Source of the DNA: Streptomyces asoensis
GTDB taxonomy: Bacteria > Actinomycetota > Actinomycetes > Streptomycetales > Streptomycetaceae
NCBI RefSeq assembly: GCF_013085465.1
Contig: NZ_CP049838.1
Span: forward strand, 2,480,001-2,544,000
DNA length: 64,000 nucleotides
Reading direction: 5' to 3'
Positions 1 through 64,000 of this stretch are shown here, piece after piece. The notes below the pieces were generated by a model. The model was not told where the DNA came from. It did no database searches and saw nothing but the letters and a program-made list of their open reading frames with translations. The translations under genes were made by a program, and so were the position numbers. The stretch's first letter is position 1, and every line of letters begins with the position of its first letter.

Positions 1-253
1 CGGCGGAGACCGACGCGGCGCCCCGGGCGAGGGTGTACGGGTCGCGCACCGACACCGGGACCGGCCCCGCCGTCAGCGCGGCCCGCTCGGTGACCCGGCC
101 GAGCGCCGCGGCGAGCACGAAGGCGTCCCAGGTCGGCCCCTCGCCCGCCCACACCTCCCGGTAGCCGAGCCGGTCGGCGAGCGCCGCGACCCGCAGCGGC
201 TCGTCGATCGGGCTGTCGTCCTCACGGGCCACGGCCACCACACTGAAGTCCAT
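1..253 (-). CDS. LLM-class flavin/F420-dependent oxidoreductase, N-terminal part (runs off the window)
   Basis: The first 84 residues start MDFSVVAVAREDD and continue with a stretch typical of the luciferase-like monooxygenase TIM barrel: a region around LADRLGYREVWAGEG (beta-2/alpha-2) and then DAFVLAAALGRVTERA. Members use FMN or F420 for hydride transfer on small organic substrates. The rest of the gene lies before base 1, so substrate and cofactor cannot be judged. It starts 81 bp from the PucR-type regulator at 335, reading away from it, an arrangement that suggests but does not prove regulation by that protein. Confidence 0.75.
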   Translation of the reverse strand, partial: MDFSVVAVAREDDSPIDEPLRVAALADRLGYREVWAGEGPTWDAFVLAAALGRVTERAALTAGPVPVSVRDPYTLARGAASVSA

Positions 254-334
254 GGCCCGCCGCTACCCGGCGACGGCCGCCCCATGCCGGGACGGAGCTG
301 TCACCGGAACGTCCGCGCAGGTAGCGTCCGCTGC

Positions 335-1978
335 ATGGACAGCCGCACGGACCACCGATTCGACAGCCAGAGCGCCGGCATCACCGTGCGACGCGCGCTG
401 GAGCTGCCCGGCCTGCGCAGCGGGCTCCCCGAGATCCTCGCGGGCGCCGACCGGCTGGGCCGCACGGTGCGCTGGGTGCACGCGGGCGAGGTCCCGAACA
501 TCGCCTCGCTGCTCAAGGGCGGCGAGCTGCTGCTGACCACGGGCTACGGCCTCGGCACCCGTCCGGCCGAGCAGCGGGCGTTCGTCCGCACCCTGGCCGA
601 GCGGGGCATCGCGGCCCTGGTGATCGAGCTGGGCCCGCGCTTCACCCGGCTGCCCGCGGCCCTGGTCGAGACGGCGCGCGCGACCGGGCTCCCCCTGGTC
701 CAGCTGCACCGCGAGGTGCCGTTCGTGACGGTCACGGAGGAGATCCACACCGAGATCGTCAACGGGCACTACGCCCTGCTCCAGCAGGCCGAGGAAGTGC
801 ACCGGCGCTGTACCGAAGCGCTGCTCGGCGGGGGCGGGATACCGCAGGTCCTGGGGATCCTGGCGGACTTCAGCGGCAACCCCGTCTTCCTGGAGACGAC
901 CGAGGGCCAGCTCCTGTACGCCGCCGGCGCCGGGCCCGAGGGCGCGGACCCGCTCCAGGTGTGGGAGGGCCTGCGCGGGCCGCACAAGGAGGCGCCGCCG
1001 CCCGCGGGCTCGGTGCTGGTGGACGTGCCCGGGGGCGGGCCGGGGGCGGGTTCGGTACGCGCCCGGCTCGTGCTGCTGCCCGTGCGCGCCCCGCTCGCAC
1101 CGGTGCACCGGATCGCCGCCGAACGCGCGGCCGGGATCCTGGCCGTGGTGCTGATGCAGGCCCGCCAGGAGGAGGAGCTGGCGGCACGCGGCCGGGGCGA
1201 CTTCCTCACCGACCTCGCCGAGGGCCGGATCGCCGCCGAGGACGCTCCGGCGCAGGCGCGCGTCCTCGGCTTCAAGCCCGGCGCCAGTCCGCTGCTCCCC
1301 GTCGTCATGCGGCTGGGCGACGGCCTCTCCCCCGGCGGGGGCTGGGCGGTGCTGGCGCGGGCGGTCGCCGAGGAGCTCGCGTCGGTGGGTGTGCCCGTGC
1401 TGCTGGGCGTGCGGCCGGTGGAGGGCCGGGTGCCGTTGCTGCTGGGCCTGCGGTCGGAGTCGGAGCGGTCGGCGGTGGCGGACCGGGTCGCGGCGGCACT
1501 GCGGGCCGGGGTGGAACGGGCCGGGATGCAGCGGCCGGGGGCCCAGCCGCCGGTGGTGGTGGTCGGGGTGGCGGGCGGCTGGGCGGCCGCCTCGGCGGGC
1601 CTCAGACACGCGGCGGAGACGGCGACCGCCGCGCAGGGCCTGTCGGACCGCCCCTGGTACGACGCCCGCCGCCTGGACATCGACCTCCTGTTGTGGCGGC
1701 TGCGCGACCACCCCGACCTGGCGGCCTTCGTGGACCGCGCGATCGGCCCGGTCCGCGACCACGACCACCGCTCCAAGCCGCCCCTGCTGCCCACCCTGGA
1801 GACCTACCTCGCGCACGCCGGCCGCAAGGCGGAGACGGCCCGCGAGCTGCATCTGAACCGCCAGACGCTGTACAACCGCCTCGCCCGCATCGGCGAGTTG
1901 CTCGGCACCGACCTCGACGACCCGCAGACGGTCCTGGCGTTGAGCCTGGCGCTGCGGGCGCGGCGGCACGTGGCGTAG
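335..1978 (+). CDS. PucR-family transcriptional regulator
   Basis: This 547-residue protein has three PucR-family parts. Residues about 13-130 are a PucR N-terminal ligand-sensing domain (ITVRRALELPGLRSG, then LLTTGYGL). Residues about 290-420 are a degenerate GGDEF-like (CdaR) domain. The C-terminal 65 residues are an HTH_30 DNA-binding domain (TARELHLNRQTLYNRLARIG). In actinobacteria such proteins activate purine, amine or GABA-type catabolic operons. I chose the ATG at 335 over one at 284 because the domain begins shortly after it and the earlier 17 residues look like non-coding sequence. The divergent oxidoreductase on the other strand is a plausible target. Confidence 0.88.
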   Translation: MDSRTDHRFDSQSAGITVRRALELPGLRSGLPEILAGADRLGRTVRWVHAGEVPNIASLLKGGELLLTTGYGLGTRPAEQRAFVRTLAERGIAALVIELGPRFTRLPAALVETARATGLPLVQLHREVPFVTVTEEIHTEIVNGHYALLQQAEEVHRRCTEALLGGGGIPQVLGILADFSGNPVFLETTEGQLLYAAGAGPEGADPLQVWEGLRGPHKEAPPPAGSVLVDVPGGGPGAGSVRARLVLLPVRAPLAPVHRIAAERAAGILAVVLMQARQEEELAARGRGDFLTDLAEGRIAAEDAPAQARVLGFKPGASPLLPVVMRLGDGLSPGGGWAVLARAVAEELASVGVPVLLGVRPVEGRVPLLLGLRSESERSAVADRVAAALRAGVERAGMQRPGAQPPVVVVGVAGGWAAASAGLRHAAETATAAQGLSDRPWYDARRLDIDLLLWRLRDHPDLAAFVDRAIGPVRDHDHRSKPPLLPTLETYLAHAGRKAETARELHLNRQTLYNRLARIGELLGTDLDDPQTVLALSLALRARRHVA

Positions 1979-1981
1979 GGC

Positions 1982-3109
1982 TCAGATCATCGGCTGGAGC
2001 TGCGTCAGCTCGTCGTAGACGCTGAGGACCTGGGCGACGGTCTCGTCCTCGGTGGGCCAGTCGGCCGCCTGTCGGGTGCCCAGGTCCCGGAGGAGCCCCG
2101 CCCGTTCGGGGTCTTCGAGGAGGCGTACGACGGCTGCGGCGAAGGCCTCCGGGTCGTGCGGCGGGACCAGTTCGGCCGCGTCGCCGACGAGTTCGCGGAT
2201 GCCGCCGGTCAGGGCGGCGACGAGCGGTACGCGCGCGTGCAGGGCCTCCTGCGCCAGGACCGACCGGGACTCCCTGCCGCCGGGCAGCAGCGCGAGGTCG
2301 GCGGCGGCGAGCAGTTCGCTCACGTCGTCGCGTCGCCCCAGCAGCCGGACCGGCAGTTCCTCGTCCTCGATGCGGCGCTGGAGCTCCGCCCGCTGCGGCC
2401 CCTCCCCCGCCACCACGACCAGCGGCACGGGGTCGAGGCCGCGCCACACCCGCGCGGCGTCCAGCAGCAGGTCGTGACCGCGGTGGCGGTCCAGGGAGCC
2501 GACGGCCATGAACAACGGGCGCCCCATGGCGCCGAGTTCGGCCCGGAGCTTCGAGGACGGCGGCTCGGACTCCTCGTTCCCCTCTGTCCGGCGGGGCCGG
2601 GGCAGCGCCACGGCGGCGAGCCGTGCGTCGCGCGCGCCGGTCCTGCGGGCCCGGTCGACGAGGTCGGAGGTGGTGCCGAGGACCACGGTCGCCGTCCGCG
2701 CGACCCGCCGCTCCAGCAGCCGCAGCAGATGGGCGCGGGCCCCCTCGGCGTGCGCGCGGTTGTGCCAGGTGACGATGAGCGGGGTGCGCCGGCCGCTGAG
2801 CGCGAGCACGGCCCGGAACGAGGCGTGCAGTCCGTGCGCGTGGACGAGGTCGGCGTCCGTGCAGGCCGCCCGGAGCGCCGCCACGGACCCCGGATCGCTG
2901 CTGCGCGGCACGTGCACGTGTTCGGCTCCGGCCCCCGTGAAGTCGTAGGTGTCATCCGCCTCGCCGGGGGCGCACACCGTCACTCGCACGCCCCGCGCGA
3001 CGAGCCCCGCTGCCAGGGAACGCACGTGCGCGCTGCTGCCGGCATTGCCGCCGCCCAGCACCTGCACGGTGCGCAGCGACGACTGGCCGTGCGGTGAGTG
3101 GCTGCTCAC
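1982..3109 (-). CDS. glycosyltransferase family 4 (GT-B fold)
   Basis: This 375-residue GT-B protein opens with the Gly-rich loop VQVLGGGNAGSSAHVRSLA and ends with a GT4 donor-site block (AVGSLDRHRGHDLLL, then an E-x7-E motif in RESRSVLAQEAL). Family members transfer sugar from a nucleotide or lipid-linked donor, often for cell-envelope glycans. The GTG at 3109 is preferred because AGGAGC lies about 9 nt upstream; a longer frame reaches 3199 but lacks a ribosome site. The gene lies 209 bp downstream of the MraY-like protein on the same strand, so the two may share a lipid-linked sugar pathway. Donor and acceptor are unknown. Confidence 0.85.
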   Translation of the reverse strand: MSSHSPHGQSSLRTVQVLGGGNAGSSAHVRSLAAGLVARGVRVTVCAPGEADDTYDFTGAGAEHVHVPRSSDPGSVAALRAACTDADLVHAHGLHASFRAVLALSGRRTPLIVTWHNRAHAEGARAHLLRLLERRVARTATVVLGTTSDLVDRARRTGARDARLAAVALPRPRRTEGNEESEPPSSKLRAELGAMGRPLFMAVGSLDRHRGHDLLLDAARVWRGLDPVPLVVVAGEGPQRAELQRRIEDEELPVRLLGRRDDVSELLAAADLALLPGGRESRSVLAQEALHARVPLVAALTGGIRELVGDAAELVPPHDPEAFAAAVVRLLEDPERAGLLRDLGTRQAADWPTEDETVAQVLSVYDELTQLQPMI

Positions 3110-3318
3110 GTGGCCGGGGCTCCTGGTTCGGCGTCGGACGGTCACGAAGAAACGTACAGAAGGACCGGGCGGAGGGGTGGACCGCTGGCGTTCCTCCACG
3201 TACTACGCCCAAGGATGCCAGCACGTACGGGTGTTCCGTGCCGCCGAGCACCCTGACACCCGGTCACAGAGTCCCCCTCATCACCCACACGGGTGAGAGA
3301 AGTCGGGGTTCCGTTCGA

Positions 3319-4080
3319 TTACCCGAGTGCTGACCTCGCCGCCTCGCTCACCTGCTCCCCGTACACCGCCGCAGCCACGACGGCGACGGCGTGCGCCATC
3401 AGACCCGCACGGCCGTTGCCGGCCACCACCGCCGCCCCGAGCAGCGCGCCGAGCGCGTGGGCCCCGCTGTCGCCGAGCATCTCCCGCCCGCCCAGATCGT
3501 CGGGCAGAACGGCCGCGGCGGCTCCGACCGCCACGGCGGACAGCTCGCCCGCCGCCCCCGCGCGCAGCAACCCCGGTACGCCCAGGGCGAGGACGGCGCC
3601 GGCGGCCCGGCCGGGGCGCACGTCCACGAGGTTGACGAAGTGCGCGGCCCCGGCGATCACCACCCCCGCCAGCACCTTGTCCAGGGGCCGTTCCTTCAGC
3701 AGCGCCCCCGCCACCAGCCCGGCCGCCGAGACACCGAACAGCTTCACGGCCCCGCTGGTGACCTCGCCCTCCCGCAGCGCGCCCAGGTGGGCCCGGAAGC
3801 CCCGCCGCGCGTCGCCGGCGCCGACGACATCGTCGTACGCCCCGCAGGTCCCGGCGGCGGCCACGGCGAGCGCGGCGGCCGGGGCCGTCCGCCCGGCCGC
3901 GAGCGCCCCGGCCAGGGCGGCGGCGGGGCCGGAGTACAGCCCGACCGTCCGCCCCGCGTGGTTCTCGCGCTCCCAGCGTGCGCGCCCGCCGGGCGCCGCG
4001 GCGCGCAGAGCCGCCGCCGTCCCCCAGGTCAGCCCGGCCGCCGCCGCGAACGCCGGGCCCCGTCCCCTCAGTGTGAACAT
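3319..4080 (-). CDS. MraY/WecA-like polyprenyl-phosphate sugar-1-phosphate transferase homologue (divergent)
   Basis: This 253-residue Ala-rich protein appears to have 7-8 membrane segments. It keeps the landmarks of the MraY/WecA family in order: an acidic pair in GAYDDVVG (about residue 80), HFVNLVDVRPGRA, where known enzymes have an N..N..DG..DG loop, and MLGDSGAHALGALLG, matching the GDxGSxxLG motif. Family enzymes load a sugar-1-phosphate on undecaprenyl phosphate. The protein is shorter than MraY (about 350 residues) and its DG-DG loop is changed, so substrate and even activity are uncertain. A strong hairpin separates it from recN, so it is probably transcribed on its own or with the glycosyltransferase downstream. 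Confidence 0.6.
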   Translation of the reverse strand: MFTLRGRGPAFAAAAGLTWGTAAALRAAAPGGRARWERENHAGRTVGLYSGPAAALAGALAAGRTAPAAALAVAAAGTCGAYDDVVGAGDARRGFRAHLGALREGEVTSGAVKLFGVSAAGLVAGALLKERPLDKVLAGVVIAGAAHFVNLVDVRPGRAAGAVLALGVPGLLRAGAAGELSAVAVGAAAAVLPDDLGGREMLGDSGAHALGALLGAAVVAGNGRAGLMAHAVAVVAAAVYGEQVSEAARSALG

Positions 4081-4155
4081 GCCCTCACCCTAAGAAACCC
4101 CGGCGGCGCCCGACGCCCCGGACCGGTCGGCCCCGGCGCACCGACGCGGCAAGCC

Positions 4156-4199
4156 GACGGGGCGGGCGGTCCGAGTCACCCCGTACCGCCCGCCCCGTC
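4156..4199. terminator. hairpin terminator downstream of recN
   Basis: A perfect 15-bp stem (4156-4170 with 4185-4199) around a 14-nt loop begins 61 bp beyond the recN stop codon. There is no T-tract, as is common in Streptomyces. It would separate recN from the MraY-like gene. Confidence 0.6.
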
Positions 4200-4259
4200 C
4201 ATGTCCTGCGCGCGTCCGTGTCCTGCGCGTCGGCCGTTTCCGGCTGCCGCCGACCGGCC

Positions 4260-5990
4260 CTAGCCGTCCGCGCGAGCCGTGGCCAGCAGTTCCTCGGCGT
4301 GCGCCCGGGCCGTCTCGGAGTCCTCCTGGCCGGCGAGCATCCGGGACAGCTCCCGGATGCGGTCCTCGCCCTCCAGGATCTTCACGCCGGACCGGGTCAC
4401 CGACCCGTCGTTGGTCTTCTCGACCAGCAGCTGCCGGTCGGCGAAGGCGGCGACCTGCGGAAGGTGGGTGACCACCACGACCTGAGCGGTCTTGGCGAGC
4501 CGGGCGAGGCGCCGCCCGATCTCGACCGCCGCCTTGCCGCCCACGCCCGCGTCGACCTCGTCGAAGAGATACGTCGGCACGGGATCCGTCCCCGCGAACA
4601 CGACCTCGACGGCCAGCATCACGCGCGAGAGCTCACCGCCGGACGCGCCCTTGGCGATGGGCCGGGGCGGCGCGCCCGGGTGCGGGGCGAGCAGCAGCTC
4701 GACCTCGTCCGCACCGGCCGGCCCGTAGGCGACCGGGCGTCCGCCGACCTCGACGCCCTCCGGGTCCTCGGTCTGCCGGATGTCGAACGACACGCGCGCG
4801 TGCGGCATGGCGAGAGAGGCCAGCTCGGCGGTCACGGCGGCGGCGAACCGCTCGGCGGCCTCCGTGCGCGCGTCCGTCAGCGCCTGCGCCAGCCCGCCGA
4901 GTTCGCCGCGCAGGGCGTCCCGTTCGGCGGTCAGCTCGTCGATGCGCTCGTCGTCGCCGTCCAGCTCGGTGAGCCGGGCGGCGCTCTGCTCGGCCCAGAC
5001 GAGCACGGAGTCCACGTCCTGCCCGTACTTGCGGGTGAGCGCGGTGAGCGCGGCCCGCCGCTCCTCGACGGCCGACAGCCGCAGCGGATCGGCGTCGAGG
5101 TCGTCGGCGTACCCCGCGAGCTCGCCCGCCACATCGCCCAGCAGGATCCCGATCTCCCCGATCCGGTCGGCGAGCGCGGCCAGCGCCGGATCGTGCGACC
5201 TGACGGCCTCCAGGGCCCGCTGCGCGCCCGCGACGAGCGTGGTGGCCTCGATGCCCTCGGGGTCCTCCGGATTACCGGCGAGGGCGGCGTGGGCGGCCGT
5301 GGCGGCTGACGACAGCGCTTCCGCGTGCCCGAGCCGCTCGGCCTCCTCCGCCAGCTCCACGTCCTCTCCGGCGCGCGGTTCGACGCCGGCGATCTCGTCG
5401 AGCCCGAAGCGCAGCATGTCGGCCTCCTGGGCCCGCTCACGCGCGCGCGTGACGATCTCCTCCAGCTCGACGGCGACGGCCCGCAGCCGCCGGTAGGCCT
5501 CGGTGTACTTGGCGAGCGGCACGGTCACCGCGTCGCCCGCGTACCGGTCGAGCGCCTGCCGTTGCCGGGACAGCTTCAGCAGCCCCTGCTGGTCGGTCTG
5601 CCCGTGGACGGCGACCAGCTCGTCGGCGAGCTCGGCGAGCACGCTCATGGGCACACTCCGCCCGCCCACGTGCGCCCGCGACCGCCCCTCTGCGGAAACG
5701 GTACGGCTGATGAGCAACGCCCCGTCGTCGAGCTCGGCCCCGGCCTCCTCGGCCCGTACCACCACCGAGGCGTTCGCGGGCACGGCGATCCGCCCCTCCA
5801 CGACCGCCTTCTCGGCGCCGATCCGCACGAGCGCGGGATCAGCGCGCCCGCCCAGCAGCAGCCCGAGGCTGGTGACCACCATCGTCTTGCCCGCGCCCGT
5901 CTCACCCGTGACAGCGGTGAAGCCTGGCGACAGCTCGACGACAGCGTCGTCGATGACTCCGAGCGACCGTATCCGCATCTCCTCCAACAC
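4260..5990 (-). CDS. recN: DNA repair protein RecN (SMC-like ATPase)
   Basis: RecN is an SMC-family ATPase that acts early in double-strand break repair. The 576-residue product has an N-terminal Walker A (GETGAGKT) and long coiled-coil arms rich in Glu/Ala/Arg. A C-terminal ABC half follows with signature SGGELSRVMLAVE, Walker B FDEVDAGVGG and VTHLPQVAAFAD. The start is ambiguous: GTG at 5990 has AAGG 8 nt upstream and is used here, while TTG at 5996 would add two residues. It lies 155 bp downstream of nadK in the tlyA-nadK-recN order widely conserved in actinobacteria. No LexA-type box is obvious. Confidence 0.95.
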   Translation of the reverse strand: MLEEMRIRSLGVIDDAVVELSPGFTAVTGETGAGKTMVVTSLGLLLGGRADPALVRIGAEKAVVEGRIAVPANASVVVRAEEAGAELDDGALLISRTVSAEGRSRAHVGGRSVPMSVLAELADELVAVHGQTDQQGLLKLSRQRQALDRYAGDAVTVPLAKYTEAYRRLRAVAVELEEIVTRARERAQEADMLRFGLDEIAGVEPRAGEDVELAEEAERLGHAEALSSAATAAHAALAGNPEDPEGIEATTLVAGAQRALEAVRSHDPALAALADRIGEIGILLGDVAGELAGYADDLDADPLRLSAVEERRAALTALTRKYGQDVDSVLVWAEQSAARLTELDGDDERIDELTAERDALRGELGGLAQALTDARTEAAERFAAAVTAELASLAMPHARVSFDIRQTEDPEGVEVGGRPVAYGPAGADEVELLLAPHPGAPPRPIAKGASGGELSRVMLAVEVVFAGTDPVPTYLFDEVDAGVGGKAAVEIGRRLARLAKTAQVVVVTHLPQVAAFADRQLLVEKTNDGSVTRSGVKILEGEDRIRELSRMLAGQEDSETARAHAEELLATARADG

Positions 5991-6145
5991 GGACAAGACC
6001 TTACGAGGTCGGGGGGAGGAAGTGCGACGCCCCCCGGCCCCGTAAGGGGAACCCGCAGGTGAAGAATGTGTATCGACGGCGCCCTGTCACCCGGGTGAGT
6101 GGAGCCGCACCCGGGGCGCGGGGGCGTACGAACCGCTACGAACCG

Positions 6146-7051
6146 CTAGTGACGAGCCCCTCGCCACCCGGAGACGGGCAGCGCGAACTTCGCCACCAGC
6201 CGGTCCGTGAACGACGCGTGATGCAGCCGGGCCAGCCGGACCGGCACGGCTCCCCGCCGCACCTCCACCCGGGCCCCGGCGGGCAGCTCGACGGTCCGCC
6301 GCCCGTCGCACCACAGAACGCCCGGCGGAATGTGCGGCAGCACCTCCACCGCGAGCACGGAGTCGGGCGAGGTCACCAACGGCTTCGCGAACAGCGCGTG
6401 CGCGCTGATCGGCACCATCAGCAGCGCCTCGACCTCGGGCCACACCACCGGCCCGCCCGCCGAGAACGCGTAGGCGGTCGACCCCGTCGGCGTGGACAGC
6501 ACGATCCCGTCGCACCCGAACCCGGTGACCGGCCGCCCGTCGATCTCCAGTACGACCTCGAGCAGCTTCTCCGCGCCCGCCTTCTGCACGGCCGCCTCGT
6601 TCAGCGCCCAGTCGGTGTGCACGATGTCGCCGTTGCGATGCACGACGACATCGACGGTCATCCGCTCCTCGACCTCGTACGCCTTCGTCACCACCCGGTC
6701 GACGACCTTGTCGAGGTCGTCGCGCTCGGCCTCGGCGAGGAAGCCGACGCTGCCGAGGTTGACGCCCAGCATCGGCACCCCGGACGCCCGCGCGAACTCC
6801 GCGCCGCGCAGCAGCGTGCCGTCGCCGCCGAGGACGATGAGCAGCTCGCATCCCTCCAGGCACTGCGGAGTGGCCTCGGAGACCAGCTCCACCTCCTCCG
6901 GCAGGGGCAGGTCGGCGGCCTCGTACTCCAGGACGCGCACCCCGATGCCCTCACGCAGCAGTCCCTTGACGACCAGCTCGGCACTGCGGATGGCCGCGGG
7001 CCGCCCGGTGTGGGCGAGCAGGAAAACAGTACGAGCTCGGTTCTGAGTCAA
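6146..7051 (-). CDS. nadK: NAD kinase
   Basis: NAD kinase phosphorylates NAD to NADP using ATP or polyphosphate in the cytosol. The 301-residue protein has the family motifs VLGGDGTLLRG and NLGSVGFLAE, then the NAD-site segment STPTGSTAYAFSAGGP. The TTG at 7051 starts the conserved N-terminus (RTVFLLAHTGRP) and has GGAGGGG about 6 nt upstream. Its first bases overlap the tlyA stop in a TTGA quartet, so translation is probably coupled to tlyA. A short repeat (TACGAACCGC, twice in tandem) lies just past the stop codon. Confidence 0.95.
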   Translation of the reverse strand: MTQNRARTVFLLAHTGRPAAIRSAELVVKGLLREGIGVRVLEYEAADLPLPEEVELVSEATPQCLEGCELLIVLGGDGTLLRGAEFARASGVPMLGVNLGSVGFLAEAERDDLDKVVDRVVTKAYEVEERMTVDVVVHRNGDIVHTDWALNEAAVQKAGAEKLLEVVLEIDGRPVTGFGCDGIVLSTPTGSTAYAFSAGGPVVWPEVEALLMVPISAHALFAKPLVTSPDSVLAVEVLPHIPPGVLWCDGRRTVELPAGARVEVRRGAVPVRLARLHHASFTDRLVAKFALPVSGWRGARH

Positions 7052-7863
7052 CGCGGCCCCTCCGCAACTGCACGGTCGACGTCGGCCGGGTCGAGGACAG
7101 GCGCCCCGGCCCTGAGCCACAGAAAGTACTCGACGTTGCCCGAAGGCCCGGGCAGCGGGCTGGCGGTGACACCCTTCACCCCGAGCCCCAGGTCCCACGC
7201 CTTCCCGGCCACGCCCCGCACCGCTTCCGCCCGCAGCTGCGGGCTCCGTACGACACCCCCGCTGCCCAGCCGTTCCTTCCCCACCTCGAACTGCGGCTTG
7301 ACCATCATCACCAGGTCCGCGTCCGGCGCGGTGCACCGTGCCAGGGCGGGCAGCACCAGCCCCAGCGGGATGAAGGACAAGTCCCCCACGACAAGATCCA
7401 CAGGCTTCCCATCGATCGCTTCAAGCGTCAACTCGCGTACGTTCGTACGGTCCTTGACGCTGACGCGTTCATCGCTCTGAAGAGACCACGCGAGTTGTCC
7501 GTATCCGACGTCGACGGCGACCACGTGCGCTGCCCCCGCCCGCAGCAGCACATCGGTGAACCCGCCGGTCGACGCGCCGGCGTCCAGCGCCCGCCGCCCC
7601 TCCACCAGGAGCCCCTGCGGCACGAACGCGGCCAGCGCTCCGGCGAGCTTGTGGCCGCCCCGGGACACGTAGTCGGGGTCGTCGCCGTCGACGGCGACGA
7701 CGATCGCGGCCGCCGTCTCGACCTGGGTGGCGGACTTGGTCGCGACGGTCTTGCCGACGGAGACACGCCCGGCGGCGATCAGCTGGCCGGCATGCTCACG
7801 CGAGCGCGCGAGCTTGCGGCGGACCAGCTCCGCGTCCAGACGGCGTCGTGCGACTCCTGCCAC
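7048..7863 (-). CDS. tlyA: TlyA family rRNA (cytidine-2'-O)-methyltransferase
   Basis: TlyA 2'-O-methylates cytidines in 16S and/or 23S rRNA; in mycobacteria its loss gives capreomycin resistance. The 271-residue protein starts with an S4 RNA-binding domain (RRRLDAELVRRKLARSREHA; residues about 5-65). A linker follows, then an FtsJ-like Rossmann methyltransferase with SAM loop LDAGASTGGFTDVLL, VVGDLSFIPL and MVKPQFE. GTG at 7863 has AGGAGC upstream, overlapping the stop of the preceding small gene. It is in a tight cluster with that gene and nadK and may act on the rRNA encoded 10 kb away. Confidence 0.93.
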   Translation of the reverse strand: MAGVARRRLDAELVRRKLARSREHAGQLIAAGRVSVGKTVATKSATQVETAAAIVVAVDGDDPDYVSRGGHKLAGALAAFVPQGLLVEGRRALDAGASTGGFTDVLLRAGAAHVVAVDVGYGQLAWSLQSDERVSVKDRTNVRELTLEAIDGKPVDLVVGDLSFIPLGLVLPALARCTAPDADLVMMVKPQFEVGKERLGSGGVVRSPQLRAEAVRGVAGKAWDLGLGVKGVTASPLPGPSGNVEYFLWLRAGAPVLDPADVDRAVAEGPR

Positions 7864-7870
7864 GTTCGGT

Positions 7871-8161
7871 TCAGCTCCTGTGTCCGTACGACGCTGGGGG
7901 CGCCGGAGGTCCCGGGCGGGCGTCGAGCGCGGTGAGCGCGTCGCGCAGCCCCCGGTGTACATCCTCGTACACCTCGACGTGTCCGTCGGTGGCGAGGTGG
8001 TCGGCGTCCGCCAGCCGGTCCAGCAGCGCGTCCACCTCCGCGTTGCCGGTGGGGGCCCGCGGGACGCCCAGCGGGGCGGGAGCCGCGGGATCCTGCTCCT
8101 GCTTCTCGGGCACGGTCTCCGGGGCGGTCTCCGTCCCCGTCTCCGGCGCTGTGTCGCTCAT
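7871..8161 (-). CDS. small acidic actinobacterial protein upstream of tlyA
   Basis: This 96-residue protein has a Thr/Glu/Pro-rich, probably disordered first half. A helical second half follows (AEVDALLDRLADADHLATDG then VEVYEDVHRGLRDALTAL). I recognise it only as a conserved hypothetical protein often found just before tlyA. Its stop codon lies 7 bp before the tlyA start, so it is very likely the first gene of that operon. It has no membrane segment, signal peptide or catalytic motif that I can see. Confidence 0.75.
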   Translation of the reverse strand: MSDTAPETGTETAPETVPEKQEQDPAAPAPLGVPRAPTGNAEVDALLDRLADADHLATDGHVEVYEDVHRGLRDALTALDARPGPPAPPASYGHRS

Positions 8162-8203
8162 GCGAAGACGCTACCTCGAACGCCTGGGGTACCGTCGATC
8201 GCG

Positions 8204-8551
8204 ATGGCCACGATCGAGGAGTGCCACGCCGCACTCGAGAAGCTCTCGGACAACATGCGCAGCGCCGAAGGGGACGTCCGGACGGCCGCCGCCCTGGACC
8301 GTTCGGTGAGCTGCCGGATCACCGACCTGGACGTCACGTTCGTCGGCCGGATGACGGACGGCCGGATCGTCGTGCAGGACACCCTTCAGGGGCCTCCTGT
8401 GGAGAAGGCCCAGATCAGGCTGACCATGACCGGCGACGATCTGGTCGCGCTGGTCGCCGGCGAGCTGAACTTCGCGAAGGCCTGGGGCTCCGGGCGGGTG
8501 AAGCTGGAGGCGGGCCTGCGCGATCTGTTCCAGCTCAGGAAACTTCTGTAG
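8204..8551 (+). CDS. SCP2 sterol-binding domain protein
   Basis: The 115-residue protein is a stand-alone SCP2-type fold: an N-terminal helix (CHAALEKLSDNMRS), central strands (RITDLDVTFVGRM), the ligand-groove stretch KAQIRLTMTGDDLVALVAGE, and the C-terminal FAKAWGSGRVKLEAGLRDLF. Such proteins bind lipids or act as accessory domains; none in Streptomyces has a firm role that I know. It diverges from the tlyA operon with 42 bp between start codons. Its 3' end overlaps the convergent ABC ATPase gene by 17 bp. Confidence 0.85.
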   Translation: MATIEECHAALEKLSDNMRSAEGDVRTAAALDRSVSCRITDLDVTFVGRMTDGRIVVQDTLQGPPVEKAQIRLTMTGDDLVALVAGELNFAKAWGSGRVKLEAGLRDLFQLRKLL

Positions 8552-9419
8552 CGACCGCGTGCTCGACCCGTGCGCGCGCCTTCCGCGCCGCCGGAACCAC
8601 CAGCGGGGTCCCCGTCTCCGGGTCGTCGATGACCTGGCAGCGCAGACCGAAGACCTCCTCCACCAGCCCGGCGGTGACGATGTCGTTCGGCGCGCCCTGC
8701 GCGATGACCTCGCCGTCCTTCAGCGCGATCAGGTGGGTGGCGTACCGGGCCGCGTGGTTGAGGTCGTGCAGCACCGCGACGAGCGTGCGCCCCTGCTCCT
8801 CGTGCAGCTCCGCGCACAGGTCCAGTACGTCGATCTGGTGCTGGATGTCGAGGTAGGTCGTCGGCTCGTCGAGCAGCAGCAGCGGTGTCTGCTGGGCGAG
8901 GGCCATCGCGATCCACACGCGCTGGCGCTGACCGCCGGACAGCTCGTCGACATAGCGGTCGGCGAGCTCGGCGACCCCGGTCTGCGCCATGGACTCCTGC
9001 ACGACCCGCTCGTCCTCGGCCGACCACTGGCGCAGGATGCCCTGGTGCGGGTAGCGGCCGCGGCCCACGAGGTCGGCGACGGTGATGCCGTCGGGCGCGA
9101 TCGACGACTGCGGCAGCAGCCCCAGCGTCCGCGCGACCTTCTTCGCGGGCATCGACTGGATGACCTGCCCGTCGAGCAGCACCCGGCCCTGACTCGGCTT
9201 CAGCATCCGCGACAGCGCCCGCAGCAGCGTCGACTTGCCGCAGGCGTTCGGGCCGACGATCACCGTGAAGGAGTTGTCCGGTATCTCCACCGACAGCTGT
9301 TCGGCGATGACCCGCTGGTCATAGGCGAGGGTGACGTTCTCGGCGGACAGGCGGTTCACGGTGCTCCTTGAGTTGTTCCGGTCGGCCGGGCGGCCGTTGT
9401 CGTCGACCGCGCCGCTCAT
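8535..9419 (-). CDS. Fe(III)-siderophore ABC importer, ATP-binding protein (FecE/FepC type)
   Basis: This 294-residue ATPase has Walker A GPNACGKSTLL, Q-loop LLPQSS, signature ELSGGQRQRVWIAMALAQ, Walker B LLLLDEPTTYLD and H-loop AVLHDLNHAARY. These features are typical of FecE/FepC/BtuD-class importers for Fe(III)-siderophores or cobalamin. ATG at 9419 overlaps the stop of the upstream permease (ATGA), so expression is coupled. An Asp/Asn-rich N-terminal extension of about 20 residues precedes the domain. The iron box upstream of the operon supports an iron-siderophore substrate. No substrate-binding protein is encoded nearby. Confidence 0.92.
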   Translation of the reverse strand: MSGAVDDNGRPADRNNSRSTVNRLSAENVTLAYDQRVIAEQLSVEIPDNSFTVIVGPNACGKSTLLRALSRMLKPSQGRVLLDGQVIQSMPAKKVARTLGLLPQSSIAPDGITVADLVGRGRYPHQGILRQWSAEDERVVQESMAQTGVAELADRYVDELSGGQRQRVWIAMALAQQTPLLLLDEPTTYLDIQHQIDVLDLCAELHEEQGRTLVAVLHDLNHAARYATHLIALKDGEVIAQGAPNDIVTAGLVEEVFGLRCQVIDDPETGTPLVVPAARKARARVEHAVATEVS

Positions 9420-10477
9420 ATCCGGCCCGCCCTGCGCTCGGTGACGAGGAGCCACAGCAGGTACACCCCGCCCAGCACACCGGTGACCACGCCCACGGGC
9501 AGCTGTCCGTCACCGAAGAGCCGTTGCGAGGCCCAGTCGGCGGTGACCAGCAGAGCGGCGCCCATGCACAGGGACGGCACGAGGTTGGGCCCGGGCGAGC
9601 GCGTCAGACGCCGGGCGAGCTGCGGCGCGGTGAGCGCCACGAAGCTGACGGGCCCCGCGGCGGCGGTGGCGGCCGCGGTGAGCAGCACGGCACAGACCAT
9701 CAGCACCAGCCGGACGCGCTCCACACGCACCCCCAGCGCGTGGGAGACGTCGTCGCCCATCTCCATCATCCGCAGCCCGCGCGCGTTGGCGAGCACGAGC
9801 GGCACGAGCACACAGGCCAGCACGAGCAGCGGCCAGACCTGCTTCCAGTCACGGCCGTCGAGGGTGCCGGTCATCCACACGACCGCGCGGGCCGCGTCGA
9901 CGAAGTCGGCCTTGGTCATCAGATAGCCGTTGACCGCCGTCGCGATCGCCGAGAGGCCGATGCCGACGAGCACCAGCCGGTACCCGTGGACCCCCCGCTT
10001 CCACGCCAGCAGGTAGATGAGGGCCCCGGTCACCAGGCCGCCCACCAGCGCGCCGACCGTCACCTGGGTGGTGCTCCCGGAGAACAGCACGATCATCACG
10101 AGCGCGCCGGCCGTCGCGCCCTGCCCGAGCCCCAGCACGTCCGGGCTGCCGAGCGGGTTGCGCGACACGGCCTGGAAGAGCGCACCGCCGAGCCCCAGCG
10201 AGGCCCCGACGAGCAGGCCCACGAGGACCCGCGGCAGCCGCAGCTCGTTGACGATGAACTCCTGGCCGGCGTTGCCGTCGCCGAGCAGCGTCTTCACGAC
10301 GTCTTCGGCCGGGATCGGGAAGTCGCCGGTGCCGATCAGCACCACGCTCGCGGCGAGCGCGGCCACCACCAGCGCGGCGACGACGATCAGCGCCCGCGGC
10401 TCCAGCCGGACGGAGAGCCCACCCGGGGTGCGCAGCGCCCGAGGGCGGCCGTGGGGGATCTTCTGCGCGGTCTTCAC
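9416..10477 (-). CDS. FecCD-family iron-siderophore permease (second subunit)
   Basis: This 353-residue polytopic protein belongs to the BtuC/FecCD family. It shows LRLPRVLVGLLVGASLGLGG, FQAVSRNPLGSPDVLGLGQG, and the coupling-helix region GDDVSHALGVRVERVR, then AGPVSFVALTAPQLARRLT. About 9-10 membrane helices are visible. The GTG start at 10477 overlaps the stop of the preceding permease (GTGA). With that permease it would form the heterodimeric membrane pore served by the ATPase downstream. Confidence 0.92.
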   Translation of the reverse strand: MKTAQKIPHGRPRALRTPGGLSVRLEPRALIVVAALVVAALAASVVLIGTGDFPIPAEDVVKTLLGDGNAGQEFIVNELRLPRVLVGLLVGASLGLGGALFQAVSRNPLGSPDVLGLGQGATAGALVMIVLFSGSTTQVTVGALVGGLVTGALIYLLAWKRGVHGYRLVLVGIGLSAIATAVNGYLMTKADFVDAARAVVWMTGTLDGRDWKQVWPLLVLACVLVPLVLANARGLRMMEMGDDVSHALGVRVERVRLVLMVCAVLLTAAATAAAGPVSFVALTAPQLARRLTRSPGPNLVPSLCMGAALLVTADWASQRLFGDGQLPVGVVTGVLGGVYLLWLLVTERRAGRI

Positions 10478-11517
10478 AGCTGGGCCGTCCTCCGCCGTCG
10501 TACGAGAAAGATGAAGACCGGGCCGCCGATGATCGCGGTGATGATGCCGACCTGGACCTCCGAGGGCCGGGCGACGACCCGGCCGATGACATCGGAGCCC
10601 AGCAGCAGCACCGGCGACAGGACGGCCGCGTACGGCATGATCCAGCGCAGGTCGGGGCCGGTGAACGAGCGGACGATGTGCGGGACCATCAGCCCGACGA
10701 ACACGATCGGCCCGCAGGCGGCGGTCGCGGCACCGCACAGCACGGTGGCGGCCAGCATCGACAGCGCCCGGGTGCGGTTGAGGTTGGCGCCGAGCGCCTT
10801 GGCGGTGTCGTCGCCCATCGCCACGGCGTTCAGCGGCCGGGCGAGGACGAACGCGAGAAGGGTGCCGACGACCAGAAAGGGCAGCACCTGCCGGATGGTC
10901 TCGTCGGTCGCCGTGGACAGCGAACCGACCGTCCAGAACCGCATCCTGGAGAGCGCCGCGTCATCCATGATCATCACGGCCTGGAGATAGCCGTACAGGG
11001 CGGCACTGATCGCCGTGCCGGCGAGCGCGAGCCGCACCGGCGTGGCTCCCCGGCTCCCGCCGAGGAACCAGACCAGCGCACCGACGGCGGCCGCCCCGAA
11101 GAAGGCGAACCACACATAGCCGGTCAGGCTCGTGACACCGAAGTAGGTGATGGCGGTGACGACGGCCGCCGAGGCGCCCGCATTGATGCCGAGCAACCCG
11201 GGGTCGGCCAGCGGATTGCGCGTCAGCGCCTGGAGCAGGGCGCCGGACAGGCCGAGCGCGGCCCCGACGAGCAGCCCGAGCACGGTCCGCGACAACCGCT
11301 CGTCGACCACGACGTCCGCGTACGTCCCGGAGTCCTCGAACAGCCCGTGCAGGACCTGCGCCACGGACAGTTCCTTGGCCCCGACGGCGATGCTCATCAC
11401 CGCCACCAGCAGCAGCACCGCCACGGCGGCGAGCAGCCCGACGGCACGTATCGCCCGGCGTTTTGGAGGCGCGGGGGCGGTCTCCGCGCGCTGTTCGGGA
11501 ACACTGTCGACCAACAC
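10474..11517 (-). CDS. FecCD-family iron-siderophore permease (first subunit)
   Basis: This 347-residue permease heads the operon. Diagnostic segments are ERLSRTVLGLLVGAALGLSG, LQALTRNPLADPGLLGINAG, GDDTAKALGANLNRTR and CGPIVFVGLMVPHIVRSFTG. It begins with a short hydrophilic N-terminus, then about 9 helices. The start used is GTG at 11517; TTG at 11514 is an alternative. No purine-rich ribosome site precedes either, and the iron box begins only 5 nt upstream. The message may therefore be leaderless. Confidence 0.9.
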   Translation of the reverse strand: MLVDSVPEQRAETAPAPPKRRAIRAVGLLAAVAVLLLVAVMSIAVGAKELSVAQVLHGLFEDSGTYADVVVDERLSRTVLGLLVGAALGLSGALLQALTRNPLADPGLLGINAGASAAVVTAITYFGVTSLTGYVWFAFFGAAAVGALVWFLGGSRGATPVRLALAGTAISAALYGYLQAVMIMDDAALSRMRFWTVGSLSTATDETIRQVLPFLVVGTLLAFVLARPLNAVAMGDDTAKALGANLNRTRALSMLAATVLCGAATAACGPIVFVGLMVPHIVRSFTGPDLRWIMPYAAVLSPVLLLGSDVIGRVVARPSEVQVGIITAIIGGPVFIFLVRRRRTAQL

Positions 11518-11521
11518 GCAG

Positions 11522-11540
11522 TTAGGTTAGCCTACCCTGC
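11522..11540 (-). promoter_or_regulatory. iron box (DmdR1/IdeR operator) for the siderophore importer
   Basis: The 19 bases beginning TTAGGTTAGCCTA match 15 of 19 positions of the actinobacterial iron box (TTAGGTTAGGCTAACCTAA). They end 5 bp from the first permease codon, where a bound repressor would block the promoter. DtxR-type repressors (DmdR1 in Streptomyces) bind such boxes when loaded with Fe(II), so the operon should be induced under iron limitation. Confidence 0.85.
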
Positions 11541-11634
11541 CAATGCGCCTCGATCCCTGGTCACGGCCCGTGCCAGGGTTCACAGCATCACCGCTTCGCG
11601 GTCTCACCGCCCGCCCCTCTTCCGGCCCGGCGGT

Positions 11635-12663
11635 TCACAACCCCAGCCGCGCCAGCGCCTTCCCTCCGTCCAGCTCACACGTCCCCTCACCGGCCGCCGT
11701 CCAGGCCGCCGCGCACAACGCCCGCAGCCCGTCCAGGGCTTCGCCGTCCCCCGCCAGCTCCAGGCTCTCGGCGCCCGCGCTCGCCGTCCAGCCGCCGCAC
11801 CGGAAACCGCCACCGTCCACGGTGACCTCGGGCTGGCCGGTGAGCATCCCCCGCAGATCGCCGTCGACATACGTCGGCCGGTGCTGCGGCGGCGCGGCGA
11901 GCAACTGCGCCCCGTCGGTGACACCGGTGAGGACTAGCAGCGAGTCGACCTCGCCGTTGAACGCCCCCTCGATGTCCGTGTCCAGCCGGTCCCCGACGAC
12001 CAACGGCCGCTCGGCGCCGGTCCGCAGGATCGTCTCCCGGTGCATCGGAGGCAACGGCTTGCCCGCGACCTGCGGCTCGGCGCCGGTCGCGATCCGCACG
12101 ACCTCCACCGCCGCGCCGTTGCCCGGCGCGATGCCCCGCCCGCTGGGAATCGTCAGGTCGGTGTTGGACGCGAACCACGGCACCCCGCGCGCGACGGCGT
12201 ACGAAGCCTCCGCGAACCGCCCCCACGCCAGGTCGGGCCCGCCGAACCCCTGCACCACGGCCGCCGGATCGTCGTCCGCCGACTCCACCGGCTCGAGCCC
12301 GCGCTCGCGCAGCGCGACCCGCAGCCCCTCCCCGCCGATCACCAGCACCCGCGCGCCGGCCGGCACCTGCTCACTGATCAGCCGCGCGACCGCCTGCGCC
12401 GAGGTGATGACGTCGTCGGCGCCCGTCGGTATCCCCAGCTCCGTCAGATGCTCGGCCACCGTGTCCGGCGTCCGCAGCGCGTTGTTGGTGACGTACGCGA
12501 GACGCATCCCGCCCGCACGCGCGGTGGCCAGCGACTCGACGGCGTACGCGATCGCGTTGCCCCCCGCGTACACCACCCCGTCCAGGTCGAGCAGCGCCGT
12601 GTCGTACGCCTCGCTCAGGGCCTGCCCACTGCCCTCGGGCCTCGTCCTGACGCTCCGGCTCAT
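11635..12663 (-). CDS. HAD-IIA subfamily phosphatase (NagD/pyridoxal-phosphatase-like)
   Basis: This 342-residue HAD hydrolase shows motif I DLDGVVYAGG, motif II VTNNALRTP, the motif III Lys in VAGKPLPPM, and motif IV VGDRLDTDIEGA. The type IIA cap lies between motifs II and III. Relatives dephosphorylate sugar phosphates, nucleotides, glycerol phosphate or pyridoxal phosphate, so the substrate is open. A C-terminal tail of about 80 residues (from VTVDGGGFRCGGW) extends past the HAD core and seems specific to actinobacteria. It diverges from the DUF1015 gene, with 73 bp between starts. Confidence 0.88.
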   Translation of the reverse strand: MSRSVRTRPEGSGQALSEAYDTALLDLDGVVYAGGNAIAYAVESLATARAGGMRLAYVTNNALRTPDTVAEHLTELGIPTGADDVITSAQAVARLISEQVPAGARVLVIGGEGLRVALRERGLEPVESADDDPAAVVQGFGGPDLAWGRFAEASYAVARGVPWFASNTDLTIPSGRGIAPGNGAAVEVVRIATGAEPQVAGKPLPPMHRETILRTGAERPLVVGDRLDTDIEGAFNGEVDSLLVLTGVTDGAQLLAAPPQHRPTYVDGDLRGMLTGQPEVTVDGGGFRCGGWTASAGAESLELAGDGEALDGLRALCAAAWTAAGEGTCELDGGKALARLGL

Positions 12664-12736
12664 TCCACATCGCTCCTCGTTCGCTCCGCTTTCCCCCGAT
12701 CATCCCGCATGCCACCGACAGACGTACGATGCCGGG

Positions 12737-14020
12737 ATGAACTCAGCAGGTCACTCGGAAGCAACGGCGCCCCGAGGCCTGGAACTCACCCCGTTCCGAG
12801 GCCTGCGCTACGACCCCGACCGGGTCGGCAGTCTCGCCGCCGTCACCTCCCCGCCGTACGACGTCGTGGTCCGCCCCGACGGCCTGCACCACCTCCAGGA
12901 CGCGGACCCGTACAACATCGTCCGCCTGATCCTGCCCCAGGCCACCACTCCCACCGCCCGCAACGAACAGGCCGCAGACACCCTGCGCGGCTGGCTGTCC
13001 GAGGGCGTCCTGACCGCGGACCCCGAGCCCGCCCTGTACGTCTACGAGCAGCGGCACGCGGACGGCATGCTCCAGCGCGGCCTGATCGGCACCCTGCGTG
13101 TCTCGGAGCCCTCGGAAGGAATCGTCCTTCCCCACGAGGACGTCATGCCGCACATCGTCGCGGACCGCGCGGCCCTCATGCGCGCCACGCACGCGAACCT
13201 CGAACCCCTCCTCCTCACCTACCGCGGCAACGGCACCGCGGCCGAGATCGTGGACCGCGCGGCGGAGCGCCCCCCACTCCTCTCCACCACCACCGAGGAC
13301 GGCTACAGCCACCGCCTCTGGGCGATCACCGACCCCACCGAGACGGCCCACGTCCTCGCGGACCTCGCCCAACACCAGGCCCTCATCGCCGACGGTCACC
13401 ACCGCTGGGCGACCTACCTGCGTCTACGCGCGGAGCACCCCTCCCCCAGCCCCTGGGACCACGGTCTGGTCCTCCTGGTCGACACCGCCCGCTACCCCTT
13501 GCGCGTCCGCGCCATCCACCGCCTCCTGCACGGCTTTCCGGTCGCCGACGCCCTGGCCGCACTCGGCGGCCGGTTCCGCGTCCAGCGCCTGGACGTCCCC
13601 CTCGCGGAGGCCCTCGACGCCCTCGCGGACGCGGTCTGCGCGGGCAACGGGTTCCTGCTGGCGGGCGACGGCGCCTTCCACCTCGTCGACCGACCGGACC
13701 CGGCGCTCCTCGACCGCACGATCCCCGCCGACTTCCCCGAGGCCTGGCGCACCCTGGACGCCACGGTCCTGCACGCCACGCTCCTCGACCACATCTGGCA
13801 CATCCCCGAGGACGACCCCACCCGCATCGCCTACATCCACGACACCGCCGCGACGGTACGCAAGGCGGAACGCGACGGCGGTACGGCGGTCCTCCTGCAC
13901 CCCGTCCGCGAGGAGGTCGTCCGCGATCTCGCCCGGCAGGGCGTCACGATGCCCCGCAAGTCGACATCGTTCGGCCCGAAACCCGCATCGGGCCTGGTCC
14001 TGCGCGCACTCGACCTCTGA
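12737..14020 (+). CDS. DUF1015 family protein
   Basis: This 427-residue soluble protein carries the DUF1015 signature: PFRGLRYDPDRVGSLAAVTS and SPPYDVV near the N-terminus, then DPYNIVRLILPQ, LYVYEQRH, LPHEDVMPHIVADR and IADGHHRWATYLRLR. The conserved acidic and His residues (HEDV, DGHHR) suggest a metal or nucleotide site. No biochemical role is established that I know. In other bacteria relatives neighbour serine or lactate metabolism genes. Here it is followed by a bidirectional terminator. Confidence 0.85.
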   Translation: MNSAGHSEATAPRGLELTPFRGLRYDPDRVGSLAAVTSPPYDVVVRPDGLHHLQDADPYNIVRLILPQATTPTARNEQAADTLRGWLSEGVLTADPEPALYVYEQRHADGMLQRGLIGTLRVSEPSEGIVLPHEDVMPHIVADRAALMRATHANLEPLLLTYRGNGTAAEIVDRAAERPPLLSTTTEDGYSHRLWAITDPTETAHVLADLAQHQALIADGHHRWATYLRLRAEHPSPSPWDHGLVLLVDTARYPLRVRAIHRLLHGFPVADALAALGGRFRVQRLDVPLAEALDALADAVCAGNGFLLAGDGAFHLVDRPDPALLDRTIPADFPEAWRTLDATVLHATLLDHIWHIPEDDPTRIAYIHDTAATVRKAERDGGTAVLLHPVREEVVRDLARQGVTMPRKSTSFGPKPASGLVLRALDL

Positions 14021-14043
14021 ACGCGCCGCACGCCCGAACGACG

Positions 14044-14081
14044 AAGGGGCGGGACCCGGTTGGTACCGGATCCCGCCCCTT
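14044..14081. terminator. bidirectional hairpin terminator
   Basis: An 11-bp outer stem (14044-14054 with 14071-14081) and an inner 5-bp stem lie between the convergent DUF1015 and repeat-protein genes. Confidence 0.75.
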
Positions 14082-14101
14082 ACCGCTGCTACAGCCCTAC
14101 G

Positions 14102-16180
14102 TCAGTCCTCGTCACGGTCGACCACAACGTGCTCGGCCTCGTCACGGCCGACCTGACCCTCGACCGAGTCCTCGGCCTCTTCCGCTTCCGCCGCCTGCTC
14201 GACGACAGTCTCGTCGGTCTCGGTCTCGGTCTCGGTGTCGACCTCGTCCTCGTCCAAGGCGTCGACGAAGTCCACCCCGTCCATCTCGGCGAGCCGGTCG
14301 GAGGCGTCCGTGCTGCCGTCCCGGTCGGCCTCGAGGGCCTTCGCGAACCACTCCCGTGCCTCGCCATCACGCCCGGCCGCGAGAAGCGCGTCGGCGTACG
14401 CGTACCTCAGCCGCGCGGTCCAAGGCTGGACGGAGCCGGCAGCGAGCTCGGGGCTCTGCAACGTCACGATGGCCGCGTCCAGTTGCCCCATGTCACGCCG
14501 GGCACCCGCCGCGACGAGCCGCATCTCCACCTGGCCGGCCTTGTCGAGCTTGTTCACCTCGGGAGCACCGGCCATGTCGAGCGCCTTCTCCGGCCGCCCG
14601 AGCCCACGCTCACAGTCGGCCATGACGGGCCACAGCTCGACACCGCCGTTCATCCGCCGCGCGGCCCGGAACTCGGCGAGCGCCTCGCTGTACCTCTGGG
14701 TGGCGTACGCGGCGAACCCGCCCGCCTCCCGCACGGCGGCGACACGCGAAGCGAGCCGCAGGGCCACCTTGGAGTACCCGTAGGCGCCTTCGGGGTCCTC
14801 GTCGATCAACCGGGCGACCATCACCAGGTTCTTGGCGACATCCTCGGCGAGCGTCTTGGGCAGGCTCTGGAGCTCCTGCCGTACGTCCTTGTCGATCTCG
14901 TCACCGGTGACGTCCTCCGGGATCGGCAGCCGCTTGATCGGCTCACGGTCCCGGTCCCGCTCGTCGCGGAATCGAGGGCCGCCACCACGCCGGTCGTCCC
15001 GACGGTCGTCACGCCCGTCACGGCCCCGGAACCCACCGGACCCACCAGGCCGTCCACCACGGTCGTCCCGACGCGGCCCACGGTCGTAGCCACCGCCACG
15101 GTTGTCGTCCCGACGGAAGGCGGGGCGATCACCGCGGTCGTCACGCCGATCATCGCGTCGGTCGTCCCGACGGTCGTCCCGACGGAAGGGGGGACGCTCA
15201 CCACGGTCGTCACGGCGCGGGCCACGGTCACCGCGGTCGTCACGCTGGAACGCCGGACGCGAACCCCGGTCATCACGGCGGTCGTCCCGACGGCCGAAGC
15301 CACCACGGTCACGGTCACCGGACCCACCGCGGTTGTCATCACGCCGGAAACCACCACGGTCGTCACCCCGACGATCGTCACGTCGGTCGTCCCGGCGGTC
15401 ATCGCGACGGAAGGGGGGACGCTCACCACGGTCGTCGCGACGCGGGCCACGGTCGTCGCGGCGGTCGTCACGCTGGAACGCCGGACGCGAACCCCGATCA
15501 TCACGGCGGTCGTCCCGACGGAAGGGGGGACGCTCACCACGGTCGTCACGGCGCGGCCCACGGTCGTCGCGGCGGTCGTCACGCTGGAACGCCGGACGCG
15601 AACCCCGATCATCACGCCGGTCGTCCCGACGGAAGGGGGGACGCTCACCACGGTCGTCACGGCGCGGCCCACGGTCGTCGCGGCGGTCGTCACGCTGGAA
15701 CGCCGGACGCGAACCCCGATCATCACGCCGATCATCGCGTCGGTCGTCCCGACGGTCATCGCGACGGAAGGGAGGGCGCTCACCACGGTCGTCGCGCTGG
15801 AACGCCGGACGCGAACCCCGGTCATCACGCCGATCATCGCGTCGGTCGTCCCGACGGTCGTCCCGACGGAAGGGGGGACGCTCACCACGGTCGTCACGGC
15901 GCGGCCCACGGTCACCGCGGTCATCACGCTGGAACGCCGGACGCGAACCCCGATCATCACGCCGGTCATCGCGGCGGAAGGGGGGACGCTCACCACGGTC
16001 GTCACGGCGCGGCCCACGGTCGTCGCGGCGGTCGTCACGCCGGCCCGCACCACCACGGTCGTTGTCACGACGGAAGCCGCCACGATCCCCGCGGTCGCCG
16101 CCGCGGTTGTCACGGTCCCCACTACTGTCCCGTCGCCGCTGGTCGCGCTCCGGTCGATCGTCGGGAGAGTTGGTGGACAT
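14102..16180 (-). CDS. Arg/Asp-repeat protein with helical-repeat C-terminal domain
   Basis: The 692-residue product has three parts. Residues 1 to about 400 are a low-complexity region dominated by R, D and G, organised around RRDDRRDDRG with GERPPF (7 copies) and GSRPAF (6 copies); the cleanest stretch repeats every 37 residues. Residues about 400-640 are helical and look like TPR units (YSKVALRLASRVAAV, RYSEALAEFRAARRM, ALLAAGRDGEAREWFAKAL). The last 50 residues are acidic. RGG/RDD-type disorder plus a scaffold suggests RNA or ribosome association, but that is inference. ATG at 16180 has AGGAGT 6 nt upstream. The gene lies just past the terminator of the rRNA operon, on the same strand. 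Confidence 0.85.
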   Translation of the reverse strand: MSTNSPDDRPERDQRRRDSSGDRDNRGGDRGDRGGFRRDNDRGGAGRRDDRRDDRGPRRDDRGERPPFRRDDRRDDRGSRPAFQRDDRGDRGPRRDDRGERPPFRRDDRRDDRRDDRRDDRGSRPAFQRDDRGERPPFRRDDRRDDRRDDRRDDRGSRPAFQRDDRRDDRGPRRDDRGERPPFRRDDRRDDRGSRPAFQRDDRRDDRGPRRDDRGERPPFRRDDRRDDRGSRPAFQRDDRRDDRGPRRDDRGERPPFRRDDRRDDRRDDRRGDDRGGFRRDDNRGGSGDRDRGGFGRRDDRRDDRGSRPAFQRDDRGDRGPRRDDRGERPPFRRDDRRDDRRDDRRDDRGDRPAFRRDDNRGGGYDRGPRRDDRGGRPGGSGGFRGRDGRDDRRDDRRGGGPRFRDERDRDREPIKRLPIPEDVTGDEIDKDVRQELQSLPKTLAEDVAKNLVMVARLIDEDPEGAYGYSKVALRLASRVAAVREAGGFAAYATQRYSEALAEFRAARRMNGGVELWPVMADCERGLGRPEKALDMAGAPEVNKLDKAGQVEMRLVAAGARRDMGQLDAAIVTLQSPELAAGSVQPWTARLRYAYADALLAAGRDGEAREWFAKALEADRDGSTDASDRLAEMDGVDFVDALDEDEVDTETETETDETVVEQAAEAEEAEDSVEGQVGRDEAEHVVVDRDED
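15120..16100 (-). repeat. in-gene tandem repeat encoding the RDD/RPPF/RPAF region
   Basis: Long near-identical DNA blocks recur with a main period of 111 bp (for example unit starts at 15521 and 15632). Shorter insertions or deletions of RDDR codons occur between others. DNA identity is much higher than the protein needs, which points to recent expansion by recombination or slippage. Confidence 0.9.
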
Positions 16181-16243
16181 CGGTGACTCCTGTCTTCGGT
16201 ACCGCAAAACATTCTCGCGCACCCGGGTACCCGGCGCGCTCCA

Positions 16244-16297
16244 GAAAAACAAAAAGGACCCCTGGTCCCCAGCTGAACGCTGGGACCAGGGGTCCTT
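16244..16297 (-). terminator. rRNA operon terminator (intrinsic)
   Basis: Read on the minus strand, a near-perfect stem of about 19 bp (16254-16273 with 16278-16297) is followed by two T runs (TTTTTGTTTTT). It lies about 10 bp beyond the 5S gene. This is the most canonical rho-independent terminator in the window. Confidence 0.93.
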
Positions 16298-16306
16298 CCA
16301 AAGATT

Positions 16307-16425
16307 GTTCGGCGGTGTCCTACTCTCCCACAGGGTCCCCCCTGCAGTACCATCGGCGCTGTAAGGCTTAGCTTCCGGGTTCGGAATGTAACCGGGCGTT
16401 TCCCTCACGCTATGACCACCGAAAC
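16307..16425 (-). rRNA. rrf: 5S ribosomal RNA
   Basis: The 119-nt gene reads from GTTTCGGTGGTCATAGCG to GACACCGCCGAAC, whose ends pair to form helix I. The internal blocks CCGAACCCGGAAGCTAAG and GATGGTACTGCAG are the conserved actinobacterial 5S loops. It lies about 100 bp after 23S in the same transcript. Confidence 0.96.
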
Positions 16426-16524
16426 CCTAATGGTTTCGAGCGAACAAGCACACTTTTTACTTGTTTTCAGCTCTAGCCGGCAACAGTCGTTGCCTCAGAA
16501 CTAACACAGTGGACGCGAGCAACT

Positions 16525-21487
<4,963 letters not shown>

Positions 21488-22029
21488 GTTTACCGGTAAT
21501 CCGGTCGACACCACGAGAGCGGAACAGCCAGGCGGAATAAGCCCGGCCGTTCACAGCGTCCTCGCTGTGTTTTGTTTCAAAGGAACCTCATCCTCGGCTA
21601 TCACTGCCGGGGACGGGGTATCAACATATCTGGCGTTGATTTTTGGCACGCTGTTGAGTTCTCAAGGAACGGACGCTTCCTTTGTACTCACCCGAGAGAC
21701 TCTCTCAGGCTTTCCTCCGGGCGCTTCCCTTCGGTCTTGCGTTTCCGACTCTATCAGATCCTTTTCTTGATCCGATTCCCTGTCGGGGGGATTGTCTTGG
21801 GCTTCGGGCTTTCGCCTGTCGGCCTTTCGACATTCACTACGTTAGCCGATTCCCTCCGCAACTCATAATCGAGTTCCGCCGGGTTGGAATTCGGGCATGC
21901 GGGCATGCCGAATTCGCTCCCGCTGAGGGGCGTCGTAGGTAGTGGGTTGGCCGCTTCCGACTGCCGGCGAATGCCGTACCCGGTTCAAGCGGCTCGGGCT
22001 ACGTTACGCTCCGGCCAACAGCGAGTCAA
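21488..22029 (-). promoter_or_regulatory. rRNA promoter and leader region
   Basis: This 0.5-kb stretch holds no gene. On the minus strand TTGACT (22029-22024) and TAACGT (22006-22001) are spaced 17 bp, a near-consensus vegetative promoter whose -35 overlaps the stop of the alkyladenine glycosylase gene. Further -10-like hexamers are TAACGT at 21844 and TAGAGT at 21753, consistent with the tandem promoters known in Streptomyces rRNA operons. A leader block TTGAGAACTCAACAGCGTG near 21670-21650 matches the conserved actinobacterial antitermination/processing element. A near-perfect inverted repeat sits at 21887-21915. Confidence 0.75.
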
Positions 22030-22667
22030 CTTCGTCGGCGCCTGGGGACATGGGCCCGATAGGGGCTCACCGTCGGGTCGTCGGCGACCCAGTACCGCCA
22101 GGGGTGGACCCCTCCATCGCCGGAGACTCCGGTGCGCGGACCGTTGCGTACCTGGTCGGCGGGGACCGGGGTGCCGGCCAGGATCCTCAGGGGGGTGTCC
22201 CCCGTGGCGCAGGCGTCCGTGCCGTCGAGGGCACGGTCCACGTCCAGGGCGGTGGCCAGGCGGGCGGGTCCTTTGGCCAGTTCCTTGTCATTTCGGGCCG
22301 AGAGTCGACGTTTGCGGGCCGACTCGGCGCCCTCGACGATCTCGCCGGCGCGGAGCAGGACGGCGCTCGCCGTGCCGTCCGGACCGCAGACGAGGTTCAT
22401 GCAGTGCCACATGCCGTAGGTGAAGTAGACGTACACATGTCCGGGCGGACCGAACATCACGCCGTTGCGGGCCGTGGGGCCGCGATAGGCGTGGGAGCCC
22501 GGGTCGTTCGGGCCGTCGTAGGCCTCGACCTCCGTGAGGCGCAGGGTGATCGGACCGTCGGGGGTCGTACGGACCAGGAGTCGGCCGAGCAGATCCTGGG
22601 CCACGTCCAGGACAGGGCGGTCGAAGAAGGTCCTGGGGAGGGGCGTACGGTCGGGGGTCGCGATCAT
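22026..22667 (-). CDS. DNA-3-methyladenine glycosylase (AAG/Mpg family)
   Basis: This 213-residue AAG-family enzyme removes alkylated or deaminated purines to start base-excision repair. Visible family features are ARDLLG-type helix [11 protein letters not shown], catalytic-region [16 protein letters not shown] (the Glu of VEAY activates water), [15 protein letters not shown] and the AVLLRAGEI strand. ATG at 22667 begins the conserved N-terminus ([14 protein letters not shown]). Its stop codon lies inside the -35 hexamer of the strongest rRNA promoter, so the rRNA operon begins immediately downstream on the same strand. Confidence 0.93.
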
Positions 22668-22818
22668 GCTCTCCGAGCGTAGTGCAGACGCGTGGGTGCG
22701 TCGGGGTGGTCAGCGGGCATCCGCCTTGCCAGGGTGTGGGGCACGGAACCGGCCGCGCCGGGATCGCGTATGTAGGGGTCGAGGGATCCCGTAAGAAGAA
22801 GGTCGTAGAGGGAGAGAC

Positions 22819-23601
22819 ATGGCGTTCAAGAAGCTGCTCGCGAGTCTCGGGGCCGGTGGGGCTTCGGTCGAGACGGTGCTGACCGAGGTCAACGTCGTTC
22901 CGGGCGGTGTCGTGCAGGGTGAGGTGCGGATCCAGGGCGGGTCCGTCAACCAGCAGATCGAGGGGCTCTCGGTCGGGCTTCAGGCCAAGGTCGAGGTCGA
23001 GAACGGCGACCAGGAGTACAAGCAGGACATCGAGTTCACCAAGCTGCGGCTCGGGGGTGCCTTCGAGCTCCAGGCCGGTGCCGTGCACGCGGTGCCGTTC
23101 GGGCTCGAGATCCCGTGGGAGACGCCGGTCACGACGATCGACGGTCAGACGCTGCGCGGCATGAACATCGGGGTGACCACCGAGCTGGAGATCGCCCGCG
23201 CCGTGGACTCCGGTGACCTTGACCCGATCAACGTGCACCCGCTGCCGGCGCAGAAGGCGATCCTGGACGCCTTCATCCAGCTGGGCTTCCGCTTCAAGAA
23301 CGCGGACCTGGAGCGCGGTCACATCCGCGGTACGCGGCAGAAGCTGCCGTTCTACCAGGAGATCGAGTTCTTCCCGCCGTCGCAGTACCGAGGGCTGAAC
23401 CAGGTCGAGCTGAGCTTCGTGGCCGACGAGCACACGATGGACGTCGTGCTGGAGATGGACAAGAAGCCGGGGCTGTTCAGCGAGGGCAGTGACACCTTCC
23501 GCTCGTTCCAGGTGGGTCTGCACGACTACCAGGGAACCGACTGGGCGGCGTACCTCAACCAGTGGCTGTCCGAGGTCGGCAGCAAGCGCAACTGGTTCTG
23601 A
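22819..23601 (+). CDS. Spo0M (sporulation-control protein SpoOM)
   Basis: The 260-residue protein is an arrestin-like Spo0M. It begins [20 protein letters not shown], continues with [20 protein letters not shown], and has a C-terminal part ending [10 protein letters not shown]. In Bacillus Spo0M is needed for proper sporulation control and binds cytoskeletal or membrane partners; in Streptomyces homologues are linked to development. The start has a strong GGGAGAG ribosome site. Upstream at 22745 GGAAC with CGTA 17 bp further downstream resembles an ECF (SigE-type) promoter, but the spacing is not ideal. Confidence 0.92.
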
Positions 23602-23603
23602 CA

Positions 23604-23650
23604 CACAGAGAGGGCCCGGGGTGCCGTACGGCGTTCCGGGCCCTCTGTGC
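23604..23650 (+). terminator. hairpin terminator after spo0M
   Basis: A GC-rich stem (about 23606-23620 with 23635-23649) starts 5 bp past the spo0M stop and has no T-tract. Confidence 0.75.
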
Positions 23651-23722
23651 GTGCTCGCGCGGGGCCGTGGAGGTCGTAGGCTCCGAAGGGAGTGCCTTGC
23701 CGATCGATCAGGAGGTGTCGAA

Positions 23723-24262
23723 GTGACCGAGCCGAAGAGGCGGCCACTGCCCCACGATTTCCATCCGCCGGTGCCGTCGTTCACGGTCACGAGCGAAGAT
23801 GTCGAGGAGGGGGCGAAGCTCAAGGACGCCCAGGTCCACGCGGCGGGGAACACCTCTCCCCAGCTGCGGTGGGAGGGTTTCCCGTCCGGGGCCAAGAGTT
23901 TCGCCGTGACCTGCTACGACCCCGATGCTCCGACGGGCAGCGGATTCTGGCACTGGGTCCTGTTCGACATCCCGGCCTCGGTGACCGAGCTGCCGGCGGG
24001 TGCGGGCGGCGGCAAGTTCGAGGGGCTGCCCGAGGGCGCCGTACACGCGCGCAACGACTACGGCGGCAAGGAGTTCGGCGGGGCCGCTCCGCCGCCGGGG
24101 GACGGGCCGCACCGGTACGTCTTCACGGTGTACGCGGTGGACCAGGAGAAGCTCGGTCCGGATGCCGATGCCTCGCCCGCCGTCGTGGGATTCAATCTGC
24201 GGTTCCACGCGATCGCCCGCGCACAGTTGATCGGTGAGTACGAGATTCCCGCGGAGGGATGA
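23723..24262 (+). CDS. YbhB/YbcL-family (PEBP, Raf-kinase-inhibitor-like) protein
   Basis: The 179-residue protein has the bacterial PEBP fold. Signature segments are [20 protein letters not shown], the anion-pocket [20 protein letters not shown], and [13 protein letters not shown]. The GTG start at 23723 has a perfect AGGAGG 7 nt upstream. Bacterial PEBPs are cytosolic or periplasmic small-ligand or phospholipid-headgroup binders; no defined pathway is known here. It is monocistronic, bounded by terminators on both sides. Confidence 0.9.
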
Positions 24263-24288
24263 GTCAGCTCATCGTTCATTGAACGTTT

Positions 24289-24330
24289 GCCCGCCTCTGG
24301 TCTTGGAAGTGATCAGAGGCGGGCATTTTT
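24289..24330 (+). terminator. intrinsic terminator after the PEBP gene
   Basis: An 11-bp stem (24289-24299 with 24314-24324) is followed directly by ATTTTTG, a canonical rho-independent signal. Confidence 0.88.
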
Positions 24331-24459
24331 GTTGCCGGGGGTCGCGGGGGTCACCTCCCGTGGAGCAGCAGATATTGCGTTGTCCATCTCGGCGTGCCCG
24401 GCCAGAGTTGATCCCAGCCCGCCAGGGGGTGGGCCGGTGCACACAGGAGGTGGGCTGGT

Positions 24460-24966
24460 ATGCGGGACACGCTGGTACTGAACGCGAGCTTCGAGCCGCT
24501 GTCGACGGTGACGTTGAACCGAGCCGTCGTTCTGGTGCTTCAGGACAAGGCCGTCGTCGAGCAGGCCCACCCCGAACTGCGGATGCGCGGAGCCGAGGTC
24601 GACATCCCGGCGCCTCGTGTGATCAGGCTGTGCAGGTACGTACGGGTGCCCTTCCGAAGACAAGCTCCGTGGTCGAGGCGGGGTGTGCTGATAAGGGACC
24701 GGCACCGGTGCGCGTACTGCGGTCGCCGGGCGACGACCGTGGACCACGTGGTGCCGCGGGCGCAGGGGGGTCAGGACGTGTGGCTGAACACCGTCGCCTC
24801 GTGCGCGGAGGACAATCACCGTAAAGCGGACCGGACTCCGGAGCAGGCGGAGATGCCGTTGCTGCGGCAGCCGTTCGAGCCGACGCCGGCGGACGCGATG
24901 CTGCTGGCCCTGGGGCAGGACGACCTGGCCGCGCTGCCGGAGTGGCTGACCATGGACGCGGCGTAG
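24460..24966 (+). CDS. HNH endonuclease domain protein
   Basis: This 168-residue protein carries a zinc-stabilised HNH core: RDRHRCAYCGRRATTVDHVV (Cys pair and catalytic His), then WLNTVASCAEDNHRKADRTP (Asn/Cys and HRK). The N-terminal half (MRDTLVLNASFEPLSTVTLN and the VRVPFRR stretch) defines a widespread actinobacterial family of stand-alone HNH proteins. No associated phage or restriction genes are nearby, so a housekeeping role is more likely than defence. AGGAGG lies 7 nt before the ATG. Confidence 0.88.
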   Translation: MRDTLVLNASFEPLSTVTLNRAVVLVLQDKAVVEQAHPELRMRGAEVDIPAPRVIRLCRYVRVPFRRQAPWSRRGVLIRDRHRCAYCGRRATTVDHVVPRAQGGQDVWLNTVASCAEDNHRKADRTPEQAEMPLLRQPFEPTPADAMLLALGQDDLAALPEWLTMDAA

Positions 24967-24981
24967 CCCGTATCCGGATGT

Positions 24982-25020
24982 GACCGGGGCCCACCTTCGC
25001 TCGGAAGGTGGGCCCCGGTC
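24982..25020. terminator. bidirectional hairpin terminator
   Basis: A 15-16 bp stem with a short loop lies between the convergent HNH and SPFH genes. Confidence 0.8.
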
Positions 25021-25030
25021 GTGTCCTGGG

Positions 25031-25981
25031 TCAGTCGATCGACGGCTTCTCGCGGCGTTCCGTGCCGCCGCCGTTGCCGGAGTTGTTGCCGCCCGAACCG
25101 CCGCCGAAGTTGCCGAAGTTGCCCATCGCGCCGGACAACCCCTTGAGGGCGTCGCCGATTTCGCTGGGGACGATCCAGAGCTTGTTGGCGTCGCCTTCGG
25201 CGATCTTCGGAAGCATCTGGAGGTACTGGTAGGAGAGGAGCTTCTGGTCCGGGTCGCCGGCGTGGATGGCCTCGAAGACCGTACGCACGGCCTGGGCCTC
25301 GCCCTCGGCGCGCAGGGCGGCTGCCTTGGCCTCACCCTCGGCGCGCAGGATCTGGGACTGCTTCTCGCCCTCGGCGGTGAGGATGGCGGCCTGGCGCGTG
25401 CCTTCGGCGGTGAGGATCGCGGCGCGCTTGTCACGGTCGGCGCGCATCTGCTTCTCCATCGAGTCCTGGATGGAGGTCGGGGGCTCGATGGCCTTCAGTT
25501 CCACGCGGTTGACGCGGATGCCCCACTTGCCGGTCGCCTCGTCGAGGACTCCGCGCAGCGCCGCGTTGATCTCCTCGCGGGAGGTCAGGGTCCGCTCGAG
25601 GTCCATGCCACCGATGATGTTGCGGAGCGTGGTGACGGTGAGCTGCTCGATCGCCTGGATGTAGCTGGCTACCTCGTAGGTCGCGGCCCGGGCGTCGGTC
25701 ACCTGGTAGTAGATGACGGTGTCGATGTTCACGACCAGGTTGTCCTGGGTGATCACCGGCTGCGGCGGGAACGGCACGACCTGTTCGCGCAGGTCGATGC
25801 GGTTGCGGATGGTGTCTATGAACGGGACGACGATGTTGAGGCCCGCGTTGAGTGTCCGCGTGTAGCGGCCGAACCGCTCCACGATGGCGGCACTCGCCTG
25901 CGGGATGACCTGGATCGTCTTGATCAGGGCGATGAAGACCAACACCACCAGAATGACCAGGACGATGATGACCGGTTCCAT
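25031..25981 (-). CDS. SPFH/band-7 (stomatin-like) membrane protein
   Basis: The 316-residue protein has one N-terminal membrane anchor (VIIVLVILVVLVFIALI), a band-7 domain (VIPQASAAIVERFGRYTRTL; residues about 25-190) and a coiled coil with repeated ILTAEG/LRAEGEAKAAAL units. It ends in a Gly/Asn-rich tail (NFGNFGGGSGGNNSGNGGG). Stomatin-like proteins oligomerise in the membrane and organise microdomains. The NfeD gene directly upstream (143 bp away, same strand) is the classical partner. Confidence 0.93.
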   Translation of the reverse strand: MEPVIIVLVILVVLVFIALIKTIQVIPQASAAIVERFGRYTRTLNAGLNIVVPFIDTIRNRIDLREQVVPFPPQPVITQDNLVVNIDTVIYYQVTDARAATYEVASYIQAIEQLTVTTLRNIIGGMDLERTLTSREEINAALRGVLDEATGKWGIRVNRVELKAIEPPTSIQDSMEKQMRADRDKRAAILTAEGTRQAAILTAEGEKQSQILRAEGEAKAAALRAEGEAQAVRTVFEAIHAGDPDQKLLSYQYLQMLPKIAEGDANKLWIVPSEIGDALKGLSGAMGNFGNFGGGSGGNNSGNGGGTERREKPSID

Positions 25982-26123
25982 CGCGGCTCCCCGTACCTTT
26001 CTCCGCCTCGGCGCTTTCGGAAGATCTTATGCCTGTTGAAGATCTTGCTGGACGAGTGTGACAGACCGTCGTGCGGCTCGTGAGGTGTTCTGTTCACTTA
26101 CGTCGTGCGGGAGTTGCGCAGGG

Positions 26124-26555
26124 TCAGATGACGATCGCCGTGGCCCCCTCGATGTCCACGACGTCGACTTCCTGCCCCACGTCGTAGGCACGGTCGGTGT
26201 CGAGGGCGCGTGCCGACCAGATCTCTCCGGCGAGTTTGATGCGGCCGCCCGAGCCGTCGACGCGCTCCAGCACGACGGCCTGTTTGCCCTTCAACGCGTC
26301 GATGCCGGTGGCGAGGTGGGGACGCTGCTTGGCGTGCCGGGTCGCGATCGGGCGTACGACGGCGATCAGGGCGACGGAGACGACGATGAAGACGAGCACC
26401 TGGGCGACGGCTCCGAAGCCGAGGCCTGACGCGACGGCGGCGGCCACCGCGCCGACCGCGAGCATGCCGAACTCGGGCATGGCGGTCACCACGAGCGGGA
26501 TTCCGAGCGCTGCCGCGCCGACGAGCCACCACACCCACGCGTCGATGTCGTTCAC
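26124..26555 (-). CDS. NfeD-family membrane protein
   Basis: This 143-residue short-type NfeD has three or four N-terminal helices (WVWWLVGAAALGIPLVV, FGMLAVGAVAAAVAS, VLVFIVVSVALIAVV). A C-terminal OB-fold follows (GKQAVVLERVDGSGGRIKLA). Short NfeD proteins act with band-7 proteins, here encoded just downstream. The GTG at 26555 is used. No protease domain is present, as expected for the short class. Confidence 0.9.
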   Translation of the reverse strand: MNDIDAWVWWLVGAAALGIPLVVTAMPEFGMLAVGAVAAAVASGLGFGAVAQVLVFIVVSVALIAVVRPIATRHAKQRPHLATGIDALKGKQAVVLERVDGSGGRIKLAGEIWSARALDTDRAYDVGQEVDVVDIEGATAIVI

Positions 26556-26608
26556 ACCGTCATGGTAGGGCCGTACGTCCTGCCGGGGACAGGGCGCACA
26601 GGGAGCGG

Positions 26609-27406
26609 TCAGGACATCGGCAGGCCCTGTGCCGTCCAGCGGTCGCCGACCTGTTCCACGACGAGCGGGAGGCCGAAGCAGAGGGAGAGGTTGCGGGAGG
26701 TGAGCTCCAGCTCGACCGGGCCCGCGGCGAGGACCTTGCCCTGGCGGATCATGAGGACGTGGGTGAAGCCGGGGGCGATCTCCTCGACGTGGTGGGTCAC
26801 CATGATCATCGAGGGGGCGATGGGGTCGCGCGCGAGGCGGCCGAGGCGGCGTACGAGGTCCTCGCGACCGCCGAGGTCCAGGCCGGCGGCGGGCTCGTCG
26901 AGGAGCAGCAGCTCGGGGTCGGTCATCAGGGCGCGGGCGATGAGGGTGCGCTTGCGCTCGCCCTCGGAGAGCGTGCCGAACTTGCGGTCCAGGTAGTCGC
27001 TCATGCCGAGGCGGTCGAGGAAGGCGCGGGCGCGCTGCTCGTCGACCTCCTCGTACTCCTCCTGCCAGCCGGCCGTCATGCCGTACGCGGCGGTCAGCAC
27101 CGTCTGGAGGACGGTCTGGCGCTTGGGGAGCTTGTCGGCGAGGGCGATGCCGGCCATGCCGACGCGGGGGCGCAGCTCGAAGACGTCGGTGCCGGGGCTG
27201 CCGAGGGTCTCGCCGAGGATGGAGACGGTGCCCGCGCTGGGGAAGAGGTAGGTGGAGGCGATGTTCAGGAGGGTCGTCTTGCCGGCCCCGTTGGGACCGA
27301 GGATGACCCAGCGCTCGCCCTCCTTGACCGACCAGGAGACCTGGTCCACCAGAGCCCGGCCCTCACGGACCACAGATACGTCCTGAAGCTCCAGAACATC
27401 GCTCAT
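26609..27406 (-). CDS. stand-alone ABC transporter ATP-binding protein
   Basis: This 265-residue ATPase has Walker A GPNGAGKTTLL, signature GTLSEGERKRTLIARALMTD, Walker B LLLLDEPAAGLDLGGRE and H-loop VTHHVEEIAPGF. The LSEGE signature and the HHVEEI stretch resemble the YlmA/ModF-like class encoded without a permease. No membrane partner is adjacent, so the system it serves is unknown. ATG at 27406 follows GGGGAG. Confidence 0.88.
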   Translation of the reverse strand: MSDVLELQDVSVVREGRALVDQVSWSVKEGERWVILGPNGAGKTTLLNIASTYLFPSAGTVSILGETLGSPGTDVFELRPRVGMAGIALADKLPKRQTVLQTVLTAAYGMTAGWQEEYEEVDEQRARAFLDRLGMSDYLDRKFGTLSEGERKRTLIARALMTDPELLLLDEPAAGLDLGGREDLVRRLGRLARDPIAPSMIMVTHHVEEIAPGFTHVLMIRQGKVLAAGPVELELTSRNLSLCFGLPLVVEQVGDRWTAQGLPMS

Positions 27407-27559
27407 GAGCGCGTTGTCTCCCCTTGCAGTGTGGCCGGTCGGTTGTCGCGGGCGCCGGTGGCTCGGACCGCTGCGCATGGGTGGGCGCGGCCTCTCCGGG
27501 AAAATCTACGCCACCGGTCGGGCGACCCGATCCATCGGTCCGGTCCTTAGGGTGGGGGC

Positions 27560-28348
27560 ATGCTCTCGGAACCGCGCTCTGGTCGCCTTGCCGCTTGGGG
27601 AAATGCCCTGTTGGCCGGACTTGTCTCGCCGGACGACGCCGTACTCGCCATCGTCGGCGAGGACGCCGTGCACCGGGTGGAGGGGCTGCCCGGTGAATCG
27701 GCGCCCGTCGGACTCACACTCGCGCTGGGGCGGCTGCGGGCGCTCGGGGTGAACGGGCTGCGGGTGGCACTGCCCGCGCCGGGACATCCGCTGGGGTTGA
27801 GCGGACCGCCGGAGTTCAACACGCGGGCGCTGGAGGCGGAGGAGGCCGTGGTCTGTCACGGCGCCGGGTACGGGCTGGTGCCGGAGGTGTACGAAGCCGG
27901 GCCTGACGGTGATGTACATGTCGAGGTCGTATGGCACTGCCTGCCGGTGCGGGAGGCTCCGCCGGCCGATGTGCCGTCGCTGGGCGAGGCGGAGCGGGAG
28001 CTGGCGGAGGCCCTGCGGGACGCCACGGCGGTGCTGGCGCGGCTGGACCTGGCGGGATCGGGGCCGGTGGCGGAGGCGGCGATCGACGCGTACCGGGCTC
28101 GGGCCGAGCGGGGGCGGGAGGTCCTGGCGCCGGGGTATCCGCCCCGGGCGGTGCGGGTGCTGGAGCTGGCGCAGCGGGTGGGGCTGCTGGTGTCCCTCGC
28201 CTATGAGAACGGGCCCGGGGGTGCGGTCAGCTCCGCGGAGATGGCGGTGCGGGCGGAGGCCTTGCGGCCGGTCGAGCGGACGGGGCGGCGGGCTCAGGTC
28301 GCCGCGTACAACTCCGTTGTGGAGGAGCGGGAGCAGGGGGTTCGGTGA
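27560..28348 (+). CDS. actinobacterial hypothetical protein
   Basis: I recognise this 262-residue soluble protein only as an actinobacterial conserved hypothetical. Recognisable segments are VEGLPGESAPVGLTLALGRL, LRVALPAPGHPLGLSGPPEF and VEVVWHCLPVREAPP, followed by a long helical C-terminal half. It has no signal peptide, membrane segment or known active site. It diverges from the ABC ATPase gene, with 153 bp between starts, and ends in a repeat-rich spacer. Confidence 0.75.
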   Translation: MLSEPRSGRLAAWGNALLAGLVSPDDAVLAIVGEDAVHRVEGLPGESAPVGLTLALGRLRALGVNGLRVALPAPGHPLGLSGPPEFNTRALEAEEAVVCHGAGYGLVPEVYEAGPDGDVHVEVVWHCLPVREAPPADVPSLGEAERELAEALRDATAVLARLDLAGSGPVAEAAIDAYRARAERGREVLAPGYPPRAVRVLELAQRVGLLVSLAYENGPGGAVSSAEMAVRAEALRPVERTGRRAQVAAYNSVVEEREQGVR

Positions 28349-28380
28349 GCGTCGGTACTTGGGTGCTCCGGGTTGGTGTG

Positions 28381-28543
28381 AACCTCTGGGGGCTGGGCCC
28401 CCAGGCCCCCCTTCGGCCCTGAAGGGGCCTCGTCCTCAAACGCCGGACGGGCTGGATCGTCGGCGGCGTTGCAGGGTCGCGGTATGCCGAGTGCCGGACG
28501 GGCTGGGTGTCGGGCGGTGTTGGAAAGACGCGGTATGCAGAGG
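28381..28543. repeat. Streptomyces intergenic repeat element with a 51-bp tandem duplication
   Basis: The left part (28385-28430) folds into Gly/Cys-rich hairpins and runs into CGTCCTCAAACGCCGGACGG, a motif I know to be dispersed between genes in many Streptomyces genomes. The part starting GCCGGACGGGCTGG is then repeated imperfectly in tandem at period 51 (28442-28492 and 28493-28543). Confidence 0.7.
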
Positions 28544-28579
28544 GGCCCACGCGTCGTGTCCGACGCGTGGGCCCCTCTG
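28538..28579. terminator. bidirectional hairpin terminator
   Basis: A perfect 19-bp stem (28538-28556 with 28561-28579) with a 4-nt loop sits 17 bp beyond the stop of the first chaplin gene. Confidence 0.85.
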
Positions 28580-28595
28580 TGGTGCGGCTGCGAAC

Positions 28596-28835
28596 TCAGT
28601 CGTTGAGGCAGGTGTTGCCGAACGCCGGGTTCAGGGCGCCGATCGCGTTGATCGTGTTGCCACAGAGGTTGATCGGGATGTTGATCGGCACCTGGACGAC
28701 GTTGCCCGAGATGACGCCCGGCGACTTCACGGCCGCGCCTTCGGCACCCGCGTCGGCGACGGCGGCACCGGCCGAGGCGCCCGCGGCGATGCCCGCGACG
28801 GTGAGGGCCACGGCAGCCTTTTTGGCGATGTTCAT
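28596..28835 (-). CDS. short chaplin with a cysteine pair
   Basis: The 79-residue precursor has a signal peptide (MNIAKKAAVALTVAGIAAGA to about residue 32) and one chaplin domain: SPGVISGNVVQVPINIPINL, then a Cys-GNTIN stretch, ALNPAFGNTC and LND. The two Cys bracket the hydrophobic loop as in ChpD-H. Chaplins are secreted amyloid-forming proteins that coat aerial hyphae and lower surface tension. ATG at 28835 follows GGAGGA. It has no sortase motif, so it belongs to the short class. Confidence 0.93.
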   Translation of the reverse strand: MNIAKKAAVALTVAGIAAGASAGAAVADAGAEGAAVKSPGVISGNVVQVPINIPINLCGNTINAIGALNPAFGNTCLND

Positions 28836-28968
28836 GGGAAGTGTTCCTCCTGCGTTTGCGTGTCCGACCCGGCCGCGGGTCGTGCGCTGCCCAACGCGGG
28901 AGTGATCGGGAACGATGCGGGGCCCGCCGCGAAGACACCTCGTTCGGATCATTGGAGCGACAAACAGA

Positions 28969-29002
28969 CCGGCCTCCCTCGGTGGGGGCCGAGGAAGGCC
29001 GG
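28969..29002. terminator. hairpin between the two chaplin genes
   Basis: A 14-bp stem with one mismatch (28969-28982 with 28989-29002) lies 27 bp after the chpE-like stop. The two chaplin genes may therefore be transcribed separately. Confidence 0.6.
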
Positions 29003-29028
29003 AGGTCACCGCGGGTGCGGGCGGGACC

Positions 29029-29274
29029 TCAGTGGTTGAGACCCAGGTTGCCGAAGGCCGGGTTCAGCACGCCGATGACGTTCACGCTGTTGCCGACCAC
29101 GTTGACCGGGACGTGCACCGGGGCCTGGACGAGATTGCCCGAGACGACGCCCGGCGAGCCCTTGGCCTCGCCGAGGGCGGTGGCGCCGTCGGTGGCGGAG
29201 GCCATGCCGGCACCCGCGGCCATCAGCCCGCCGGCCACCATCGTCACGGCCGCTGCCTTCTTCAGGTTCTTCAC
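29029..29274 (-). CDS. chpE: ChpE-type chaplin (no cysteines)
   Basis: The 81-residue product has a signal peptide (LKKAAAVTMVAGGLMAAGAG) and one chaplin domain: SPGVVSGNLVQAPVHVPVNV, then VVGNSVNVIGVLNPAFGN. It lacks both cysteines, the feature that sets ChpE apart from other S. coelicolor chaplins. ChpE is expressed early and is one of the most conserved chaplins. The GTG at 29274 follows AGGAGGGG. A two-component system upstream, also next to chpE as I recall in S. coelicolor, might regulate it. Confidence 0.9.
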   Translation of the reverse strand: MKNLKKAAAVTMVAGGLMAAGAGMASATDGATALGEAKGSPGVVSGNLVQAPVHVPVNVVGNSVNVIGVLNPAFGNLGLNH

Positions 29275-29416
29275 TTCTGACCCCTCCTAGCGATTGCCGC
29301 GGCAGTCGCCGCGGCACGCACTGGAGAACGGCGGCGAGCCACGAAGGATGCGCCATCCGGGGGACATTCCCACGACGGTATGAATCTCGGATCGGAAGAT
29401 GACCTTCCGCGTTGCC

Positions 29417-30058
29417 TCAGCGGGTCACGCCATGGCGTACGGCCCAGAGCGCGGCCTGGGTGCGGTCCGCGAGGTCGAGCTTCATCAGGATGTTCGAGAC
29501 GTGTGTCTTGACCGTCTTCTCGGAGAGGACCAGGGCCCGGGCGATCTCGCGGTTCGAGCGGCCGTCCGCTATCAGGCCGAGCACCTCGCGCTCGCGTTCC
29601 GTGAGCGCGCCGCCTCTGCCCTGGCCCGAGGTGCCCTCGTCCTGGGAGAGGAGTGCCCCGGCGACCTCCGGCTGGAGCAGGATGTGGCCGGCGTGGACCG
29701 AGCGGATGGCGCCGGCGAGCGCGTCGGGGTCCACGTCCTTGTAGACGTACCCGGCGGCACCCGCGCGCAGGGCGGGGACCACCGTGCGCTGTTCGGTGAA
29801 GCTGGTGACGATCAGCACGCGCGCGGGGTTGGCGAGGTCGCGGAGTCTGCGGAGGGCCTCGACGCCGTCCATGCCGGGCATCTTGACGTCCATCAGCACG
29901 ACGTCGGGCTTCAACTCCTCGGCGAGTGAGACTCCTTCGGCGCCGTCGGCGGCCTCTCCGACGACCTCGATGTCGTCCTGCACCTCCAGGAAGGTGCGCA
30001 GGCCCCGGCGGACGACCTGATGGTCGTCGACGAGCAGCACCTTGATTGCGTCAGCCAC
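29417..30058 (-). CDS. NarL/LuxR-family response regulator
   Basis: This 213-residue regulator has a receiver domain (VLLVDDHQVVRRGLRTFLEV) with phospho-acceptor Asp57 in VVLMDVKMPGMDG, the Thr/Ser-Lys switch residues TSFTEQ and GYVYKDVDPDAL. A C-terminal LuxR HTH follows (LTEREREVLGLIADGRSNRE, then SEKTVKTHVSNILMKL). GTG at 30058 overlaps the end of the kinase gene by 8 bp, so the pair is translationally coupled. Confidence 0.95.
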   Translation of the reverse strand: MADAIKVLLVDDHQVVRRGLRTFLEVQDDIEVVGEAADGAEGVSLAEELKPDVVLMDVKMPGMDGVEALRRLRDLANPARVLIVTSFTEQRTVVPALRAGAAGYVYKDVDPDALAGAIRSVHAGHILLQPEVAGALLSQDEGTSGQGRGGALTEREREVLGLIADGRSNREIARALVLSEKTVKTHVSNILMKLDLADRTQAALWAVRHGVTR

Positions 30059-31196
30059 CGGGAGCCTCCATCTCGATCGTGGTGCCCTTGCCGGGCACCG
30101 ATTCCACTGTGAGCGTGCCACCGACCCCGCTCGCCCGGTCCCGCATCGACACCAGCCCGAGGTGGCGGCCGGCCCGGCGGACCGTCGTCGGGTCGAAGCC
30201 GCCGCCGTCGTCCGTGACGCGCAGGACCGTGCCCGGGCCGCGCTTGCCGAGGCTCACCTCGACGTGCTGCGCCCCGGAGTGACGCAGTGCGTTGTGCAGT
30301 GCCTCCTGGGCGACCCGCAGCAGGGCCTCCTCCTGCGCGGCGGGCAGCGCGCGGACGCCCCGACTGGTGAACGTCACGCGCGCGGTGTGGGCGCGGTCGA
30401 GGACCTGGATGTGGGTGCGGAGGGTGGCGACGAGGCCGTCCTCGTCGAGGGCTGCGGGGCGCAACTCCACGACGGCGGCGCGCAGTTCGTCGGCGGCCTC
30501 GGCGGCGAGCACGGCGACCTGCTGGAGTTCGCCCTTCGCGCGGGCGGGGTCGCGGTCGACGAGCGCGGTGGCGGCCTGGGCCGTCAGGCGCAGGGAGAAC
30601 AGCTTCTGGCTCACCGCGTCGTGCAGTTCGTGGGCCAGCCGGGAGCGTTCCTCGGCGATCGTCAGTTCACGGCTGCGCTCGTACAGGCGGGCGTTGGTGA
30701 GGGCTATCGCGGCGTGCTGGGCGAGGATCGAGAGCAGTTCCTCGTCGTCCTCGGTGAAGCCGCAGCCGCCTCGGGGCTTGGCGCAGTTCTTGTTGGCCAG
30801 GAACAGGGCGCCGAGGACCTCGTCGCCGTCCCGGACGGGCAGGCCCAGGAAGTCGGACATCTCGGGGTGGGCGGACGGCCAGCCCTCGAAGCGCGGGTCC
30901 TTGCGGACGTCGGCGAGGCGCTGGGGCCGCGCCTCCTGGAGCATCGCCGCCAGGATGCCGTGCTGGCGGGGCAGCGGGCCGATGGCCTTCCACTGCTCCT
31001 CGCCGACACCGTCGACGACGAACTGGGCGAAGCCGCCGTGGTCGTCGGGGACGCCGAGGGCGGCGTACTGCGCGTCCAGCAGTTCACGGGCGGAGGCGAC
31101 GATCGTCTTGAGGACGTCGCGGACCTCGAGGTGCCTGCTCATGGCCAGCAGCGCGGAGCTCACCGCGGCGAGGCCGGACCGGGGGCCTTGACTCAT
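30051..31196 (-). CDS. GAF-domain sensor histidine kinase (NarL-system type)
   Basis: This 381-residue cytosolic kinase has a GAF domain (residues about 20-172) and a HisKA_3 dimerisation domain with ERSRLAHELHDAVSQKLFSL, where His192 should be phosphorylated. A HATPase domain follows (EALLRVAQEALHNALRHSGA, VTDDGGGFDP, RHLGLVSMRDRA). No membrane segment is present. The GAF contains a Cys pair in NKNCAKPRGGCGF that could be redox or metal responsive, though this is inference. It is coupled to the response regulator by an 8-bp overlap. Confidence 0.93.
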   Translation of the reverse strand: MSQGPRSGLAAVSSALLAMSRHLEVRDVLKTIVASARELLDAQYAALGVPDDHGGFAQFVVDGVGEEQWKAIGPLPRQHGILAAMLQEARPQRLADVRKDPRFEGWPSAHPEMSDFLGLPVRDGDEVLGALFLANKNCAKPRGGCGFTEDDEELLSILAQHAAIALTNARLYERSRELTIAEERSRLAHELHDAVSQKLFSLRLTAQAATALVDRDPARAKGELQQVAVLAAEAADELRAAVVELRPAALDEDGLVATLRTHIQVLDRAHTARVTFTSRGVRALPAAQEEALLRVAQEALHNALRHSGAQHVEVSLGKRGPGTVLRVTDDGGGFDPTTVRRAGRHLGLVSMRDRASGVGGTLTVESVPGKGTTIEMEAPGG

Positions 31197-31263
31197 GCCC
31201 TCACGGTACCGGCGGGGTGTGACAGCGCGGATCGGACCTGTGACGGCCAGGGGCTGGGGCGGA

Positions 31264-31275
31264 GGACCTAGGTCC
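31264..31275. promoter_or_regulatory. 12-bp palindrome upstream of the two-component operon
   Basis: GGACCTAGGTCC is a perfect palindrome, 68 bp upstream of the kinase ATG in the 241-bp divergent spacer to the SDR gene. It could be the binding site of the LuxR-type regulator itself, but nothing else supports this. Confidence 0.3.
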
Positions 31276-31437
31276 GAGGTCCCGGGTACCGCGGCCTAGG
31301 GCGAGGGGACCGGGTGCGCGGGCGTACGACGAAGGGCCCGTCCGGCTTGCGTCCCGCGTCCGAGGCGCGGGCCGGGGGCCGGTTCCTACGTTGGGATCAC
31401 CGCCGGACGGAGGCGGTCGGACGAGGGGACGGTTGTC

Positions 31438-32136
31438 ATGCCGGTTGCGATCATCACGGGTGCGTCGAAGGGGCTGGGGCGGGCGCTGGCCGAGGCACTG
31501 GCCGCACGGGGCTGGGATCTGGTGCTCGACGCCAGGACCGCGGAGGTGCTGAAGGAGACGGCGGCGGCCGTGGCGGCGCACGGGACCCGGGTCGAGGCCC
31601 GCGCGGGGGACGTCACGGATGCGGCGCACCGGGCCGAGCTGGTGGCGGCCGCGTGGCGGCTCGGAGGCTGCGACCTGCTGGTGAACAACGCGAGCGCGCT
31701 GGGCGCCGAGCCGCTGGTGCGGCTGGCCGAGCTGCCCCTGGACGGGCTGCGGCGGGCGCTGGAGGTGAATGTCGTGGCGGCGCTGGGCCTGGTCCAGGAG
31801 GCGCTGCCGCTGCTGCACGGGGCGCGGGAGGGCGCGGTCATCACCGTCAGTTCGGACGCGGCCGCCGAGGCGTACGAGACGTGGGGCGGCTACGGGGCGT
31901 CCAAGGCGGCCCTGGACCATCTCGCGGCGGTGCTCGGTGCGGAGGAGCCGGGGCTGCGGGTGTGGGCGGTGGACCCCGGGGACATGGCCACGGACCTGTA
32001 CGCGGCGGCCGTACCGGAGGACGACGATCCGCGGCCGGATCCGGCCGGTGTGGCGCCGGCCTTCCTGCGGCTGCTGGACGAGCGCCCGGCGAGCGGGCGG
32101 TACGGGGCTCCGGCCCTGCTGGAGGGACGGCGATGA
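31438..32136 (+). CDS. short-chain dehydrogenase/reductase
   Basis: This 232-residue classical SDR has the Rossmann motif ITGASKGLGRALAE, the LVNNASALG strand, catalytic Ser in VITVSSDAAAEAYE and the Tyr-x3-Lys pair in YGASKAALDHLAA. A short insertion lies near VPEDDDPRPDPAG. The substrate is unknown. Its stop overlaps the start of the QueA-like gene (ATGA), so the two are co-translated and may share a pathway. Confidence 0.9.
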   Translation: MPVAIITGASKGLGRALAEALAARGWDLVLDARTAEVLKETAAAVAAHGTRVEARAGDVTDAAHRAELVAAAWRLGGCDLLVNNASALGAEPLVRLAELPLDGLRRALEVNVVAALGLVQEALPLLHGAREGAVITVSSDAAAEAYETWGGYGASKAALDHLAAVLGAEEPGLRVWAVDPGDMATDLYAAAVPEDDDPRPDPAGVAPAFLRLLDERPASGRYGAPALLEGRR

Positions 32137-33239
32137 CGCTGGCCGTGCAGCGGGTTCCGGAGGAGCTGTCGGCGCGGGTGCCGGCCGAGCAGCGCGGGCC
32201 GGGGCGGGACCGGGACGACGTACGGCTGCTGGTGTCGCGGGGGACGGAGGCGTCGCATCACGCGTTCCGGGAGCTGCCGTGTCTGCTGCGGGCCGGGGAC
32301 CTGCTCGTGGTGAACACCTCGCCGACGCTGGCGGCGGCCGTGGACGGGCGGGTCGGGCACGCACGCGTGGTGGTGCACTTCTCCACGCGCGGTGACGACG
32401 GACGGTGGGCCGTGGAGCTGCGGGACCCGGACGGGAAGGGCACCACCCGCGCGCGTGCGGGCGGGCCCGCGGGGATCGAGGTGCGGCTGGCCGGGGGTGT
32501 GCGGCTGGCGCTGGAGGAGCCGCTGAGCCCGGGGAGCGGGCGGCTGTGGTGGGCGCGGGTGTCCCCTGCCGGGGCGGTGCCCGGGCTGCTGCGGGAGTAC
32601 GGGCGGCCCATCCGTTACTCCTACACGGAGCGGGATCAGCCGCTGTCCGTCTACCAGACGGTGTTCGCGCTGCCCTCGGCCGACGGGTCGGGCAGTGCGG
32701 AGATGCCGAGTGCGGCGCGGCCCTTCACCGCGGGGCTGGTGGCGGAGCTGGTGAGCCGGGGGGTGCAGTTCGCGCCGATCACCCTGCACACCGGGGTCGC
32801 CTCGGCGGAGGTGCACGAGCCGCCGTACCCGGAGCGGTTCGCGGTGCCCGAGGAGTCGGCGCGGCTGATCAACGCCGTGCGGAGTGGTGGGGGGAGACGG
32901 GCCGGCGGGCGGGTGATCGCGGTGGGGACGACCGCCGTGCGGGCCGTGGAGTCGGCGGCCGGGGCGGACGGGGTCGTACGCGCGCGGGCGGGATGGACGG
33001 ATCTCGTGGTCACCCCCGCGCGCGGGGTGCGGGTGGTGGACGGGCTGCTGACCGGGCTGCACGAGCCGGAGGCCTCGCATCTGCTGATGCTGGAGGCGGT
33101 GGCGGGGCGGGCCGCGATCAGCCGTGGCTACGACGAGGCGCTGGGCGGGCGCTATCTGTGGCACGAGTTCGGGGACGTGCACCTCGTCCTTCCGGAGGAG
33201 AACACTGACACAGAGCATTGCTCGGGCAACTATCAGTGA
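32133..33239 (+). CDS. diverged QueA-family (SAM:tRNA ribosyltransferase-isomerase-like) protein
   Basis: The 368-residue protein keeps the QueA layout: an N-terminal FRELPCLLRAGDLLVVNTSP block, YSYTERDQPLSVYQTVFALP, AVGTTAVRAVES, and the C-terminal VVDGLLTGLHEPEASHLLML with YLWHEFGDVHLVLP. Several QueA landmarks are altered: the NDTRV motif reads NTSPT, ExYQTVYA reads SVYQTVFA, and LHVGxGTFxPV has become LHTGVASAEV. QueA makes epoxyqueuosine on tRNA. No tgt or other queuosine gene is nearby and the upstream partner is an SDR, so a changed reaction is plausible. Confidence 0.8.
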   Translation: MTLAVQRVPEELSARVPAEQRGPGRDRDDVRLLVSRGTEASHHAFRELPCLLRAGDLLVVNTSPTLAAAVDGRVGHARVVVHFSTRGDDGRWAVELRDPDGKGTTRARAGGPAGIEVRLAGGVRLALEEPLSPGSGRLWWARVSPAGAVPGLLREYGRPIRYSYTERDQPLSVYQTVFALPSADGSGSAEMPSAARPFTAGLVAELVSRGVQFAPITLHTGVASAEVHEPPYPERFAVPEESARLINAVRSGGGRRAGGRVIAVGTTAVRAVESAAGADGVVRARAGWTDLVVTPARGVRVVDGLLTGLHEPEASHLLMLEAVAGRAAISRGYDEALGGRYLWHEFGDVHLVLPEENTDTEHCSGNYQ

Positions 33240-33431
33240 GAACAGGGTGGGGCCCGTGTGAGCCCGCACATAGGGCGCGGATCACGTACTACGGGCAATA
33301 GGAGATAAAGGGGACGCGGTGAACGGGGCAGATGGTTCCATCTGTCCCGATTTGCCCTTCCCTGATCCACTATCGGGGATCGTACGTCACACCTTTGCCT
33401 GCCCTTTTTGCGGCCGCTAACAATGGCTCTC

Positions 33432-33512
33432 GTCGCTCAGCGCCGTGGGTTCTCCCCCGGCGGCGCCCGTGCCAAAAGCACCCGCTGTCCGCCGTCGGAC
33501 GAAGAGAGCGAC
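33432..33512 (+). ncRNA. predicted multibranched structured leader of the SLT gene
   Basis: A closing stem GTCGCTC (33432-33438) with GAGCGAC (33506-33512) encloses three hairpins: 33440-33466 (GCGCCG/CGGCGC with an inner GGG/CCC), 33469-33481 (GTGC/GCAC, CAAAA loop) and 33487-33500 (GTCCG/CGGAC). A promoter-like TTTGCC (33394) - 18 bp - TAACAA (33418) would start transcription close to the closing stem. Streptomyces cell-wall hydrolase genes are often under ydaO/c-di-AMP riboswitches. I do not see the usual ydaO conserved strings here, so class membership is open. Confidence 0.45.
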
Positions 33513-33541
33513 CTCCGCGCTATTCGAAGAGGTCCATCCGC

Positions 33542-34276
33542 ATGCCCAAGAACACTCGCAAGATCGCGATCGCCGGTGCCGCCACGCTCGGTGCCGCTGC
33601 CCTCGCCTTCTCCGTGGTGCCGGCCGACGCGCAGACGACCACTACGGACGCCGTCTCCTCGGCCCGGGTCGCCTACAGCTCAGCGCCGGCGCAGGTCGTC
33701 AAGGCCAGCGTGACCGACCAACTGGCCGCGACGAGCGTGAAGGTCGACGCCATCGAGGCCAAGAAGAAGGCCGCCGCGGCGGCCGCCGCCAAGAAGAAGG
33801 CCGCCGCCGAGGCGGCCGCGAAGGCGGCGGCAGCGAAGAAGAAGGCGGCCGCAGCGGCCGCCGCCAAGAAGGCCGCCGCCGCGCGCAAGGCCAACGAGGC
33901 CGCGAGCCGGTCCGCCAAGCGTGTCGCGGTCAAGAAGGTCGCCACCAAGAGCTACGCCAACAACCTCGACGGCTGGATCAAGCAGTCCCTGGACATCATG
34001 AAGTCCAAGGGCATCCCGGGCTCCTACAGCGGTCTGCACCGCAACATCATCCGGGAGTCCTCGGGCAACCCGAAGGCGATCAACAACTGGGACATCAACG
34101 CCATCAACGGCATCCCGTCCAAGGGTCTGCTCCAGGTGATCCCGCCGACCTTCGCCGCGTACCACGTCGCCGGGACGTCCTGGAACATCTACGACCCGGT
34201 CGCCAACATCACCGCCGCCGCGAACTACGCGGCCGACAAGTACGGCACGATCGACAACGTCGACAGCGCGTACTGA
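33542..34276 (+). CDS. secreted lytic transglycosylase (SLT domain) with Ala/Lys-rich linker
   Basis: The 244-residue precursor has a signal peptide (likely cleavage ADA/QT at 30/31). A low-complexity Ala/Lys segment follows (residues about 72-118, blocks of KKKAAAAAAAKKK). The C-terminal SLT domain has catalytic Glu172 in RNIIRESSGNPKAINNWDIN and the GLLQVIPPTFAAYH motif. SLT enzymes cleave peptidoglycan glycan strands to 1,6-anhydro products. The basic linker may bind anionic wall polymers. GAAGAGG precedes the ATG by about 10 nt. Expression may depend on the structured leader. Confidence 0.92.
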   Translation: MPKNTRKIAIAGAATLGAAALAFSVVPADAQTTTTDAVSSARVAYSSAPAQVVKASVTDQLAATSVKVDAIEAKKKAAAAAAAKKKAAAEAAAKAAAAKKKAAAAAAAKKAAAARKANEAASRSAKRVAVKKVATKSYANNLDGWIKQSLDIMKSKGIPGSYSGLHRNIIRESSGNPKAINNWDINAINGIPSKGLLQVIPPTFAAYHVAGTSWNIYDPVANITAAANYAADKYGTIDNVDSAY

Positions 34277-34290
34277 GCGACCTCCGCACG

Positions 34291-34330
34291 CCGATGGGCG
34301 GCACCCCGTACCGGGGGTGCCGCCCATCGG
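34291..34330. terminator. bidirectional hairpin terminator
   Basis: A stem of about 17 bp with a short loop sits between the convergent SLT and FHA-ABC genes. Confidence 0.85.
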
Positions 34331-34346
34331 CGTACTACGGCAACGA

Positions 34347-36869
34347 CTACTTGCGCATGACCTCGGGCTCGTGGCGGCGCAGGAAGCGGGCCACGAAGAA
34401 CCCGCAGATCACACCGAGGACGATCAGCGCGGCCATGTCCAGGCCCCAGGCGCCGACGGTGTGCTCCCACAGCGGGTCCGTCTCGCCGCCGTCCTTGGGC
34501 GGGCTGATCTTGTTGAAGTCCAGCGTGGCGCCCGCGGCGGCGACCGCCCAGCGTGAGGGCATCAGGTACGAGAACTCGTTGACGCCGACCGCACCGTTCA
34601 GGGTGAACAGGCAGCCGGTGAACACGACCTGGATGATCGCGAACATGACCAGCAGCGGCATGGTCTTCTCGGCCGTCTTCACCAGCGACGAGATGACAAG
34701 GCCGAACATCATCGAGGTGAAGCCCAGCGCCATGATCGGGATGGAGAGCTCGACCATGGTGGCGCTGCCGAGGACCAGGCCCTCCGTCGGGATCTCCCGG
34801 CTCGCGAAGCCGATCACGCCGACCAGCAGGCCCTGGAGCACGGTGACCACACCGAGCACGAACACCTTGGACATCAGGTACGCGGACCGGGACAGACCGG
34901 TCGCGCGTTCCCGCTCGTAGATGACCCGTTCCTTGATGAGCTCGCGGACCGAGTTGGCCGCGCCCGCGAAGCAGGCGCCGACCGCGAGGATCAGCAGGAC
35001 GGTGGTGGCCGTGCCGTTGGGGATGATCCGGCCGGTCTTCGGGTTGACCGGGTTGGGCAGCAGACTGTTCCCGGAGTCGATCAGCAGGCTCACCGCGCCC
35101 AGGACGGCCGGCAGGATCACCGTCAGGGCCAGGAAGCCCTTGTCGGAGGCGATCACCGAGACATAGCGGCGCACCAGCGTGACGAACTGGGACATCCAGC
35201 CCTGCGGCTTCGGCGGCTTCATCGCCTGCATCGGCGGCATCTGTACGGACTGCGGCGCGATGGCGTCGATGTCCGCGGCGTACATCTGGTAGTGCTGCGA
35301 GCCCTTCCAGCGGCCCGCCCAGTCGTAGTCGCGGTAGTTCTCGAAGGCGGAGAAGACGTCGGCCCAGGTGTCGTAGCCGAAGAAGTTCAGCGCCTCCTCG
35401 GGCGGGCCGAAGTAGGCGACGGCACCGCCCGGCGCCATCACGAGCAGCTTGTCGCAGATCGCGAGTTCGGCCACCGAGTGGGTGACGACCAGGACCGTGC
35501 GGCCGTCGTCGGCGAGGCCGCGCAGCAGCTGCATGACATCGCGGTCCATGCCCGGGTCGAGGCCGGAGGTCGGCTCGTCCAGGAAGATCAGCGACGGCTT
35601 GGTGAGCAGCTCCAGGGCCACCGAGACACGCTTGCGCTGGCCGCCCGAGAGAGAGGTGATCTTCTTCTCTTTGTGGATGTCCAGCTTGAGCTCGCGCAGC
35701 ACCTCGTCGATGCGGGCGTCGCGCTCGGCGCCCGTGGTGTCGGCGGGGAAGCGGAGCTTGGCCGCGTACTTGAGAGCCCTCTTGACGGTCAGTTCCTTGT
35801 GCAGGATGTCGTCCTGCGGGACCAGACCGATGCGCTGGCGCAGCTCGGCGAACTGCTTGTACAGGTTCCGGTTGTCGTAGAGGACATCGCCCTGGTTGGC
35901 CGGGCGGTAGCCCGTCAGCGCCTTGAGCAGGGTCGACTTGCCGGAACCGGACGGTCCGATGACCGCGATCAGGGACTTCTCCGGGACGCCGAAGGAGACG
36001 TCCTTGAGGATCTGCTTGCCGCCGTCGACCGTGACGGTCAGGTGGCGCGCCGAGAAGGAGACCTCACCGGTGTCGACGAACTCCTCGAGCCGGTCGCCGA
36101 CGATCCGGAACGTCGAGTGGCCGACGCCGACGATGTCGGAGGGCCCCAGCTGGACCGAGCCGCCCTTGGGGATCGGCTGGCCGTTGACGTACGTGCCGTT
36201 GTGCGAGCCGAGGTCGCGGATCTCCATGCGGCCGTCGGGCGTCGAGTGGAACTCGGCGTGGTTCCGCGAGACCTGGAGGTCGGAGACGACCAGCTCGTTC
36301 TCCAGGGCACGGCCGATGCGCATCACACGGCCGAGGGAGAACTGGTGGAACGTGGTCGGGCTGCGGTCTCCGTAGACCGGCGGCGCCCCCGCGCCTCCAC
36401 CGGGCACCTTCTGCACGTACGGCTCGCTCGGCCCCTGCTGCTGCGGGACGTGCGGCGCGCCCTGCTGCGGCGGCTGCCATCCGGCCTGCGGTGCCTGCTG
36501 CGGCGGGGCCTGCTGGGCCCAGCCCGGGTTCGCGGCCTGCGCGGCGTACGGCTGCTGGGGCTGCGCGGCGGGCGCCTGCGCTCCCGAGAGGTTCACGCGC
36601 GGCCCGTCGGTCGCGTTGCCCAGGTGCAGCGCCGAGCCGGGGCCGATCTCCAGCTGATGGATCCGCTGCCCCTGCGCGAACGTGCCGTTGGTGCTCCCGT
36701 GGTCCTCGACGACCCAACTGCGCCCGTTGAAGCTGACCGTGGCGTGACGCCAGGAGACCCTGGCGTCGTCGAGGACGATGTCGCCCTGCGGATCACGTCC
36801 GAGGGTGTATGGCCTGGACGGATCGAGCGTCCAGGTGCGTCCGTTCAATTCCAGTACGAGTTCCGGCAC
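34347..36869 (-). CDS. FHA-FHA-ABC ATPase-ABC2 permease fusion (Rv1747-like exporter)
   Basis: The 840-residue protein starts with an FHA domain (YTLGRDPQGDIVLDDARVSW, then DHGSTNGTFAQG), followed by a Gln/Pro/Ala-rich linker. A second FHA follows (MRIGRALENELVVSDLQVSR, DLGSHNGTYVNG), then an ABC ATPase (Walker A GPSGSGKSTLLKAL near residue 305; SLSGGQRKRVSVALELL; LIFLDEPTSGLDPG) and six C-terminal membrane helices. This matches the mycobacterial Rv1747 exporter, regulated by Ser/Thr kinase phosphorylation and linked to cell-wall lipid/PIM export. Substrate here is unknown. No kinase gene is adjacent. Confidence 0.92.
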   Translation of the reverse strand: MPELVLELNGRTWTLDPSRPYTLGRDPQGDIVLDDARVSWRHATVSFNGRSWVVEDHGSTNGTFAQGQRIHQLEIGPGSALHLGNATDGPRVNLSGAQAPAAQPQQPYAAQAANPGWAQQAPPQQAPQAGWQPPQQGAPHVPQQQGPSEPYVQKVPGGGAGAPPVYGDRSPTTFHQFSLGRVMRIGRALENELVVSDLQVSRNHAEFHSTPDGRMEIRDLGSHNGTYVNGQPIPKGGSVQLGPSDIVGVGHSTFRIVGDRLEEFVDTGEVSFSARHLTVTVDGGKQILKDVSFGVPEKSLIAVIGPSGSGKSTLLKALTGYRPANQGDVLYDNRNLYKQFAELRQRIGLVPQDDILHKELTVKRALKYAAKLRFPADTTGAERDARIDEVLRELKLDIHKEKKITSLSGGQRKRVSVALELLTKPSLIFLDEPTSGLDPGMDRDVMQLLRGLADDGRTVLVVTHSVAELAICDKLLVMAPGGAVAYFGPPEEALNFFGYDTWADVFSAFENYRDYDWAGRWKGSQHYQMYAADIDAIAPQSVQMPPMQAMKPPKPQGWMSQFVTLVRRYVSVIASDKGFLALTVILPAVLGAVSLLIDSGNSLLPNPVNPKTGRIIPNGTATTVLLILAVGACFAGAANSVRELIKERVIYERERATGLSRSAYLMSKVFVLGVVTVLQGLLVGVIGFASREIPTEGLVLGSATMVELSIPIMALGFTSMMFGLVISSLVKTAEKTMPLLVMFAIIQVVFTGCLFTLNGAVGVNEFSYLMPSRWAVAAAGATLDFNKISPPKDGGETDPLWEHTVGAWGLDMAALIVLGVICGFFVARFLRRHEPEVMRK

Positions 36870-37017
36870 TCCAGCCCCACTGAGTTGTCCCCCGAGTTAG
36901 CCCCATCAACGGGGAGTCTAGGGATGTCGAACATCGGGGGGAACTATTTCAGTAGCGGCCCCCTGATCGAAAGTCGGGCCTTGTGAAGAGCGTGCGCGAG
37001 CGTATCGGCCGTTCCCG

Positions 37018-37046
37018 TTGACGGGGTTGAAACCGGCCCGGAGAGT
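37018..37046 (+). promoter_or_regulatory. candidate vegetative promoter for the streptophobe gene
   Basis: TTGACG (37018-37023), a 17-bp gap and GAGAGT (37041-37046) lie 70 bp before the ATG in the 246-bp divergent spacer. This is a sequence match only. Confidence 0.4.
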
Positions 37047-37115
37047 GGTAAAGGCACGCGAGGGGGACGGAAGCGGCGATCTTCGCCGCTGCGCGCCGCG
37101 GATCGGGGGGTCTGC

Positions 37116-39062
37116 ATGAGTGCCGGCACGGGTGTCGAAGGCAGTGGGAGCGCGGCGCGCGGCAGGGGCGTGCCGTGGATCGACGTGCTGCTGGCCGCCG
37201 TCGCGGCGGTGAGCTGGGCGCTGATCGGGATGGCCGGGACGGCGGCGCTGGGGCTGCACCTCCTGGAGGCGGACTCCGCGGGCTCGTTGGGCCCGATGAC
37301 GGCCGCGGTGGTGGCCCTGGCCGCCGGGGGCTCGGTGACTCCGTCGGGCGATGTGTCCGCTTTCGGGCTCACGGGCGCGGAGGCGAACACGGCCATCGAG
37401 ATCACGCCACTGGGTGTGGGCCTGGTGGGCGCGCTGCTGCTGTCGTGGTTCTTCCTGCGGTCCCTGCGGACGGCGGGAGTTGTGATCGCTCCGGCCGAAC
37501 TCCTCGCGCGCGTCGGCTCGGTGGTCGCGCTGTACGTGGCGATGCTCGGCGGACTGGCCTGGGCGGGGCACGACGTCATCACGCTCGACGGGGGTGCGCT
37601 GGGGTTGGACGACCTGCCCGGCGGCGGTGGGGGCGGTGGCGGTGGCGGCCTGGAGATCCCCGGGCTCGGGGACATCGGCGGACTGCTGCCCGACCGGCTC
37701 GGCGACCTCGTCGACGCGAAGGCCGCGGTCGGCTTCACCGTCGACACGGCGCCCACGCTGCTCGGCGGCCTCGGCTGGTCCCTCGGCATCCTGCTGATCG
37801 CGCTGCTGGCCTCGCGCCGTACGCCGCTGCCGGGCGGCTGGGAGGCGGTGCACCGTGTGGTGCGGCCGGCGGTGTCCGCCGTGGTGACCGTGCTGCTGGT
37901 GGCCGTGGCGGCCGGGTTCGCCGCGGCGGCGTACGCGGCGATCGGCGACGACCATCCCCGGCGGATCGCGGGGGCGGCGCTGCTCGGCGCGCCGAACGGG
38001 GTCTGGCTGGGCATCCCGATCGGCCTGTTCGTCCCCTGGGACGGACGGGCGACGGGCGCGCTGACGAGCGTCCTCCCGGACCCGCTGGACGATCTGCTGG
38101 GCGTCGGCACCGAGCAGTCGGTGACGCTGGGCCGCCTCGCGGAGCTGGACGGACGGGTGTGGCTGCTGGGTGTGGCGGCGGCGCTGATGATGCTGCTGGC
38201 GGGGGTGCTGGCGGCGGTGCGGACGCCGGTGGGGTCGCCGGGGTTTCAGCCGGACTCGAGGGCCGGGTCGGGGGCGGGGTCCGAGGGCCGGGGCGGGCGC
38301 GGGGCCGGTGCGGTCGGGTTCGCCGGGCGTTGCGCCGTGCGGTTGGGGGCGGCGACCGCCGTGGCGTTGCCGTTGATCGCCTGGTTGACGAACGTGTCCG
38401 TGGACGCCTCGCTGTCCGTGCTGGGGTTCGACGCCTTCGGGGCCGGGATCGAGCTGCACGGGCACCTCGGGGCGGCGTTGCTGCTGGGTGCCGGGTGGGG
38501 CGCGGGGGCGGGGGCCGCCGGTGCGCTGCTGGCGTGGGCCACGGGCGCCGCGGGGCGGCGGGCGGCGCCACTGGCACGGAGTGACCCGAGGGGCGCCGCG
38601 GGCCCCGGCGAGGGCCGTGGGCCTTCGGGGTACCCGGGCGACCGGGCCGGGCCGTACGCGCCGGGTGCGCCCTCGTACCGGCCGCCGAATCCGGCGACCA
38701 ATCCCTATCTGCGGGTCCCGGAAGCGTTGCGGGAGTCGCGGGACGCGGGGCCGGAGCGGGCTCGGCCCGAGCGGGCCAGGGGGGACGGGAGCGGGCAGTC
38801 GAGGCCCTACGAGAGCTCCCGGCGGGCCGAGCCCCCCTCGGGCGACGGGCGGCCGCCTGCCGGGCCGCCGGGAGCGGACGACGTCTACGGCGCTCCGACG
38901 GTGGTCCGGCCGTTCGGGCCGTCTCCCCGCACACCGCGCCGGCCTCCCGGCCCGCGGCCCGGTGAGCGGCCGCCGCCCGGGCCGGAGGAGGGTCCGCCGC
39001 CTCCGCCACCGCCCCCTCCCGCTCCTCCGAGGGGCCCCAGGACGCCCGGCGGGCCGCGGTGA
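37116..39062 (+). CDS. streptophobe-family membrane protein
   Basis: The 648-residue protein matches the Streptomyces 'streptophobe' family. It has about 10 membrane helices (for example WIDVLLAAVAAVSWALIGM, VSAVVTVLLVAVAAGFAA), an extracytoplasmic Gly-rich loop (GGGGGGGGGLEIPGLGDIGG), and a conserved ITPLGVGLVGALLLSWFF segment. The C-terminal 150 residues form a cytoplasmic tail rich in Pro, Arg and Gly, ending in a Pro run. Function is unknown. It diverges from the FHA-ABC gene, so the two share a control region. Confidence 0.85.
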   Translation: MSAGTGVEGSGSAARGRGVPWIDVLLAAVAAVSWALIGMAGTAALGLHLLEADSAGSLGPMTAAVVALAAGGSVTPSGDVSAFGLTGAEANTAIEITPLGVGLVGALLLSWFFLRSLRTAGVVIAPAELLARVGSVVALYVAMLGGLAWAGHDVITLDGGALGLDDLPGGGGGGGGGGLEIPGLGDIGGLLPDRLGDLVDAKAAVGFTVDTAPTLLGGLGWSLGILLIALLASRRTPLPGGWEAVHRVVRPAVSAVVTVLLVAVAAGFAAAAYAAIGDDHPRRIAGAALLGAPNGVWLGIPIGLFVPWDGRATGALTSVLPDPLDDLLGVGTEQSVTLGRLAELDGRVWLLGVAAALMMLLAGVLAAVRTPVGSPGFQPDSRAGSGAGSEGRGGRGAGAVGFAGRCAVRLGAATAVALPLIAWLTNVSVDASLSVLGFDAFGAGIELHGHLGAALLLGAGWGAGAGAAGALLAWATGAAGRRAAPLARSDPRGAAGPGEGRGPSGYPGDRAGPYAPGAPSYRPPNPATNPYLRVPEALRESRDAGPERARPERARGDGSGQSRPYESSRRAEPPSGDGRPPAGPPGADDVYGAPTVVRPFGPSPRTPRRPPGPRPGERPPPGPEEGPPPPPPPPPAPPRGPRTPGGPR

Positions 39063-39203
39063 GCGGCGGGGTCCGAAACGCCCGCGGAACGCCCGCAGCC
39101 GACTGTTGTGGCGCGCGCCACCTCGCTGACATCCACTGTTCCCCGTCCGTCAGGCGGACCTCGGCGGCGCGCGGCACTGGGTGCCGGATACGGTGGGTAC
39201 ACC

Positions 39204-40418
39204 ATGAGCGCTTTGCAGACTTCGTCCTCTGACGTCCCCACGCTCCTTGTCAAGATCTTCGGCAAGGACAGGCCGGGCATCACGGCCGGCCTTTTCGACA
39301 CCCTCGCCGCCTTCTCCGTCGACGTGGTCGACATCGAGCAGGTCGTCACCCGAGGCCGGATGGTGCTGTGCGCGCTCGTGACCGAGCCGCCGGCCGGCCT
39401 CGAGGGAGACCTGCGGTCGACGGTCCACAGCTGGGCCGAGTCGATGAAGATGCAGGCCGAGATCATCTCCGGCATCGGTGACAACCGCCCGCGCGGCCTC
39501 GGCCGGTCACTGGTCACCGTGCTCGGGCATCCGCTCACCGCGGAGGCCACGGCAGCCGTGGCCGCGAAGATCACGAAGGCCGGCGGGAACATCGACCGTA
39601 TCTTCCGGCTCGCCAAGTACCCCGTCACCGCGGTCGAGTTCGCCGTCTCCGGTGTGGAGACCGAGCCCCTGCGCACCGCCCTGGTCACGGGCGCGGCGGC
39701 GCTGGGGGTTGACGTCGCGGTGGTGGACGCGGGCCTGTACCGGCGGGCCCAGCGGCTCGTCGTCATGGACGTCGACTCCACCCTGATCCAGGACGAGGTG
39801 ATCGAGCTCTTCGCCGCGCACGCCGGCTGCGAGGACGAGGTCGCCGAGGTGACGGCGGCCGCGATGCGTGGTGAGCTCGACTTCGAGCAGTCACTGCACG
39901 CGCGCGTGGCACTGCTGGCGGGACTGGACGCCTCGGTCGTGGACAAGGTGCGCGCCGAGGTCCGGCTGACGCCGGGTGCGCGCACGTTGATCCGGACGCT
40001 GAAGCGGCTCGGATACCAGGTGGGGGTCGTCTCCGGCGGCTTCACGCAGGTGACCGACGATCTTCAGGAGCGGCTCGGGCTGGACTTCGCGCAGGCCAAC
40101 ACGCTGGAGATCGTCGACGGCAAGCTGACGGGCCGGGTCACCGGCGAGATCGTGGACCGTGCGGGGAAGGCGCGGCTGCTGCGCCGGTTCGCGGCCGAGG
40201 CGGGCGTACCGCTCTCGCAGACCGTGGCGATCGGCGACGGCGCCAACGACCTCGACATGCTCAACGCGGCCGGTCTCGGGGTCGCCTTCAACGCCAAGCC
40301 GGTGGTGCGCGAGGCGGCGCACACGGCGGTGAACGTGCCGTTCCTGGACACCGTCCTGTATCTGCTCGGCATCACCCGTGAAGAGGTCGAGGCCGCGGAG
40401 ACGCACGACGAGCAGTAG
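39204..40418 (+). CDS. serB: phosphoserine phosphatase SerB with ACT domains
   Basis: This 404-residue protein makes L-serine from O-phosphoserine, the last step of serine synthesis. Two ACT-like domains (residues about 13-175; VKIFGKDRPGITAGLFDTLA) allow feedback control. The HAD core has nucleophile Asp189 in VMDVDSTLIQDEVIE, VVSGGFTQV and IGDGANDLDMLNAAGLGVAF. Such ACT-SerB fusions are typical of actinobacteria. ATG at 39204 precedes the conserved N-terminus. A hairpin follows the gene. Confidence 0.95.
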   Translation: MSALQTSSSDVPTLLVKIFGKDRPGITAGLFDTLAAFSVDVVDIEQVVTRGRMVLCALVTEPPAGLEGDLRSTVHSWAESMKMQAEIISGIGDNRPRGLGRSLVTVLGHPLTAEATAAVAAKITKAGGNIDRIFRLAKYPVTAVEFAVSGVETEPLRTALVTGAAALGVDVAVVDAGLYRRAQRLVVMDVDSTLIQDEVIELFAAHAGCEDEVAEVTAAAMRGELDFEQSLHARVALLAGLDASVVDKVRAEVRLTPGARTLIRTLKRLGYQVGVVSGGFTQVTDDLQERLGLDFAQANTLEIVDGKLTGRVTGEIVDRAGKARLLRRFAAEAGVPLSQTVAIGDGANDLDMLNAAGLGVAFNAKPVVREAAHTAVNVPFLDTVLYLLGITREEVEAAETHDEQ

Positions 40419-40484
40419 CCCCGCACGGGCGTGGCGAAGACACGGGGGCACCGGCGCACGGCCGCGCGGGCCCCGATGGACGGA

Positions 40485-40517
40485 GAGGGCCCGGCACCAG
40501 AGCGGTGCCGGGCCCTC
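40485..40517. terminator. bidirectional hairpin terminator
   Basis: A perfect 14-bp stem (40485-40498 with 40504-40517) with a 5-nt loop lies between the convergent serB and sixA-like genes. Confidence 0.82.
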
Positions 40518-40533
40518 GCGTGTGCCGGGTGGG

Positions 40534-41052
40534 TCACTCGGAGGGCGCCCAGTAGTCGATCAGTGTGGCCACACCCGGCTCCAGGGACTTCCAGGAGCCG
40601 TCGAAGGAGACGACGGCGAAGGCGGCGGCCGGGAACCCGCGGCGGCGCATCCGCTCGCCGGCGTCGCCGTCGCTGCGGCCGGAGAGGATGTCGGCGAGAC
40701 CCTGGATGCCCGGGTTGTGGCCGATCAGGACGACGTCACGCACGTCGTCGGGTGTTTCGTTGAGCAGCGCGATCAGCTCACCCGGCGAGGCCTCGTAGAT
40801 CCGCTCCTCGTAGACGGTTTTCGGCCGCTGTGGGAACTCCTGGACGGCGAGCTTCCACGTCTCGCGGGTGCGGGTCGCGGTGGAGCAGACGGCCAGGTCG
40901 ATGGGGATGCCGCTGTCGACCAGCTTGCGTCCGGCGACGGCGGCCTCCTTGCGGCCCCGCTCAGCGAGCGGACGCTCATGGTCGGTCACCTGCGGCCAGT
41001 CGGCTTTCGCATGGCGGAAGAGGACGATCCTGCGGGGTTCTGCGACGCTCAT
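40534..41052 (-). CDS. SixA-like histidine phosphatase family protein
   Basis: This 172-residue protein has the RHG motif as LFRHAKADW (catalytic His), the arginine in STATRTRETW, and the second His in VVLIGHNPGIQGLAD. SixA removes phosphate from phosphohistidine in phosphorelay proteins; other members dephosphorylate small molecules. It has no signal peptide. It is flanked by the serB terminator and a short membrane-protein gene, which gives no pathway hint. Confidence 0.88.
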   Translation of the reverse strand: MSVAEPRRIVLFRHAKADWPQVTDHERPLAERGRKEAAVAGRKLVDSGIPIDLAVCSTATRTRETWKLAVQEFPQRPKTVYEERIYEASPGELIALLNETPDDVRDVVLIGHNPGIQGLADILSGRSDGDAGERMRRRGFPAAAFAVVSFDGSWKSLEPGVATLIDYWAPSE

Positions 41053-41131
41053 GAGTCCCAGCTTCGCATGAAACAGGCCATGGGGCGCAGGGAGTTGACA
41101 TGCGGCTTCACCAGCGGTCCTGAGCTCCGCC

Positions 41132-41338
41132 CTAGCGGGTGACCAGCTGTTGCACGCGCTCGACGAGGTGGGTGATCGCCGGGTCGCCGGTGGCCGCGTG
41201 GGCGTCGGCGGGGTTCAGTATCAGCACCAGCAGGGTGATGAAGGCGAGCGTCGGGAGGGCGAGGGCCCACCAGGGCAGCCAGGTGTCGACGCCGCCCGAG
41301 GTGGCCGGGTGGGGCCGGGTGTGCGTAGGGGCCGACAT
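41132..41338 (-). CDS. small single-pass membrane protein
   Basis: This 68-residue protein has a hydrophilic N-terminus with His (TRPHPATSGGVDTWLPWW), one membrane helix (ALALPTLAFITLLVLILN) and a short helix (HLVERVQQLV). The HAAT segment after the helix faintly recalls CbtB-type cobalt proteins, but no CbtA is nearby, so I do not call it that. ATG at 41338 follows GGAGG 7 nt upstream; a longer frame to 41404 lacks a ribosome site. Confidence 0.65.
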   Translation of the reverse strand: MSAPTHTRPHPATSGGVDTWLPWWALALPTLAFITLLVLILNPADAHAATGDPAITHLVERVQQLVTR

Positions 41339-41404
41339 GGGTGCCTCCGCTGTCTTCGAGTGGTCCGTGGACCTTGGCAGGTGATCCGCGTCCTGCGGCC
41401 ACAC

Positions 41405-41599
41405 CTCGAAGTTACGGAATCGGCGGCCCTCAACCCATCCGGTGATCCACCCACTTGACCCTGACCCTCACCCCCTAGGGGACAGGGGGGTTAACCCCAC
41501 CCCGGCGCTCGGACGGGATCGCGGCAGGGCCGATTCGGCCGGTCGTCGCGGCCGGGGCGTCACGGCGCCAGGGCGTCAGGACGTCAGGGCGTCACGGCG
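41405..41599. other. spacer with palindromes and GCGTCA repeats
   Basis: The spacer holds two perfect palindromes, CCCCTAGGGG (41472-41481) and GGGGTTAACCCC (41487-41498), possible operators for the small membrane protein downstream. A run of degenerate repeats built on GGCGTCA (41557-41602) reaches into the stop codon of the SGM_5486-type gene. No other gene is visible. Confidence 0.5.
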
Positions 41600-41716
41600 T
41601 CAGGGCGAGGCGATGGTCGCGATGACGGCGATGACGACGAAGATGGCGAAGAACGAGCCGAAGACGATCAGCATCTTCTTCTGACCGTTCTGGGGGTTCG
41701 GGTCGAGCAATGGCAT
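41600..41716 (-). CDS. SGM_5486 family transporter-associated small protein
   Basis: This 38-residue protein (MPLLDPNPQNGQKKMLIVFG, then SFFAIFVVIAVIATIASP) is one membrane helix after a polar N-terminus. It matches a very short Streptomyces family named for its position next to CynX/NimT-type MFS genes. It starts 43 bp after the MFS stop, on the same strand, so it is likely co-transcribed and may be an accessory peptide of that transporter. It is easily missed because of its size. Confidence 0.8.
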   Translation of the reverse strand: MPLLDPNPQNGQKKMLIVFGSFFAIFVVIAVIATIASP

Positions 41717-41759
41717 ACGGCAAGTCTCGCACCCCGCGTCCCCGCGATGCCCCCGGGGG

Positions 41760-43088
41760 TCAGCGGGCGGCCTCCTCCTCCACCGTGCGGTCCCGGCCGG
41801 CCAGGACGCCCACGACCGTCTGGGGGACCATCAGGGCCGCCATGAGCGCGAGGGGCAGGCCCCATCCGCCGCTGTGCTGGTAGAGCACCCCTACGAGGAG
41901 CGGGCCGGGGATGGAGATCAGATAGCCGGTGCTCTGCGCGAACGCCGACAGCTGAGCCACACCCGCGCCGGTCCTGGCACGCATCCCGACCATCGTGAGG
42001 GCCAGCGGGAAGGCGCAGTTGGCGATGCCGAGCAGCAGGGCCCAGGCCCAGGCGCCGCCGGCCGGCGCGAGGTACAGGCCGGCGTAGCCGACGAGGCCGC
42101 AGCCGCCGAGCGCGAGCACGATCGGGCCCTGGTGCGGCAACCGGGTGGCGACGCGCGGGATGACGAAGGCCAGCGGCACGCCCATCGCCATCGTCACGGC
42201 GAGGAGCAGCCCGGCCGTGCTCGCGGGCACCCCGGCGTCCCGGAAGATCTGCGGCATCCAGCCCATGGTGATGTACGCGGCGGTGGCCTGGAGGCCGAAG
42301 AACACGGCGAGCGCCCAGGCGGTACGGCTGCGGGTGATGCACAGCGGGGCGGCCGACGACTGCGGCACGCGCGCGTGGGCCTGCCGGGCGGGCCGCGGGC
42401 CCCGCTCCTGCCGCTCCCCCTCCGTACGCGCGCCGCCCGGTGCCGTCCCGCGGTCCCGCGCGAGCGGCAGCCAGGGCAGGACGGCCGCCGCCGCCAGGCC
42501 CGCCCACAGCGCGAGGCCGGTCTGCCAACTGCCGCCCAGCGCCTCGGTCATGGGCACGGTGATCGCGGCGGCGGTGGCGGTGCCGAGGGCGAGGGCCATC
42601 GAGTACAGGCCGGTCATGGTGCCGACCCGGTCGGGGAAGTGGCGCTTGACGATGACCGGCATCAGGACGTTGCTGACGGCGATGCCCATGAGGGCGAGGG
42701 CGCTGGCGGCGAGGAACCCCGCCGTGCCGCCCGCGTAGGGGCGCAGGAGCAGTCCCGCCGTGATGGCGGTCATGCCGGCGCACACCACCGCGCCCGGCCC
42801 GAAGCGGCGGGCGAGACGGGGTGCCATGACGCCGAAGACGGCGAAGCAGAGCGGGGGCACGGAGGTGAGGAGCCCGGCCACGCTGCCGCTCATGCCGAGT
42901 CCGTCGCGCACCTCTTCGAGGAGGGCTCCGAGGCTCGTGATGGCGGGCCGGAGGTTGAGGGCGGCCAGCACGATGCCGACGACGAGCAGCCGTGTGCCCC
43001 ACGCGCGGGTGACCGTTCGCGGGGGCTCGCCCGTCGCCGAGGTGCGTAGGGGCGGGGGTGTCGTCGTCCGGGTCTGCTCGCTGGCCAT
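41760..43088 (-). CDS. CynX/NimT-type MFS transporter
   Basis: This 442-residue MFS protein has 12 predicted helices. Motifs typical of the CynX/NimT subfamily include LNLRPAITSLGALLEEVRDG, FAVFGVMAPRLARRFGPGAV, and VSNVLMPVIVKRHFPDRVGT. Relatives carry cyanate, 2-nitroimidazole or other small organics. The start is uncertain: ATG at 43088 is used, but 43097 and 43100 are possible. The divergent GntR regulator and the palindrome at 43103 suggest local regulation by ligand. Confidence 0.9.
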   Translation of the reverse strand: MASEQTRTTTPPPLRTSATGEPPRTVTRAWGTRLLVVGIVLAALNLRPAITSLGALLEEVRDGLGMSGSVAGLLTSVPPLCFAVFGVMAPRLARRFGPGAVVCAGMTAITAGLLLRPYAGGTAGFLAASALALMGIAVSNVLMPVIVKRHFPDRVGTMTGLYSMALALGTATAAAITVPMTEALGGSWQTGLALWAGLAAAAVLPWLPLARDRGTAPGGARTEGERQERGPRPARQAHARVPQSSAAPLCITRSRTAWALAVFFGLQATAAYITMGWMPQIFRDAGVPASTAGLLLAVTMAMGVPLAFVIPRVATRLPHQGPIVLALGGCGLVGYAGLYLAPAGGAWAWALLLGIANCAFPLALTMVGMRARTGAGVAQLSAFAQSTGYLISIPGPLLVGVLYQHSGGWGLPLALMAALMVPQTVVGVLAGRDRTVEEEAAR

Positions 43089-43102
43089 GCCGACCATCAT
43101 AG

Positions 43103-43117
43103 AATCATGGGATGATT
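43103..43117. promoter_or_regulatory. candidate GntR/FadR operator between MFS and regulator genes
   Basis: AATCATGGGATGATT is a perfect inverted repeat (6-bp arms, 3-bp centre), A/T-rich in a GC-rich setting. It sits 15 bp from the MFS start and 54 bp from the regulator start, where one dimer could control both directions. Confidence 0.6.
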
Positions 43118-43170
43118 GGTTGTCCATGCCCGGGTTCCCCTCGGCCGCCCCACCCGTGCGAAGGTGTGCC

Positions 43171-43860
43171 ATGCCCCTGAGCCATCCCCGCCGCTCGGCG
43201 CTGTCCGAGCAGGTCATCGCCGCGCTGCGCACCCAGATCACCTCGGGCGAGTGGCCGGTCGGCGCACGCATCCCCACGGAACCCGAGCTGGTCGAAGAGC
43301 TGGGTGTCGCCCGCAACACGGTTCGGGAGGCCGTGCGGGCGCTCGCGCACAACGGACTGCTGGACATCAGGCAGGGCTCGGGGACCTACGTCGTGGCGAC
43401 CAGCGAGCTGGCGGGCGTGATGCACCGCCGCTTCGCCGACGCCGACCCCGGACACATCGCCGAGCTGCGCGCCACGCTGGAGTCGAGCGCGGCGAAGCTG
43501 GCGGCCGGGCGGCGCACGGAGAAGGACCTCAAGCAGCTGGACGCGCTCCTCGTGCGGCGCGAGGAGGCCTGGGACTCGGGCGACACGGAGGCGTTCGTGA
43601 CAGCGGACGCGACCTTCCACCTGGCGGTGGTGGCGGCCTCCCACAACGACGTCATGACCGCGATGTACGCGGACCTCGGCGACGTGCTGCGGGACTGGCT
43701 GCGCGAGGACGTCGGCGAGGAGCTGACGCCGGAGACGTACATGGACCACACCCGGCTGGTGGACGCGATCCGCGCGGGCGACGCGGAGGCCGCCGCCGTC
43801 GAGGCGGCCGGCTACCCCCTGCTGTGCCGGCCCGGACGGTTCACAACTTCTGGTGGCTGA
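43171..43860 (+). CDS. FadR/GntR-family transcriptional regulator (FCD)
   Basis: This 229-residue regulator has an N-terminal winged HTH (LSEQVIAALRTQITSGEWPV, then VEELGVARNTVREAVRAL, IRQGSGTYVV). An all-helical FCD ligand domain follows, with metal-site residues in DATFHLAVVAASHND and HTRLVDAIRAGDAEAA. ATG at 43171 follows AAGG. Its last codons overlap the convergent secreted-protein gene by 20 bp, and its C-terminal end (PLLCRPGRFTTSGG) is short after the final helix. Confidence 0.9.
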   Translation: MPLSHPRRSALSEQVIAALRTQITSGEWPVGARIPTEPELVEELGVARNTVREAVRALAHNGLLDIRQGSGTYVVATSELAGVMHRRFADADPGHIAELRATLESSAAKLAAGRRTEKDLKQLDALLVRREEAWDSGDTEAFVTADATFHLAVVAASHNDVMTAMYADLGDVLRDWLREDVGEELTPETYMDHTRLVDAIRAGDAEAAAVEAAGYPLLCRPGRFTTSGG

Positions 43861-44194
43861 CCCAGGCCGAGCGGACCTCCTTCCAGCAGCGGCCGGTGAG
43901 CCGTACGGTCTGCGCGGGGCCCGCGTCGGCGGGGGTGCCGTCGGTGTCGAGATCCCACCAGCGGTCGCACTCGATGTGCAGGCGGACGCGGTCGGTGTCG
44001 GCGTAGGGGTTGTGGCAGTAGGCGACGACGCGGGAACCGCGGACATCGGTGCGGCACTCCGCGCCGAACGGCTCCTCGGGTGCGGCGGTGGCCTGCCGGG
44101 CCGCCACGCGCGCGTGGGGCAACGCGTCGTACGGCAGCGACAGGACGAGACAGACGGCGACGGTCACTGGGGCCAGGCTGCGAGACAGGCGCAC
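43841..44194 (-). CDS. small secreted protein, four cysteines
   Basis: This 117-residue precursor starts with a signal peptide (RLSRSLAPVTVAVCLVLSLP). The mature part is about 85 residues with Cys in ECRTDVRGSRVVAYCHNPYA, HIECDRWWDLDTD and GRCWKEVRSAW, an even number that could form two disulfides. I know no function. GTG at 44194 has AGGAGG 8 nt upstream. It looks like an ordinary Streptomyces small secreted protein. Confidence 0.72.
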   Translation of the reverse strand: MRLSRSLAPVTVAVCLVLSLPYDALPHARVAARQATAAPEEPFGAECRTDVRGSRVVAYCHNPYADTDRVRLHIECDRWWDLDTDGTPADAGPAQTVRLTGRCWKEVRSAWVSHQKL

Positions 44195-44301
44195 AAAGGG
44201 ACCTCCTCGGCCGTGCTGGGGAGGAAAGCGCGGTAAGGAACCCGCACTTCAGAGTGCCTTGCCGGGACACTCCCCCGCCTGGCCGGGTGAGCCGAACGGG
44301 T

Positions 44302-44342
44302 GACGCCCCGCTCCCCGCGCGCGGGCGGAGGAACGGGGCGTC
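44302..44342. terminator. hairpin terminator after fabI
   Basis: A 9-bp outer stem (44302-44310 with 44334-44342) plus a 4-bp inner stem with a 3-nt bulge lies 17 bp past the fabI stop. Confidence 0.65.
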
Positions 44343-44358
44343 GACGGCGTGTCGGTGA

Positions 44359-45126
44359 TCAGGCTCCGATGGCGTGCAGGCCGCCGTCGACGTGCACGAT
44401 CTCGCCCGTGGTCTTCGGGAACCAGTCGCTCAGCAGGGCGACCACACCGCGGCCGGCCGGCCCGGGGTCGTTGAGGTCCCACTCCAGCGGGGAGCGGTCG
44501 TCCCACACCGAGGCCAGCTCGGAGAAGCCCGGGATGGACTTGGCCGCCATGGAACCGATGGGACCGGCGGAGACCAGGTTGCAGCGGATGTTCTGCTTGC
44601 CCAGGTCACGCGCCATGTAGCGGCTGGTGGCCTCCAGGGCCGCCTTGGCGGGGCCCATCCAGTCGTACTGCGGCCAGGCGAACGAGGCGTCGAAGGTGAG
44701 GCCGACGACCGAGCCGCCGTTCTGCATCAGCGGCAGACAGGCCATGGTGAGCGACTTCAGGGAGAACGCCGAGACGTGCATGGCCGTGGCGACCGACTCG
44801 AACGGCGTGTTGAGGAAGTTGCCGCCCATGGCGTCCTGCGGCGCGAAGCCGATGGAGTGCACGACGCCGTCGAGACCGCCGAGCTCCTCGCCGACGATGT
44901 CGGCCAGCCGGCCGAGGTGCTCGTCGTTCGTCACGTCGAGCTCGATGACCTTGGTGGGCTTCGGCAGCTTCTTGGCGATGCGCTCGGTCAGCGTGGGCCG
45001 CGGGAACGCGGTCAGGATGATCTCGGCACCCTGCTCCTGGGCCAGCTTGGCGGTGTGGAAGGCGATGGAGGACTCCAGCAGCACGCCGGTGATCAGGACG
45101 CGCTTGCCCTCGAGAATTCCGCTCAT
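44359..45126 (-). CDS. fabI: enoyl-ACP reductase (NADH), FabI/InhA type
   Basis: This 255-residue protein catalyses the last step of each fatty-acid elongation cycle, reducing trans-2-enoyl-ACP. It has the FabI Rossmann motif ITGVLLESSIAFHTAKLAQE, VVHSIGFAPQDAMGG, and the Tyr-x6-Lys pair (Tyr154, Lys161) in FAWPQYDWMGPAKAA, closest to mycobacterial InhA. It is the triclosan/isoniazid-class target. It begins 5 bp after the fabG stop, so the two genes form one operon, as in mycobacteria (mabA-inhA). Confidence 0.96.
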   Translation of the reverse strand: MSGILEGKRVLITGVLLESSIAFHTAKLAQEQGAEIILTAFPRPTLTERIAKKLPKPTKVIELDVTNDEHLGRLADIVGEELGGLDGVVHSIGFAPQDAMGGNFLNTPFESVATAMHVSAFSLKSLTMACLPLMQNGGSVVGLTFDASFAWPQYDWMGPAKAALEATSRYMARDLGKQNIRCNLVSAGPIGSMAAKSIPGFSELASVWDDRSPLEWDLNDPGPAGRGVVALLSDWFPKTTGEIVHVDGGLHAIGA

Positions 45127-45131
45127 GGTGA

Positions 45132-45836
45132 TCAGTGACCCATTCCCAGTCCGCCGTCAACGGGAATGACGGCTCCAGTGATGTACGAGGCGTCGTCCGA
45201 GGCGAGGAACCGCACCGTCGCGGCGATCTCCTCCGGCTGCGCGTACCGGCCGAGCGGGACCTGCGAGACGATGCCCGCGCGCTGCTCGTCGGTGAGCACC
45301 TTGGTCATGTCGGTGTCGACGAAGCCGGGCGCGACGACGTTGAAGGTGATGTTGCGCGAACCCAGCTCACGGGCGAGGGAACGCGCGAAGCCGACCAGGG
45401 CGGCCTTGGAGGCGGCGTAGTTCGCCTGCCCGGCGGAGCCGAGCAGTCCCACGACCGAGGAGATCAGGACGACACGGCCCTTCTTGGCGCGCAGCATGGC
45501 GCGGTTCGCGCGCTTGACCACGCGGAAGGTACCGGTGAGGTTGGTGTCGATGACCGAGGTGAAGTCCTCCTCGGACATGCGCATCAGGAGCTGGTCCTTG
45601 GTGACGCCGGCGTTGGCGATCAGAACCTCGACGGGGCCGTGCTCGGCCTCGATCTCCTTGTAGGCCTGCTCCACCTGCTCGGAGTCGGTGATGTCGCACT
45701 TGACCGCGAAGAAGCCGGCCGGTGGCTCGCCCGAGCGGTAAGTGATCGCGACCTTGTCGCCGGCATCGGCGAACGCGCGGGCGATGGCGAGGCCGATGCC
45801 CCGGTTTCCTCCGGTGACGAGAACCGAGCGGCTCAA
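45132..45836 (-). CDS. fabG: 3-oxoacyl-ACP reductase FabG
   Basis: This 234-residue SDR reduces 3-oxoacyl-ACP with NADPH. It has VTGGNRGIGLAIARAF, LIANAGVTKDQLLMRM, the catalytic triad in ISSVVGLLGSAGQANYAASK (Ser127, Tyr140, Lys144) and VAPGFVDTDM. The TTG start at 45836 is favoured by AAAGGG 7-8 nt upstream; a longer frame begins at 45935 but is not supported. It heads the fabG-fabI operon, homologous to mabA-inhA. Confidence 0.95.
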   Translation of the reverse strand: MSRSVLVTGGNRGIGLAIARAFADAGDKVAITYRSGEPPAGFFAVKCDITDSEQVEQAYKEIEAEHGPVEVLIANAGVTKDQLLMRMSEEDFTSVIDTNLTGTFRVVKRANRAMLRAKKGRVVLISSVVGLLGSAGQANYAASKAALVGFARSLARELGSRNITFNVVAPGFVDTDMTKVLTDEQRAGIVSQVPLGRYAQPEEIAATVRFLASDDASYITGAVIPVDGGLGMGH

Positions 45837-46079
45837 CGGATCACCCTTTCGATAGGGGTCTGACGCACCCGCCCGAACACGGAACGGCAGGTGGCTTCCC
45901 TCGAAACCTATCGGTCTGCCTCGTCCGACGGACATTCGGGCACCGACAGTGGCTCACCGGACTGGCTGTGGGGTCTCTACAGAAAGTTTGCGGAAGCGGG
46001 GCGGAAACGTGTGGTCCGGGGCTGCCGGGCGCGACATGATCGAGGCCTTCACACGTGACGACACCAGGGAGAGACGTAG

Positions 46080-47603
46080 GTGCCCCACAGCATCGATGAA
46101 AGTTTCACGGCCCTACCCCTACGCGCCCTCGCCGACGCCGCTCTCGCACGCGCGCGTGCGCTGGGGGCGGAGCACGCGGACTTCCGGTTCGAGCGGGTGC
46201 GCAGCGCGTCCTGGCGGTTGCGGGACGCCAAGCCCTCCGGGTCGTCCGACACGACCGACCTCGGGTACGCGGTCAGGGTGGTGCACGGCGGTACGTGGGG
46301 GTTCGCGTCCGGCGTGGATCTCACGATGGACGCCGCGGCCCGGGTCGCCTCGCAGGCCGTGGCGATGGCCAAGCTGTCCGCGCAGGTGATCAAGGCGGCC
46401 GGTTCGGACGAGCGGGTGGAACTGGCCGACGAGCCGGTGCACGCCGACAGGACGTGGATCTCGTCCTACGAGATCGACCCGTTCACCGTGCCGGACGAGG
46501 AGAAGGCGGCGCTGCTCGCGGACTGGAGCGCGCGGCTGCTGGCGGCGAACGGGATCAACCACGTGGACGCCTCGCTGCTCACCGTCCACGAGAACAAGTT
46601 CTACGCAGACACGGCCGGGACGGTGACCACCCAGCAGCGGGTGCGGCTGCACCCGGCGCTGACCGCGGTGTCGGTCGACGAGTCGAGCGGCGAGTTCGAC
46701 TCGATGCGCACGATCGCGCCGCCCGTCGGACGCGGCTGGGAGTACCTCACGGGCACCGGGTGGGACTGGGACGACGAACTCGACCGGATCCCGGAGCTGC
46801 TCGCCGAGAAGATGCGGGCGCCGAGCGTCGAGCCGGGGCTGTACGACCTGGTCGTCGACCCGTCGAACCTGTGGCTGACCATCCACGAGTCCATCGGGCA
46901 CGCCACCGAGCTGGACCGGGCCCTCGGCTACGAGGCCGCCTACGCCGGCACCTCCTTCGCCACCTTCGACCAGCTCGGCAAGCTGCGTTACGGCTCGGAC
47001 CTGATGAACGTCACGGGTGACCGCACCGCCGAGCACGGCCTGGCGACCGTCGGCTACGACGACGAGGGCGTCGAGGGCCAGTCCTGGGACCTCGTGAAGG
47101 ACGGCACGCTCGTCGGCTACCAGCTGGACCGGCGCATCGCGAAGCTGACCGGGTTCGAGCGGTCCAACGGGTGCGCCTTCGCCGACTCCCCCGGCCATGT
47201 CCCGGTGCAGCGCATGGCCAACGTGTCGTTGCGGCCGGATCCGGCCGGGATGTCGACCGAGGGTCTCATCGGCAGCGTCGACCGGGGCATCTACGTCGTC
47301 GGCGACCGTTCCTGGTCCATCGACATGCAGCGCTACAACTTCCAGTTCACCGGGCAGCGGTTCTTCCGGATCGAGAACGGGCGGATCACCGGCCAGCTGC
47401 GGGACGTGGCCTACCAGGCGACGACCACCGACTTCTGGGGGTCGATGGCGGCGGTCGGCGGCCCGCAGACGTACGTCCTCGGCGGCGCCTTCAACTGCGG
47501 CAAGGCCCAGCCGGGCCAGGTGGCGGCGGTGTCGCACGGCTGCCCGTCGGCCCTCTTCAAGGGCGTCAACATTCTGAACACCACGCAGGAGGCCGGTCGA
47601 TGA
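46080..47603 (+). CDS. tldD: TldD metallopeptidase subunit
   Basis: This 507-residue protein is the catalytic half of the TldD/TldE protease. It contains the zinc motif HExxxH as HESIGHATELDRA (His269, Glu270, His274) and GSDLMNVTGDRT and ENGRITGQLRDVAY. TldD/E degrades unfolded or leader peptides and matures some modified peptides and gyrase poisons. GTG at 46080 follows GGGAGAGACGTAG. It overlaps tldE by 4 bp, and the two proteins form a heterodimer. No precursor-peptide gene is visible nearby. Confidence 0.94.
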   Translation: MPHSIDESFTALPLRALADAALARARALGAEHADFRFERVRSASWRLRDAKPSGSSDTTDLGYAVRVVHGGTWGFASGVDLTMDAAARVASQAVAMAKLSAQVIKAAGSDERVELADEPVHADRTWISSYEIDPFTVPDEEKAALLADWSARLLAANGINHVDASLLTVHENKFYADTAGTVTTQQRVRLHPALTAVSVDESSGEFDSMRTIAPPVGRGWEYLTGTGWDWDDELDRIPELLAEKMRAPSVEPGLYDLVVDPSNLWLTIHESIGHATELDRALGYEAAYAGTSFATFDQLGKLRYGSDLMNVTGDRTAEHGLATVGYDDEGVEGQSWDLVKDGTLVGYQLDRRIAKLTGFERSNGCAFADSPGHVPVQRMANVSLRPDPAGMSTEGLIGSVDRGIYVVGDRSWSIDMQRYNFQFTGQRFFRIENGRITGQLRDVAYQATTTDFWGSMAAVGGPQTYVLGGAFNCGKAQPGQVAAVSHGCPSALFKGVNILNTTQEAGR

Positions 47604-49003
47604 GCGCGGGCACCAACAAGGCGCAGCAGCCGCACGAGATCGTCGAGCGCGCCCTCGAGCTGTCCCGGGCCGACGGCTGTGTCGTGATCGCCGACGAGCA
47701 GTCGACGGCGAACCTGCGCTGGGCCGGCAACGCGCTCACGACCAACGGCGTCACGCGCGGGCGCACGCTCACCGTGATCGCCACGGTCGACGGCAGGGAG
47801 GGCACCGCCTCCGGTGTGGTCTCGCGGGCCGCCGTCACCGCGGACGAGCTGGAGTCCCTCGTACGGGCCGCCGAGGCCGCCGCGCGTGGCGCCGGCCCCG
47901 CCGAGGACGCGCAGCCCCTGGTCAGCGGTGTGGCTCGGTCCCCCGAGTTCACCGAGGCGCCCGCGGAGACCTCGTCGGCGGTGTTCGCCGACTTCGCGCC
48001 CGCCCTGGGTGAGGCGTTCGCCCGCGCGCGGGCGGGCGGTCGCGAGCTGTACGGGTTCGCCAACCACGAGCTCGTCTCGACCTACCTGGGCACGTCGACC
48101 GGGCTGCGGCTGCGGCACGACCAGCCGAACGGGACGCTGGAGCTCAACGCCAAGTCCCCGGACCGGACCCGCTCGGCGTGGGCCGGGCGCTCGACCCGGG
48201 ACTTCAAGGACGTCGACCCGGCGGCGCTCGACGCCGAGCTGGCCGTACGGCTGGGCTGGGCGGAGCGGCGGATCGAGCTGCCCGCCGGGCGGTACGAGAC
48301 GCTGCTGCCGCCGACCGCGGTGGCCGACCTGATGATCTACCAGCTGTGGTCGGCGTCCGGCCGGGACGCCACCGAGGGCCGGACGGTGTTCTCCCAGCCC
48401 GGCGGCGGCACCCGGCTCGGGGAGAAGCTGTCCGACCTGCCGCTGACCCTGCGCAGCGACCCGAACGAGCCGGGCCTGGAGGCGCCGCCGTTCGTCATCG
48501 CGCACTCCTCCGGCGGCGACCAGTCGGTCTTCGACAACGGCCTGCCCGTGCGACCCACCGAGTGGATCGGGGCGGGCGAGCTGAAGCACCTGACGACCAC
48601 CCGGCACAGCGCGGCCCTGACCGGCCTTCCGGTGGCGCCCGGGGCCGACAACCTGATCCTGGACGGCGGCGAGGACCGCTCCCTCGAGGAGATGGTCGCG
48701 GCCACCGGACGCGGGCTGCTGCTGACCTGCCTGTGGTACATCCGCGAGGTCGACCCGGCGACCCTGCTCCTCACCGGCCTGACCCGGGACGGCGTCTACC
48801 TGGTGGAGAACGGCGAGGTCGTCGGCGAGGTGAACAACTTCCGGTTCAACGAGTCGCCGGTCGGCCTGCTGGGGCGGGCGACGGAGGCGGGGCGTACGGA
48901 AAAGACGCTGCCCAGGGAGTGGAGCGACTGGTTCACTAGGGCTGCGATGCCCGCGCTGCGGGTGCCGGACTTCAATATGAGCTCTGTCAGTCAGGGCGTA
49001 TAA
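47600..49003 (+). CDS. tldE: TldE/PmbA metallopeptidase subunit
   Basis: This 467-residue partner lacks the zinc motif and lines the substrate cleft. It has GNALTTNGVTRGRTLTVIA, GFANHELVSTYLGTSTGL and ends with VENGEVVGEVNNFRFNESP. The ATG at 47600 overlaps the tldD stop (ATGA), coupling their synthesis. It is followed 67 bp later by tyrS on the same strand, with no obvious terminator between them. Confidence 0.93.
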   Translation: MSAGTNKAQQPHEIVERALELSRADGCVVIADEQSTANLRWAGNALTTNGVTRGRTLTVIATVDGREGTASGVVSRAAVTADELESLVRAAEAAARGAGPAEDAQPLVSGVARSPEFTEAPAETSSAVFADFAPALGEAFARARAGGRELYGFANHELVSTYLGTSTGLRLRHDQPNGTLELNAKSPDRTRSAWAGRSTRDFKDVDPAALDAELAVRLGWAERRIELPAGRYETLLPPTAVADLMIYQLWSASGRDATEGRTVFSQPGGGTRLGEKLSDLPLTLRSDPNEPGLEAPPFVIAHSSGGDQSVFDNGLPVRPTEWIGAGELKHLTTTRHSAALTGLPVAPGADNLILDGGEDRSLEEMVAATGRGLLLTCLWYIREVDPATLLLTGLTRDGVYLVENGEVVGEVNNFRFNESPVGLLGRATEAGRTEKTLPREWSDWFTRAAMPALRVPDFNMSSVSQGV

Positions 49004-49070
49004 CCTCGTAGCCGGTGGTCGCTCGACCGCCCGAACACAGTCTGAAGATCATCAAGGAGATATGAGAACC

Positions 49071-50339
49071 GTGACGGACATCGTCGACGAACTGAAGTGG
49101 CGCGGGCTGATCGCCCTCTCCACTGACGAGGACGCATTGCGCAAGGCGTTCGCGGACGGTCCCGTCACGTTCTATTGCGGCTTCGACCCGACCGCGCCCA
49201 GCCTGCACCTCGGCAACCTCGTGCAGATCCTGACGATGCGCCGGATCCAGCAGGCGGGCAACCGTCCGCTGGGCCTGGTCGGCGGCGCCACCGGGCTGAT
49301 CGGCGACCCGAAGCCCACCGCGGAGCGGACGCTGAACTCTCCCGAGGTCGTCGCCCAGTGGGTCGAGCGGCTGCGCGCGCAGATCGCGCCGCTGCTCGAC
49401 TTCGAGGGCCCGAACGCGGCGGTCATGGTCAACAACCTGGACTGGACGCAGGGCATGTCGGCCATCGAGTTCCTGCGGGACGTCGGCAAGTACTTCCGCG
49501 TCAACAAGATGATCGCCAAGGAGGCCGTCTCCCGGCGGCTCAACTCCGACGCCGGCATCGGCTACACCGAGTTCAGCTACCAGATCCTCCAGGGCATGGA
49601 CTTCCTGGAGCTGTACCGGCGGCACGGCTGCACGCTCCAGACCGGCGGCAGCGACCAGTGGGGCAACCTGACCTCGGGCACCGAACTGATCCACAAGGTG
49701 GAGCCCGACACCGTGGTGCACGCACTGGCCACCCCGCTGATCACCAAGGCGGACGGCACCAAGTTCGGCAAGACGGAGTCCGGCACGATCTGGCTCGACC
49801 CCGAGATGACCACGCCGTACGCCTTCTACCAGTTCTGGCTGAACGCGGACGACCGGGACGTGTCGAAGTTCCTGCGCATCTTCAGCTTCCGGTCCCATGC
49901 CGAGATCGAGGAGCTGGAGCGGCAGACCGAGGAGCGTCCGCAGGCCCGGGCCGCTCAGCGCGCGCTGGCCGAGGAGCTGACGACGCTGGTCCACAGCGCC
50001 GACCAGACGGCCGCCGTGGTCGCCGCGTCCAAGGCCCTCTTCGGCCAGGGCGAGCTCGGTGAGCTCGACGACCGGACGCTGGCCGCGGCCCTCTCCGAGG
50101 TGCCGCACATCCAGGTCGCCGAGCTCGGACCGGTCGTGGACCTGTTCGCCGAGGTCGGTCTGGTGGCCAGCAAGTCCGCCGCGCGGCGGACCGTGAAGGA
50201 GGGCGGGGCCTACGTGAACAACGTCAAGGTCACCGCGGAGGACGCCGTCCCGGCGAAGGAAGAGCTCATCCACGGGCGGTGGCTGGTGCTGCGGCGCGGG
50301 AAGAAGAACCTGGCGGCCGTCGAGGTCACCGACGTCTGA
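49071..50339 (+). CDS. tyrS: tyrosyl-tRNA synthetase
   Basis: This 422-residue class I synthetase charges tRNA-Tyr. The HIGH motif reads HLGN (residues 46-49, in PTAPSLHLGNLVQ) and the KMSKS loop is KFGKT; a C-terminal S4 domain (SKSAARRTVKEGGAYVNN) binds tRNA. Two starts compete: ATG at 49062 lies only 2 nt after AAGGAGA, while GTG at 49071 has the usual 11-nt spacing and begins the conserved TDIVDELKWRG; I use the GTG. No T-box leader is seen. Confidence 0.96.
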   Translation: MTDIVDELKWRGLIALSTDEDALRKAFADGPVTFYCGFDPTAPSLHLGNLVQILTMRRIQQAGNRPLGLVGGATGLIGDPKPTAERTLNSPEVVAQWVERLRAQIAPLLDFEGPNAAVMVNNLDWTQGMSAIEFLRDVGKYFRVNKMIAKEAVSRRLNSDAGIGYTEFSYQILQGMDFLELYRRHGCTLQTGGSDQWGNLTSGTELIHKVEPDTVVHALATPLITKADGTKFGKTESGTIWLDPEMTTPYAFYQFWLNADDRDVSKFLRIFSFRSHAEIEELERQTEERPQARAAQRALAEELTTLVHSADQTAAVVAASKALFGQGELGELDDRTLAAALSEVPHIQVAELGPVVDLFAEVGLVASKSAARRTVKEGGAYVNNVKVTAEDAVPAKEELIHGRWLVLRRGKKNLAAVEVTDV

Positions 50340-50369
50340 GTGGCGCGCTTCCGCTCCGCGGGTTGCGCG

Positions 50370-50452
50370 TAGGGGGTGCGCCGTAGGGGTGCGGGTTTCT
50401 GCCGGCCGCGGCTTTCGTCGTGGTTTGTCGCGCAGTTCTCCGCGCCCCTCCC
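50370..50452. repeat. dispersed Streptomyces intergenic repeat
   Basis: The stretch ending TCGCGCAGTTCTCCGCGCC matches a sequence I recognise in many Streptomyces intergenic spaces (usually with CCCC in place of CTCC). It fills the gap between tyrS and the convergent GlsB gene and could act as a terminator. Confidence 0.65.
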
Positions 50453-50463
50453 GGGCGCCCGGC

Positions 50464-50742
50464 TCAGGCGCGGGTCTTCCTCTTGCCCAGCGTCGCCATG
50501 TAGAGCATGTCGCCCAGGGCGACGATGATGATCGCGGCGATCAGCTGGAACGCGTGGCGGCTCCAGTCGATGCCGGACGTCGACTCGACCCCGGCCGCGC
50601 GGGCGATCGAGTTGCCCACGATGGCGCCCAGCATGCCGAAAATGGTGGTCAGCCAGAGCGGGCTGTGCTGCTTGCCCGGGATGATCGCCTTCGCGATCAG
50701 GCCCAGCACGAATCCCACGATGATCGCCCACAACCAGCCCAT
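50464..50742 (-). CDS. GlsB/YeaQ/YmgE family membrane protein
   Basis: This 92-residue transglycosylase-associated-type protein has three helices: MGWLWAIIVGFVLGLIAKAI, LTTIFGMLGAIVGNSIARA and FQLIAAIIIVALGDMLYMA. The PGKQHSPLW loop matches the family pattern. Relatives are induced by general stress, but no enzyme activity is shown. AAGGAGG lies 7 nt before the ATG. Confidence 0.9.
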   Translation of the reverse strand: MGWLWAIIVGFVLGLIAKAIIPGKQHSPLWLTTIFGMLGAIVGNSIARAAGVESTSGIDWSRHAFQLIAAIIIVALGDMLYMATLGKRKTRA

Positions 50743-50988
50743 GGCTGCCTCCTTGTACGGCTCTACGTGAGCATTGCCCCCAAGTCTCGGGCCGCTCGCC
50801 GTACGGCGCATGTCGGGTGCGGCCATACGCGGCACGGCGCAGAACGTTCGCCCGGACGGCAGGCGACCCGGTCTCGAAGGCGACGCAGTCGCGGCGTAAC
50901 GTGGACGGTGTCCGGGCCCGGCTCCCCGATCGGGTGCGGTCCGGAGAGGGGCCGGGGCAAGGCCGATGCGGGCGGACGGTGGAATGTG

Positions 50989-51396
50989 ATGCGGAAGCAG
51001 GGTGGCGGCGGCAACGTCCAGGTGTTCCGGATCACCGGTGCGCGCCAGGGACTCCAGGACGACGTGCGGGGCCGGCAACGGCGGTACATCATCTCGATGT
51101 CGATCCGTACGGTGTCGGTGATCCTCGCGGCGACGTTGTGGAACGTGGAACGGCATGTGGCGATCGTGGCGTTGGTCCTGGGGGTGGTGCTCCCCTATAT
51201 CTCGGTGGTGATCGCCAACGCGGGTCGGGAGAACGTGCCTTCGCTCCCCTCCACTTTCCTGACCGTGCCGGTGCGAACCATGATCGCTCCGCCGCGGGAC
51301 GAGGGTGAATCCGCGGGCTCCGTCCCGGAAGAGGAGGGCTTCGCGGAATCCCTCCGGAAGGATCCGGCGCCCGATCCGGCTGAGCGTCAGCCGTGA
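50989..51396 (+). CDS. DUF3099 family membrane protein
   Basis: The 135-residue protein has a basic N-terminus (VFRITGARQGLQDDVRGRQR), two membrane helices (SIRTVSVILAATLWNVE region and VAIVALVLGVVLPYISVVIA) and an acidic, Pro-rich tail. This matches DUF3099, found in actinobacteria. The first half of the family resembles conserved small proteins of cell-division or envelope context, but no function is known. ATG at 50989 has GGTGGA 5 nt upstream. Confidence 0.82.
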   Translation: MRKQGGGGNVQVFRITGARQGLQDDVRGRQRRYIISMSIRTVSVILAATLWNVERHVAIVALVLGVVLPYISVVIANAGRENVPSLPSTFLTVPVRTMIAPPRDEGESAGSVPEEEGFAESLRKDPAPDPAERQP

Positions 51397-51527
51397 ACAG
51401 GCCATGAACAGGCTGTGCTCCAAGCTCAGGAAAAGCTCAGATCAATCATGTTGTTCCAGTGCCGTGCGGACCGTGAGCCATGACATACTTCGTACGCGCT
51501 CCGCATCCCCCGTCGGAGCGACGGACC

Positions 51528-51563
51528 GACGCCGGGCAGCTCCCCCCGTGGCTGCTCGGCGTC
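51528..51563. terminator. hairpin terminator
   Basis: A 13-bp stem with one mismatch (51528-51540 with 51551-51563) and a 10-nt loop lies 131 bp past the DUF3099 stop and 30 bp before the next gene. Confidence 0.55.
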
Positions 51564-51593
51564 GCCTTTGTGTGCGTGTGGTGAGACAAGTCT

Positions 51594-51812
51594 GTGAGTG
51601 ACGAGACCCCGATCTGTTCTGCCAAGGGCTGCCGTGTCGACGCGGCGTGGGTACTGGCATGGAACAACCCGAAGCTGCATACGCCGGAGCGACGCAAGAC
51701 GTGGCTCGCGTGCGAGGAGCACCGGGAGCATCTGTCGCAGTTCCTCGGAGTCCGGGGATTCCTCAAGGACGTCGTCCTGCTGACCGAGTGGCAATCCCCG
51801 GAAGCTCCCTAG
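51594..51812 (+). CDS. small zinc-ribbon-like actinobacterial protein
   Basis: This 72-residue protein has a Cys-x4-Cys (CSAKGC) near the N-terminus and CEEHREHLSQFL later, a likely one-zinc site formed by Cys8, Cys13, Cys40 and His43. It also has the conserved WVLAWNNPKLHTPERRKTWL segment. I know it only as a conserved actinobacterial family. The GTG at 51594 overlaps the class of leader in this spacer. Its stop overlaps the convergent moaA stop by 4 bp. Confidence 0.78.
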   Translation: MSDETPICSAKGCRVDAAWVLAWNNPKLHTPERRKTWLACEEHREHLSQFLGVRGFLKDVVLLTEWQSPEAP

Positions 51813-52798
51813 CCGCCGATCGCCGACATGGGCCTGTCCGGCTGGAGGAACGTCGGGTCGTCCAGGCCCGAACCCGCCTTCTTGCCCCACATCGCCAGTC
51901 GCCAGATACGGGCTATCTCCTCGTCGGGGGCACCGGAACGCAGGGCCGCTCGCAGGTCCGTCTCCTCGCGGGCGAAGAGGCAGGTGCGGACCTGGCCGTC
52001 GGCCGTGAGGCGGGTGCGGTCGCAGGCGGCGCAGAACGGGCGGGTGACGGAGGCGATGACGCCCACCCGGTGCGGGCCGCCGCCCACCAGCCAGCGTTCG
52101 GCCGGGGCGGAGCCGCGCTCCCCCTCGCCCTCGGCGGTGAGGTCGAAGCGGGTGCGCAGGGAGGCCAGGATGTCGCCGGCCGTGACCATGCCCTCGCGCT
52201 TCCAGCCGTGCTGGGCGTCCAGGGGCATCTGCTCGATGAAACGCAGCTCGTAGTCGTGCTCGACGGCCCAGGAGAGGAGGTCCGGGGCCTCGTCCTCGTT
52301 CAGGCCGGGCATCAGGACCGAGTTGACCTTCACCGGGGTGAGGCCTGCCTCGCGGGCGGCTTCCAGGCCTTCGAGGACGTCCTTGTGGCGGTCCCGGCGG
52401 GTGAGGGTCTTGAAGACGTCGGCCCGCAGGGTGTCGAGGGAGACGTTGACCCGGTCCAGGCCCGCCGCCTTGAGCGCGGTGGCGGTGCGGCGCAGGCCGA
52501 TGCCGTTCGTCGTGAGGGACATCTGGGGGCGGGGCGTCAGGGCCGCGACCCGCTCGACGATGCCGACCAGGCCCGGGCGCAGCAGGGGCTCGCCTCCCGT
52601 GAAGCGGACCTCCTCGATGCCGAGCGTGGAGACCGCTATGCCGATCAGACGGACGATCTCGTCGTCGTCGAGCAGGTCGGGCTTGGCGAGCCACTGCAAG
52701 CCCTCCTCGGGCATGCAGTACGTACAGCGCAGGTTGCACCGGTCGGTCAGCGAGACCCTCAGGTCGGTGGCCACTCGGCCATAGGTGTCGATGAGCAC
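51809..52798 (-). CDS. moaA: GTP 3',8-cyclase MoaA
   Basis: MoaA is the radical SAM enzyme that converts GTP to 3',8-cyclo-7,8-dihydro-GTP, the first step of molybdenum cofactor synthesis. The 329-residue protein has the radical SAM cluster Cys21-x3-Cys25-x2-Cys28 in SLTDRCNLRCTYCMPEEG and FTGGEPLLR. The C-terminal cluster is in FCAACDRTRLTADGQVRTC, and the protein ends in RPMSAIGG, matching the usual GG tail. GTG at 52798 follows a purine-rich site. No other moa genes are adjacent. Confidence 0.96.
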   Translation of the reverse strand: MLIDTYGRVATDLRVSLTDRCNLRCTYCMPEEGLQWLAKPDLLDDDEIVRLIGIAVSTLGIEEVRFTGGEPLLRPGLVGIVERVAALTPRPQMSLTTNGIGLRRTATALKAAGLDRVNVSLDTLRADVFKTLTRRDRHKDVLEGLEAAREAGLTPVKVNSVLMPGLNEDEAPDLLSWAVEHDYELRFIEQMPLDAQHGWKREGMVTAGDILASLRTRFDLTAEGEGERGSAPAERWLVGGGPHRVGVIASVTRPFCAACDRTRLTADGQVRTCLFAREETDLRAALRSGAPDEEIARIWRLAMWGKKAGSGLDDPTFLQPDRPMSAIGG

Positions 52799-52908
52799 GT
52801 GGGCCCCCTCCCTCGTAGCGATCGCTTGTTCTTCTCCGTCACTTGCGAGCCTACGTGACACCGGTGACAACAACAGGGCCCGATCCCACGAGATCCCATG
52901 AGACAGGA

Positions 52909-52956
52909 CGCGGCCGCGTCGTAGGGATCTACGACGCGGCCGCGGGGGGGGGGGGG
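52909..52956. terminator. 16-bp perfect hairpin followed by a G13 run
   Basis: A perfect 16-bp stem (52909-52924 with 52929-52944) with a 4-nt loop sits 17 bp beyond the symporter stop. It adjoins a run of 13 consecutive G (52944-52956). It would terminate the symporter operon. Confidence 0.75.
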
Positions 52957-52972
52957 CGTGGTCAGCGGTTGC

Positions 52973-54598
52973 TCAGTGGGCTCCGGTGCCGGTCAGGGAG
53001 CGGACCTCCAGTTCGGCGTACTTGCCCTTGTCGGGCTCCTCCTTCGACAGCAGGGTGCCTACGACGCCCAGCAGGAAGCCGACCGGGATCGAGATGATGC
53101 CGGGGTTCTCCAGCGGGAACCAGTGGAAGTCGACGTCCGGGAACATCGAGGTGGGCTTGCCCGAGACGACCGGCGAGAACAGCACCAGGCCGACCGCGGT
53201 GACCAGGCCGCCGTAGATCGACCACAGGGCTCCGGAGGTGGTGAACCGCTTCCAGAAGAGGCTGTAGAGGATCGTCGGGAGGTTGGCGGAGGCGGCGACC
53301 GCGAAGGCGAGGGCGACCAGGCCGGCGACGTTCAGGTCGCGGGCGAGGGCGCCCAGGAGGATGGAGACGGCGCCGATGCCCACGGTGGCGTAGCGCGCCG
53401 CGTTGATCTCCTGCTTCTCGGTGGCGGTGCCCTTCTTGATGACGTTGGCGTAGATGTCGTGGGCGAACGACGAGGACGACGCCAGGGTGAGGCCCGCGAC
53501 GACCGCGAGGATGGTGGCGAAGGCGACCGCCGAGATGGTGGCCAGCAGGATCGCGCCCCAGTTGGAGTCGACGCCGCCGAGATGGAGGGCGAGCAGGGGC
53601 GCGGCGGTGTTGCCGGCCTTGTTGGAGGCGGTGATCTCGTCCGGTTTGATCAGCGCGGCGGCGCCGAAGCCGAGGGCGAGGGTCATCAGGTAGAAGGCGC
53701 CGATCAGGCCGATGGCCCAGAGGACCGACTTACGGGCGGCCTTCGCGGTGGGCACGGTGTAGAAGCGGATCAGGATGTGAGGCAGGCCCGCGGTGCCCAG
53801 GACCAGGGCGATGCCGAGCGAGATGAAGTCCAGTTTGGTGGTGCCGGTGGCGCCGTACTTCAGGCCGGGCTCCAGGAAGGCCGCGCCCTTGCCGCTGTTG
53901 TCGGCGGCCGAGCCCAGCAGGTCGGAGAGGTTGAAGTCGAACTTCAGCAGGACCAGGAAGGTGAGCAGGAGGGCGCCGGCGATGAGCAGGACCGCCTTGA
54001 CCATCTGGACCCAGGTGGTGCCCTTCATGCCGCCGATCGTCACGTAGACGATCATCAGTACGCCGACCAGCGCGACGATGCCGATCTTGCCGCTGTCGCT
54101 GGTGATGCCCAGCAGCAGGGAGACCAGGACGCCCGCGCCCGCCATCTGGGCCAGCAGGTAGAAGATCGACACCACGATGGTGGAGGTGCCGGCCGCCGTG
54201 CGGACGGGCCGCTGGCGCATGCGGTACGCCAGGACGTCGCCCATGGTGTAGCGGCCGGAGTTGCGCAGCGGCTCGGCGACCAGGAGCAGGGCGACCAGCC
54301 AGGCGACCAGGAAGCCGATGGAGTACAGGAAGCCGTCGTAGCCGAAGAGGGCGATGGCGCCCGCGATGCCGAGGAAGGACGCGGCGGACATGTAGTCGCC
54401 GGAGACGGCGAGGCCGTTCTGGAAGCCGGTGAACTGGCGGCCGCCGGCGTAGAAGTCGGCGGCGTCCTTGGTCTGGCGGCCGGCCCAGACGGTGATGACG
54501 AGGGTCGCGGCGACGAACACCGAGAACAGGATGATGATCAGCGTGCGGTGCTCGCTGGCCTCGCCCGCGGCGAGCAGGGTGTGCTGTGCGGGGCTCAT
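52973..54598 (-). CDS. actP: cation/acetate symporter (ActP-type sodium:solute symporter)
   Basis: This 541-residue SSS-family transporter has about 13 helices. Motifs include AGRQTKDAADFYAGGRQFTG, NGLAVSGDYMSAASFLGIAG, and GTAGLPHILIRFYTVPTAKA, as in ActP/MctC-type acetate/short-chain acid symporters. The ATG at 54598 overlaps the stop of the DUF485 gene (ATGA) with GGAGG before it. ActP with a DUF485 partner forms the standard acetate uptake pair. Confidence 0.92.
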   Translation of the reverse strand: MSPAQHTLLAAGEASEHRTLIIILFSVFVAATLVITVWAGRQTKDAADFYAGGRQFTGFQNGLAVSGDYMSAASFLGIAGAIALFGYDGFLYSIGFLVAWLVALLLVAEPLRNSGRYTMGDVLAYRMRQRPVRTAAGTSTIVVSIFYLLAQMAGAGVLVSLLLGITSDSGKIGIVALVGVLMIVYVTIGGMKGTTWVQMVKAVLLIAGALLLTFLVLLKFDFNLSDLLGSAADNSGKGAAFLEPGLKYGATGTTKLDFISLGIALVLGTAGLPHILIRFYTVPTAKAARKSVLWAIGLIGAFYLMTLALGFGAAALIKPDEITASNKAGNTAAPLLALHLGGVDSNWGAILLATISAVAFATILAVVAGLTLASSSSFAHDIYANVIKKGTATEKQEINAARYATVGIGAVSILLGALARDLNVAGLVALAFAVAASANLPTILYSLFWKRFTTSGALWSIYGGLVTAVGLVLFSPVVSGKPTSMFPDVDFHWFPLENPGIISIPVGFLLGVVGTLLSKEEPDKGKYAELEVRSLTGTGAH

Positions 54599-54951
54599 GC
54601 TCCGCCCTCCATCCGGGACTTGATGGCCTCGGCCTTGGGGTCGAACCGTGCGGCGGCGGTCCGCGCGTACCACCAGGCGATGAGGAAGGTGGTGAGGAAC
54701 TGGCCGAGGCCGAGGGCCATGGCCACGTTGAAGTTGCCGAAGAGCTTGGTGCCCATGAAGTCGCCCGCGTAGTTGGACAGCAGGACGTACAGCAGGTACC
54801 AGGCGATGAAGGCGACCGTCAGCGGGAAGGCGAAGCCGCGGTAGGAGCTGCGCAGTTCACCGAACTCCGCGCTCTCCTGCACCGCGACGAACTCCTCGGT
54901 GGACGGGAGTTGGGTTGGGGATTTCGAGGGGGGCGGTGTCTCGGTGGCCAC
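54595..54951 (-). CDS. DUF485 membrane protein (YjcH-type partner of ActP)
   Basis: This 118-residue protein has a Pro-rich N-terminus and the DUF485 core: SAEFGELRSSYRGFAFPLTV, then AFIAWYLLYVLLSNYAGDFM and GLGQFLTTFLIAWWYARTAA. The two helices are typical of the small subunit encoded with SSS acetate symporters. GTG at 54951 has GAGGAG 6 nt upstream. It is translationally coupled to actP. Confidence 0.88.
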   Translation of the reverse strand: MATETPPPSKSPTQLPSTEEFVAVQESAEFGELRSSYRGFAFPLTVAFIAWYLLYVLLSNYAGDFMGTKLFGNFNVAMALGLGQFLTTFLIAWWYARTAAARFDPKAEAIKSRMEGGA

Positions 54952-55264
54952 GAAGTCTCCTCGTTGCGGATGCGGGTCGGACGGCGAAAGGAGGCGAGTG
55001 TCCTCTCGCTCCCTGCCCAAGGTCACGGCGCCGCACAGGGACGGGTTCAACGCGTCGGGCGGGTTTGTCGAAGTGGCCTTCGGCAGGTCATGACCAACGA
55101 GCGGGGGCCGCGTCAGGTCATGGGTCGGCAAACTCGCCGCCTGGAAGTCATTGCTGGCCGGTGAGTCAGGGAGATAGCTTCGGGCGAGTACCACCCGTCA
55201 TGTACCTGCCCAAGCAGCACCTGCGCTTGGGTCAGGTCCCGTTTCCGGATGATGTGGAGACCCC
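54952..55264. other. divergent promoter spacer between DUF485-actP and the subtilase
   Basis: The 313-bp spacer has no gene. It contains a perfect palindrome GGTCATGACC (55086-55095) and a second CAGGTCATG about 28 bp on, a possible operator pair for either gene. No riboswitch-like fold was recognised. Confidence 0.45.
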
Positions 55265-56794
55265 ATGGCTCATCTGCCTTCCAGACGCCGCCTCGCGCTC
55301 GCGGTGCCCGTCGTGCTGTCGCTGACCGCTTCCCTCGGCTTCCTGCCGACGGCGGCCTCCGCGGCACCCGTCACGACTTCCGCCACCCAGACGGCCGACG
55401 CCGGAACCCTGGCGTACGTCGTCAACACGAAGGTGGACCACCGCACGATCGGGTCGGTGAAGAAGGCGATCGCCGCGGCCGGCGGCACCGTCGTCGCGGC
55501 GTACGAGAAGATCGGCGTGCTCGTCGTCCATTCGGCGAACCCCGACTTCGGGCCCCGGATACGCGCGGTGCGCGGCGTGCAGTCGGCGGGTGCGACCCGT
55601 ACCGCGCCGCTGAGCGCCGCGGGGACCACCGACGAGGGGGCCGCGCAGGTCCTCTCCAAGGCGGAGGCCGCGAAGATCGAGAAGGCGTCCGACGCGGCGG
55701 GCCAGAGCGAGCCGCTCGAGGCCGACCAGTGGGACCTGCGCGCGATCGGCGCCGACAAGGCCGCCACGATCAACCCGGGCAGCAAGAAGGTGACGGTCGC
55801 TGTCATCGACACCGGCGTCGACGACACCCACCCTGACCTCGCGCCGAACTTCTCCGCGTCCCAGTCGGCGAACTGCGTCGGCGGCGTCGCGGACACCAGC
55901 GAGGGCGCCTGGCGCCCGTACACCGCTGACGACTACCACGGCACCCATGTCGCGGGTGAGATCGCCGCGGCCCGCAACGGCATCGGCGTGGCGGGCGTCG
56001 CGCCCGGTGTGAAGGTCGCCGGCATCAAGGTGAGCGACCCCAAGGACGGCCTCTTCTACCCGGAGAACGTCGTCTGCGCCTTCGTGTTCGCCGCCGACCA
56101 CGGCGTCGAGGTCACGAACAACAGCTACTACGTCGACCCGTGGCTGTACAACTGCATGGACGACCCCGACCAGAAGGCGATCGTCGACGCGGTCAACAGG
56201 GCCCAGCTGTACGCCCAGAAGAAGGGCACGATCAACGTCGCCTCGGCGGGCAACTCCAACCACGACCTGGACTCCGACTCCCTGGTCGACGCCTCCAGCC
56301 CGGACGACTCCACGCCGGTCGAGCGGACCGTCGACCCGCACGAGTGCTTCGACGTCCCGACCCAGCTGCCGGGTGTCGTCACGGTGAGCGCGACGGGCGT
56401 CAAGGGCACCAAGTCGTACTACTCCACGTACGGCCTGGGCGCGATCGACGTCGCGGCTCCGGGCGGCGACAAGTACCAGATCCCGGACACCCCGTCCGCC
56501 AACGGCCGCATCCTGTCGACGCTGCCGAACAACACGTACGGCTTCCTCCAGGGCACCTCGATGGCGTCCCCGCACGTCGCCGGTGTGGCCGCGCTGCTGA
56601 AGTCGACCCACCCGCACGCGAGCCCGGCCCAGCTCCAGGCGCTGCTCAAGCTCCAGGCCGACAGCACGGCGTGCCCGACCGAGCCGTACGACGGCGACGG
56701 CAACGGGGTCGTGGACGCGACCTGCGTGGGCGGCAAGCGCCTCAACGGCTTCTTCGGCTTCGGCGTCGTGAACGCGCTGCGTGCCGTGAAGTAG
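55265..56794 (+). CDS. secreted S8 subtilisin-like serine protease
   Basis: This 509-residue pre-proprotein has a signal peptide (RRRLALAVPVVLSLTASLGF, likely cut after ASA near residue 33) and an I9-type pro-region. The S8 catalytic domain has Asp182 (VAVIDTGVDDTHPDL), His225 (DDYHGTHVAGEIAAARNG) and Ser432 (LQGTSMASPHVAGVAAL). Four Cys may form disulfides. Streptomyces secrete many such proteases for nutrition and development. No cell-wall anchor follows, so it is probably soluble. A hairpin follows the gene. Confidence 0.95.
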   Translation: MAHLPSRRRLALAVPVVLSLTASLGFLPTAASAAPVTTSATQTADAGTLAYVVNTKVDHRTIGSVKKAIAAAGGTVVAAYEKIGVLVVHSANPDFGPRIRAVRGVQSAGATRTAPLSAAGTTDEGAAQVLSKAEAAKIEKASDAAGQSEPLEADQWDLRAIGADKAATINPGSKKVTVAVIDTGVDDTHPDLAPNFSASQSANCVGGVADTSEGAWRPYTADDYHGTHVAGEIAAARNGIGVAGVAPGVKVAGIKVSDPKDGLFYPENVVCAFVFAADHGVEVTNNSYYVDPWLYNCMDDPDQKAIVDAVNRAQLYAQKKGTINVASAGNSNHDLDSDSLVDASSPDDSTPVERTVDPHECFDVPTQLPGVVTVSATGVKGTKSYYSTYGLGAIDVAAPGGDKYQIPDTPSANGRILSTLPNNTYGFLQGTSMASPHVAGVAALLKSTHPHASPAQLQALLKLQADSTACPTEPYDGDGNGVVDATCVGGKRLNGFFGFGVVNALRAVK

Positions 56795-56813
56795 TCGCCT
56801 GAAGGGCGGTTCG

Positions 56814-56841
56814 AGGGCCGGGCGGACATCCGCCCGGCCCT
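56814..56841. terminator. hairpin terminator after the subtilase
   Basis: A perfect 13-bp stem (56814-56826 with 56829-56841) with a very short loop lies 19 bp past the stop. Confidence 0.78.
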
Positions 56842-56919
56842 TCGTGCGTGCGAGCGCGCGTGTGTGCGTGCGGTGATGAATCCGGTGGTGCTTCCCGCGT
56901 GCGTACTGCCGTGCATATG

Positions 56920-56932
56920 TTGATTGAATCAA
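56920..56932. promoter_or_regulatory. A/T-rich palindrome at the CoA-transferase promoter
   Basis: TTGATTGAATCAA is a perfect 13-bp inverted repeat that lies 17 bp before the ATG at 56950. It stands out in a >70% GC region and has the size of a GntR- or TetR-type half-operator. No regulator is encoded adjacent. Confidence 0.45.
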
Positions 56933-56949
56933 TAATGCATAGTGCAGTC

Positions 56950-58458
56950 ATGACTGGAATCAAGTTCGCCTGGTCGGAGCTGGGCGGCGATCCCGCCCTC
57001 CTCGCGCGCGTGTCGACCGTCGTCCGGGAGGGCGCCCTGCCGGCGCGCCTCCCCGTGCGGGAGCTGGCGCGCGCCTGTGTGGGCGTGTGCGCGCTGGCCG
57101 GCGCCGAACTGGGGGCGCGACGGGCCGGCCTGACGGAGGTGCCCGGGGTGCGGGTGGACGACGCGGCGGTGGCCACCGCGTTCGTCAGCGAGCGACGGCT
57201 GCTGGTCGACGGGCGGGCGCCGGTCGCCTTCGCCCCGCTGTCACGGTTCTGGCGGACGGCCGACGGATGGGTGCGCACCCACGCCAACTACCCGCATCAC
57301 CGTGAGCGGTTGCTCAAGGCGCTGGCGCTGCCGGAGGGCGCCGACGCGGCCGCCGTCGAGGCGTCGCTCGCGGAGCGCTCCGCCCTGGACATCGAGGACG
57401 CGGTGTACGCGGCCGGGGGCCTGGCCGTCGCGTCGCGCACGCCCGCGGAGTGGGCGGCGCAGGAGCAGGCGGCCATGATCACCGCTCGCCCCCTGGTGGA
57501 GCGGGGCCGGTCGGACGAGGCACGCGCGCGTACGTTCACGCCGCCGACGGGTGGCCCGCTGCTGCCCGCCGCCGGGCTGCGCGTCCTGGACCTGACCCGG
57601 GTCCTGGCCGGGCCGGTCGCCACCCGCACCCTCGCCCTGCTGGGCGCGGACGTCCTGCGGGTCGACGCACCCCATCTGCCCGAGCTGCCCGACCAGCACG
57701 CCGACACGGGGTTCGGCAAGCGCTCGACACTGCTCGACCTGGCATCGGACCGGCGCACCTTCGAGGAGTTGCTCGCGACGGCGGACGTCGTGGTCACCGG
57801 CTACCGGCCGGGCACCCTGGACCGGTTCGGGCTCTCCCCCGAGGCACTGGCCGAGCGTCGGCCCGGGCTGGTCGTGGCGCAGGTGTCGGCATGGGGCGCG
57901 TACGGGCCGTGGGGCGGGCGGCGCGGCTTCGACAGCCTGGTCCAGGCGGCCACCGGCATCGCGACCGTCGAAGGCTCCGCCGAGCGGCCGGGCGCGCTGC
58001 CCGCACAGGCCCTCGACCACGGCACGGGCTATCTGCTGGCGGCGGCAGTACTGCGGGCGCTGACCGAGCAGTCGTACGACGGCGGCAGCCGGTTCGTACG
58101 GCTGGCGCTGGCCCGGACCGCGGCATGGCTCACCGAGGGAGCCTGGGCGAGCGAGGGCGAGGACGCCCACGGCGGGGACGCCGGGAACGGGGGCGCCGGG
58201 AACGGGGGCGCCGGGAACGGGGACGACCGTCGTGAGGGCGTCCGGATGGGCGAAGGGGAGGGCAAAGGGATGACCAAGGCGCGGAACCGGGAGGTGAGCG
58301 GGGGCGGGAGCGTCGACCCCGGCCCCTGGCTCGCGGAGACCGGCAGCCCTCTCGGGCGGCTGCGCTACGCCCTTCCGCCGGTGTCGTTCGACGGCGGGCC
58401 GGGCGACTGGGCACGGCCGCCGGGGCCTTGGGGAGCCGATCCGGCGCGCTGGCTCTGA
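56950..58458 (+). CDS. CaiB/BaiF-type CoA-transferase family III protein with rearranged halves
   Basis: The 502-residue protein contains a family III core (LRVLDLTRVLAGPVATRTLA, VVVTGYRPGTLDRFGL, GGRRGFDSLVQAATGIA) and the likely acyl-carrier Asp356 in AQALDHGTGYL. These enzymes move CoA between acids through an Asp-anhydride. The first 185 residues resemble the C-terminal cap normally found after this core, so the order appears swapped. A Gly/Asn/Ala repeat (NGGAGNGGAGNGDD) interrupts the C-terminus near residue 415. ATG at 56950 is used; 56935 and 56917 are alternatives. Confidence 0.82.
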   Translation: MTGIKFAWSELGGDPALLARVSTVVREGALPARLPVRELARACVGVCALAGAELGARRAGLTEVPGVRVDDAAVATAFVSERRLLVDGRAPVAFAPLSRFWRTADGWVRTHANYPHHRERLLKALALPEGADAAAVEASLAERSALDIEDAVYAAGGLAVASRTPAEWAAQEQAAMITARPLVERGRSDEARARTFTPPTGGPLLPAAGLRVLDLTRVLAGPVATRTLALLGADVLRVDAPHLPELPDQHADTGFGKRSTLLDLASDRRTFEELLATADVVVTGYRPGTLDRFGLSPEALAERRPGLVVAQVSAWGAYGPWGGRRGFDSLVQAATGIATVEGSAERPGALPAQALDHGTGYLLAAAVLRALTEQSYDGGSRFVRLALARTAAWLTEGAWASEGEDAHGGDAGNGGAGNGGAGNGDDRREGVRMGEGEGKGMTKARNREVSGGGSVDPGPWLAETGSPLGRLRYALPPVSFDGGPGDWARPPGPWGADPARWL

Positions 58459-58554
58459 ACCCCCGGACGATCCGCTCCTGTACCGGCACCGCACCGCCCT
58501 CGACCGCTTCAGGATGAGTTGCTCGGATTTGCCGGGAATGGTGAAGATCCTGGC

Positions 58555-59499
58555 ATGACCCTCATACGACCGACCGACGCAACCGAATCCATACGCCGTA
58601 CCGGCCCCGGCCGGGCGGTGGCGCTGCTCGTCCTGGTGGGGCTCGCGGCCCTGATCCCCTTGCTCGGGCCCTCCGTCGCCGCGCACGGCACCGGGGAGGC
58701 CGCGGACTCCGGGGTGGTCGCGCTGCTGCGGACGCTGCTGTTCGCGGCGCTGTGCGTGCAGGTGGGTGAGCTGTTCGCGGCCGGTCTCACCCGATGGGTG
58801 CCCGCCGCCCCGCCCGGCCGACCGGTCAGCTGGGCGCCGTACGCGGCGGTGGTGGGGTTCTCGGCCGCGGCGGCCGCCGGTGAGCTGGCGCCGCACGGTC
58901 ATGGCTCGCGGGGCGGCGTTCTCGCGCTGCTGGAGGCGATCGCGTTCGCCGTGGCGGGGCTGTGCGCGCTCACGCGCCGGCCGAACCGTCAGGTGTGGCC
59001 GCTCACGGCGGTGATCCTGGCGGAGGCGCTGCGCGCGCATCCGCCGACCGAGTCCATGCCGCTGATCGGCTCCGGGCTGACGATGGTGCATCTGACGTGC
59101 TCGGCACTGTGGGCGGGCGGGCTGCTGAACGTGCTCCGCACGCTGCGGAGGTGGGACGACACCGAGGCGGGCGCCGCGCTGCTCGGGCTCTACGCGCGCG
59201 TGGCGGCCGTCCTGTTCGCCGGGGTCACGGCGACCGGGCTGTGCAGTTCACTGCGCCGGATGCCGTCGGAGGCGGCGCTCGACCAGCTGACGACGACGGC
59301 GTACGGGCGCGTGCTGCTCGCCAAGGTGCTTGTCGTGGGCGCGGTCGCGCTGCTCGCCGTGTGGGCGCGGACACGGCTGCGCCGGGCTCCCGACCCGCTG
59401 GCCGCCTGCTCCCCCGCGCGCGTGGAGATCGTCGCGCTCGGGGTGGTGGTCGCGGTGTCGGGACTGTTGACGGCGTTGCCGCTGCCGATCAAGGGTTGA
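58555..59499 (+). CDS. CopD-like membrane protein
   Basis: This 314-residue protein has about 8 helices and the CopD pattern in its second half: GSGLTMVHLTCSALWAGGLL (His likely metal ligand), the VTATGLCSSLRR stretch and YGRVLLAKVLVVGAVALLAV. CopD proteins accept copper from periplasmic CopC. No CopC or copper-responsive regulator is adjacent. ATG at 58555 is used; an in-frame start 12 codons earlier lacks support. Confidence 0.82.
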   Translation: MTLIRPTDATESIRRTGPGRAVALLVLVGLAALIPLLGPSVAAHGTGEAADSGVVALLRTLLFAALCVQVGELFAAGLTRWVPAAPPGRPVSWAPYAAVVGFSAAAAAGELAPHGHGSRGGVLALLEAIAFAVAGLCALTRRPNRQVWPLTAVILAEALRAHPPTESMPLIGSGLTMVHLTCSALWAGGLLNVLRTLRRWDDTEAGAALLGLYARVAAVLFAGVTATGLCSSLRRMPSEAALDQLTTTAYGRVLLAKVLVVGAVALLAVWARTRLRRAPDPLAACSPARVEIVALGVVVAVSGLLTALPLPIKG

Positions 59500-59575
59500 G
59501 GATCACGGCCTGAGGATCAATGGTTGAAGCACATGGGCTGAGGATCAAGGGTTGAGGATCAAGGGCCGAGGGTCA
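59487..59575. repeat. degenerate tandem repeats across two convergent gene ends
   Basis: Copies of TGAGGATCAAGGGT recur several times. A 19-bp block (GATCAAGGGTTGAGGATCA) is exact at 59487-59505 and 59543-59561, one at the CopD stop, the other at the lysoplasmalogenase C-terminal codons. Confidence 0.8.
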
Positions 59576-60204
59576 ACCGTCGGGTGACGGCGGCTTGTTG
59601 CGCCGAGGACCAGCAGGACCTGTGCGGCGAGGTAGGTGAGCATGATCCACAGGTCGGGACGCGGGGGCTGCGGCCAGTCGGCGACGCCGGTGGCGATGAG
59701 GGTGTCGGAGAGCAGGAACAGCGCGCCGCCGACACCGGCGACCGGGCCGAGCCGGGTGGTGGCGGCGTACGCCATGGCCGTGAGCAGGGTGCTGTAGACG
59801 GCGACGGGGAGGCGCAGGTCCGCGGGGAGGTCGGGCCACAGCAGGGCGACGGTGGCGATCAGGGCGGTGGCGTAGCAGGGGGCGAGGAGGGCGCCGCGCG
59901 CGTGGGGTCGGCCGATGCGGGCGAACAGCGCCAGGTAGCAGACGTGACCGGCGGCGAAGGACGCCATGCCGGCGAGGAAGGCGGGGTCGGCGTCGAGCAG
60001 CAGGAGGGTGTCGCCGCCCCAGCCGCACAGGAGGGCGGCGACCAGGAGCCGGGGCGCGCCGCGCAGGGCCGCCCAGGCGGCGAGGAGGGGCATCAGAAGG
60101 GGCTTGGCCACCGTGTGCCCGGCGTCGAAGCCGAGCGCGAGGCTGAGCAGGTCGACGACTGCGGCGAGGACGAACAGGGCGAGGAAGGCGCGGGAGCGGG
60201 TCAC
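59545..60204 (-). CDS. lysoplasmalogenase (YhhN/TMEM86 family)
   Basis: This 219-residue protein has about 8 helices and the family's two conserved acidic sites, CGWGGDTLLLL and LFLLSDTLIA. YhhN/TMEM86 enzymes hydrolyse the vinyl-ether bond of lysoplasmalogens to an aldehyde and glycerophospho-head group. The GTG at 60204 overlaps the stop of the sterol-desaturase gene (GTGA), so the two enzymes are made together. Its last codons are built from the local repeat and may have been added recently. Confidence 0.87.
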   Translation of the reverse strand: MTRSRAFLALFVLAAVVDLLSLALGFDAGHTVAKPLLMPLLAAWAALRGAPRLLVAALLCGWGGDTLLLLDADPAFLAGMASFAAGHVCYLALFARIGRPHARGALLAPCYATALIATVALLWPDLPADLRLPVAVYSTLLTAMAYAATTRLGPVAGVGGALFLLSDTLIATGVADWPQPPRPDLWIMLTYLAAQVLLVLGATSRRHPTVDPRPLILNP

Positions 60205-61094
60205 GCGGCCGTGGTCTCCTCGACCGCGGTGGCGGTGGCGGTGGCGGTGGTGGCTTCCGGAGCGGACGCGGGTTGCCAGCCCGGCCCGCGGAACACGCGT
60301 CCCGTCCGCTCGCGCCAACCGCCCGCCGCCTTCACGTCCTTGACGATCGCGACGTACTCATGCGTGGCCACCTTGATCGGGTTGAACGTGTTGATGTTCT
60401 TGGTCAACCCGTAGACGGGCCGGTCGACCTCGGGCACGAACGACCCGAAGAGCCGGTCCCAGACGATGAGGATGCCGCCGAAGTTGCGGTCCAGGTAGCC
60501 GCCCTGGGAGGCGTGGTGGACGCGGTGGTGGGAGGGCGTGTTGAACACGAACTCGAACCACCGGGGCATCCTGTCGATCCGCTCGGTGTGGATCCAGAAC
60601 TGGTAGACGAGGTTGGCCGAGGAGCAGAACGCGAGCGCGGCCGGGTGGACGCCGAGGGCGATGAGCGGAACGTAGAACGGCCAGACGGTCAGCGTGGTCC
60701 AGGGCTGGCGCAGGGCGGTGGTGAGGTTGAACTTCTCGCTGGAGTGATGGACGACGTGACAGGCCCACAGCACGCGGATGACGTGGTGTCCGCGGTGGGA
60801 CCAGTAGTAGAAGAAGTCCTGCGCGAGCAGCATCAGCGGGAGTGTCCACCACAGGACCGGGACACGGAGCGGGGTCAGCTCGTAGATCGCGGTGTAGATC
60901 GCGACGATCGGGATCTTCCAGACGAAGTCGAACACGAGACTCCCGAGCCCCATGCCGACGCTCGTCGCGGCGTCCTTCGTCTCGTACCCGGCCGCATCCT
61001 CGTCGGGATGGAGCCGGACGCCGATCACCTCGACCACGGTGAGCAGCACGAATGCGGGTATCGACCACAGCACGACATCGGGCAGGTTCGGCAT
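60201..61094 (-). CDS. sterol desaturase/fatty acid hydroxylase superfamily protein
   Basis: This 297-residue membrane di-iron protein has the three histidine clusters of the superfamily: FFYYWSHRGHHV, ACHVVHHSSEKFN and TPSHHRVHHASQGGYLDRN. It also has NFGGILIVWDRLFGSF. The superfamily includes sterol desaturases, carotenoid hydroxylases and the ether-lipid-cleaving alkylglycerol monooxygenase. Coupling to the lysoplasmalogenase makes the last option attractive. The C-terminus carries a TATATATA tail from a GGTGGC repeat. Confidence 0.9.
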   Translation of the reverse strand: MPNLPDVVLWSIPAFVLLTVVEVIGVRLHPDEDAAGYETKDAATSVGMGLGSLVFDFVWKIPIVAIYTAIYELTPLRVPVLWWTLPLMLLAQDFFYYWSHRGHHVIRVLWACHVVHHSSEKFNLTTALRQPWTTLTVWPFYVPLIALGVHPAALAFCSSANLVYQFWIHTERIDRMPRWFEFVFNTPSHHRVHHASQGGYLDRNFGGILIVWDRLFGSFVPEVDRPVYGLTKNINTFNPIKVATHEYVAIVKDVKAAGGWRERTGRVFRGPGWQPASAPEATTATATATAVEETTAA

Positions 61095-61139
61095 GGGGGC
61101 ACCGTAGAACGGCTGATGGGCTGCGGCTAGACGTTGTTA

Positions 61140-61742
61140 CCCACAAGTATTACCGACGGTACGCGCTTGCTTGTTGGCGATCTCCGCCAATCGGCGCCGA
61201 GGGCGGACGCGACTTCGCGCCATGATGTTCGCCGGTAACCCTCTCGATGCCGTCGGCGGGCGTGGCCACACTGAAGGATCGTTTCGGCAGTCGGACAGGG
61301 GAGGGTGTCGACGGCGAGCAAGACGTTGCCGGGCGACGGAGTGCACGGCAGGGGCAGCAAGGGCCTGCCGGTCGGGGAACCGCACCGTGGCGCCGTCACC
61401 TTCGTGAAGGAGCTGGCCCGCGGTGTGCTCGCACTGCGGCGCAGGTGAGAGTGGCTCCACTGTTCGCGGACAAGGCCGGCCGGAGGTCGGCGGACCCGCT
61501 GCGGCTGACCGGGCCCGCTCCGGTCGTCGACCTGCATGCTCTCGCGCTGCTGCCGGCGCCGCCCGCATTGTGGGGTGAGTTCGTCCCCCGCTCCCCCTGG
61601 CAGGGGATCGAGCGTGTCCCGGCTGGATCCGGTGGCGCTGGCCGCCGAGACCGATACGGCTGTGCTGCTGACGGTGGGCGCCCTGGAGCGGTGGCCGGCC
61701 GGGGCGGAGCGGGAGGCCGCGGTGGTCACGGCGGGCTGATCC
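61140..61742. pseudogene. decayed coding region, frameshifted
   Basis: The 702-bp gap between the desaturase and VIT genes contains coding-like runs with high third-base GC that change frame. On the plus strand PGDGVHGRGSKGLPVGEPHR to LALRRR occupies one frame (61305-61448, stop). APVVDLHALALLPAPPALWG to SPWQGIE follows in another (to about 61610), then SRLDPVALAAETDTAVLLTV to AAVVTAG (stop 61739). On the minus strand near 61150-61230 there is a fragment reading SWREVASALGADWRR, like an HTH. No intact gene fits, so I call it a remnant of unknown origin. Confidence 0.45.
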
Positions 61743-61796
61743 GCCGTCAGAAGCCCACCCATTGAGTACAGGGCGGCGTCGTCTCCGTCCTGCCCC

Positions 61797-62507
61797 TCAC
61801 ACCCCCGCTGCCCCCAGCAGCGATCCGACGAGATACGTCACCCCCATCGCCAGTGCCCCGCCCCCCACGTTGCGCAGTACCGCGCGTCCCGGTGCCGCTG
61901 CTCCCAGGTGGGCGCTGCTCCATCCGGTGCAGGCCAGGGCCGCCAGGACCGATGCGACGGTCACCGGGAGGCGCCAGTCCGTCGGGGGCAGCACGATGGC
62001 GAGCAGGGGGAGCAGGGCGCCGGCCGTGAAGGCGAGGAAGCTGGCCCAGGCCGCGTGCCAGGGGTTGGTGAGGTCGTCGGGGTCGATGCCGAGCTCCACG
62101 CGCGCGTGGGCCTTCAGGGCGTCCCGTTCGGTGAGCTGGACGGCGGCCTCGCGGGCCACGTCCCGGGACAGCCCGCGTTCCTCCAGCAGCCCGGTCAGCT
62201 CCGCCAGCTCGGCCTCCGGCTGCTCGCGCAGCTCCCGCCGCTCCAGCGCGAGGGCGGCCTTCTCGGAGTCCCGTTGGGTCGACACGGAGACGTACTCCCC
62301 CGCCGCCATGGACATCGACCCGGCGAGCAGACCGGCGAGGCCGGCCGTCAGCAGGGCCGAGCGGTCGTCCGTGGCACCGGCCACGCCGACGACGAGGCCG
62401 GCGGTGGAGACGATGCCGTCGTTGGCGCCGAGGACCGCGGCGCGCAGCCAGTTCAGCCGGGATCCGAGCGAGCCTCCGTGGGCCTCGGCGTGGGTGGGTT
62501 CCGTCAC
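61797..62507 (-). CDS. VIT1/CCC1-family transporter
   Basis: This 236-residue protein has the VIT pattern: LGANDGIVSTAGLVVGVAGA, SMSMAAGEYVSVSTQRDSEK and three more C-terminal helices. The middle Glu/Ala-rich helices (ALERRELREQPEAELAELTG) match the cytosolic metal-binding region of iron/manganese transporters. VIT1 moves Fe(II)/Mn(II) across membranes. The GTG at 62507 has no clear ribosome site. Confidence 0.87.
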   Translation of the reverse strand: MTEPTHAEAHGGSLGSRLNWLRAAVLGANDGIVSTAGLVVGVAGATDDRSALLTAGLAGLLAGSMSMAAGEYVSVSTQRDSEKAALALERRELREQPEAELAELTGLLEERGLSRDVAREAAVQLTERDALKAHARVELGIDPDDLTNPWHAAWASFLAFTAGALLPLLAIVLPPTDWRLPVTVASVLAALACTGWSSAHLGAAAPGRAVLRNVGGGALAMGVTYLVGSLLGAAGV

Positions 62508-62775
62508 AGCACGGAGGATGGCACCCCGGGAGGCGCGTACCCCGTACCGACGCTCGTCGTCGCGGGAGCGGGCGTGGGACCGGGGCGCGACCGGTCGGGT
62601 GGACCCGGGCGTGAACCGTCGCCCGGCAGGTCGGAGTTGGCCGGGCCTCAGCCGACGTCCGCAGGCACACGCGCGTGCGCTCCGCGAACTCCCGTACGGT
62701 CCGAAGGGCTTCGCACGCCCTCTCTTCGGGGCGGGTGCGGCGAGGTGTCAGTGGGGGCCCGTATCCTCAGTGACC

Positions 62776-63777
62776 ATGCTCGAAGACCACACGACGACAG
62801 CGTCCTCCCCCACGGAGTGGCCGACCGCGTATCCCCAGGGGTACGCGGTCGTTGACGTGGAGACCACCGGCCTGGCCCGGGACGACCGGATCATCTCCGC
62901 CGCCGTCTACCGGCTGGACGCACGCGGTGAGGTGGAGGACCACTGGTACACGCTGGTCAACCCGGAGCGCGACCCGGGCCCGGTGTGGATCCACGGTCTG
63001 ACGAGCGACGTGCTCGAGGGCGCGCCCCTCTTCCAGGAGGTGGCCGCGGAGTTCGCCGCCCGGCTCGACGGGCGGGTGCTCGTCGCGCACAACGCGGTCT
63101 TCGACTGGCAGATGATCGCGCGGGAGTACGCGCGCGCGGAGCGCGAGGCGCCGGTGCGGCAGCGGCTGTGCACCATCGCGCTCTCCAAGGAGCTCGGCCT
63201 GCCGCTGCCCAACCACAAGCTGGAGTCGCTGGCGGCCCACTTCGGCGTGGTGCAGCAGCGGGCGCACCACGCGCTGGACGACGCGCGCGTGCTCGCGGAG
63301 GCGTTCCGGCCGAGTCTGCGGGCCGCGGCGGCGGGCGGTGTCCGGCTGCCGCTGCTCGAGTGCCGGCCGCTGACCGAGTGGGCCGACCGGCCCGCGCCCC
63401 TGATCGGCCGGCAGGCGGGCGGTTCGGGCGGCGGCTACGGCAGCTATCGGCCCGGCAGTTGGCGACCGTCCCGCAAAAGGCCCGCATGCCCCCATCCCAA
63501 CCCCGGTCGGTACGAAGACGGCAAAAGGCTCAAGCAGGGCATGCGGGTCGCCTTCTCGGGCGACACGTCGGTCGAGCGGGAGCTGCTGGAGGACCGCGCA
63601 GCCGAGGCGGGGCTGCACGTCGCCACGAGCCTTTCCCGACTGACCAGCCTGCTGGTCACCAACGACCCCGACTCGGGTACCTCGAAGGTGGTCAAGGCGC
63701 GGCAGTTCGGGACGCCCGTCGTCGACGAGGCCGCCTTCGGGCAACTCCTGCGGGATGTGGAGCCCGCCGACGAGTGA
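62776..63777 (+). CDS. DnaQ-like 3'-5' exonuclease (DEDDh) with C-terminal BRCT-like region
   Basis: This 333-residue protein has an N-terminal exonuclease domain with the DEDD motifs AVVDVETTGLARDDRI, VAHNAVFDWQM and QRAHHALDDARVLAEAF (catalytic His in the DEDDh pattern). A Gly-rich linker precedes a BRCT-like C-terminal domain (MRVAFSGDTSVERELLEDRA, then ATSLSRLTSLLVTNDPDSGT). Such DnaQ/BRCT fusions are common in Streptomyces and presumably act in DNA repair or RNA end trimming. Confidence 0.9.
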   Translation: MLEDHTTTASSPTEWPTAYPQGYAVVDVETTGLARDDRIISAAVYRLDARGEVEDHWYTLVNPERDPGPVWIHGLTSDVLEGAPLFQEVAAEFAARLDGRVLVAHNAVFDWQMIAREYARAEREAPVRQRLCTIALSKELGLPLPNHKLESLAAHFGVVQQRAHHALDDARVLAEAFRPSLRAAAAGGVRLPLLECRPLTEWADRPAPLIGRQAGGSGGGYGSYRPGSWRPSRKRPACPHPNPGRYEDGKRLKQGMRVAFSGDTSVERELLEDRAAEAGLHVATSLSRLTSLLVTNDPDSGTSKVVKARQFGTPVVDEAAFGQLLRDVEPADE

Positions 63778-63857
63778 CCCGTGCGTACGGGTGATTGCCA
63801 CGCGACTCGCCCGCCGTCCGCTCGCCCGCGCGCGGGTGACGGCTCACCCTGTGGCGC

Positions 63858-64000
63858 ATGGCGAGATGCGAAGTTTGCGGCAATGACTACGGAATGACCT
63901 TCGAAGTGCACGCGCAGGGCGCGATCCACGTCTTCGACTGCTTCTCCTGTGCGATCCACCGCATGGCCCCCATCTGCGAGCACTGCCGGGTGCAGATCAT
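63858..64000 (+). CDS. zinc-ribbon small protein, N-terminal part
   Basis: The visible 47 residues read MARCEVCGNDYGMTFEVHAQ, continuing HVFDCFSCAIHRMAPICEHC, with Cys-x2-Cys pairs (CEVC, CFSC, CEHC) that could bind one or two zincs. It resembles a conserved actinobacterial small zinc-ribbon family. The gene runs beyond the window end, so its length cannot be judged. The upstream Shine-Dalgarno is weak. Confidence 0.7.
   Translation, partial: MARCEVCGNDYGMTFEVHAQGAIHVFDCFSCAIHRMAPICEHCRVQI

Follow-up and report, generated by a model that had tools for sequence, protein, structure and literature searches.

Whether the mRNA of a putative cell-wall-cutting enzyme of Streptomyces asoensis begins with a structured leader, and of what kind such a leader could be, is the question raised by the DNA just upstream of a gene at 33542-34276 (+ strand) of the 64,000-nucleotide stretch analyzed here (the window), which belongs to a genome consisting of one contig of 10.04 Mb. 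The gene encodes a secreted protein of 244 amino acids that matches PF01464 (E 1.4e-08) and whose homologues carry the name "transglycosylase SLT domain-containing protein"; no solved structure matches it by sequence at E≤0.01. This SLT gene is flanked by a queA-like gene (PF02547) and, on its other side, by a gene of the reverse strand that encodes FHA and ABC-transporter domains. A preliminary description of the locus proposed, for positions 33394-33541, a four-way-junction leader preceding a cell-wall lytic transglycosylase, and both the PF01464 match and the conservation of the fold presented below bear out that a structured leader precedes such a gene. The strings on which that proposal was built are all in place, namely those of the closing stem (GTCGCTC, 33432-33438; GAGCGAC, 33506-33512), of an alternative pairing (GCTCTC, 33426-33431; GAGAGC, 33504-33509), and of the promoter (TTTGCC, 33394-33399; TAACAA, 33418-33423).

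The SLT search gave matches in 150 genomes of the genus, from which 109 upstream regions were used (a close set of 30 and 79 more), one locus represented by a 10-base placeholder (L139) and 41 further genus genomes being left out. The 30 close leaders were aligned by sequence and evaluated for four helices, all on the + strand: the closing stem P1, whose 5' arm GTCGCTC would lie at the 5' end of the RNA, and the hairpins P2 (33439-33467, arms 33439-33449 and 33455-33467), P3 (33469-33481, GTGC at 33469-33472 with GCAC at 33478-33481), and P4 (33487-33500, GTCC at 33487-33490 with GGAC at 33497-33500). Considered together, 96.0% of the 770 cells are paired, versus 33-49% when the columns are slid by 1-3, and double changes occur in 7 of the 26 pairs, with none of 500 shuffles reaching the observed paired percentage, the double-change count, or the covariation score. 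Four of these seven double-changed pairs are among the 11 of P2, where 96.7% of cells are paired. P3 is the weakest helix, with 87.5% of cells paired and two of its four pairs double-changed, yet one pair broken in 11 of the 30 orthologues, while P4 has 96.4% paired cells and no double change. P1 is nearly invariant in this set, with one double change. Thus, the conservation and the compensatory changes that the preliminary description had advised looking for in orthologue leaders are both present. A pseudoknot between AGCGC in P2 and GCGCT in the loop of the P5 hairpin described below was also considered, and was rejected upon finding it broken, by eye, in L005, L022, and L025.

When the leaders were built into a model (R1), it located a single site in the host genome and one in each of 69 of the 150 genus genomes, all 69 being located just upstream of the SLT gene when coordinates are compared by eye. 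Regarding predicted stability, the interval 33394-33541 as a whole is unremarkable (z -0.71, 46 of 200 shuffles folding equally well) and includes some 38 nt that precede the likely transcription start; the segment from the putative +1 to the Shine-Dalgarno (SD) sequence reaches a z of -1.73 in the window and a mean of -1.59 over the 109 leaders, 5 of which lie above zero. The minimum free energy structure of the longer interval does use the GCTCTC/GAGAGC pairing that had been put forward as a switch. Nonetheless, this proposal is not supported by the comparison, both strings being found in only 11 of the 109 orthologues and the 5' arm lying upstream of the likely +1.

Among the 109 orthologues the 5' UTR, as counted from the putative start to the start codon, spans 44-110 nt (median 104), and the interior enclosed by P1 varies between 3 and 68 nt with differing sequences. 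The four-way junction is consequently retained as the local form in the close clade of the window and not as the general one, because the interior is quite different elsewhere in Streptomyces, down to the 3-nt loop of L094, a leader that amounts to one hairpin of 7 pairs. On the contrary, the arms of P1 recur: GTCGC is present in 92 of the 109 leaders, 84 of them with GCGAC near the SD sequence and 8 with a G-U variant, whereas GCGAC is found in none of the 17 leaders without GTCGC. Compensated pairs include CGTTGC/GCAACG (L061), ATCGC/GCGAT (L081), GTCGCC/GGCGAC (L012), and GTCGCA/TGCGAC (for example L099 and L140), with GTCGCGG/CCGCGGC as a further alternative. The distance from P1 to AGG is 14-17 nt in 92 of the 109 leaders, as determined by a search confined to 8-21 nt.

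In an alignment of the arms that ignores pairing, all five core pairs of P1 are kept in 82 of 98 distinct rows; among the failing ones, 14 belong to a GTCC group that folds in another way and 2 are shifted in the alignment. Pairing reaches 86.6% in this alignment, while shuffles average 80.4 (none of 1000 attaining the observed value) and slid versions give 38-52; double changes occur in 3 of 7 P1 pairs, a number reached by 16 of 1000 shuffles. Since the leader sequences are related, all such shuffle-based counts are inflated and are not probabilities. Sliding by -2 and -3 columns gave 35 and 31 double-change cells, respectively, versus 18 in the true register. A stem score of at least 13 is reached by 96 of the 109 leaders, against a mean of 21.7 with the 3' region shuffled, although the stem search favours compensation because the best stem is picked. 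When each leader is compared with its own shuffles, 69 of the 109 beat 95% of them and 40 do not, and in an arm-swap control with free register the 3' regions of other species often scored equally well. The predicted probability of P1 averages 0.50, with values of at least 0.5 in 59 of 109 leaders; for compensated leaders it is low in L081 (0.07) and L012 (0.28) and high in L061, L094, and L099 (0.97, 0.95, and 0.93, respectively).

The GTCC group, a type of its own with fifteen of the 109 leaders (GTCCCCGACGGAG...GTC, GTCCTC...GAGGAC; L062-L064, L067, L069, L070, L072, L075, L077, L079, L084, L087-L089, and L095), has no GUCGC/GCGAC stem; in most of these leaders folding does not predict the GTCC/GGAC pairing either, and gives separate hairpins. 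This group indicates that P1 can be replaced. Another hairpin is set in these leaders at about the distance of P1 from the SD sequence.

The SD sequence of the window, GAGGT (33529-33533, +), is the complement of ACCTC in the 3' end of its own 16S rRNA, which is read within the window as GGATCACCTCCTTTCT. The anti-SD segment ACCTCC adjoins P1 in the leader, and the P5 hairpin (33510-33534, +), formed by GACCTC (33510-33515) and GAGGTC (33529-33534) and present as a string in 55 of the 109 orthologues, hides the SD sequence. P5 and P1 share the GAC at 33510-33512; of the seven P1 pairs, just three are incompatible with P5. In the clade of the window, defined by the GTCGCTC 5' arm (n=65), the predicted probability of an unpaired SD sequence is 0.138, versus 0.304 in shuffled leaders, while for the 44 leaders outside this clade there is no clear difference (0.297 versus 0.317). 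Thus, an SD-hiding hairpin exclusive with another conserved helix is found in the clade of the window only, and there P5, overlooked in the preliminary description, is a better switch candidate than GCTCTC/GAGAGC. Ensembles forced to the full P1 or to P5 were compared in the 54 of the 65 GTCGCTC leaders that contain both exact helices: they are predicted to lie at most 2 kcal/mol apart in 44 of the 54, with a mean of +1.2 in which an outlier of +19.8 was kept, and the values for the window are -46.0 for full P1 and -46.6 for P5. These near-equal energies are compatible with a two-state leader and not proof of one, because both stems are similar in size. The 15-nt block containing the SD sequence has no other exact copy in the host genome, and further copies were rejected, with 19 matches at up to 2 mismatches (one exact) being fewer than the 26 control matches.

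The DNA upstream of the leader is itself strongly conserved. A putative promoter at 33395-33424 (+), with a -35-like TTGCCT and a -10-like TAACAA/AACAAT, follows the pattern TTTGCC-n6-TTTTGCnGCCGCTAASAAT and is conserved in the orthologues; an element immediately preceding it, TCCACTA(n7)TCGTACGTCACACC (33366-33393, +), belongs to the same conserved block of 60 nt. This block, nTCCACTAnccgGgnTCGTACGTCACACCTTTGCCacggnaTTTTGCgGCCGCTAAGAAT, ends at the -10 region and is at least 86% identical at 43 of its 60 positions in the 109 orthologues, the -10 string formed by its last letters being the anchor of the alignment. The RNA probably starts at the base of P1, as placed from the -10-like motif, and in most of the 92 leaders with a GTCGC 5' arm the distance from the AAT of the -10 region to the P1 stem is 7 nt. 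Scans of 33200-33600 with a generic sigma-70 model and with a simple terminator search of the + strand found no promoter and no terminator, respectively. Both promoter patterns have one site each in the host genome at up to 3 mismatches, so further copies of the promoter there were rejected, and among 197 genomes of the order the 43-nt pattern is found in 153, each of them one of the 181 genus members; none of the 16 non-genus genomes has it, and only one of these represents a second genus of the same family. The MtrA consensus GTAACCnnnnnGTAACC (PMC12323332), the CutR motif TAWATAAA (PMC12802291), and the sigma-E promoters (PMC6767563) were considered and rejected, none of them being seen by eye in the promoter.

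A second, distal conserved block (TGTGAGCCCGCACATAGG...TCACGTAC...TAGGAGA, 33257-33305, without assigned strand) lies upstream of the promoter, with the consensus TGTGAGCCCGCACATAGG..TCACnTACGAAnnnnnnTAGKRGA across orthologues and a TCACnTA core in all 109 upstream regions. In many orthologues its part GTSACGTACGAA-n6-TAGTGG resembles, by eye, an inverted copy of the promoter-upstream element at 33366-33390. A possible small open reading frame (33218-33301, 27 codons, MLGQLSVRTGWGPCEPAHRARITYYGQ), which overlaps the terminal part of the queA-like gene, was considered as an account of the block and dropped, because by eye some orthologues have lost the frame and, at other loci, the block precedes genes in its absence. 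Between block and promoter, an inverted repeat (CGGGGCAGATGG/CCATCTGTCCCG, 33324-33353) followed by TTT is kept with changed letters in close orthologues and may either terminate transcription of the queA-like gene or act as an operator.

Four genomes contain additional copies of the 43-nt promoter pattern (six in G274, two in G195, two in G190, and one in G217), and six of these eleven were fetched. All six have GTCGC/GCGAC arms, one as GTCGCC/GGCGAC and the others as GTCGCA/TGCGAC; five enter a readable gene whose protein matches PF01464 in every case, and the sixth stops at a contig end. The five are extra SLT paralogues at separate loci (L278, L279, and L283 in G274, L280 in G195, and L282 in G217). 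By eye, the distal block precedes all six copies, while the sequence farther upstream differs. Thus, in the copies seen, the gene family remains associated with its promoter, distal block, and leader.

5' leaders of wall-hydrolase genes in this genus readily suggest the c-di-AMP riboswitch, since ydaO-like riboswitches are described on seven hydrolase genes of S. coelicolor and six of S. venezuelae in a review (PMC10117811). The preliminary description had found the conserved ydaO strings lacking, and this is confirmed by the RF00379 search, which gave no match at the locus with either gathering or E≤5 thresholds and located six sites elsewhere in the host genome. Membership of the ydaO/c-di-AMP class was therefore rejected, and the SLT gene falls outside the set of riboswitch-controlled hydrolases. 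In addition, the Rfam 15 scan of the window at gathering score returned rRNAs only, and an Rfam search at E≤1 covering 12 orthologue loci gave no match inside their leaders.

If the leader were a new type of metabolite riboswitch, with P2-P4 as ligand pocket and P1/P5 as expression platform, this would account for the four-way junction with its double changes in the close clade and for an SD hairpin close in energy to the closing stem that it opposes, and the gene would join other Streptomyces wall hydrolases under riboswitches (PMC10117811, PMC8079986). However, a ligand core is expected to be the most conserved part of such an RNA and the P1 interior is here the most variable one, which argues against it; no conserved aptamer core appears among the 109 orthologues, neither the junction nor the hairpins keep their sequences throughout the genus, L094 has just a 3-nt loop inside P1, and Rfam gives no match, all of which makes this reading improbable. 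The least probable of the explanations is an SD-hiding leader governed in trans, by a protein or small RNA recognizing the conserved segment ATTCGAAGAGGT. Most leaders keep this segment, which precedes the start codon, nearly constant though the rest changes, but its conservation may simply reflect use as the ribosome site; no candidate partner emerged, and the 15-nt block has no second exact copy in the host genome.

A more serious contender, though still an unlikely one, is control mainly at the DNA level, in which promoter and distal block are operators, the leader is passive, and its structure incidental. The promoter block and the distal core vary less than the leader does, the six fetched copies elsewhere are likewise preceded by the distal block, and the strong conservation of the promoter means that the main control may be transcriptional. 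On the contrary, covarying pairs in P1 and P2 and a P1 interior of such variable length suit an RNA helix better than an operator. The reading preferred here, for which confidence is about evenly balanced, is that of a conserved structured mRNA leader that acts on mRNA stability or translation initiation and is not a riboswitch. Considering that (i) the interior of P1 is variable, (ii) the 5'-terminal helix is fairly constant, and (iii) this helix is kept at a near-fixed distance from the SD sequence, the leader does not resemble an aptamer and would fit a structure that protects the mRNA 5' end and governs the access of ribosomes; no ligand is invoked. It is rather doubtful that the leader amounts to an undescribed genus-wide latch, in which the first nucleotides of the RNA compete with an SD-hiding hairpin to give bistable control of a secreted SLT family, beside and without the c-di-AMP riboswitch.

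Under the preferred reading, that of a structured leader acting on stability or initiation, the mRNA of a secreted peptidoglycan-cutting enzyme would have this leader as its 5' UTR and would be transcribed from a gene-specific and nearly invariant promoter. P1, the most constant feature of the leader, would pair the first nucleotides of the RNA with a segment ending about 14-17 nt upstream of AGG, and would in this way close the 5' end of the mRNA beside the landing site of the ribosome, where it may both shield the message from 5'-end-dependent decay and set the access of the 30S subunit. In the clade of the window, the anti-SD ACCTCC is predicted to fold onto the SD sequence as P5, in competition with three P1 pairs, and the leader could then take either of two states, one with the SD sequence closed and one with it more open. 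Cell-wall-cutting enzymes need restraint, and such a leader might damp or time the synthesis of a potentially lytic one.

The ompA mRNA is an example of a bacterial message with a stabilizing 5'-terminal stem-loop, and by analogy the SLT leader would resemble such messages in having a helix that starts from the likely first nucleotides of the RNA and lies shortly upstream of the SD sequence; unlike in them, its P1 encloses a long and variable stretch in most species, and in one clade it overlaps an SD-hiding hairpin. SD-hiding translational switches and RNA thermometers are likewise known kinds of leader, with which the SLT leader shares the pairing of the SD sequence by GACCTC/GAGGTC in competition with another stem; it differs from them in that SD hiding is above chance only in the clade of the window and has no known trigger. 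With RF00379 (ydaO/yuaA) leaders, for example that of rpfA, it shares being a structured 5' UTR of a secreted Streptomyces wall hydrolase, as described in PMC10117811 and PMC8079986, whereas it has neither a match to that model nor a conserved ligand core, nor a + strand terminator in the scanned 33200-33600. No description of the SLT leader came up in the openly accessible literature that was searched.

The c-di-AMP riboswitch is a known RNA control of wall-cutting genes in Streptomyces, and the leader presented here would be a second and separate post-transcriptional layer. With a fairly constant P1 around an interior that varies freely, it is also a natural experiment in the functional requirements of a 5'-end stem.
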